Assembly (NCBI GenBank): GCA_008933795.1
Contig: WBUJ01000027.1
Location: 1 to 33,752 of the forward strand
Length of the DNA: 33,752 nt
Direction: 5' to 3'
From: Candidatus Contendibacter sp.
GTDB taxonomy: Bacteria > Pseudomonadota > Gammaproteobacteria > Competibacterales > Competibacteraceae
The stretch's first letter is position 1, and each line of letters begins with the position of its first letter. This document shows, in pieces, positions 1 through 33,752 of the stretch. Under the pieces are notes generated by a model. That model saw only the letters and a program-made list of their open reading frames with translations. It did not search any database and had not been told where the DNA came from. Position numbers and translations under genes: made by a program.

Positions 1-149
1 TGGTTTTGGAGTTCCTGGGTGCGAACTTGTAGGGTTTTTCGTTGGGTTTCCAAGGTGTTGATGCGTTCTATATCCAGGGTGTGGCCACGCCGGGTAAGTT
101 TGGCGGCGGTGGCTTCCAGCTCGTTTCTAAGTAGTTTTGGGTCCAGCAT
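1..149 (-). CDS. serS: Seryl-tRNA synthetase, N-terminal fragment (cut by window edge)
   Basis: The minus strand from the ATG at 149 reads [18 protein letters not shown], then [16 protein letters not shown] and [14 protein letters not shown]. This is the start of the SerS N-terminal coiled-coil arm, which binds the long variable arm of tRNA-Ser. About 49 residues are inside the window; the catalytic domain lies off the left edge. SerS charges tRNA-Ser (and tRNA-Sec) in the cytoplasm. No strong Shine-Dalgarno is visible. In E. coli serS directly follows lolA-rarA; here both lie on the same strand but about 4.6 kb away, with metabolic genes in between. The codons include CTA, AGA and ATA, which are rarer in the GC-rich genes around it. 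Confidence 0.9.
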
Positions 150-230
150 CGAGGGTGGAGCTCTTGGTTGAGTGGAGTAGGAGAGGGGATTGTAGGAGAT
201 TGTAGCGGATTGGGTGAGTGGATAAATTGA

Positions 231-246
231 GATGATGGTATAAAAA
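231..246. repeat. 16-bp direct repeat, copy 1
   Basis: GATGATGGTATAAAAA occurs here and again, identically and in the same orientation, at 1710-1725, so the two copies bracket the thiolase gene. On the plus strand it contains an extended -10-like TGGTATAAA; on the minus strand it reads TTTTTATACC. It lies upstream of serS here and between the divergent thiolase and HPr-like genes at the other copy. The function is unknown. A protein-binding site or promoter element are both possible. Confidence 0.4.
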
Positions 247-256
247 GCAGGTATTA

Positions 257-284
257 CTAAAGGCGGCCCGTAAAGCGAGCCGCC
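257..284 (-). terminator. Rho-independent terminator after the thiolase gene
   Basis: Read on the minus strand, a 9-bp stem (GGCGGCTCG / CGGGCCGCC, one G-U pair) closes a 5-nt loop at 284-262 and is followed by TTTAGTAA. It lies 22 bp past the thiolase stop codon. The T-tract is short, so termination may be partial. The rest of 150-306 holds only an AT-rich serS upstream stretch with two TACAAT motifs. Confidence 0.55.
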
Positions 285-306
285 CCTGTCGAATTACGCG
301 ATCAGC

Positions 307-1509
307 TTAGATACTGCGCGTCCACAATGAAGCCATGGCGGGGCCGGTGCCAACGCACAACGAAGCACCACCCGTAGTCTTGCCCTGCCGCTCCAGCTCG
401 TAGTACAGGCTGACCACGATGCGCAGACCGGTGGAACCCACCGGATGGCCTAGAGCGATGCCGGAGCCGTTGAAGTTGCAAATATCGGGAGTCAGGCTCA
501 TGCCCTGCTCTTTCAGCATCCGGCCGACGCCCAGCCACTGGGCGGCGAACGCTTCGTTGACTTCCCAGTAATCGATGTCTCCAAATTTCAGCCCGGCCTG
601 CTGGAGCGCCTTGGGAATCGCCACTGCGGGGCCGAGGCCCATGACCGCCGGATCAATGCCGGCGTTACAGATGCTGACCAGCTTCATCAGCGGCTTGATG
701 CCCATGGCCTTGGCCTTGTCCAGCGACATGATCACCACCGCGCTGGCGCCGTCGTTGATGCTGGAGGCGTTGGCCGCCGTCACCACCCCATCCTTCTTGA
801 AAGCGGGCGACAGCTTGGCCATTTTCTCCAGGCTGGCGTCGGGAATGAAGTTCTCGTCGGCGTCGAAGAAAGTCGAGCCTTTCTTGGACTTGAGTTCGAC
901 CGGGACGATCTCACGCTTGAAAATGCCTTCCTTGGTGGCGGTGGTGCAACGGGTGTGGCTGATCAGCGCCAATTCGTCGCATTCCTGGCGGGTAATGCCG
1001 TATTTGACCGCAACGTTTTCCGCCGTCATGGCCATGTGACCGGGCACCAACTCGTCGAACAGACCATCGTGGATCATGCTGTCCTCGATGTTGCCCTGCC
1101 CCATCCGGTAACCCATGCGGCCCTTGGGCAGCAGATAGGGCGCGTTGGTCATGCTCTCCACGCCCACTACCAGCCCGATCTCGGTCTGGCCCAGCATGAT
1201 GTTGTGGCAGGCGATTTCCAGTGCGCGCATGCCGGAGGTGCAATTCTGGTTGACGGACACCGCGCTGCTGCGATGCGGCAGACCGACCCGCATGCTCACC
1301 TGCCGCGCCGGCAGCGAGCCTTGCATGCCACCGTATAACTGGCCCATGCAGATCTCGTCGATCTGGTCAGCCGGCACGCCGGACCGTTCGATCGCGCCCT
1401 TGGCGGCGGTGATCGCCAGATCGCGCGCCGACACGTCCTTAAGGGAGCCCATGAATTTACCGATCGCCGTCCGCGCGGCGCTGACAATCACGACTTCTTT
1501 GAGACCCAT
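307..1509 (-). CDS. Acetyl-CoA C-acetyltransferase (thiolase)
   Basis: Biosynthetic/degradative thiolase of 400 aa, joining two acetyl-CoA into acetoacetyl-CoA (first step of PHB synthesis) or the reverse. The nucleophilic Cys90 sits in VNQNCTSGM, the catalytic His355 in GIALGHPVG, and the second catalytic Cys385 in LCVGTGPAM. The 30-residue His-Cys spacing matches the family. The start chosen is the ATG at 1509 with GAGGAG upstream; an in-frame start at 1605 exists but would add about 32 residues before the conserved KEVVIVSAARTAIGKF. The last motif is unusual, because most PhaA/AtoB proteins have CxGGGxG while this one reads CVGTGPAM. It is transcribed alone, divergent from the HPr-like gene, with a strong promoter and a structured leader. 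Whether it serves PHB synthesis cannot be told without phaB/phaC nearby. Confidence 0.93.
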   Translation of the reverse strand: MGLKEVVIVSAARTAIGKFMGSLKDVSARDLAITAAKGAIERSGVPADQIDEICMGQLYGGMQGSLPARQVSMRVGLPHRSSAVSVNQNCTSGMRALEIACHNIMLGQTEIGLVVGVESMTNAPYLLPKGRMGYRMGQGNIEDSMIHDGLFDELVPGHMAMTAENVAVKYGITRQECDELALISHTRCTTATKEGIFKREIVPVELKSKKGSTFFDADENFIPDASLEKMAKLSPAFKKDGVVTAANASSINDGASAVVIMSLDKAKAMGIKPLMKLVSICNAGIDPAVMGLGPAVAIPKALQQAGLKFGDIDYWEVNEAFAAQWLGVGRMLKEQGMSLTPDICNFNGSGIALGHPVGSTGLRIVVSLYYELERQGKTTGGASLCVGTGPAMASLWTRSI

Positions 1510-1599
1510 CAGATACTCCTCGACTTGCGTGGTTACGATGTGTTGGTGCGTTAGCATGGCCGGTCCCGGGCCTTGTTGCCTAAAGTTCCTTCCGCGGGT

Positions 1600-1634
1600 A
1601 TCCACGGGCCCGCCACGGCGGGCAGCGCGTGGAT
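1600..1634 (-). promoter_or_regulatory. Stem-loop at the 5' end of the thiolase mRNA
   Basis: On the minus strand an outer stem ATCCACG/CGTGGAT encloses an inner stem GCCCGC/GCGGGC with loop CGTG. It begins about five bases after the start site predicted from the promoter at 1646-1673 and lies about 90 bp before the start codon. A hairpin at the very 5' end of a transcript commonly protects mRNA from decay (ompA is the known example). That role is inference here. Confidence 0.5.
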
Positions 1635-1645
1635 GAACTTTGGAA

Positions 1646-1673
1646 ATTAAAGCTTATCTCTGCCGTATGTCAA
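1646..1673 (-). promoter_or_regulatory. Sigma-70 promoter of the thiolase gene
   Basis: On the minus strand the -35 is TTGACA (1673-1668, perfect), the spacer is 16 bp, and the -10 is TTTAAT (1651-1646, five of six). The predicted start is near 1639, giving a leader of about 130 nt. This is the closest match to consensus among the promoters I found in the window, suggesting high expression. Confidence 0.6.
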
Positions 1674-1709
1674 TTTTCCCTCGAGTGATTTCTCCGGATC
1701 TGGCCTTAA

Positions 1710-1725
1710 GATGATGGTATAAAAA
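1710..1725. repeat. 16-bp direct repeat, copy 2
   Basis: Identical to 231-246 (GATGATGGTATAAAAA). It sits in the divergent intergenic region between the thiolase and the HPr-like gene. On the plus strand TGGTATAAA could be an extended -10 for the HPr-like gene, but I see no convincing -35. Confidence 0.4.
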
Positions 1726-1796
1726 TTTAGTCGGTAAACAAAACTTGCCCGTCAGACTTAAAATAAGGTTTCATGTAAGATTAGCTCGCCGCCGGT

Positions 1797-3422
1797 ATGA
1801 TGGAGCGGTCGACAGACAGAACGCGTGGAACGATTGGGAACGCCCACATGACTCTCGAAGTGGACGAAAGCTTGGCCCAACCACCGGGTTGGGGGACGAT
1901 TGACGACCGCGACTTCACCGATCTGCTCGTCGGACGCACCCGCAAACTGCTGGGGCTCGCTCATTACCTAGCGGTGCATCGTCCGGATTCCCTGATGCTG
2001 ACCCGCCCCCTGGTGGCCGACCTGCTCTCCCAATCGGCCCAGGTCGAGGAACTCCTGGACGCCTATGGGGCGCGCACCAACCAGCAATGGTCGCGATTCC
2101 GGTCGCTCACCGCCACGATCAAACTGTTCGCCAGCGTCGGCTACGAAATCCTGCATATCCAGCACTCCCTGCCCTGCTATCGCTTGTTGCCGAGCGAGCG
2201 GGATTTCGCCGCGGCGACCGCCCAGTCGTTGGCGCTGACCGACGACATCCTGACGCGGGCGACGCGCTGGGTCCTGGCGCAAGCCTCGCGGCTGGGTTTA
2301 CCGCCACCCGGCAACCTGCCCGACCCGCTGGATTACGCCGAATCGCTCCCGCCCGGACGCCTGATCAGCGACCGTCCGGTGCGCCGGGTCAAAAGCGCGT
2401 CGGAAACCATCACTCACCTCGCGACCGCCTATCTGAATCTGGCCGCCGAGAGCAAACTGCTCAGCGTCGTCGAACGCACCGAACCGGCGGATTACGCCGG
2501 TTGCTTTCCAGACCCAGTGAGCGAGGATAGCCTGCGTTACCTGAAAGTCCGGTTTCACTGCCTGCAATCCCTCTACGATACCCATGTGTCCGAGACCGAA
2601 ATCGAATACCAGGATGCCAACCTGCCGATCCTGCGCGGACATATCAGCGTCACCTTTCACCTGCTCGAAATCGCCACCTACCTCGTCCATTACTACGAAC
2701 GCCACCTGAACGTCCGAACCGGCGACTTGTCGCTGCGCCGCAAGCCGGTCATCACCCCAGACCCCCTGCTGGACATGGTGATGAGCTATTCGATCACTTA
2801 CGCGGGGCTTTACCTGGACCTCGGCCGGCACCTGTGCCATGCCATGCTCAAGCACTACGCCGAGGTCGGCACGATCCAGGCGCCCGTACCCTGTTATCGC
2901 GGCTTTCATGTCCGCCCGGCCACGCTGGTGGCGAAGATCGTCCAGCATTACGGCAGCGACGTCCGCATGGAGCTGGACGGTCAATCCTACGACGCCAGTT
3001 CGCCGCTGGACCTGTTCCGGGCCAACGAGAAGATCAATGCCCAGAAACGGCGCTGGCTGGTGACGGAAATCGGCCACCTTCCCCTGCCCAAAGGCGACTT
3101 GTCGGCCGTTCAAATCCGTGCTGCGGTCATGGACGTGTTGTTCAAGCTGGCCGAACGGGGCAAGCTGGTCATTTACCAACAGCCGTTGCAACTGTCGGAG
3201 GAGTTTGGCCGCGAAGGAATCCTGTTGGAAAAGGTCACCGCCGAAATCGCCCGCTTGCAGGCAACCGGGCAGATCGACATCCGAACCGATCTTAGCATCA
3301 CCTTCACTGGCGACAAACGGGTGTTGAGCGATCTCAAGCTGCTGGCGAAATCGGGCTATGGCGAGGACTGTTTTGGCAACAACATTACCCTGCCCCGGGA
3401 AATCGCGTACTTGCGCCGGTAG
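1797..3422 (+). CDS. Large protein with a C-terminal HPr-like domain, function unknown
   Basis: 541 aa from the ATG at 1797; an alternative ATG at 1848 (524 aa) has a weak GGGAA upstream, and neither start has a clear ribosome site. Residues to about 360 are helix-rich and unrecognised, with no signal peptide. Around residues 363-423 the protein reads like the PTS phosphocarrier HPr: GFHVRPAT (His371) matches the HPr active site GLHARPA, followed by a strand ending MELDGQSYDA and SSPLDLF where HPr has its regulatory serine helix. The remainder is charged. It is 75 bp upstream of PPi-phosphofructokinase on the same strand and probably cotranscribed with it. This suggests a phospho-relay or scaffold input to carbon metabolism, but the upper domain gives no enzymatic clue and no EI or EII gene is in the window. 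Confidence 0.75.
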   Translation: MMERSTDRTRGTIGNAHMTLEVDESLAQPPGWGTIDDRDFTDLLVGRTRKLLGLAHYLAVHRPDSLMLTRPLVADLLSQSAQVEELLDAYGARTNQQWSRFRSLTATIKLFASVGYEILHIQHSLPCYRLLPSERDFAAATAQSLALTDDILTRATRWVLAQASRLGLPPPGNLPDPLDYAESLPPGRLISDRPVRRVKSASETITHLATAYLNLAAESKLLSVVERTEPADYAGCFPDPVSEDSLRYLKVRFHCLQSLYDTHVSETEIEYQDANLPILRGHISVTFHLLEIATYLVHYYERHLNVRTGDLSLRRKPVITPDPLLDMVMSYSITYAGLYLDLGRHLCHAMLKHYAEVGTIQAPVPCYRGFHVRPATLVAKIVQHYGSDVRMELDGQSYDASSPLDLFRANEKINAQKRRWLVTEIGHLPLPKGDLSAVQIRAAVMDVLFKLAERGKLVIYQQPLQLSEEFGREGILLEKVTAEIARLQATGQIDIRTDLSITFTGDKRVLSDLKLLAKSGYGEDCFGNNITLPREIAYLRR

Positions 3423-3497
3423 CTTCGACGTTGTTGAATGGCGAAACTTCTCCTACCCTTTCAGTTTGTTTTTCCAACGACGAGGTCAATACCAACC

Positions 3498-4727
3498 ATG
3501 AGCAAGCCCAAGAAAGTCGCAATCCTCACGGCGGGCGGTCTGGCTCCCTGCCTCAGTTCGGCCGTCGGCGGCCTGATCGAGCGCTATACCGAGATCGACC
3601 CCACCATCGACATCATCTGCTATCGCAGCGGCTACAAGGGCCTTCTGCTCGGCGACTTCTACCAAGTCACGCCGGAAATCCGCGAAAAGGCGCGGCTGTT
3701 GCACGCCTTTGGCGGCTCGCCCATCGGCAACAGCCGGGTCAAGCTCACCAACGTCAAGGACTGCGTGAAGCGCGGCCTGGTCAAGGAAGGCGATGACCCA
3801 CAGAAAGTCGCCGCCGACCAGTTGATCAAGGACGGCGTGGACGTTCTCCACACCATCGGGGGCGACGACACCAATACCGCCGCCGCCGATCTTGCCGCCT
3901 TCCTGGCGAAAAACAATTACGGCCTGACCGTCATCGGCCTGCCCAAGACCGTCGACAACGATGTGTACCCGATCAAGCAGTCGCTGGGCGCCTGGACCGC
4001 CGCCGAACAGGGCGCCCGCTACTTCCAGAACATCGTCGCCGAGAACAACGCCAACCCGCACATGTTGATCATCCACGAGGTCATGGGCCGCAACTGTGGC
4101 TGGCTCACCGCCGCCACCGCGCTGGAGTACCGCAAGCTGCTCAATCGCGCGGAATGGCTCCCCGCCATCGGGCTCGATCGCGCCGCATTCGATGTCCATG
4201 CCGTCTTCGTCCCCGAGATGGAAATCGACCTCGCCGCCGAGGCCCAGCGCCTGCGCGCCTTGATGAACAAGATCGACGACATCAACATCTTCGTCTCCGA
4301 AGGCGCGGGCGTGGAGGCGATCGTGGCCGAACTCCAGGCCAAGGGTCAGGAAGTCCCGCGCGATGCGTTCGGCCACATCAAGCTCGACGCCATCAACCCC
4401 GGCAAATGGTTTGGCGAGCAGTTCGCCCAGATGATCGGCTCGGAAAAAACCCTGATCCAGAAATCCGGCTATTTCTCGCGCGCCGCCCCCGCCAACCTCG
4501 AGGATCTCCGTCTCATCAAGTCCTGCGTCGACTTGGCGGTCGAATGCGCCCTGCGCGGGGAACCCGGCGTCATCGGCCACGACGAGGATCGCGGCGGCGT
4601 GCTGCGCGCCATCGAGTTCCCGCGCATCAAGGGCGGCAAACCCTTCGACATCGATACCCCCTGGTTCACCGAAATGCTGGCGGCCATCGGCCAGCCGAAG
4701 GGCAAAAAAATCGCGGTTAGCCATTAA
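3498..4727 (+). CDS. pfp: Pyrophosphate-dependent 6-phosphofructokinase
   Basis: 409 aa cytoplasmic enzyme that reversibly phosphorylates fructose 6-phosphate with pyrophosphate instead of ATP. The PPi signature is clear: GGDDTNT (Asp124 where ATP enzymes have Gly) and PKTVDND (Lys150 where ATP enzymes have Gly in PGTIDND). The sugar-phosphate motif MGRNCGW follows. The start is the ATG at 3498 (MSKPKKVAILTAGGLAP, the first beta strand). An upstream in-frame ATG at 3438 would add 20 residues without homology. The gene follows the HPr-like gene by 75 bp, and both run against rarA. PPi-PFK lets one enzyme serve glycolysis and gluconeogenesis and saves ATP, which suits organisms cycling glycogen or PHA. 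Confidence 0.95.
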   Translation: MSKPKKVAILTAGGLAPCLSSAVGGLIERYTEIDPTIDIICYRSGYKGLLLGDFYQVTPEIREKARLLHAFGGSPIGNSRVKLTNVKDCVKRGLVKEGDDPQKVAADQLIKDGVDVLHTIGGDDTNTAAADLAAFLAKNNYGLTVIGLPKTVDNDVYPIKQSLGAWTAAEQGARYFQNIVAENNANPHMLIIHEVMGRNCGWLTAATALEYRKLLNRAEWLPAIGLDRAAFDVHAVFVPEMEIDLAAEAQRLRALMNKIDDINIFVSEGAGVEAIVAELQAKGQEVPRDAFGHIKLDAINPGKWFGEQFAQMIGSEKTLIQKSGYFSRAAPANLEDLRLIKSCVDLAVECALRGEPGVIGHDEDRGGVLRAIEFPRIKGGKPFDIDTPWFTEMLAAIGQPKGKKIAVSH

Positions 4728-4796
4728 GGAAGGGGCGCGAACGCGCCGGGACGAAGCTGCGCCAGATTGCGGTCGATCCCGGCGCGCGGTGGGTGG

Positions 4797-6113
4797 TCAC
4801 CGATACCGCCGCCGTTTGCTGTGTCGGTCCCATTCCCGCAGCCGCTCCAGTTTCTCGCGTATCCGCCCTTCCAGCCCGTTCGCGGTCGGTTCGTAGTAGC
4901 GGGCGTCCTTCAGGGGTTCGGGAAAATAGCATTCGCCGGCGGCATAGGCGTTCGGTTCGTCGTGGGCGTAGCGGTAACCCTCGCCGTGCCCCAGTTCCCG
5001 CGCCAGCGCGGTGGGCACATTGCGCAAATGCGGCGGCACCTCCAGCGTGCCGTGACGTTCGACATCGCGACGGGCGGCGCCAAAGGCGGTGTAGACCGCG
5101 TTGCTCTTAGCCGCGACGGCCAGATAGACAATCGCCTGAGCGATGGTCAGTTCGCCTTCCGGGCTGCCCAGTCGTTCCTGCGCTTCCCAGGCGTTCAGCG
5201 CCAGTTGCAGGGCGCGTGGGTCGGCGTTGCCGATGTCCTCGCTGGCCATCCGCACCACCCGCCGGGCGAGGTACAGAGGATCGCAGCCGCCGTCGAGCAT
5301 CCGGGCGAACCAGTACAGCGCCGCGTCCGGGCTGCTGCCACGCACCGCCTTGTGCAGGGCGGAAATCTGGTCATAGAACAGATCGCCGCCGCGGTCGAAG
5401 CGCCGTCCCGCCCCGTCGCTCATCACCGCTTCTAACGCCGCCTCCAGCGTAACGCCGCGCGCCTCAGCCAGTTCCACCGCCAGCTCCAGCCAGATCAGGG
5501 CGCGGCGGGCATCACCGTCGGCGGCTTGGGCCAGCAGTTCCCGCGCAACCTCGGGCAATGGCCAGCGTCCGCCCAACCCCCGCTCCGGATCGCTCAGCGC
5601 GCGGTCCACCACTTGGCGAATGGCGGCGGAGTCCAGGCTGCTTAGGACGTAGACCCGCACCCGGGACAACAGGGCGTTGTTGAGGGCAAAGCCGGGGTTC
5701 TCGGTGGTGGCGCCGATGAAGGTCAGGGTGCCGTCCTCGACGTAGGGCAGGAAGGCGTCCTGCTGGGCCTTGTTGAAGCGGTGAACCTCGTCCACGAACA
5801 GCACGGTGCGGCGCTGTTGCTCGCGCCACGATGCCTGGGCCCGTTCCACCGCCGCCCGCACCTCGCGCACGCCAGCCATAGTCGCCGACAGCCGGATAAA
5901 TTCCGCCCGGCAGGCCCCGGCCAGCAATTCCGCCAGCGTGGTCTTGCCCGTACCGGGTGGCCCCCACAGCACCATGGAGTGCGGCTGGCCCCGCTCGATG
6001 GCGACCCGCAGTGGCTTGCCCGACGCCAGCAGATGAGACTGACCGACGCAGTCGTCCAACCGGCAAGGCCGCAACCGATCGGCCAGCGGCCGACGGGGAT
6101 CCGGGGCGGACAT
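4797..6113 (-). CDS. rarA: Replication-associated recombination protein A (AAA+ ATPase)
   Basis: 438 aa, cytoplasmic, acting at stalled replication forks. Walker A is at residues 51-59 (GPPGTGKTT), Walker B is LFVDEVHRF and sensor 1 is IGATTENP. The C-terminal tetramerisation region (AVYLAVAAKSNAVY, HLRNVPT, YRYAHDEPNAY) is intact. The start is the ATG at 6113, eight bases after the lolA stop, so the two are cotranscribed as in E. coli. In-frame sequence upstream is the lolA region read in another frame and is not part of the gene. Its end is 69 bp from the convergent pfp stop; a GGCGCG/CGCGCC palindrome lies between them without a T-run. Confidence 0.96.
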   Translation of the reverse strand: MSAPDPRRPLADRLRPCRLDDCVGQSHLLASGKPLRVAIERGQPHSMVLWGPPGTGKTTLAELLAGACRAEFIRLSATMAGVREVRAAVERAQASWREQQRRTVLFVDEVHRFNKAQQDAFLPYVEDGTLTFIGATTENPGFALNNALLSRVRVYVLSSLDSAAIRQVVDRALSDPERGLGGRWPLPEVARELLAQAADGDARRALIWLELAVELAEARGVTLEAALEAVMSDGAGRRFDRGGDLFYDQISALHKAVRGSSPDAALYWFARMLDGGCDPLYLARRVVRMASEDIGNADPRALQLALNAWEAQERLGSPEGELTIAQAIVYLAVAAKSNAVYTAFGAARRDVERHGTLEVPPHLRNVPTALARELGHGEGYRYAHDEPNAYAAGECYFPEPLKDARYYEPTANGLEGRIREKLERLREWDRHSKRRRYR

Positions 6114-6121
6114 CCCGTCAG

Positions 6122-6748
6122 TCAGCCAGGATCGCCGACCACATCCGCGCCGGGTGGCGGGGTAAATTTCAGCATGGCAGGGTCGAGCGTCGGATTGCGC
6201 TCCAGCTTCTGAAAATCCAGCCGGGTGCGCTGGCCGAAACTGTCCTCCAGTTCCAGGCTGACCAAGGCATCGCCCCTGAAGGCGACCCGCAGCAACCGGA
6301 ATTCGGGTTGTGGTTGTTTGGGCGTCAGGTCGTACCAGTCCAACCCATCCCGGTTGCGGACCCCACTGACGGCGAAAGTCTCTTCGATGGGAGCCGCGCC
6401 GCTCAGCAGCGCCAGCGGCGTGGAACCGAGCGCTTGGTCCAGCTTGCGCACCGTCACCTGGGCCAAATCGACATCGTAGGCCCACAGCCGCTCGCCGTCG
6501 GCGACGATGATCTGTTCGGCGGGAGTCCGATAATCCCAGCGAAACTTGCCGGGCTTGCGCATCAACATTCGACCGCTGGAGGTTTGCATCACCTGCCCCC
6601 GTTCGTCGAACACGCGCTGGATGAAGTCCGCCCGCAGCGATTGCAGGCTTTGAAAATAGCGTTGCACCGGCGAAGGCGTTGAGGTCAGCGAGGGCGCCGC
6701 CAGCATCAGCCCCAGCATCAAAACAATCAGTTTTAATGTGCGTATCAC
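6122..6748 (-). CDS. lolA: Outer-membrane lipoprotein carrier protein
   Basis: 208 aa periplasmic chaperone carrying lipoproteins from LolCDE to LolB. The GTG start at 6748 (GGGAG six bases upstream) gives the signal peptide MIRTLKLIVLMLGLMLAAP. The mature part has family features: LRADFIQRVFDERGQVMQTSSG, RKPGKFRWDY, and a C-terminal hydrophobic cavity strand region. The usual length is about 200 aa. It directly precedes rarA. The 185 bp between mraZ and lolA show no gene; a TATGAT motif about 30 bp before the start may be a -10, without a matching -35. Confidence 0.93.
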   Translation of the reverse strand: MIRTLKLIVLMLGLMLAAPSLTSTPSPVQRYFQSLQSLRADFIQRVFDERGQVMQTSSGRMLMRKPGKFRWDYRTPAEQIIVADGERLWAYDVDLAQVTVRKLDQALGSTPLALLSGAAPIEETFAVSGVRNRDGLDWYDLTPKQPQPEFRLLRVAFRGDALVSLELEDSFGQRTRLDFQKLERNPTLDPAMLKFTPPPGADVVGDPG

Positions 6749-6933
6749 GTTGCGCTCCCGAGAAAGACGTTCATCATAGACCACGCTTCGCCGATCCGTT
6801 CCGTCGGTCGGCCAGCTCGGTCGCTCAAGCACGCGCTTCCGCGCGGGCGAGACCCTTCGGATCGGGACTGAAGGCTGATGGGTTTCGAGCGAACGGACCG
6901 CAATAATCGGCCAAGCGGATGCGCGAGGCGTTT

Positions 6934-7455
6934 TTAATGCCGCGAACTTGGTGGTAGCGGCGGCAGTTCCCGGAAATCGGGCAATTGCTCCCCGCTCCGC
7001 TCCGCGCGTCCTGCGCCGCCCATGATTTCCTCGGCCAGCCGGGCGAAATCGGCTGGTTCGTCGGACAGGAGATGCTCGTACAACACCGCATCCCAACACT
7101 CGATGCGGCTGGCGTAGGCCAGCAGGATCACGGTATCGCGGATGCCGGCGTAATCCAGCAACCGCCGGGGCAGCAGCAACCGGCCGCTGCCATCCAGTTC
7201 CAGCTCGGTGGCGCCTCGGTGGAAATAGCGGACGAACTCGCGGTTTTTCTTGACAAACAGGTTCAGCCGGTCGAGCTCGGCGGTGACACGCCGCCATTCA
7301 TGCAGCGGATACAACACCAGATGCTGTTCGAAGCCGCGATTGACCACGAATCGGCCTTCCGCCTCGACGGGAAGCTGTTTTCTCAGCGCGGTCGGCAATG
7401 CGATTCGCGCCTTGGAATCGAGGCTGCATTCAAATTCGCCGAGCAAGCTGGTCAT
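6934..7455 (-). CDS. mraZ: MraZ transcriptional regulator, orphan
   Basis: 173 aa with two AbrB-like (SpoVT) DNA-binding repeats: residues about 5-50 (GEFECSLDSKARIALPTALR) and about 80-130 (GATELELDGSGRLLLPRRLLDYAG). In other bacteria MraZ binds upstream of the division/cell wall cluster and represses it. Here it is not followed by rsmH-ftsL-ftsI but by lolA-rarA. The wording LNLFVKKNREFVRYF, GFEQHLVLYPLHEW and the roughly 30-residue tail differ from enterobacterial MraZ as I remember it and look like the Bacteroidetes form, which suggests horizontal acquisition. No Shine-Dalgarno is obvious. Confidence 0.9.
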   Translation of the reverse strand: MTSLLGEFECSLDSKARIALPTALRKQLPVEAEGRFVVNRGFEQHLVLYPLHEWRRVTAELDRLNLFVKKNREFVRYFHRGATELELDGSGRLLLPRRLLDYAGIRDTVILLAYASRIECWDAVLYEHLLSDEPADFARLAEEIMGGAGRAERSGEQLPDFRELPPLPPSSRH

Positions 7456-7514
7456 AGAGTCAGCCTAGCATATCCAGGACCGAATGGCGCCCTCCAGCCT
7501 GTTTCGTTAAAACC

Positions 7515-7662
7515 GCCGGCGGCGGTATCGAGATCCTGGATTCGGTCAGCGCCAACTGGCAAGCCGAGGACGCATTCGCGGCATGTCCAGCCTGCTGGAA
7601 AAGCACGACCCCGTGGATGCCGTCTTCCGCGCCAACAACCATCTGGCGGTGGCGCCCTTCAG
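7515..7662 (+). pseudogene. Fragment of a periplasmic sugar-binding protein, frameshifted
   Basis: The plus strand reads GIEILDSVSANWQAEDAFAA in one frame and then MSSLLEKHDPVDAVF followed by RANNHLAVAPF in another. Joined across the frameshift near 7583, this matches the C-terminal half of ribose-type solute-binding proteins (NW..A...M..LL..H.D.DAVF..N...A). There is no start, no stop in register and no transporter genes nearby. It is a short relic. Confidence 0.4.
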
Positions 7663-7712
7663 GCCACCCGTTTACCCACAATTTTCAACTCATCGTCACG
7701 CTATAATTTTTC

Positions 7713-7869
7713 ATGAGGTTGTGGGAGCGTGGCATCAGTTGGGCGGGGCAGAAGTTCGAGGGCCTGGAGTTGAGGGATGCGCGACGGACCCAGCGGTCGA
7801 TCGATCTGGTGGACGATCTGGCGGCGCAGCCGATCGGGAGCATCCCGCTGACCTGCGGGGGCTGGCCGA
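7713..7869 (+). pseudogene. N-terminal fragment of an IS4/Tn5-type transposase
   Basis: From the ATG at 7713 the product reads WAGQKFEGLELRDARRTQRS, then IDLVDDLAAQPIGSIPLTCGGW. This is the N-terminal DNA-binding domain of IS4-family (Tn5-like) transposases, normally ending CGGWAE..AAYR. The similarity stops at 7869, where one base appears lost and the dsbB end follows, so only about 50 of some 450 residues remain. A perfect TATAAT at 7702-7707 lies five bases before the ATG, as if the original transposase mRNA were leaderless. It is not functional. Confidence 0.6.
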
Positions 7870-7875
7870 ATCCTC

Positions 7876-8412
7876 TCAGTCACGCCGCCGCCAGTTGCCG
7901 AACACGCCCAGCACGCCTAGTCCGAGGAACAGCAGCAAGGTCCACTCCGGTATGCTCAAACTCAACAAGGTCCAGTCCACTTTGGCGCACTCGCCGGAAC
8001 CGGTCAGCACCTCGCGCACGATTTCGTTCAGCGGCAGGGTTTCCAACAGGTAATCCAGCCCCGGTCCGCAGCGCGGCGCGTCCTCCAGCGGCAGATGCTG
8101 CAACCAGACGTGCCGGGCGGCGATGCCGGCGCCGATGCCCGCCACCAAGCCAATCAGCGCGCCATACGCTCGCGCGCCCCAATCATTCGGGTTGTGAACG
8201 GTCGCCAGCAAAAATGCCAAGCCCAGGATCAACAGGGCCAGCCGTTGGAAAATGCACAACGGGCACGGCTCCAGCCCGAGGTAAAACTGCGCGTAGTAGG
8301 CAAACCCCAAGCCCCCCGCGCAAATCAGAAAACCCAAGCCATTCAACAACCGGCGGTATGACGGTCCAAACCGATCCGGCGTGAACCCGTCGATCACTCG
8401 TAAATCTTGCAT
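7876..8412 (-). CDS. dsbB: Disulfide bond formation protein B
   Basis: 178 aa inner-membrane protein that reoxidises periplasmic DsbA and passes electrons to quinone. Four transmembrane segments are visible. The first periplasmic Cys pair is C50/C53 (EPCPLCIFQR) and the second is C115 and C142 (APRCGPGL and GSGECAKV), the complete set of redox cysteines. The start is the ATG at 8412 with GGGAG upstream. It is the last gene of a run that begins with the flavodoxin-like gene, 29 bp after the SelW-like gene. No dsbA is in the window. It abuts the transposase relic by six bases. Confidence 0.95.
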   Translation of the reverse strand: MQDLRVIDGFTPDRFGPSYRRLLNGLGFLICAGGLGFAYYAQFYLGLEPCPLCIFQRLALLILGLAFLLATVHNPNDWGARAYGALIGLVAGIGAGIAARHVWLQHLPLEDAPRCGPGLDYLLETLPLNEIVREVLTGSGECAKVDWTLLSLSIPEWTLLLFLGLGVLGVFGNWRRRD

Positions 8413-8441
8413 GGCGCTCCCGATAAAGGTATTGGTTGCAA

Positions 8442-8735
8442 TCAGACCGGGATAGTCGCGCGATCCGAATGTCCCAGGGGCCGCTCCGGCGCGACCCGGT
8501 CGCGCACCCGCTGCTTGATTTCCCTGGCTTCCGGGAATCGTCCTTCCTGGTGACGCGACCAGATCAGTTCCTCGCCAACCCGAATTTCGAACACCCCGCC
8601 GCCGCCCGGTTGCAACGCCACCTCGCCCAATTCCTGCTCGAAGGTAGTCAACAATTCCTGCGCCAGCCAGGCGGCGCGCAGCAGCCAGCGGCATTGAGTG
8701 CAATACAGGATGCTCACCCGGGGTTTAGGTTCCAT
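8442..8735 (-). CDS. SelT/SelW/SelH-family thioredoxin-like protein
   Basis: 97 aa. The motif CTQC (C12-C15) follows the first beta strand, the position of CxxU/CxxC in the SelW (Rdx) fold; this is the cysteine form with no TGA in the motif. Further family marks are GGGGVFEIRV and GRFPEAREIKQRVRD. The physiological partner of bacterial members is unknown; a thiol redox role is inferred from the fold. The start at 8735 has GGAG five bases upstream. It lies between mtgA (12 bp) and dsbB (29 bp), so it is probably cotranscribed with both. Confidence 0.85.
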   Translation of the reverse strand: MEPKPRVSILYCTQCRWLLRAAWLAQELLTTFEQELGEVALQPGGGGVFEIRVGEELIWSRHQEGRFPEAREIKQRVRDRVAPERPLGHSDRATIPV

Positions 8736-8747
8736 GCGTTCTCCACT

Positions 8748-9533
8748 CTAAAGTTGATCGAGATAGGCAACGCCGCCCAACTGCCGCATCTGTCGCTCGA
8801 TCCAGCGCTGGCGCTTGAGCGTGTAGGCCGAGGGCCGATCCGCCCGATAGCGCAGCGGATTGGGCAACACCGCTGCCAGCCGCGCTGCCTCGTCGGCGGT
8901 CAGGCGCGCTGCCGGCTTGTTAAAAAACCGCCGGCTGGCCGCTTCCACCCCGAAGGTGTATTCGCCAAACTCGGCGATGTTCAGATAAACCTCCAAAATC
9001 CGCTGCTTGGACCACAGCAACTCCAGCAACACGGTGAACCAGACCTCCAGCCCCTTGCGGACGAAGCTGCGCCCCGGCCATAAAAAGAGATTCTTGGCGA
9101 CCTGCTGGCTGATTGTGCTGGCGCCGCGCAACGGCTTGCCCTCGTCCTGGTCCTCCAGCGCGTCCTGAATCTCCACGAAATCAAAGCCGAAATGGTCAGG
9201 AAAGCGCTGATCCTCGGCGGCGATTACCGCCAGCGCCGCATGGGGTGAAATAGTCGCCATCGGCGTCCAATCGTACCGAAACGCCGCGCCCTTCCCCACC
9301 CACAGCGCACTCGACCAGCCCTGCGCGATGAAACTGGAGGTCGGCGGCGGAACCCAGCGCAGCACCAGCACCAGCGTCACGGACCCGACCGCGAACACCC
9401 ACGCTGCCGTCCACGCGCCCTGACCGATCCGGGATAGCAGTCGCCGTTTCGGCGCCGGCAGGCGGTTGGCAGCGGTTCGCCATCGCCCGGCCCAGCCGCG
9501 CAGCCGCTGCCTCAGCCTCAAAAAATGCCCCAT
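8748..9533 (-). CDS. mtgA: Monofunctional peptidoglycan glycosyltransferase
   Basis: 261 aa. A single membrane anchor (about residues 43-60, WVFAVGSVTLVLVLRWV) precedes a GT51 transglycosylase domain. Catalytic Glu107 lies in IAAEDQRFPDH, followed by GASTISQQVAKNLFLW and the second Glu region KQRILEVYLNIAEFG. It polymerises lipid II into glycan strands at the periplasmic face. The start is the ATG at 9533 with GGGAG just upstream; this overlaps the end of the flavodoxin gene by 16 bp, a sign of translational coupling. The family length is about 240 aa. Confidence 0.95.
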   Translation of the reverse strand: MGHFLRLRQRLRGWAGRWRTAANRLPAPKRRLLSRIGQGAWTAAWVFAVGSVTLVLVLRWVPPPTSSFIAQGWSSALWVGKGAAFRYDWTPMATISPHAALAVIAAEDQRFPDHFGFDFVEIQDALEDQDEGKPLRGASTISQQVAKNLFLWPGRSFVRKGLEVWFTVLLELLWSKQRILEVYLNIAEFGEYTFGVEAASRRFFNKPAARLTADEAARLAAVLPNPLRYRADRPSAYTLKRQRWIERQMRQLGGVAYLDQL

Positions 9534-9982
9534 GCCACTCCCGACGCCATGGTTTCGCCCAGTTCCTCGCAATGGTGCAGAACCTCGGCGTTCGGTTCAC
9601 CCCGGGCGATGATCGGCTCGCACACCGGCTTGAGCGGGTAGCCCCGGGCGATGCGCTCGATGCTGGTCAACGCCCCGCGCCCATCGTTGCCGGCGCTGAC
9701 GAACACCGCGTAGGGTAAACCATCGACCTTGCCCTGCGCCGGATAATAGGTGCGATCCAGAAAGTTCTTCAACGCCCCGGACATGTAGCCGAAATTCTCC
9801 GGCGTGCCCAACAGCAGGCCGTGCGCCCACAGCAGATCGTTCAAGCCCGCGCGCAAGGCCATCCTCAACCGCGTTTCGACCTCGGACACTCGCCGCGCGC
9901 CGCGCAGGACTGCCCATGCCATGGTTCGGGTATGGCCGGTCTGGGAGTGGTAGACGATCAGCAGATGGCGGGGTGCGCTCAT
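9518..9982 (-). CDS. Flavodoxin / NADPH-dependent FMN reductase-like protein
   Basis: 154 aa flavodoxin-fold protein. YHSQTGHTRTMA is the FMN phosphate-binding loop; LLLGTPENFGYMSGALKNFLDR and FVSAGNDGRGA are the loops that cradle the isoalloxazine ring in WrbA/YwqN-type proteins. It is likely a cytoplasmic FMN-dependent oxidoreductase of unknown substrate. It is the first gene of the operon with mtgA, SelW-like and dsbB, and is divergent from infA with about 95 bp between. Confidence 0.8.
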   Translation of the reverse strand: MSAPRHLLIVYHSQTGHTRTMAWAVLRGARRVSEVETRLRMALRAGLNDLLWAHGLLLGTPENFGYMSGALKNFLDRTYYPAQGKVDGLPYAVFVSAGNDGRGALTSIERIARGYPLKPVCEPIIARGEPNAEVLHHCEELGETMASGVAWGIF

Positions 9983-10001
9983 TTTAGCCCTTCAGCTTCA
10001 C

Positions 10002-10030
10002 TTGCCGCGCTCCGGGATTTTCGCTATGGT
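10002..10030 (+). promoter_or_regulatory. Probable infA promoter
   Basis: -35 TTGCCG (10002-10007), a 17-bp spacer, and -10 TATGGT (10025-10030). The predicted start is near 10037 with a leader of about 41 nt. Confidence 0.5.
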
Positions 10031-10077
10031 GACAGGTCTTTTTACCAAGGCCAGCAACAGCGCATCAGCGAGGATTT

Positions 10078-10296
10078 ATGTCGAAAGAAGACCACATCGA
10101 GATGGAGGGCACCGTGGTGGATACCCTGCCCAACACCATGTTCAGGGTAAAATTGGAGAACGGTCACGTGATCACGGCGCACATCTCCGGTCGGATGCGC
10201 AAGAACTACATCCGCATCCTGACCGGCGACAAGGTGAAAGTGGAACTGACCCCCTACGATCTCAGCAAGGGCCGCATCACTTATCGCGGGCGCTGA
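10078..10296 (+). CDS. infA: Translation initiation factor IF-1
   Basis: 72 aa, the standard length. The sequence [20 protein letters not shown] and the closing [14 protein letters not shown] are diagnostic for the OB-fold factor that occupies the ribosomal A site during initiation. The ribosome site GAGGA is five bases before the ATG. It converges on clpA, the same arrangement as in E. coli. No clear intrinsic terminator is seen in the 82 bp between the two stops. Confidence 0.98.
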
Positions 10297-10378
10297 GTCC
10301 GGCACCCCCATTCCGGTCGTTATTCCCCCTCTAACGTGGCAGCCAGCGGCCGCGCGCCGCCGACCCCACGGCCCTATC

Positions 10379-12628
10379 TCAGGGCACCGCTTCCTCCTCG
10401 GCGATTTCCACTTGCAGATCGCCATCGCGCGCGGTGACGATCACATGCCCGCCGTTCATCAACCGACCAAACAGCAACTCTTCGGCCAGACGGCGCTTGA
10501 TGTTCTCCTGGATGATCCGCGCCATTGGCCGCGCGCCCATCTTGGGATCGTAGCCGCACCTGGCCAGCCATTCCCGACCTTCCGAGTCGACTTCCAACGT
10601 GACCTTCTTCGGCTCCAGTTGCGCTTCCAGTTCGATCAGGAACTTGTCCACCACCTGGGCGATGATCGACGGCGTCAGCGCCTTGAACTGAACGATAGCA
10701 TCCAGCCGGTTGCGGAATTCCGGCGTGAACATCCGCTTGATCGCTTCCAAGCCATCGCTGCTGTGATCCTGCGTGGTGAAGCCGATAGAGGTCCGGTCCA
10801 TCTGCTCGGCGCCGGCATTGGTGGTCATCACCAGAATGACGTTGCGAAAATCCGCCTTGCGTCCGTTGTTGTCGGTCAGCGTGCCGTGGTCCATCACCTG
10901 CAACAGCAGATTGAACACATCCGGGTGCGCCTTCTCGATCTCGTCCAGCAGCAATACCGCGTGCGGATGCTTCAGAATGGCGTCGGTCAGCAATCCCCCC
11001 TGATCGAAACCGACATAGCCCGGCGGAGCGCCGATCAGCCGGGACACCGTATGCCGTTCCATGTACTCGGACATGTCGAAGCGGATCAATTCGATGCCCA
11101 TAATCCGGGCCAGTTGCCGGGTGACCTCGGTCTTGCCCACCCCGGTCGGGCCGGCGAACAGGAAGTTGCCGATAGGCTTCTGCTCGTTGCCCAAGCCGGC
11201 GCGCGCCATCTTGATGGCGGTGGCCAGATTGCCGATCGCCTCGTCCTGGCCGAACACCACCAGTTTCAGATCCCGCTCCAGGTTGCGCAGCACGTCCTTG
11301 TCCGACGACGATACCGTCTTGGGCGGAATGCGGGCCATCTTGGCGATGATGGTTTCGATGTCGGCGACGTTGATCACTTTCTTGCGCTTGGCGACCGGCA
11401 GCAACCGCTGGCTGGCGCCCGCCTCGTCGATGACGTCGATCGCCTTGTCCGGCAGGTGACGGTCGTTGATGTAGCGCGCCGACAGTTCCACCGCCACCCG
11501 CAGCGCCTTGTCGGCGTACTTGACGTCGTGATGCTCCTCGAACCGGGTCTTCAGGCCCTTGAGGATCTGATAGCTTTCCTCGACCGACGGTTCGACCACG
11601 TCGATTTTCTGGAAGCGCCGCGCCAGCGCCCGGTCCTTCTCGAAAATACCGCGATATTCCTGATAGGTGGTCGAACCGATGCACTTCATCTCGCCCGAAG
11701 CCAGCATCGGCTTGATCAGATTCGAGGCGTCCATCACCCCGCCGGAAGCCGCGCCAGCGCCGATGATGGTGTGAATCTCGTCGATGAACAGGATGGCGTT
11801 GCGCTCCTTGCGCAACTGCGCCAGCACTGATTTCAGTCGCTTTTCGAAATCGCCGCGATACTTGGTGCCCGCCACCAGCGCGCCCAGGTCCAGCGCGTAC
11901 ATCGTGGCGTCGCGCAGCACGTCCGGCACCTCGCCGTCCACGATCATCTTGGCCAAGCCCTCGGCGATGGCGGTCTTGCCGACCCCGGCTTCGCCCACGA
12001 ACAGCGGGTTGTTTTTGCGCCGCCGGCAGAGAATCTGAATGGTGCGCTCGACCTCTTCGCGTCGGCCGATCAGCGGATCGATGCGACCCTGCCGCGCCAG
12101 TTCGTTGAGGTTGCTGGCGAAATTCTCCAGCGGCTTGGCGCTCTGGCTCTCGGCGTTTTCCTCGGCCTGGGGCGCGGCGGATTCCTGTTCGTCGGCTGCC
12201 TTGGAAATGCCGTGTGAAATGTAATTCACCACGTCCAGCCGGTTGATTTCCTGCTGCTTGAGGAGATACACCGCCTGCGATTCCTGCTCGCCGAATAGGG
12301 CGACCAGCACGTTGGCGCCGGTGACTTCGCGGTTGCCGGAGGATTGCACGTGCAGCACCGCCCGCTGCAACACCCGCTGGAACCCCAGGGTTGGCTGGGT
12401 CTCGCGCGGATCGTCGGCCCGCAGGATCGGCGTGTTGTCGCGGATAAAAATCTGTAAATCGCGCTTCAGCCGGTCCAAGTGGGCGCCGCAGGCTCGCAGC
12501 ACCTCCACCGCCGCCGGATTGTCCAGCAGGGCCAGCAGCAGATGTTCGATGGTCATGAATTCGTGGCGCCGATCCCGCGCCTCGCGGAACGCAAGATTGA
12601 TGGAGAATTCCAGATCCTTGCTTAACAT
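10379..12628 (-). CDS. clpA: ATP-dependent Clp protease ATPase subunit ClpA
   Basis: 749 aa unfoldase that feeds proteins to ClpP. It has an N-domain (double Clp-N repeat, residues about 1-140), a first AAA+ module ([15 protein letters not shown]), and a second AAA+ module ([15 protein letters not shown], Walker [11 protein letters not shown]). The ClpP-docking loop reads [12 protein letters not shown], the IGL/IGF type. The start is the ATG at 12628 preceded by GAGGGG. It is 36 bp downstream of clpS and in the same transcript. The arginine fingers and the end ([15 protein letters not shown]) are intact. Confidence 0.97.
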
Positions 12629-12664
12629 ACTCGCCCCTCGAATCGCGCTCGGTGGTTTTGAAAG

Positions 12665-12991
12665 TTAGTCTTCTTCCATGATGCACAGCAACGGATGCTG
12701 GTGGCGACGGGAAAATTCGGTCACCTGCGCCACCTTGGTTTCCGCGATATCGTGAGTATAGACCCCGCACACGCCCCGGCCCCGGGTGTGGACGTGCAGC
12801 ATGATCTGGGTCGCTTGTTCCCGACCCATTCCAAAAAAGTGTTCCAGAATCCGTACCACGAAGTCCATCGGGGTGTAGTCGTCGTTCAGCAGGACCACTT
12901 TGTACAGCGGCGGCTGTTTGAGTTCGGGCTTGGCCGGTTCGACGACGAGACCACGATCTGGATCGGATGACGATGAGTATTCCGTGCTCAT
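12665..12991 (-). CDS. clpS: ATP-dependent Clp protease adaptor ClpS
   Basis: 108 aa adaptor that delivers N-degron substrates to ClpA. The N-end-rule pocket residues are present in [15 protein letters not shown] and the [21 protein letters not shown] helix region. The start is the ATG at 12991. The N-terminal 30 residues are the usual flexible tail. It is transcribed from its own promoter (13072-13099) ahead of clpA. Confidence 0.97.
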
Positions 12992-13071
12992 AGCGTTGGC
13001 AATGCGTTTAAAAAGAGGTGGTATTGTCGAGCGTCCGACGACGACGCGCCCGGGCGGCGCCGTTCCATTAG

Positions 13072-13099
13072 ATAATACGCGCCCCGCAAGTTTCCTCAA
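13072..13099 (-). promoter_or_regulatory. clpS-clpA promoter
   Basis: On the minus strand: -35 TTGAGG (13099-13094), a 16-bp spacer, and -10 TATTAT (13077-13072). The predicted start is near 13065, giving a leader of about 74 nt. A run of seven T on the minus strand at about 13115-13121 between lipA and this promoter may belong to a lipA terminator, but I could not fold a convincing stem before it. Confidence 0.5.
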
Positions 13100-13161
13100 G
13101 GGCGGACGGGGTGGAAAAAAACCGCCGGGGGCCACCGTGCCGCCGCCGACTCCACGCGCGT

Positions 13162-14160
13162 CTATGCGACTCCGGCGCCCCGGGCCTGCGCGTCGGCGTG
13201 ATAGGACGAGCGCACCAGCGGCGCGGAGGCAACGTGAGTAAAACCCATGGTTTCCCCCAACTCGCGCAGATGTTCGAACTCCTCCGGTGGCGCGTAGCGA
13301 TCCACCGGCAGATGATGGACGCTGGGCTGCAAGTATTGGCCGAGCGTCAACATCTCCACGTCGTGGGCGCGCAGGTCGCGCATCACGGCTTCGATTTCCG
13401 CCGTGGTCTCCCCCAGTCCCAGCATTAGCCCCGATTTGGTCGGGACGCGCGGCTGCCGTCCCTTGAAACGCTGCAGCAAGGTCAGCGAGTACTGATAATC
13501 CGCGCCCGGGCGGGACTGGCGGTACAGACGCGGCACGGTTTCCAGATTGTGATTGAACACATCCGGTGGCTCCCGTTCCAGAATCTCCAGCGCCAGATCC
13601 ATCCGGCCGCGAAAATCGGGGGTCAGGGTTTCGATGACGATGCCGGGCCGTGCGGCGCGCGTCGCGCGGATGCAGGCGGCGAAATGGGCCGCGCCGCCGT
13701 CGCGCAGATCGTCGCGGTCCACCGAGGTAATCACCACGTAGTTCAAACCCATGGCTGCCACGGTGCGCGCCAGATTGTCCGGTTCCTCGGGATCGAGCGG
13801 GTTGGGCCGACCGTGGCCCACGTCGCAGAATGGGCAGCGCCGGGTGCAGATGGCGCCCATGATCATGAAGGTGGCGGTGCCATGGCCGAAGCATTCCCCG
13901 AGATTGGGGCAACTGGCTTCCTCGCAAACCGTGTGCAGCCGGTTGTCGCGCAGAATCTGCTTCAGCCGCATGACTTCCGGCGTGCCGGGGAACGGGGCGC
14001 GAATCCAGGCCGGCTTGCGCAAGCGCTGCTTGGGATCGGTCGGCGCAATCTTGACCGGAATGCGGGCGACCTTGTCCGCACCGCGCAGCTTCTCGCCCGG
14101 CTGGAGAGCGGTTCTGGGCGTCGGCGCGGCGGACGTATCGGCAACAGGAGAATCGGACAT
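13162..14160 (-). CDS. lipA: Lipoyl synthase
   Basis: 332 aa radical-SAM enzyme inserting two sulfurs into octanoyl-protein. The auxiliary cluster cysteines are C79, C84 and C90 ([12 protein letters not shown]); the radical-SAM cysteines are C105, C109 and C112 (CTRRCPFC). The C-terminal RSSYHA motif supplies the serine ligand. The start is the ATG at 14160 with AGGAA upstream; an in-frame extension to 14205 exists but lacks support. It follows lipB by 88 bp in the dacA-ybeD-lipB-lipA order of E. coli. Confidence 0.97.
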
Positions 14161-14248
14161 GAGCGTTCCTGGGCGGGATCGGTGGCGAATAGCCGAATTG
14201 GACAATGGAGGACGCCCTGAAATTCACCCCAACGCCGGGGCGCTGGAA

Positions 14249-14920
14249 TCAGGGCGGGACGGGTAGATCCTCGACATGGTCGAAGCGAGCGTAGCCGAGC
14301 TGGCGACCTAGATTGAGCAACAGTTCCCCGGCGGCGGCGTCCGGGCTGAGACCGATGCCGAGATCGCGCAACTGGGTCACTCGCAAACCGGGATAACCGC
14401 AGGGATTGATGCGGGTGAACGGCTCCAAGTCCATGGCGACATTGAGGCTCAAGCCATGGTAACTGCGGCCCTGGCGCAGGCGCAGCCCCAGCGAGGCCAC
14501 CTTGGCGTTCTCAACGTACACGCCAGGTGCATCGGGGCGGGCGTGAGCGGCGACGCCATGCGCGGCGAGCAGCTCGATCGCCGACTGCTCCAGCGCCGTC
14601 ACCAGCCCCCGCACGCCGAGACCCAGCCGCCGCACGTCCAGCAGGCAATACACCACCACCTGCCCCGGCCCATGATAGGTGACCTGCCCGCCGCGATCCA
14701 CCCGAATGACGGGAATATCGCCCGGCGCCAGCAGATGTTCCGTCTTACCAGCCAAGCCCAGGGTGAACACCGGCGGATGCTCGACCGACCACAGTTCATC
14801 CAGGGTGTCGGCGGCGCGGGCCTCGGTGAAGGCTCGCATGGCGTCCAATACCGGGCCATAGTCGCGGCGGCCCAAGCGGCGAAACCACAGAAGTTCGGAA
14901 CGAGGAACGGGCGCGGTCAT
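14249..14920 (-). CDS. lipB: Octanoyl-[ACP]:protein octanoyltransferase
   Basis: 223 aa enzyme moving octanoate from ACP to lipoyl domains, the substrate LipA then sulfurates. Catalytic dyad: K140 ([11 protein letters not shown]) and C174 (INPCGYPGL). Also diagnostic is [14 protein letters not shown]. It starts eight bases after the ybeD stop, consistent with cotranscription. Confidence 0.97.
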
Positions 14921-14928
14921 GCCCGGGA

Positions 14929-15192
14929 TTACAGCACCAGTTTGATTCGCGGATGCCCGCTGAGGTCCTGGTAGATGGCGTCCAACTGCGCGCGGTCATG
15001 GGCGTTCACCATCACCGTCACCGACTGATAGCGCCCGGCGCGGCTGTCCCGCACCCGCACGCACGCCTCATCCAGATCAGGCGCGCGCCGGCGCACCAGT
15101 TCCATGACCAGCGCCCGGAAATCCGCATCGCCAACGCCCATGACCTTGATGGGAAAGTCGCAGGGGAATTGCAACGGCGATTCATCATTCAT
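14929..15192 (-). CDS. ybeD: YbeD-family protein (DUF493)
   Basis: 87 aa. The small alpha/beta domain with [13 protein letters not shown] and [23 protein letters not shown] is characteristic of the DUF493/YbeD family, which has an ACT-like fold and a proposed link to lipoate metabolism through its constant position between dacA and lipB. The molecular role is not established. It starts 27 bp after dacA. Confidence 0.92.
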
Positions 15193-15219
15193 GGCGGAAG
15201 CCTTCCCAGCCGTTCAGGC

Positions 15220-16389
15220 TCAACTGAACAGGGAATGGAAGAACAGCAGGATGGCGTCGATCATCCGCCCGAACCAGCCGCTTTCCGGCACGTCCTTCAG
15301 CGCCACCAGCGATGTCTTGCTGACCTCCTGATCGCCCAGTTTGACCACGATCTCGCCAAACGGTTGATCTTTCTGGGCCGGCGCGATGATAGTCGGCTGC
15401 ACGGTGGTCGTGGTGCTGACCTGCGCGGCCTGGCCCTTGGGCACAGTCACGTACAGCGGATGAACCACGCCCAGCGGCAATTCGTTCTCTTGGCCCTTCC
15501 AAATCCGGGTCGTCACGATAGGCGTATTGGCGTCGTGCAGCTTGCGGCTCTCGAAAAAGCTGAAGCCGTAGTCGAGCAAGGTCTTGCTGGCCTGAAAGCG
15601 ATCCTTTTCCTTCTGCGCGCCCAGCACCACACCGATCAAGCGGGTGTCGTTGCGTTTGGCCGAGGACACCAGACAGTAGCCTGCCGATTCGGTATGGCCG
15701 GTCTTGACGCCGTCCACCGAGGGGTCAGTCAGCAACAGACGGTTCCGATTCTGCTGCTCGATGTTGTTGTACTTGAAGCTGCGCTCCGCATAGCGGGGGT
15801 ACTGGTCGGGAAAATCGCGGATCAGCGCCCGGGTCAGGGTGGCGATATCGCGGGCGGACATGTAGTGATTGGGATCGGGCATGCCCGGCGCATTGACGAA
15901 ATGGCTGTTCTTCATCCCCAGCCGCTCCGCTTCCTGATTCATCAGCTTGGCGAAGGTTTCCTCGGAGCCGGCCACATGCTCGGCCAGCGCCACGGTGGCG
16001 TCGTTGCCGGACTGCACCACCATGCCCCTCAGCAGATCTTCGACCGACACCTGGGTGCCCAGCTTGACGAACATCTTGGAGCCGGACGTTCGCCACGCCT
16101 TTTCGCTGATGGTGACCTGATTGTTCAGATGAATCTTGCCGGATTTCAGCGCCTTGTAGACAACGTAGGCCGTCATCAGCTTGGTGATGCTAGCCGGCTC
16201 CATCCGCTCGTCGCTTTTCATCTCGGCCAGCACGTTGCCGCTCTGGTGATCGAGCAGGATATAGCCGCGCACCGGCAACGGCGACAGCGGCGGGATCGGT
16301 TCAGCTTGGGCGGCGGTCCAGTTCAGCGTCAGCAGCGCGAAAGCGAGCAACGGCAACAACAGGGTGCGGACTACAGTTGAATACGGCAT
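15220..16389 (-). CDS. dacA: D-alanyl-D-alanine carboxypeptidase (PBP5/6 type)
   Basis: 389 aa exported enzyme that trims pentapeptide stems. It has a signal peptide (residues 1-29, ending TAAQAE), the SxxK motif S67-K70 (SITK), SGN in VVQSGNDATVAL, and KTGHTESAGYC. After the catalytic domain comes the beta-rich PBP5 C-terminal domain and a terminal amphipathic helix (WFGRMIDAILLFFHSLF) that anchors it to the inner membrane. It has its own promoter at 16431-16460 and heads the ybeD-lipB-lipA run. Confidence 0.97.
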   Translation of the reverse strand: MPYSTVVRTLLLPLLAFALLTLNWTAAQAEPIPPLSPLPVRGYILLDHQSGNVLAEMKSDERMEPASITKLMTAYVVYKALKSGKIHLNNQVTISEKAWRTSGSKMFVKLGTQVSVEDLLRGMVVQSGNDATVALAEHVAGSEETFAKLMNQEAERLGMKNSHFVNAPGMPDPNHYMSARDIATLTRALIRDFPDQYPRYAERSFKYNNIEQQNRNRLLLTDPSVDGVKTGHTESAGYCLVSSAKRNDTRLIGVVLGAQKEKDRFQASKTLLDYGFSFFESRKLHDANTPIVTTRIWKGQENELPLGVVHPLYVTVPKGQAAQVSTTTTVQPTIIAPAQKDQPFGEIVVKLGDQEVSKTSLVALKDVPESGWFGRMIDAILLFFHSLFS

Positions 16390-16430
16390 GTCGCGGCGAT
16401 CTTCCGGGGTGGCAAACTCGTTAGCGGGGG

Positions 16431-16460
16431 ATTCTAGCCAGAAGTCCGGCTTAAAAACAA
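16431..16460 (-). promoter_or_regulatory. Probable dacA promoter
   Basis: On the minus strand: -35 TTGTTT (16460-16455), an 18-bp spacer, and -10 TAGAAT (16436-16431). The predicted start is near 16424, about 35 nt before the dacA ATG. Confidence 0.4.
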
Positions 16461-16480
16461 ACCGCCTGGGCCGTAAGACG

Positions 16481-16515
16481 CCCTCCCCTGTTGCGGGGGA
16501 GGGTTGGAGTGGGGA
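16481..16515. repeat. REP-like palindromic repeat, copy 1
   Basis: CCCTCCCC and GGGGAGGG form an 8-bp stem with a 7-nt loop (16481-16503), followed by TTGGAGTGGGGA. The same architecture is seen at 26257-26290. It matches the dispersed CCCTCTCCC-loop-GGGAGAGGG-TGGGG type of intergenic repeat seen in many GC-rich proteobacteria. It sits between rlpA and dacA and may act as a terminator or mRNA 3' stabiliser for rlpA. Confidence 0.6.
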
Positions 16516-16533
16516 GCAAGTGGTTACTCCGCA

Positions 16534-17649
16534 TCAATCCACGACGCCGCGCGACCGGTTGAGCTTCAGGCTGGCCAACCGAACCGTCGTCGGCTTGGAC
16601 TCGCTGACTTGGCGCGGCGAAACCGGCTTGCCCGCGCGGTTGTTGGTGGCGGGAACCGGCGGCCTAGCTGCCGCTTCTCTGCCCTTCGCCGCCGGCGCGG
16701 CGGACGGCGGACGGATGTCCGCGCGCCCTGGACCGCGATCATCCTCCACTCTCGCCGGCTTCACGCTCGCGGCCTTCGCCACTGCTTTCGGCGCGCTCCG
16801 CTCCACGTCCGCCAGCGCCAACCGCACCGGCGGCTTCGCCACCGCGGGCGGCGCGGTTCGCTCCGGCGCCCGCGCCAACCGCGCCAATGCCTTAACCGGG
16901 GGTGGGTTCCGCTCCACGTCTGCTCGCGCCAGCTTCACGTTCGCTGTTTTCGCCGTCGTGGACGGCGCGCTCCGCCCCACGTCCGCCAGCGCCGAAGGCC
17001 GGATTGGCGCGGCGCGGGCGAATTCGATCTCGGCAGCTTCAACCTTCGGTTTCACCCGCTCGGCGCGGCTGGCCAACCGTTCCCGCCGTTCGGCGCGGTA
17101 AGCCGCCAGTTTCGGCAAAAACTGATACGGCTCCAGCGCGACCACTTCCACCGGCGCGGTGCCTCGCCCCAGCATCCCCAGCCGGTCGGCGGCAGCGTAA
17201 GACAAATCGATGAGCCGCGTCCCGACGAAGGGGCCACGATCCGTGACCTTGACCACGGTATTGCGGCCGTTTTCCAGATTGGTCACCCGCACGTAGGTCG
17301 GCAGCGGCAGGCTCTTGTGGGCGGCGGTCAGATCGAACATGTTGAAAGGCGGACCACTGGAAGTCTTGCGGCCATGAAAATCCCGGCCATACCAGGAGGC
17401 GACGCCCTGTTCCCGGTAGCCGGCGCTGGTCTCCTTGACCCGGTAGCGCCGGCCGAACACCACATAGGTATCGGCATTGCCGGTGCGACTGGGCGGTTCG
17501 GCCCGGGGGACCGGTTCGCCGCTGGTCGCAGCGTCCAGGACCAGCGGCGGACCCGCTGGCCGCTGGCTGTCGGGAACGGTGCTACAGCCGGCCAGCGCGC
17601 CCGCCAATGACACCCAAACCAAAGTATGGCTCCACGAAGATTTGGCCAT
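16534..17649 (-). CDS. rlpA: RlpA-like lipoprotein with a repetitive tail and no SPOR domain
   Basis: 371 aa. The lipobox LAGC (Cys22) indicates an outer-membrane lipoprotein. The double-psi beta-barrel spans about residues 80-165 (GVASWYG, LTAAHKSLPLPTYVRVTN, VTDRGPF, RLIDLSYAAADRLG). In Pseudomonas RlpA the lytic transglycosylase activity needs Glu120 and Asp157, 37 residues apart. Here Asp137 is present but the residue 37 earlier is Pro100 (SSGPPFN instead of SSGEPxx), so activity is doubtful. The usual C-terminal SPOR domain, which binds denuded septal glycan, is missing. Instead residues about 195-371 are an Ala/Arg/Pro/Lys-rich tail with imperfect repeats of LADVxRSAP...AKxAxVKxAR. The ribosome site GGGAGG is strong. 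It is 78 bp after mltB. Confidence 0.9.
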   Translation of the reverse strand: MAKSSWSHTLVWVSLAGALAGCSTVPDSQRPAGPPLVLDAATSGEPVPRAEPPSRTGNADTYVVFGRRYRVKETSAGYREQGVASWYGRDFHGRKTSSGPPFNMFDLTAAHKSLPLPTYVRVTNLENGRNTVVKVTDRGPFVGTRLIDLSYAAADRLGMLGRGTAPVEVVALEPYQFLPKLAAYRAERRERLASRAERVKPKVEAAEIEFARAAPIRPSALADVGRSAPSTTAKTANVKLARADVERNPPPVKALARLARAPERTAPPAVAKPPVRLALADVERSAPKAVAKAASVKPARVEDDRGPGRADIRPPSAAPAAKGREAAARPPVPATNNRAGKPVSPRQVSESKPTTVRLASLKLNRSRGVVD

Positions 17650-17665
17650 AAAAATTCCTCCCTAC

Positions 17666-17701
17666 CACCGGTGGGCGCGCGGGGAGCACGCCCAACCGGT
17701 G
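17666..17701 (-). promoter_or_regulatory. Long hairpin between mltB and rlpA
   Basis: The arms CACCGGTTGGGCG and CGCCCACCGGTG pair over 12 bp with one bulged base and a loop of about 11 nt. The 3' arm ends about 6 bases before the rlpA ribosome site. There is no T-run on the coding strand, so it is more likely an mRNA processing, stability or translation-tuning structure than a terminator. Confidence 0.45.
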
Positions 17702-17727
17702 CGGTTTTTGTGGATTTTCCGGATGAC

Positions 17728-18846
17728 TCAGTCCGCGCGCGTCAGGCGTTCCGGCAAGGGGGCGCCGGCATAAGGCCGCTCGTAACGCTCGCGGATTTCC
17801 TGGCCCAGTTGGTACACCGCCATGGCGTACAACTGGCTGTGGTTATAACGGGTGATGACGTAGAAATTGTCGAACCCCAACCAATATTCCGGTCCGTCCC
17901 GTCCCTGGAATTCCAGCAGCATCGCCGCCTGGCCGCCGCCGACCGGTTCCTGGGGGCGAACGCCCCGGCTTTGCAGGCTGGCGACGCTGTGCTGGGGTTG
18001 GCCCAGCTTGCGGCTGACCAGGGTCGCATAGGCCGCGCCGCTGACCTCGGCCGGTGCGGCGACCGGTGCGCCGGTGCGCCAGCCATGTTTTTTGAAATAG
18101 TTGGCCACGCTGCCGATGGCGTCGCGGGGATTGCGCCACAGGTCGCGGTGGCCGTCGCCGTCGAAATCCACCGCGTAGGAGCGGAAACTGCTCGGCATGA
18201 ACTGACCGTAGCCCATCGCTCCGGCGTAGGAGCCGCGCGGAGCGAGCGGATCAATGCCTTCGGCCCGGGTCAGCAGCAGGAAATTCTCCAGTTCCTTGCG
18301 AAAATAGTCCGCGCGCCGGGGATAGTCGAACGCCAGGGTGGACAACGCTTCTAGCACCCGGTACTTGCCCATGTTGCCGCCGTACTGGGTTTCCACCCCG
18401 ATGATGGCGACCACGATTTCCGGCGGCACGCCATGGACCTGCTCGGCTCGGGCCAGCGCCGCTTCGTTGGCCCGCCAGAACGCTACCCCGCCTTGAATGC
18501 GCTTGGGATTGACAAAAATGGTCCGGTAGTCGCGCCACGGCTTGGCCTCGGCGGGCCGGGACATGGCGGCGATGATGCTGGGCTGGGCGTGGGCGCGGCT
18601 GAACACCGCCTGCAAGCGCGCTGCGTTGAAGCCGTGTCGGGCAGTCATCTCGCGGATGAACGCCTGCACGTCGGCCCGACGGGCCAGCGGCTGGCCGGCA
18701 TTAACGGTGGAAGACCCCGGCGGGGGCGTCTCCGGCGCGGGCGCGGCGGGTTGACTGGACAGGTCTGGCGTCGGCCGGACCGGCGCCGGCGGCGCGCAGG
18801 CGCTCAACAGCAGGGCGATGCTGAGTAGCGGATAGAGTTTCTTCAC
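17728..18846 (-). CDS. mltB: Membrane-bound lytic murein transglycosylase B
   Basis: 372 aa lipoprotein (lipobox LLSAC, Cys17) cleaving glycan strands to 1,6-anhydroMurNAc ends. Catalytic Glu152 lies in IIGVETQYGGNMG; GAMGYGQFMPSSF and DLWRNPRDAIGSVANYF follow, all typical of the GH103 fold. A Pro-rich linker (about residues 18-48) joins the lipid anchor to the domain. The start is a GTG at 18846 with a weak ribosome site. It is 31 bp after rodA in the same operon. Confidence 0.95.
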   Translation of the reverse strand: MKKLYPLLSIALLLSACAPPAPVRPTPDLSSQPAAPAPETPPPGSSTVNAGQPLARRADVQAFIREMTARHGFNAARLQAVFSRAHAQPSIIAAMSRPAEAKPWRDYRTIFVNPKRIQGGVAFWRANEAALARAEQVHGVPPEIVVAIIGVETQYGGNMGKYRVLEALSTLAFDYPRRADYFRKELENFLLLTRAEGIDPLAPRGSYAGAMGYGQFMPSSFRSYAVDFDGDGHRDLWRNPRDAIGSVANYFKKHGWRTGAPVAAPAEVSGAAYATLVSRKLGQPQHSVASLQSRGVRPQEPVGGGQAAMLLEFQGRDGPEYWLGFDNFYVITRYNHSQLYAMAVYQLGQEIRERYERPYAGAPLPERLTRAD

Positions 18847-18877
18847 GCGTTCGTCTCGTCGTAGGCCAGAGTGGCGA

Positions 18878-19990
18878 TCATCGCGTCAGGGTTCGGCGGT
18901 GGGTATAGAGACTCATCACCATGCCAAAACCCGCCATGAGGGTCACCAGGGAGGTTCCGCCATAACTGAACAGCGGCAGCGGCAAACCTACCACCGGCAA
19001 CAGGCCGGACACCATGCCGGAATTTACAAAAGCATAGAGGAAAAAAATTAAAATGAGACTACCGCCCAGCAAGCGGGTGTAGGTATCGGGCGCCCGACTG
19101 GCCATGTACAGGCCCCGGGCGACGATGAAAAAGTACAGCGCCAGCAGCAAACAGGCGCCCACCAGTCCGAACTCTTCCGAAAACGCGGCGAAAATGAAGT
19201 CGGTCGAACCCTCCGGCAAAAAATCCAGATGCGACTGGGTGCCGTTGAGCCAGCCCTTGCCGTAGATGCCGCCGGAACCGATGGCGATCTTGGACTGGAT
19301 GATGTGGTAGCCCGTCCCCAGCGGATCGCTTTCCGGGTCCAGGAAAGTCAACACCCGCTGGCGCTGGTAATCGTGCATGACGTACATCCAGAACAGCGGA
19401 ATCGCCGCCGCCAGCGCACCCGCCAGTCCAATCAGCAGAAACCAGCTCAGGCCGGCCATAAACAGCGCAAACGCCCCGGCGCAACCCACCACCAGCGCCG
19501 TGCCCAGATCGGGCTGCTCGGCGATCAGAATGAACGGGATCACGGTGATTAGCGCCCCGCCCAGCAGATGATGCCAGCGCGGCGGCAACGGCTTGTCGGC
19601 GAAGAACCAGGCTACCATCATCGGCACGGCGAGCTTCATGATCTCCGAGGGCTGGAACCGCACCACGCCCAGATTCAGCCAGCGTTGCGCGCCCTTGGAA
19701 ATATCGCCGGCGACCATGACCGCCAGCAGCAACAGAATGCCGACCAGGTAAATCCACGGCGACCAGAAGCGGAAATAGCGCGGCGGCAATTGCGCCAGCG
19801 TCAGCATGATGACGAATCCCAGGCCCAGTCGGATGGCCTGGCCGATCACCAGATCGGGATTGCGCTGGCCGGCGCTGTAGAGCACCACCAGCCCCAGGCC
19901 CGACACCGCCAGCAACCCCAGTAGCAACGGCGGGTCGAGATAGAGCAGCTTGCAAAACTTGCCGTTCTCAGTCTCCACGCGGCTGGCCAT
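18878..19990 (-). CDS. rodA: Rod-shape SEDS glycosyltransferase RodA
   Basis: 370 aa integral membrane protein with about ten transmembrane segments, polymerising lipid II with PBP2 in the elongasome. SEDS marks include KGAQRWLNLGVVRFQPSEIMKL, PDLGTALV, the large periplasmic loop with GWLNGTQSHLDFLPEGSTDFIFA and the end LPLPLFSYGGTS. The start is the ATG at 19990, overlapping mrdA by 23 bp; a TTG at 20011 is an alternative adding seven residues. Neither has a strong ribosome site, and translation is probably coupled to mrdA. Confidence 0.96.
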   Translation of the reverse strand: MASRVETENGKFCKLLYLDPPLLLGLLAVSGLGLVVLYSAGQRNPDLVIGQAIRLGLGFVIMLTLAQLPPRYFRFWSPWIYLVGILLLLAVMVAGDISKGAQRWLNLGVVRFQPSEIMKLAVPMMVAWFFADKPLPPRWHHLLGGALITVIPFILIAEQPDLGTALVVGCAGAFALFMAGLSWFLLIGLAGALAAAIPLFWMYVMHDYQRQRVLTFLDPESDPLGTGYHIIQSKIAIGSGGIYGKGWLNGTQSHLDFLPEGSTDFIFAAFSEEFGLVGACLLLALYFFIVARGLYMASRAPDTYTRLLGGSLILIFFLYAFVNSGMVSGLLPVVGLPLPLFSYGGTSLVTLMAGFGMVMSLYTHRRTLTR

Positions 19991-21902
19991 CCTGAGCGGG
20001 TTGCGCGCCAATCGTGGCGAAATCGCCGTATTTGTTCAGCAGCCAGGCGTCCATGACCTTGCGGGCCAGCGGCGCGGCGGTCGAACTGCCGCCGCCGCCG
20101 TGCTCGGCGATCACCGCCACGGCGATGCGCGGCTCATCAACCGGGGCGAAGGCGATGAACAGCGCATGATCGAGCAGATGCTTGGCCAGCCGCCGGGCGT
20201 TGTAACTCTGATTCTGGCGCAGGGTGAAGACCTGGGCGGTGCCGGTCTTGCCGGCGATCCGATACTTGGCGCCCGCGCCGATCTTGTGCGCGGTGCCGCC
20301 CTCGACCACGTGAATCATGCCGGTGATCACCGCATCCCAGAACCGGGGGTTCTTGACCGTGACCGGCGACAAGGGTCGCGGCGGCTCCGGCGTCTTGACC
20401 CGGGTGCCGGGATCCTCGGTGGCGTGCAGCACCCGGGGCTTGAAACTCCGGCCCTGCTGGGAAATGACGGCGGTCGCGTGAGCCAGTTGCAGCGGGGTCG
20501 CCAGAAAATAGCCCTGGCCGATGCCGGCGCTGAGGCTGTCGCCGCCGAACCAGGGTTGTTTCTGCACCCGCCGCTTCCATTCCTGGGACGGCAGCAGCGC
20601 GCCTTTTTCGCCGGGCAAATCGACGCCAGTCGGTCGGCCCATGCTGAACTTGTCCAGGAATTCATGAACGCGATCGATGCCCAACTTCAGCGCCAAGTCG
20701 TAAAAGTACACGTCGCAGGACTGGGCGAGCGCGCGGTCCATGCTCACACTGCCATGGCCGCCGCGCTTCCAGTCGCGGAACCGGTGGCTTGAACCCGGCA
20801 ACCGGTAGAACCCGGGACAGAACACGCCGCTGTGGCGATTGACCACGCCATACTCCAGCCCGGCCAGCGCCATCAGCGGCTTGATGGTGGAGCCGGGCGG
20901 ATAAATGCCCCGCAGGGCGCGGTTGAGCAACGGCTTGTCCTTGGAGGTGTTCAGCGCGCGATAGGAGGCAAAGTCGATGCCGTTGACGAAAGGATTGGGG
21001 TCATAGACCGGCTGGCTGGCCAGGGCCAGGATCTCGCCGTTGCGCGGGTCAAGGGCGACGATGGCCCCGTTGTGGCCTTCCAGCACTTTCTCCGCGACCG
21101 CCTGCAAGCGGATGTCGATGGAGAGATAGAGATGCTGGCCAGGCGTCGGCGGGGTGCGGCTGAGCACCCGCAACGGCCGGCCATCGGCGTTGGTTTCGAC
21201 TTCCCGCCAGCCGGTGCGCCCGCGCAGCACGTCTTCGTAGGAGCGTTCCACGCCGGTTTTGCCGATGTGGGTGCTGCCGCTGTACTGGCCGGGATCGAGC
21301 TTGGTCATCTCGGTCTCGTCGATGCGGCCCACGTAGCCGATGGCGTGAACGCCCAGCGCCCCCAGCGGATAGCGGCGGGTCAGGTCGGCCTTGATGTCCA
21401 CGCCGGGCAACTGGTACAGGTCAATCGCCAGTCGGGCGATCTCCTCGTCGGTCAGCCGGAAGCGCAGCGGCACGCCAGTGTAGGGCGGCGCGCGCCGGGC
21501 CAGCCTGTAAAAACGTTCGATGTCGGCGTCGGTCAGTTCGATGCGCTGCCGCAGTTCGGTCAGGGTGGCGTCCAGATCCTTGGCCTGTTCGCGAGTGATT
21601 TCCAAATGGTAGGAAGCCAGATTGTCGGCCAGCAATACCCCGTTGCGGTCGAAGATGAAGCCGCGGGTCGGCGGCAACGGTTGCAGGCGGATCCGATTGC
21701 CCTCGGCCAACAGGGTAAAACGCTCGTGGTTGAGCACCTGCAAATACACCAGCCGGCCCGCGACCGCCAGGAACCCCAGGAACACCGCGAACAGCGCGAA
21801 CAGCGCGCGCCGGAAAAACAGCTCGCTCTCGGCGGTATTGTCCTTTTGCCGGGTCAGCAATTCGTCGATGGGGGGCTTGGCGAACGGACGCCAGATTTTC
21901 AT
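19968..21902 (-). CDS. mrdA: Penicillin-binding protein 2
   Basis: 644 aa class B transpeptidase of the elongasome. It has one N-terminal transmembrane anchor (LFFRRALFALFAVFLGFLAVAGRLVYLQ), a pedestal domain, then the transpeptidase domain with SxxK in YPPGSTIKPLMAL, the second motif SCD in QSCDVYFYDLALKLG, and KTG in IAGKTGTAQVF. The start is the ATG at 21902 (MKIWRPF), 19 bp after mreD; an in-frame upstream start at 21950 would overlap mreD and lacks support. It partners with RodA encoded next to it. Confidence 0.96.
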   Translation of the reverse strand: MKIWRPFAKPPIDELLTRQKDNTAESELFFRRALFALFAVFLGFLAVAGRLVYLQVLNHERFTLLAEGNRIRLQPLPPTRGFIFDRNGVLLADNLASYHLEITREQAKDLDATLTELRQRIELTDADIERFYRLARRAPPYTGVPLRFRLTDEEIARLAIDLYQLPGVDIKADLTRRYPLGALGVHAIGYVGRIDETEMTKLDPGQYSGSTHIGKTGVERSYEDVLRGRTGWREVETNADGRPLRVLSRTPPTPGQHLYLSIDIRLQAVAEKVLEGHNGAIVALDPRNGEILALASQPVYDPNPFVNGIDFASYRALNTSKDKPLLNRALRGIYPPGSTIKPLMALAGLEYGVVNRHSGVFCPGFYRLPGSSHRFRDWKRGGHGSVSMDRALAQSCDVYFYDLALKLGIDRVHEFLDKFSMGRPTGVDLPGEKGALLPSQEWKRRVQKQPWFGGDSLSAGIGQGYFLATPLQLAHATAVISQQGRSFKPRVLHATEDPGTRVKTPEPPRPLSPVTVKNPRFWDAVITGMIHVVEGGTAHKIGAGAKYRIAGKTGTAQVFTLRQNQSYNARRLAKHLLDHALFIAFAPVDEPRIAVAVIAEHGGGGSSTAAPLARKVMDAWLLNKYGDFATIGAQPAQDGQPRGD

Positions 21903-21921
21903 GGTCGGCGGCCAGCGTGAA

Positions 21922-22410
21922 TCAGGTGACTTGGAAATACTGCCGCGCATCGCGCAGGACGATAAACAACAGGGGCCAGCCGATCATACCGCCCACCGCT
22001 GGGGCCAAATACCACCCATCGCGCGGCGGGTAACCGATCACGCCACTGATCCAGAACACCAGCACCTGCTCGATCAGCAAAAACACCAGCACGCTGAACG
22101 CCTGCCGCCAGGGCGAAAATACCCGAATGCGGCGGTGGGTCTGCACGGTCAGATAGGCCAAAGCGGCGAACGCCAGCGCGTACTGGCCCAGCAGCGCGCC
22201 GCGTCCCACGTCCACCAGCAGGCCGACCAACCAACTCGTGCCGATCCCGAACCGGTACGGCAGCGCCAGGCACCAGTAGATCAACACCATCGCCACCCAG
22301 TCCGGCCGAAAGCGGTCCAGTTCGCCCGGCAACGGGATGCTGCCCACGACGAAGGCCAGCAGAAAACTGGACGCGATGACCCAGCCGCCGGTGGAGCGCG
22401 CCGTGGTCAT
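21922..22410 (-). CDS. mreD: Rod-shape-determining protein MreD
   Basis: 162 aa inner-membrane protein with about five hydrophobic segments; VGSIPLPGELDRFRPDWVAMVLIYWCLALPYR and GIGTSWLVGLLVDVGRGALLGQ are typical of the proteobacterial family. It is part of the MreBCD elongation complex. Its ATG overlaps the mreC stop by 4 bp (ATGA), a translational coupling signature. Confidence 0.93.
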   Translation of the reverse strand: MTTARSTGGWVIASSFLLAFVVGSIPLPGELDRFRPDWVAMVLIYWCLALPYRFGIGTSWLVGLLVDVGRGALLGQYALAFAALAYLTVQTHRRIRVFSPWRQAFSVLVFLLIEQVLVFWISGVIGYPPRDGWYLAPAVGGMIGWPLLFIVLRDARQYFQVT

Positions 22411-23315
22411 GGCTTCTTCGGCGCGGCGGCGGCGCCGGTCAGCGCCGGGGCGGTGGGTTTCGAGGCGTCCGGCGCATTCTCCAGCAGCAGTACTTCCCGA
22501 ATCCGGTCCAGTTGCGCCACCGGTTTGGCGACGATGCGGGCGAACGGGCTGCCGGGATCGAATTCCACCCTGGTCACCGTTCCAACCGGATAGCCGCGCG
22601 GAAACCGCCCGCCCATCCCGGAAGTCACCAGCACATCACCGACCTTCACATCCTCGTTGTTGGGAATGTGCGGCAGTTCCAGTTCCTGGAAGTGGCCGGT
22701 CCCCAGCGCCAGCGTGCGCGCCCCGGTGCGATTGATCTGGATCGGCAGGGCGTGATTGGGGTCGGTGATCAGGATCGCCGTGGAGGTCAACAGGTCGGTA
22801 TGGATGATCTGACCGATGACGCCCTGCTGGTCGAGCACGGGCTGACCGACGTAGAGGCCATGCTGGCGGCCCCGGTTGAGCAGGATGTGATGGCGGTACG
22901 GATCGAAATCCACCGCCAGCAGTTCGGCGATCAACACTGGCTCCGGCGTATTGACCGCCGATTCCAGCAGGGAGCGCAGCCGGCGGTTTTCCGCTTCCAG
23001 GATGGTGAGTTTCTGCAACTGGGCGTTGAGGAACACCTGCTTCTCGCGCAGGCGGGCATTCTCTTCCAGCAGGGCGGCGCGACCGGCGAGGTTCTCGCTC
23101 AGCCAGGTCTGGATGTCGGTGGGCAACCGCGCCAGGTAATGCACCGGATACATCGCCGTCGACAGTACGTCGCGCACGCCATTCAGCGCATGGTAGCGAT
23201 GGTCTACCGTCATCATGACGATGGACAGCGCCACCCACAGTCCAAGCTGAAGCGTGGCCCGGGGGTTGACCGTGAACAAATCGTGGATGCGCCGGCTGGG
23301 TTTAAGAGCGGCCAC
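22407..23315 (-). CDS. mreC: Rod-shape-determining protein MreC
   Basis: 302 aa. It has a short cytoplasmic N-terminus, one transmembrane helix (about residues 23-38), a coiled coil (about 75-120, ENARLREKQVFLNAQL) and paired periplasmic beta domains with GQPVLDQQGVIGQII and VLVTSGMGGRFPRGYPVG. It links MreB to PBP2. The C-terminal 25 residues are Ala/Pro-rich and disordered. The start is a GTG at 23315, four bases after the mreB stop. Confidence 0.95.
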   Translation of the reverse strand: MAALKPSRRIHDLFTVNPRATLQLGLWVALSIVMMTVDHRYHALNGVRDVLSTAMYPVHYLARLPTDIQTWLSENLAGRAALLEENARLREKQVFLNAQLQKLTILEAENRRLRSLLESAVNTPEPVLIAELLAVDFDPYRHHILLNRGRQHGLYVGQPVLDQQGVIGQIIHTDLLTSTAILITDPNHALPIQINRTGARTLALGTGHFQELELPHIPNNEDVKVGDVLVTSGMGGRFPRGYPVGTVTRVEFDPGSPFARIVAKPVAQLDRIREVLLLENAPDASKPTAPALTGAAAAPKKP

Positions 23316-23319
23316 CGCT

Positions 23320-24390
<1,071 letters not shown>

Positions 24391-24403
24391 TCAAAAGCGG
24401 TCA

Positions 24404-24432
24404 ATGCTAGCAAGCGGGGCAGTTAGGAGCAA
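24404..24432 (-). promoter_or_regulatory. Possible mreB operon promoter
   Basis: On the minus strand: -35 TTGCTC (24432-24427), a 17-bp spacer, and -10 TAGCAT (24409-24404). The predicted start is near 24397, about 28 nt before the ATG. The match to consensus is moderate (3/6 and 4/6). Confidence 0.35.
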
Positions 24433-24487
24433 GCCGACGAAATGTGCTAGGTTAGGGTTTTGTCACGTTGTCAGGAGAATTTGCCCG

Positions 24488-24775
24488 ATGTCCCTTGGAC
24501 CCGCCGAAGTCGCCAAAATTGCCCATCTGGCGCGGCTGGCCATCCGCGAACAGGATGCGCCGGCCTATGCCCGCAATCTGTCGGCCATTCTGGATCTGGT
24601 GGCGCAGATGAACGCCGTGGATACCACCGGCGTCGCACCGATGGCCCATCCGCTCGACATGGCGCAGCGCCCGCGCGCCGATGAAGTCACCGAAGCCAAC
24701 CAGCGCGAGCATTTTCAGGCCATCGCCCCCCGGGTCGAGGCCGGGTTGTATCTGGTTCCCAAGGTCATCGAATGA
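24488..24775 (+). CDS. gatC: Asp-tRNA(Asn)/Glu-tRNA(Gln) amidotransferase subunit C
   Basis: 95 aa small subunit that wraps around GatA and Gat[37 protein letters not shown] and the closing [12 protein letters not shown] are family marks. The start is the ATG at 24488 (MSLGPAEV) with AGGAG upstream; in-frame sequence before it is intergenic. Its TGA overlaps the gatA ATG. TGCTAGGTT at 24445-24453 could be an extended -10, but this is weak. Confidence 0.96.
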
Positions 24776-26250
24776 ACCTGCCTTCCCCTACCGCCATGCA
24801 CGACCAAACCATCGCCCGACTCGGCGCCGGCCTCGCCGCCGGCGAATTCAGCAGCGAGGAACTGACCCGCGTCTTTCTGGCGCGCATCGAACAATTCAAT
24901 CCAGGGCTGAACGCCTTCATCACCGTCACCGCCGAATCCGCGCTGGCCCAGGCCCGCGCCGCCGATGAGCGCCGGCGACGGGGCGAGGCGGGACCGCTGA
25001 CCGGCGTTCCTATCGCCCACAAGGACATTTTTTGCACCGATGGCGTGCGCACCTCCTGCGGCTCGCGGATGCTGGACCGATTCATCGCCCCCTACAATGC
25101 CACGGTGGTCGAAAACCTGGCCGCCGCTGGCGTAGTGATGCTGGGCAAAACCAACATGGACGAGTTCGCCATGGGGTCGTCCAACGAAACCAGTTTCTAC
25201 GGCCCGGTGCGCAATCCCTGGGATCTGGACGCGGTGCCGGGCGGTTCGTCGGGCGGGTCCGCCGCTGCCGTAGCCGCGCGGCTGACGCCAGGCGCAACGG
25301 GAACCGACACCGGCGGTTCGATCCGCCAGCCGGCGGCGCTGTGCGGCATCACCGGCATCAAGCCGACCTATGGCCGGGTGTCGCGCTGGGGCATGATCGC
25401 CTATGCCTCCAGCCTCGATCAGGGCGGGCCGATGGCGCGCACCGCCGAGGATTGCGCGCTGCTGCTGGGCGCGATGGCCGGTTTCGACCGGCGCGATTCG
25501 ACCTGCGTGGATCGTCCCGTGCCCGATTACGTCGCCCTGCTTGACCGGCCGCTGCATGGGCTGAAAATCGGTCTGCCGAGGGAATACTTTGGCGAGGGAC
25601 TGGACGGCGAGGTCGCCCGGGTGGTCGAGGCCGCCATCACCGAATACCGCAAGCTGGGCGCAGAGATGGTCGAAATCAGCTTGCCCAACAGCCAGTTGGC
25701 GATTCCGGCCTATTATGTGATCGCTCCGGCGGAATGTTCCTCCAATCTGGCCCGGTTCGACGGGGTGCGCTACGGCCACCGCTGCGAGAATCCGAAGGAT
25801 TTGCTGGACCTGTACACCCGCTCGCGCGCCGAGGGTTTCGGAGCCGAGGTCACCCGCCGCATCCTGGTCGGCACTTTCGTGCTGTCGGCGGGTTATTACG
25901 ACGCCTATTACCTGAAGGCGCAGCAGATTCGCCGGCTGATCAGCGACGATTTCCGCCGGGCGTTCGACCAGGTGGACGTGATCGCGGGGCCGACTTCACC
26001 GACCGTGGCCTTCAATCTGGGCGAAAAGGTGGACGATCCGATCACCATGTACCTGTCGGACATCTACACCATCGCGGTCAATCTGGCCGGATTGCCCGGT
26101 CTGTCGCTGCCGGTGGGCTTCGTCGGTCAGCGGCCGGTGGGGTTGCAACTGATCGGCAATTATTTCGCCGAGGATCAGCTGCTGAACGTGGCGCATCGCT
26201 ACCAGCAAGTCACCGACTGGCACCAGCGCTCGCCGGTGGCGTTTGCCTGA
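24772..26250 (+). CDS. gatA: Asp-tRNA(Asn)/Glu-tRNA(Gln) amidotransferase subunit A
   Basis: 492 aa amidase that releases ammonia from glutamine for transamidation of mischarged Glu-tRNA-Gln or Asp-tRNA-Asn. The Ser-cisSer-Lys triad is K84 (AHKD), S159 (GGSSGGS) and nucleophile S183 (DTGGSIRQ). The start overlaps the gatC stop by 4 bp. No glnS or asnS is in the window, so which tRNA is served cannot be read from here. Confidence 0.97.
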
Positions 26251-26256
26251 CAAGCT

Positions 26257-26290
26257 CCCCTCGCCCTTCGGGAGAGGGGCTGGGGGCGCG
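26257..26290. repeat. REP-like palindromic repeat, copy 2
   Basis: CCCCTC-G-CCC pairs with GGG-A-GAGGGG around a TTC loop, followed by CTGGGGGCGCGGG. Same design as 16481-16515. It sits in the 73-bp gap between gatA and gatB, inside an operon, where it could form a stable hairpin in the mRNA. Confidence 0.6.
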
Positions 26291-26323
26291 GGTATTGCTT
26301 TCAAAAATTCGGGGTAGTGCAAC

Positions 26324-27763
26324 ATGATGGAATGGGAAACGGTCATCGGGCTGGAAATCCATGCCCAACTTGCCACCCAAAGCAAGATTTTTTCCGGCGC
26401 CTCCACGGCTTACGGCGCTGAACCCAATACCCAGGCCTGCGCCATTGATCTGGGCATGCCTGGCGTGCTGCCGGTGCTGAACCGCGAGGCGGCGCGGATG
26501 GCGGTAATATTCGGGTTGGCGATTGGTGCCGACGTGGCCCGCCGTTCGGTGTTCGCCCGCAAGAATTATTTCTATCCCGACCTGCCCAAGGGTTACCAGA
26601 TCAGCCAGTACGAACTGCCGGTGGTGCAGAAGGGACAGTTGACGATTGATCTGGAAGACGGCTCCAGCAAGGTCATTGGCATCACCCGCGCCCATCTGGA
26701 GGAAGACGCCGGCAAGTCGCTGCACGAGGATTTCCACGAGCTGTCCGGGATTGACCTCAACCGCGCCGGTACCCCGCTGCTGGAAATCGTCTCCGAACCG
26801 GACCTGCGGTCGGCGAAGGAAGCGGTGGCCTACATGAAAAAGCTGCATCAGATGGTGGTGTATCTGGGCATCTGCGACGGCAACATGCAGGAAGGCTCGT
26901 TCCGTTGCGACGCCAACGTGTCGGTGCGGCGCACGGGCGATCCGAAATTCGGCACCCGCGCCGAGATCAAGAATCTCAATTCCTTCCGCTTCGTCGAGCG
27001 GGCTATCGAATTCGAGATCGAGCGGCAAATCGACCTGATCGAAGCCGGCGGCAAGGTGGTGCAGGAAACCCGGCTGTACGACCCAGACCAGGGCGAGACC
27101 CGCTCGATGCGCGGCAAGGAGGAAGCCAACGATTACCGCTACTTCCCCGATCCCGACCTGCTGCCGCTGGTGCTGGACGACGAATTCATCGCCGCCGCCC
27201 GCGCCAGCCTGCCGGAACTGCCGGATGTCAAAAAGCAGCGGTTTGTGGAGCAGTACGGGTTATCGAGCTACGACGCTGGGGTGCTGACCGCCAGCCGCGA
27301 ACTGGGCGACTACTACGAAGCGACGGTCGCGGCGCTGGGCGGCGAACCGAAACTGTGCGCCAACTGGGTGATGGGCGATCTGGCGGCGTTCCTGAACAAG
27401 GAGAATCGGGACATCGCGCAGAGTCCGGTCGGCGCGGCGCAACTGGCCGGCCTGCTGCGGCGAATTCAGGACCAAACCATCTCCGGCAAGATCGCCAAGG
27501 AAGTGTTCGAGGCGCTGTGGGCTGGCGAGGGCGACGCCGACGCCATCATCGAAAAACGCGGCCTGAAGCAGATCACCGATACCTCCGCCATCGAGAAAGT
27601 GATCGATGCCGTGATCGCGGCCAATCCCGAGCAACTGGCGCAATATCGCGCCGGCAAGGACAAACTGTTCGGCTTCTTCGTCGGTCAGGTGATGAAACTG
27701 TCCAAGGGCAAGGCCAACCCGCAGCAGGTCAATGATTTGCTGGCGGAGAAGTTGAAGGGCTAA
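26324..27763 (+). CDS. gatB: Asp-tRNA(Asn)/Glu-tRNA(Gln) amidotransferase subunit B
   Basis: 479 aa kinase/transferase subunit that activates the misacylated aminoacyl-tRNA and adds ammonia from Gat[53 protein letters not shown] and [12 protein letters not shown] are hallmark segments, followed by the helical cradle and YqeY tail ([23 protein letters not shown]). The start is the first of two ATGs at 26324. No intrinsic terminator follows; see the C-rich tract at 28144-28240. Confidence 0.98.
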
Positions 27764-28420
27764 CTTTCCATTAGGGGTTTTTTACGATGGCCCGGATCTA
27801 TCTCCGCCGGCCTGGGTGAAATCGCTTGGCCAGTCGGCCTAAAGCTGTCGCAAACGCCGGGCCGGCTGGCCTTGGGTTTAGTGATTGCCGTGGTCGGCTT
27901 GGCCGCCAGCGGTTGGTCGTAGCTGTCCAAGCCAACCGAGGGCGTCAATGGAAAAGCCTGACTCCACAACGCACTCTGCTAGATACTCGCTGCGAACGAG
28001 TGGCGGACTCTCGGCATATTTCGGGGCATCTCGCCCGAAAGCGCGGCGATTTAGCGGGTAACTACCTGATTATATTGGCGTCCCCAAGGCTACGCGGGGC
28101 TAACTCGCTAAACGTAATCCGGCTCACTCGTAAAGTAGTTTGTTGATACCCTACCCTACTCAACCAAACCACCACACATTATATATACACCAAACTCTGA
28201 TACCCTCGCCGCAACCGACTATCCTTCTAACTCTCCCCACCGGCGGACGCGGCCAACGAGCCGACGATGACCGTGCCGAACTGAGTATGACGGTAACGCC
28301 AGGGTTGGGGCATGGGCAATCATCCCCGTTCAAAGGCGAGCCGGTCTGTTGCTACCGTGTGGCCGCCACGGCGCCGGTCCTGACGACCGGGCAACGGCGC
28401 GGTGAGAGTTTGGATTTCCC
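27764..28420. other. Intergenic region without recognisable genes
   Basis: No gene can be supported. Around 27790-27903 one plus frame reads EIAWPVGLKLSQTPGRLAL then GLVIAVVGLAASGWS and stops, which resembles a membrane segment but has no plausible start. From about 28000 all frames look non-coding. A stretch at 28144-28240 is strikingly poor in G on the plus strand (3 G against 21 C in 28141-28200 by hand count). Nothing else is recognised. Confidence 0.5.
28144..28240 (+). promoter_or_regulatory. C-rich, G-poor tract; possible Rho-utilisation (rut) region
   Basis: The plus strand has almost no G over nearly 100 bases, which would make an unstructured C-rich RNA of the kind Rho loads on. 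It lies about 380 bp downstream of gatB in the sense direction, and no hairpin terminator follows gatB. This is inference from composition only. Confidence 0.3.
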
Positions 28421-28693
28421 TTATTCATCGCTGATCGGCTGTTTCAGTCGCGTTCTGGCCGCTTTGTACACCTAGCTGCGGTCGCGCTGGCCCACGGCGA
28501 GCACCGTCACAAACATCGCCTCTTCATCGACGCGATAAAGGCGCGGCTGTCGGCGCGGGCTTGGCGGGCCAGATCGTTGTAGAGGGCTTCGCGCAGGTGC
28601 AGCTTGACATCGCGGTCGCACTTGCCGCGCCCGTCGCGTTTCCGGGGACGGCGCGAGGCGCAGGGCGGGATAAACGGCGGGACGTTCGGACAT
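28421..28693 (-). pseudogene. Remnant of a toxin-antitoxin pair (RHH antitoxin start fused to RelE/ParE toxin end)
   Basis: On the minus strand MSERPAVYPALRL starts at 28693; after a frame change the sequence reads CDRDVKLHLREALYNDLARQ and ARADSRA, like a ribbon-helix-helix antitoxin. After a second frame change it reads RLYRVDEEAMFVTVLAVGQR then DRS, an in-frame TAG, VYKAARTRL, ending at the TAA at 28421. YRV-(D)E-....VLAVG.R....VY is the C-terminal end of RelE/ParE toxins. Two frameshifts, a stop and loss of the middle leave no working protein. Confidence 0.5.
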
Positions 28694-28740
28694 GGGCGGC
28701 GAATTCCGTGCAACGCCGCGCACGATGAGGGCGGCGTGGC

Positions 28741-28921
28741 CTCAACTTACCGCATATAGCCGGCTGGGGTTATTCGTGCGCGGCGAACCGGACCTTATCT
28801 CCCCCTATCGACCACGCCCATGGGGCAAGGCTCCGATCCGCGCCCACACGCCCAGAACACGGGCGCGCGAACGCGAACCACCGCGTCACGGTGCGGTAGC
28901 CGCTATATGCAAGTAAGTGAG
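28741..28921. repeat. Imperfect inverted repeats (about 25 bp) bounding 181 bp
   Basis: The left arm 28741-28765 and the reverse complement of the right arm 28898-28921 share CTCA, CTTAC, GCATATAGC and GGCT in order, with a few single-base insertions. The 132 bp between are GC-rich and non-coding in my reading. It could be a MITE-like element, although I see no clear target duplication, or paired operator/promoter sites, since the left arm lies about 50 bp upstream of the toxin-antitoxin remnant. Confidence 0.35.
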
Positions 28922-28974
28922 GGGAACGCTAAGCCAAGGCGGGGCGGGCGTCAATCGGGCGGGGAGCGCGGCGC

Positions 28975-29002
28975 TGGACAGTGCGCCGGCGCGTGCTAGA
29001 CT
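28975..29002 (+). promoter_or_regulatory. Sigma-70 promoter of the candidate small RNA
   Basis: -35 TGGACA (28975-28980, 5/6), a 16-bp spacer, and -10 TAGACT (28997-29002) preceded by TGC, an extended -10. The predicted start is near 29009. Confidence 0.5.
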
Positions 29003-29008
29003 GAAATC

Positions 29009-29093
29009 CATCTCATTTTTCCGTCTTCAATTTGTCTTCGCTTTGGGCGAGCCAACCTCGCCCCTACACCCGGCTCTCCAAGCCGGGTTTTTT
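29009..29093 (+). ncRNA. Candidate small RNA, about 85 nt
   Basis: Between a good promoter and an intrinsic terminator lies a stretch with no ATG or GTG. About 36 nt of pyrimidine-rich, probably single-stranded RNA (with CAUUUUUCCGUCUUC) are followed by a perfect hairpin GGGCGAG-CCAAC-CTCGCCC (29045-29063) and the terminator hairpin (29069-29087) with six U. This is the layout of a trans-acting sRNA: a seed region, then stem-loops, then a U-tail for Hfq. It is not a family I recognise. It could alternatively be a leader or attenuator that no longer has a gene. Confidence 0.45.
29069..29093 (+). terminator. Rho-independent terminator
   Basis: CCCGGCT (29069-29075) pairs with AGCCGGG (29081-29087), loop CTCCA, followed directly by six T. 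It ends the candidate small RNA; no open reading frame lies just upstream. Confidence 0.75.
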
Positions 29094-29208
29094 GTAGCGC
29101 CAATGCCGGGTTGGCGGCTCATTTTGAAACCAGTTGATTGCAAAATGCAACGCCATTCCCTTTCATCGCGCCGCTGCAAGGCGGTTCATCGTCGCCGCCA
29201 GCGCTTCG

Positions 29209-29382
29209 CTATCGGTTCGCGCCGATTCGATGCCCTGCGAGCAAGGATTCCGCCACCGCATCAGGAATCGTGCCCTGGTGTCGGTGGATCTCAATGAACG
29301 GGTTCAGCAACTGTAGGTTGCAATCCAGCGCATCCCGATGAGTTTCCAGTTCCGTCCACGCCGCCGGGTTCCGCCAAGTCAT
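29209..29382 (-). CDS. Hypothetical 57-aa protein, possibly a degraded gene
   Basis: The ATG at 29382 has GAGAGGA eight bases upstream and encodes MTWRNPAAWTELETHRDALD, then CNLQLLNPFIEIHRHQGTIPD, ending at TAG 29209. The codon use looks coding. In-frame sequence extends upstream to 29517 (including MPLWTCVDPARVEIGFFKLE), and a neighbouring frame continues past the stop as ESARTDSEALAATMNRLAA to a TGA at 29163, so this may be the middle of a longer gene broken by a frameshift. I do not recognise the family. It is antisense to and upstream of the methyltransferase operon. 29383-29678 otherwise shows no clear promoter. Confidence 0.3.
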   Translation of the reverse strand: MTWRNPAAWTELETHRDALDCNLQLLNPFIEIHRHQGTIPDAVAESLLAGHRIGANR

Positions 29383-29678
29383 CAATTCGGTCCTCTCAAG
29401 CTTGAAAAAGCCGATCTCCACCCGTGCCGGATCAACGCACGTCCATAGCGGCATGAGGTTTGCCCTTGACTCTTTGCCAGAAATCAGCCAAGGGTTGACT
29501 CGACCGGACCCTGTCATCAGGGCTTTCCGTGGGCTATGGTTGCAAAAGAAATAACCCTTCGTTGAAGCGCGGAAGAAATAGCGGCCTTGGCTGACGCGAT
29601 GATAATCTCGATCCGCTTGGAGCGGCGCGGCTACCGAGCGTTAGCGACGACTAGAAACACCAACAACAATCCGGCCCA

Positions 29679-31307
29679 ATGACCAACCACCTGTACTACG
29701 GCGACAACCTCCAAGTCCTCCGCGAGCACATCGCCACCGAGAGTGTAGACCTGATTTACCTTGATCCGCCGTTCAACAGCCAGGCCACCTACAACGTGCT
29801 GTTTCGTTCGCCGAAAGGCGAGCAGTCGCAGGCCCAGATTGAGGCGTTTGAGGATACTTGGGCTTGGAACAACAGCGCCGAGCAAGCTTTTGATGAGGTG
29901 ATGACCAGCGGCAATACGGATGCTGCCGAGATGCTGCGGGCCATGCGGGCGTTCCTGAAAGAAAACGACATGATGGCGTATCTTGCCATGATGGCCGTTC
30001 GGTTGCTGGAACTACATCGAGTGTTAAAACCGACTGGGAGTTTGTATTTGCATTGCGATCCAACAGCAAGCCATTATTTGAAGATTATGTTGGATGCGGT
30101 GTTTAAGAAGGAGAATTACCGGAATGAAATCATATGGAAGCGGACCACCACTCATTCAGACAGCAAGACATGGAGCCGAGTATCAGACACTATCCTATTC
30201 TATACGGAAGGCTCTAACTCCTTTACTTGGAACACTCCGCGTGACATACACACAGACAGCTATTTAGATACAAAATACCGCTATCAAGAATCGAATGGTC
30301 GTCGGTATAGACTACATGACATGACCAGCCCTAACCCTCGGCCAAATCTCACTTACGAGTGGTTGGGATTTCCACCACCCCCTAAAGGCTGGCGGTTCTC
30401 GCGCGAAACTATGGAAAAGCTACATAGTGAAGACCGTATTGTTTACCCAAAGCTTCCCGATGGAATGTTTGATTTCCACCGACGTCCACAGGTAAAACGG
30501 TATCTCGATGAGATGTCAGGCGGTGGCGTGATGGGTAACGTTTGGATCGACATCCCGCCTATCAACTCCCAAGCCCAAGAACGCCTCGGCTATCCCACCC
30601 AAAAGCCGCTGACCCTGCTCGAACGCATCATCAGCGCCAGCAGCAACCCCGGCGACGTGGTACTTGACCCCTTTTGTGGCTGCGGCACGGCGGTTCACGC
30701 CGCGCAGAAGCTAGGCCGTCAATGGGTCGGCATCGACATCACCCACCTGGCCATCAGCCTGATCGAGCAACGCCTGAACAACGCCTTTCCCGGCATTGCC
30801 TTCGAGGTTCACGGCACGCCCAAGGACTTGGCCGGCGCTCGCGATTTGGCCGAGCGCGACAAGTATCAATTCCAGTGGTGGGCGGTGTCGCTGGTCAACG
30901 CCGTGCCCTACGGCGGCAAGAAGAAAGGCGCGGATACCGGCATCGACGGGATCATCTACTTCAAACCGGACGGCAAGACCACCGAGAAAGCCATCGTCTC
31001 GGTCAAGGGCGGGGCCAACGTGGGCGTGGCGATGGTCAAGGACTTGATTGCCACCGTGGACCGGGAAAAGGCCAAAATCGGCGTGTTCGTCACCTTGGCC
31101 GAGCCGACGAAGCCGATGGAGAAGGAAGCCGTCACCGCTGGTTTCTATCAAACCGACTACGGCAAATTCCCCAAGATTCAGATTCTGACCATCGAGAACC
31201 TGTTCGCCGGGAAAAAGCCACAAATGCCGTGGCTCGACCCGACCGCTTTCAAGAAAGCGGCCCAGGAAGACATGAACGCGGCGGGGAAGCAGGAGAAATT
31301 GATCTAG
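29679..31307 (+). CDS. DNA methyltransferase (beta class) with C-terminal PD-(D/E)XK-like domain
   Basis: 542 aa. The catalytic motif IV DPPF is at residues 29-32 and the SAM-binding motif I (DPFCGCGT) at 330-337, the permuted order of beta-class N6-adenine/N4-cytosine methyltransferases. The middle (about 105-290) is the target recognition region. After about residue 390 a second domain reads GADTGIDGIIYF, then KAIVSVKGG: Asp423 and Lys443 fit an Mrr-like restriction nuclease core, with Ser in the usual Glu/Gln position. So it may be a combined modification-restriction protein or a methyltransferase with an inactive nuclease fold. The recognition region is clearly lower in GC than the ends (hand counts 23/60 at 30061-30120 versus 37/60 at 30901-30960). 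It is followed after 28 bp by the TerD-nuclease gene. Confidence 0.88.
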   Translation: MTNHLYYGDNLQVLREHIATESVDLIYLDPPFNSQATYNVLFRSPKGEQSQAQIEAFEDTWAWNNSAEQAFDEVMTSGNTDAAEMLRAMRAFLKENDMMAYLAMMAVRLLELHRVLKPTGSLYLHCDPTASHYLKIMLDAVFKKENYRNEIIWKRTTTHSDSKTWSRVSDTILFYTEGSNSFTWNTPRDIHTDSYLDTKYRYQESNGRRYRLHDMTSPNPRPNLTYEWLGFPPPPKGWRFSRETMEKLHSEDRIVYPKLPDGMFDFHRRPQVKRYLDEMSGGGVMGNVWIDIPPINSQAQERLGYPTQKPLTLLERIISASSNPGDVVLDPFCGCGTAVHAAQKLGRQWVGIDITHLAISLIEQRLNNAFPGIAFEVHGTPKDLAGARDLAERDKYQFQWWAVSLVNAVPYGGKKKGADTGIDGIIYFKPDGKTTEKAIVSVKGGANVGVAMVKDLIATVDREKAKIGVFVTLAEPTKPMEKEAVTAGFYQTDYGKFPKIQILTIENLFAGKKPQMPWLDPTAFKKAAQEDMNAAGKQEKLI

Positions 31308-31335
31308 GCGCGCGCTGACAGGCAAAGAATCGATC

Positions 31336-32697
31336 ATGACCCAATCTCTCCCCCAAGGCGGTAACGCCGCGCTGGCCCAGGCCGACCCCACCGCCCGCAC
31401 GACCTTCATCGGCCTAAGCTGGGAACGGCCCGCGACCGCCTCGCCGGTGGAGATCGACGCCAGCCTGTTCCTGCTCGATGCGGCGGGCGTGGTGCGCGAC
31501 GACCGCGATTTCGTGTTCTACAACCAGGAAACCGACGCCAGCGGCGCGGTGTATCGACTTCCCGCCGCCGAACGGGAATCCGCCCACGACCGGGATGGCT
31601 TTGTCATCACCCTGCCGGCGCTGGCCGAGGACGTGCAGCGACTGGCTTTTTGCCTGACGCTGGACGCCGCCAGCGCCGGCGACGCCACCTTTGGCGCGGT
31701 GCCCTGGGTGCAGGCCCGTGTCGTCAATCACGAGAGCGGACGCGAACTCCTCCACTACCGCAGCGGCGGCGAACTGGGCGCGGAAACCGCACTCGTCGTT
31801 GCCGAACTTTACCGCCATCGCGACGGCTGGAAATTCCGGGCTGTGGGCCAGGGCTTCGCCGGCGGCTTGCGGGCGCTGGCCGCGCATTTTGGGGTGTTGG
31901 TCGCCGATGCGGAGTCGCCCAGCGCCAACCTGGCGGCGACCGAGGAGGAGGCATTGACCGTTCCCGCCCTCACGCTGGACAAGGACACCGCCGAATCGGA
32001 GGCTGCCAGTGGGCCGAAACGCCGTCGCCGACGCACCCTGCAAGATGTCCTCACCGTCCAGGTAGAGGAGATCAAAACCCGCTACCGCGCGATCCAGCCG
32101 CTGTTGAAACGTGCCCTACAGGACAGCCCCAACGAGAGCCAGAGCCGGCTACTGCTCGACCGCATCTTGCAAGACGTGCTCGGCTACGCCCTGAGCGAGA
32201 TCAAGACCGAGCAGAAGATTCAAGGGCGGGCTGCCGATTACGTGCTGGCGCCGGATGGGGTGGATGCGCTGGTAATCGAAGCCAAGCGGCTGGGTGCTCC
32301 ACTACGCGACAAGCAAATCTTTCAAGCCACTTCCTACGCCGCTTACGCCGGCATCCGCTGGGCGCTGTTGACCAACGTCGTGAACTGGCAACTCTACCGG
32401 GTCGCCACCGAGGACAAGGTCGAAGCCGATCTGGTGTTTGCCCTGGATTTGCAAAGCGGCCTGGACGACGACAGCGCCTACCGGCTGATGTTGCTCTCGA
32501 AAGCCGGCATCGCCCGCTGCGAACTGCTGGAAAAGCTCTGGCGCAAGAAGGTGGCCCTGAGTCCGGAAAGCCTGATCGCGGCGATCCTCAACGAGGAAGT
32601 GTTGAACAAAATCCGCGCCGTGCTGCTGCGGGAGCGCGGCTGTCCCCTGACCCATCAGGAAATCCAGGAAGCTATCGAGCGGGAGTTGTTGCGGTAG
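31336..32697 (+). CDS. TerD domain fused to HsdR-N-like PD-(D/E)XK nuclease domain
   Basis: 453 aa, no signal peptide. Residues about 24-187 are a TerD (tellurite/stress, calcium-binding) domain: EIDASLFLLDAAGVVRDDRD, FVFYNQ, and the diagnostic ELYRHRDGWKFRAVGQGFAG. A disordered acidic linker ends in a basic run (KRRRRR, 228-233). Residues about 235-360 resemble the N-terminal nuclease domain of type I HsdR: LLLDRILQDVLGY, EIKTEQKI, then D301 in GRAADYVL, E315 and K317 in VIEAKR, and WALLTNVVNWQLYRV. The PD-(D/E)XK residues are intact. The rest (to 453) is helical with LTHQEIQEAIERELL. No helicase motor is present. It is in an operon with the methyltransferase, so it is probably a restriction or stress-defence effector. 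The combination is not one I know as a characterised system. Confidence 0.85.
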   Translation: MTQSLPQGGNAALAQADPTARTTFIGLSWERPATASPVEIDASLFLLDAAGVVRDDRDFVFYNQETDASGAVYRLPAAERESAHDRDGFVITLPALAEDVQRLAFCLTLDAASAGDATFGAVPWVQARVVNHESGRELLHYRSGGELGAETALVVAELYRHRDGWKFRAVGQGFAGGLRALAAHFGVLVADAESPSANLAATEEEALTVPALTLDKDTAESEAASGPKRRRRRTLQDVLTVQVEEIKTRYRAIQPLLKRALQDSPNESQSRLLLDRILQDVLGYALSEIKTEQKIQGRAADYVLAPDGVDALVIEAKRLGAPLRDKQIFQATSYAAYAGIRWALLTNVVNWQLYRVATEDKVEADLVFALDLQSGLDDDSAYRLMLLSKAGIARCELLEKLWRKKVALSPESLIAAILNEEVLNKIRAVLLRERGCPLTHQEIQEAIERELLR

Positions 32698-32707
32698 GGG
32701 CTGGACG

Positions 32708-32949
32708 GTGAACGGTGCTTTTCTCCTCGACTACGGTCTCTACCTGCTGAACCGAGGCGTCCAGCCCGAAACGCGGCGGGTGTTTTTCACTCGCCCCCGG
32801 CGGTGTTTTTCCTTGACATCACTCTGGGCGCGGTGCAACAGGGAATGTACGAGCGGTTCGCGCCGCTGATCGTGCGGCGGGTCGCGGTCAGGTCGCGAAT
32901 CGCGTTCAATCCCGGTTCAGCTATGGCGGGATACCGTGTGGCGCCATGA
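32708..32949 (+). pseudogene. Possible frameshifted gene remnant
   Basis: A GTG at 32708 opens NGAFLLDYGLYLLNRGVQPE then TRRVFF; a one-base shift near 32790 continues as PPAVFFLDITLGAVQQGMYE, RFAPLIVRRVAV, ending at TGA 32949. Both halves look like real protein and join smoothly, suggesting a single broken gene of about 80 residues. I do not recognise the family. A perfect TTGACA at 32814-32819 has no matching -10. Confidence 0.3.
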
Positions 32950-32970
32950 ACCCACTTCCTGGAGCCATGC

Positions 32971-33066
32971 TTGATAAAGATTGTTCTGATTCTCCTCGCC
33001 AGCGTGGCGATGCTGGCCGGCCCGACCCTGTTGGCCCCGGCTGATTCTGGCGAGACTGACGACTGA
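32971..33066 (+). CDS. Small exported or membrane peptide, 31 aa
   Basis: The TTG start at 32971 is preceded by GGAG with a six-base spacer. The product MIKIVLILLASVAMLAGPTL then LAPADSGETDD is a hydrophobic helix with an N-terminal Lys, followed by a short acidic tail: a signal-peptide-like or single-pass peptide. It ends 26 bp before the next gene, which has its own strong ribosome site, so the two may be cotranscribed. The function is unknown. An ATG in another frame at 32967 gives a polar peptide and is less likely. Confidence 0.4.
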   Translation: MIKIVLILLASVAMLAGPTLLAPADSGETDD

Positions 33067-33092
33067 CCCCAACCCACAGAGGAGCAACAGCG

Positions 33093-33386
33093 ATGACACG
33101 CAAACTGATGACCTTGATTAGCAGTGCAATCCTGGTCCTGGCCATCACTGGCCCGGCGGTGGCGGCGGATGTGACCGGCGCGGCTACCGACGCGGTCAAG
33201 AAGAAGGCCACAGAGGAGGTTCAGAAGCAGGCGCCGGGCGCGGTTACAACGCCCGCCGCTGATCCCACCAAGGCCGTCAAGGGCGCCGCTCAGATGCCCG
33301 CCGATCCCACCAAGGCCGTGACTGGAACGGCCGAGGATATGGCCAAGAAGAAAGCCGCCGAGGCCGCGCAGGGCGTGGTCAAATAA
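33093..33386 (+). CDS. Small exported Ala/Lys-rich protein with internal repeat
   Basis: 97 aa. A clear signal peptide (MTRKLMTLISSAILVLAITG, cleavage probably after AVA, about residue 24) leads to a mature part of about 72 residues, rich in Ala, Lys, Thr and Pro. ADPTKAVKGAAQMP and ADPTKAVTGTAEDM are tandem repeats of a 14-residue unit. The flanks are predicted amphipathic helices (DAVKKKATEEVQKQ, DMAKKKAAEAAQGVV). The ribosome site GAGGAG lies eight bases before the ATG, and an intrinsic terminator follows. It is probably periplasmic; the family is not recognised. Confidence 0.8.
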   Translation: MTRKLMTLISSAILVLAITGPAVAADVTGAATDAVKKKATEEVQKQAPGAVTTPAADPTKAVKGAAQMPADPTKAVTGTAEDMAKKKAAEAAQGVVK

Positions 33387-33413
33387 CCGCTCAATCCGTG
33401 CCCGGCAACCCGT

Positions 33414-33434
33414 AGCCGCCCACGGGCGGCTTTA
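33414..33434 (+). terminator. Rho-independent terminator
   Basis: AGCCGCC (33414-33420) pairs with GGCGGCT (33425-33431) across CACG and is followed by TTTATT. It lies 27 bp past the stop of the repeat-bearing exported protein. Confidence 0.7.
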
Positions 33435-33522
33435 TTCGAGGGTGGCCGGCGCTACCCTTGTCCTTTTCCAGCCGATCGCTCCATGCATCTCATGCCGCCC
33501 ACCGCGAGGACTCCCCGTGGTA

Positions 33523-33596
33523 ATCGGGATAGGGAGAAGCCTTACGGCTCCCCCCTCCCACACCACCGTGCGTACGGGTCACGTACACGGCGGTTC
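33523..33596 (-). ncRNA. Group II intron domains V and VI (3' end of intron)
   Basis: Minus strand 33596-33561 begins GAACCGCCGTGTACG and ends CACGGTGGTG. The arms pair over nine base pairs (one G-U) below a small bulge and a short upper stem, the shape of domain V, the catalytic hairpin of group II introns. Next, GGGGGGAGCC and GGCTTCTCCC (33556-33532) form domain VI, and the intron probably ends at about 33523 in CCCGAT. It lies 14 bases after the maturase stop codon, where domain V belongs. Confidence 0.75.
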
Positions 33597-33610
33597 GATG
33601 GATTCAATTC

Positions 33611-33752
33611 CTACCGGGGTGCGAAGCTTGGCAACCCCAGATTGCTGAAGTAGCGTACCGGTAGTGCGAGTGCGAGCGCGGGGGTCTTTGACAGCCGCCA
33701 GGGCCCGTGCGCCGACTTGCTGGTGTTCCATGCTTCGCGCACGCTCACCCCG
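33611..33752 (-). CDS. Group II intron reverse transcriptase/maturase, C-terminal fragment (cut by window edge)
   Basis: The minus strand from the right edge reads GVSVREAWNTSKSAHGPWRL then SKTPALALALPVRYFSNLGL and PSFAPR, ending at TAG 33611. HGPWRLS.TPAL..AL...Y....GL is the C-terminal tail typical of some group II intron-encoded proteins. About 46 residues are in the window; the RT and X domains lie off the right edge. The following domain V supports the call. Confidence 0.7.
   Translation of the reverse strand, partial: GVSVREAWNTSKSAHGPWRLSKTPALALALPVRYFSNLGLPSFAPR

Follow-up and report, generated by a model that had tools for sequence, protein, structure and literature searches.

A recurrent fusion of a TerD domain to an HsdR-N-type PD-(D/E)XK nuclease in Candidatus Contendibacter and other bacteria

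Introduction

How TerD contributes to stress and phage resistance is not yet understood, and a natural fusion to an enzyme whose activity is easy to read out makes TerD testable. The Klebsiella TerD is described as binding Ca2+ (PMC8123226), TerB and TerD are treated as possible signal sensors (PMC7824862), and TerD is counted among the domains that might recognise nucleotide derivatives (PMC7159879). Other papers report a TerB-like domain in the Shango phage-defence system (PMC10250203), a “TerD-dependent anti-phage system” that includes a McrBC-like part (PMC3710099), and TerD–trypsin proteins, which were tabulated in 2008 (PMC2605481).

Here we describe a gene (31336..32697, + strand; 453 amino acids plus stop) in a window of 33,752 nucleotides—the whole stretch of DNA that was analysed—whose product joins a TerD domain to a PD-(D/E)XK nuclease module. 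A complete domain match and the fold are common to this fusion and the TerD family (PF02342; 3ibz, 2kxt), whereas the GDNxTGxGxGDDE loop of the canonical TerDs is missing and a nuclease is present in addition. The TerD–trypsin proteins (PMC2605481), like L007 of the same genome, resemble the fusion in placing TerD before an enzyme in one chain; in contrast, their enzyme is a protease and not a nuclease, and L007 likewise lacks the acidic loop. On the nuclease side, the module is likened to the nuclease domains of the type IIG enzymes BpuSI (3s1s) and DrdV (7lvv) and of type I HsdR (3h1t, 2w00), but the fusion has no methylase, specificity or motor part and carries TerD in front. The zinc-ribbon-like HSDR_N_2 proteins (P0138, P0146 and P0202; about 290 amino acids) contain the same nuclease module, at 44–51% identity, but have a short CxxC-type N-terminus where the fusion has TerD. 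NucC and SduA are nucleases from defence systems; no sequence relation between them and the fusion was shown, and their control part is different.

TerD–enzyme fusions are thus already known as a kind, through the TerD–trypsin proteins. The earlier note on this DNA took a direct TerD–nuclease fusion to be uncharacterised, and this holds for the literature searched, which gave no functional description of a TerD–HsdR_N protein or of the TerD–PD-(D/E)XK branch; the 2012 Ter review (PMC4104200) lay outside this scope and may list such a fusion. Members of this branch carry automatic database names such as “stress response protein SCP2/predicted type IV restriction endonuclease”.

Results

Architecture and recurrence of the fusion

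The TerD domain occupies residues 1–185 (31336..31890, +) and matches PF02342 over the complete domain with 168.1 bits, against a cut-off of 25.3; the predicted fold of this N-terminal half is likened to 3ibz and 2kxt. A linker with predicted pLDDT values below 50 (residues 193–229; 31912..32022, +) leads to the PD-(D/E)XK module with its helical C-terminus (residues 235–453; 32038..32694, +). The catalytic residues D301 (32236-32238), E315 (32278-32280) and K317 (32284-32286) lie within 32236..32286 (+). Both a Pfam model match and the predicted fold point to an HsdR-N-type module. Because Foldseek on the nuclease half gave weak matches (best E 0.0046), this assignment rests on the Pfam match, the catalytic residues and a second-look alignment together; at the sequence level, a profile built from the module retrieved no nuclease of solved structure. 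Pfam detected no helicase motor after the nuclease domain in the 453-residue protein, which sets it apart from an HsdR subunit. The earlier note had proposed a TerD domain and an HsdR-N-type nuclease in one protein, and Pfam and structure prediction, which supports both the TerD fold and the restriction-nuclease fold, confirm it.

The fusion has 245 homologues, and both domain families were found in 111 of the best 120 of them, with TerD alone seen in 9. Among the listed homologues of at least 400 residues, E267, E292, D301, E315, K317, Q330, Y334 and Y354 are invariant (108/108), in agreement with the catalytic triad that had been named from the sequence. D301, E315 and K317 are also invariant across the 54 rows of alignment A4, which comprises 45 proteins from the nuclease-module search, eight locus pieces and the window piece. 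Of the 25 fusion loci from the genome search, 18 cover almost the full protein; the copies in L011 and L027–L032 are partial, end-cut or disrupted.

Are the two halves separate genes that an assembly or gene-calling error has merged? The recurrence of both domains in these homologues and the 18 nearly complete loci speak against such an error, as does P0094, named Methylomicrobium lacus, which has both domains and where the longest contig measures 4.38 Mb. We therefore rejected this explanation as virtually impossible. Moreover, the dN/dS values against L008, L009 and L010 are 0.11, 0.10 and 0.12 for the whole gene, 0.20, 0.10 and 0.16 for the TerD half, and 0.06, 0.07 and 0.08 for the nuclease core (residues 235–375), and these low values indicate purifying selection on both halves. 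The TerD–nuclease fusion is a real, recurring two-part protein.

Its hosts include Competibacteraceae, Chromatiaceae, Thiotrichaceae, Verrucomicrobium, Desulfamplus, Electrothrix, Campylobacterota, Thiovulum and Sulfurovum, among others, and its distribution is thin and very patchy. The whole fusion occurs in two of the eight genomes of the genus (this one and G006), and the fusion occurs in 5/39 genomes of the family Competibacteraceae and in a single genome, this one, of the 369 in the class sample. This patchiness is unlike the distribution of core repair genes, and we consider it distinctly unlikely that the protein is a nuclease for DNA repair or genome maintenance, placed by TerD under oxidative or metal stress.

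Degraded copies were also seen. A same-genus genome retains only fusion residues 425–453, at 90% identity (G005:C18:11496-11582), likely a remnant. The copies in a Sulfurovum MAG (L030) and in Chromatium okenii LaCa (L031) are split over two frames; the latter genome also has a whole copy (L024).

The neighbouring methyltransferase

An N6_N4 methyltransferase with a C-terminal Mrr_cat domain, as assigned by Pfam (542 amino acids; 29679..31307, +), ends 28 nt upstream of the fusion on the same strand. The earlier note had paired the two genes and let the nuclease act on unmodified DNA, as in a restriction-modification pair. Their closeness and shared strand favour this arrangement, and so does a distant methyltransferase, 24% identical to that of the window, which lies 2.4 kb upstream of the fusion in L010.

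The sister locus L008, from a Candidatus Contendobacter MAG and corresponding in place to L034 in G006, argues against it. The fusion there is 89% identical. Window positions 28541-28819 and 28942-29572 align to L008 5282-5561 and 5629-6220, and positions 31137-32754 align to 6272-7884, leaving about 1.56 kb of the window, including nearly all of the methyltransferase gene, without counterpart. Only the last 61 methyltransferase codons remain beside the intact fusion, and nothing else in the sister genome matches the methyltransferase at E ≤ 1e-30. Since a model with a protective methylase predicts that its loss is lethal, an intact nuclease beside a stub speaks against this model, and the supposed action on unmodified DNA loses its support.

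In addition, the methyltransferase is absent beside the fusion in L009 and L011–L032, while elsewhere the methyltransferase–Mrr protein occurs without an adjoining fusion; matches at E ≤ 1e-30 were found in 9 of the 20 genomes searched, this one included. In L009–L011, similarity to the window sets in at 31332, four bases upstream of the ATG. It runs out shortly after the stop codon in L009 (32699) and L010 (32701), and near the end of the contig in L011; two further short matches from L010 both fall inside its own distant methyltransferase. In these alignments, the similarity is essentially limited to the fusion gene. There is thus no stable adjacency of an intact methyltransferase. We judged the gene a non-partner, rejected the pair as a general explanation, and hold a restriction-modification pair to be improbable in the window as well.

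The usual motif of Mrr is Q/E-x-K; it reads S-V-K in the methyltransferase–Mrr protein of the window and in three relatives (L096–L098). Some Chromatiaceae genomes encode several relatives of this protein; G410 gave 16 match segments.

An exchangeable N-terminus on the nuclease module

With the nuclease module alone as the query, relatives of about 290 amino acids without TerD were found, and 56 of the 59 TerD-less nuclease rows have paired CxxC-type motifs within their first 50 residues. P0146 matches Zn_ribbon_4 with 24.6 bits, under the cut-off of 30.3; therefore, “zinc-ribbon-like” is a fair term. On the nuclease tree (133 rows), four changes of the TerD label are required, at least three of them forced by starred branches. 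Two of the four hang on P0180, which lacks a start Met and is a probable fragment, and on P0213, which has a very long branch and another N-terminus. With both set aside on the same tree, at least two exchanges between TerD and ribbon would be left by our reading. Judged from these sequences, the N-terminal part of the nuclease module is exchangeable, being either TerD or zinc-ribbon-like. On this evidence, a cutting module of the HsdR type may exist with neither motor nor methylase nor specificity subunit, placed instead under an N-terminal part that can be swapped.

The TerD half lacks the acidic loop

The GDNxTGxGxGDDE loop, the motif by which the canonical TerD group is itself defined, was found in 27 of the 42 distinct TerD ORFs scanned from selected loci; the 15 without it include the fusion of the window. 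It occurs in none of the 121 proteins P0001–P0121 and in none of the 61 fusion rows of alignment A2, which contains 48 of these proteins and 13 of the 25 loci, with near-copies, fragments, and disrupted and end-cut copies left out. D41 is kept in 107 and N63 in all of the 108 listed homologues of at least 400 residues, the one exception being a gap. A tree was built from 64 TerD domains. Its 27 loop-bearing rows share one supported branch (99/99) with two loop-less short TerDs; the 23 nuclease-fused TerD rows fall outside this branch and do not form one clade.

The acidic loop is presumably the Ca2+ site of the canonical TerDs, as we infer. The fusion's TerD part had been taken as Ca2+-binding, and the missing loop makes Ca2+ sensing by this domain doubtful; we discarded it as unsupported, the Ca2+ role of the loop being itself our own deduction.

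The loop is also absent from three short TerDs (L004 twice, L041) and from the TerD–trypsin, TerD–membrane-stretch, TerD–Virul_Fac, TerD–vWA and TerD–HNH proteins. The genome of the window encodes a TerD–Trypsin_2 fusion (L007:805-2049, −) and a TerD protein in which we noted a hydrophobic stretch by eye and Pfam found no further domain (L006:1450-2736, +). A same-genus genome has a TerD–Virul_Fac (PF10139) protein of 1106 amino acids (L099:269-3589, +), and long TerD frames resembling it exist in other members of the family. Fusions of TerD to a TerF-type vWA occur in relatives (L037). Thiospirillum jenense has a TerD–HNH endonuclease fusion of 546 amino acids (L101:821-2458, −) and also a TerD–HsdR_N fusion (L019).

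Genomic surroundings of the fusion loci

The survey of near ORFs covered 110 of the 111 ORFs of 20 loci, the ORF over the methyltransferase stub in L008 being dropped. No neighbour gene is common to more than two or three fusion loci. Restriction or defence genes near the fusion comprise TIR/EAD7 (L008), GmrSD_N (L009), Mrr_cat (L021) and NYN (L022), and L010 has its methyltransferase and a TIR gene next door and a ResIII gene further up. Housekeeping neighbours are many, for example DnaE (L012), an M17 aminopeptidase (L016) and a Lyase_1 protein (L026). As the survey had no control set, no enrichment of defence genes is claimed for the 20 loci, and our PADLOC tally of the near ORFs gives members per family rather than total members matched. 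PADLOC gave no clear match to the fusion itself, the only one being REase_MTase_IIG with 15 bits and E 0.0011.

The Mrr_cat and GmrSD_N genes, which adjoin the fusion in L021 and L009, would suit a type IV-like restriction enzyme; foreign DNA that is modified or otherwise unusual would be recognised by TerD or by the helical C-terminus and cleaved directly by the nuclease. Enzymes that cut modified DNA also offer a parallel for an HsdR-type nuclease that stands alone and has no conserved methylase, and in the JGI annotation several homologues appear as “predicted type IV restriction endonuclease”. However, Pfam found no known modified-base reader domain in the fusion, and DNA reading is not among the known activities of TerD. 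We regard this reading as unlikely.

Is the fusion part of a ter locus? Pfam found no ter genes among the neighbours scanned next to the window's fusion. Of the 110 near ORFs, three are TerD, all in L017 and L026. The fusion of L017 lies within a ter locus with two TerD genes, three vWA genes (one with TerY_C), PP2C and AIM24, and a TerD gene is directly upstream of the fusion in L026 (8-nt overlap) and L057 (3-nt gap). In both Electrothrix loci (L017 and L018), a gene of the AIM24 family follows 12 nt downstream of the fusion.

Seventeen of the 19 carrier genomes have a TerD match apart from the fusion at E ≤ 1e-60, a threshold of which the fusions themselves fall short, and two lack one; the class sample has such a match in 10/369 genomes, this one included. 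Within the family, canonical TerD is present in 3/5 fusion carriers versus 25/39 genomes overall. Because the carriers span several phyla, the sample covers one class, and the difference vanishes within the family, we rejected the genome-level link between the fusion and canonical TerD as proof.

Among annotated plasmids and phages, none of the 2,619 and 11 matching records, respectively, has one place covering 80% of the query. The whole fusion is present in 3 of 29 IMG/VR loci (L056–L058). In L057, the TerD gene 3 nt upstream is a strong match, and a Rha gene and a ParB–methyltransferase gene are near; in L058, a BRO-N gene is near. A FIST–GGDEF gene lies upstream in both.

Discussion

We propose that the fusion works alone as a nuclease effector, in which the TerD half decides where or when DNA cutting occurs, and our confidence in this proposal falls somewhat short of even. 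We start from what the comparisons give directly, namely the architecture, its recurrence, the catalytic residues, the selection on both halves, the inheritance apart from neighbours, the N-terminus that appears exchangeable on the tree, and the loss of the loop. A self-contained protein is supported because the similarity in L009 and L010 spans the gene only and no neighbour is widely common.

DNA cutting: The nuclease module would cut double-stranded DNA, as it resembles the domains with which BpuSI, DrdV and HsdR cut.

TerD control: In place of the motor, methylase and specificity parts, TerD may dock on other TerD proteins or on a Ter assembly; alternatively, it may bind a stress ligand. 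Either event would bring two nuclease domains together, and stress or phage attack would in this way start cutting by the paired domains. Any factor that recruits or releases TerD should then turn the DNA cutting on or off. From the sequences, an anti-phage or stress role is plausible, and possibly the right one. An effector under TerD control gains support from the TerD genes beside or near the fusion in L017, L026 and L057, from the other effectors that TerD heads in these lineages, and from the published cases of Ter-type domains in phage defence. Against it stand the lack of ter genes at most fusion loci, the two carrier genomes with no strong separate TerD match, the family carriers, which have canonical TerD no more often than the family overall, the weak PADLOC match, and the fusion TerDs, which are not one clade.

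A wider version of this proposal, which we put forward as speculation and consider rather doubtful, is that the loop-less, Ca2+-independent TerDs are the docking domains of a modular effector repertoire, so far unrecognised, and carry nucleases (PD-(D/E)XK, HNH), proteases and other effectors to a Ter stress assembly. The fusion would then be the single-gene DNA-cutting arm of this repertoire, a nuclease for suicide or phage defence that Ter signalling triggers. The remaining probability, beyond the readings named here, goes to something else.

Two fusion loci have further features of their own. In L011, three co-directional ORFs with 4-nt overlaps lie directly upstream of the fusion (L011:782-7829) and encode proteins of 963, 566 and 820 amino acids; the second contains DUF2357, and the third has no Pfam match. 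In Thiovulum, L026:3145-5898 (+) encodes the large chain of ribonucleotide reductase with an internal HINT-type stretch, perhaps an intein, which matches PT-HINT with 27.4 bits, just under the cut-off.
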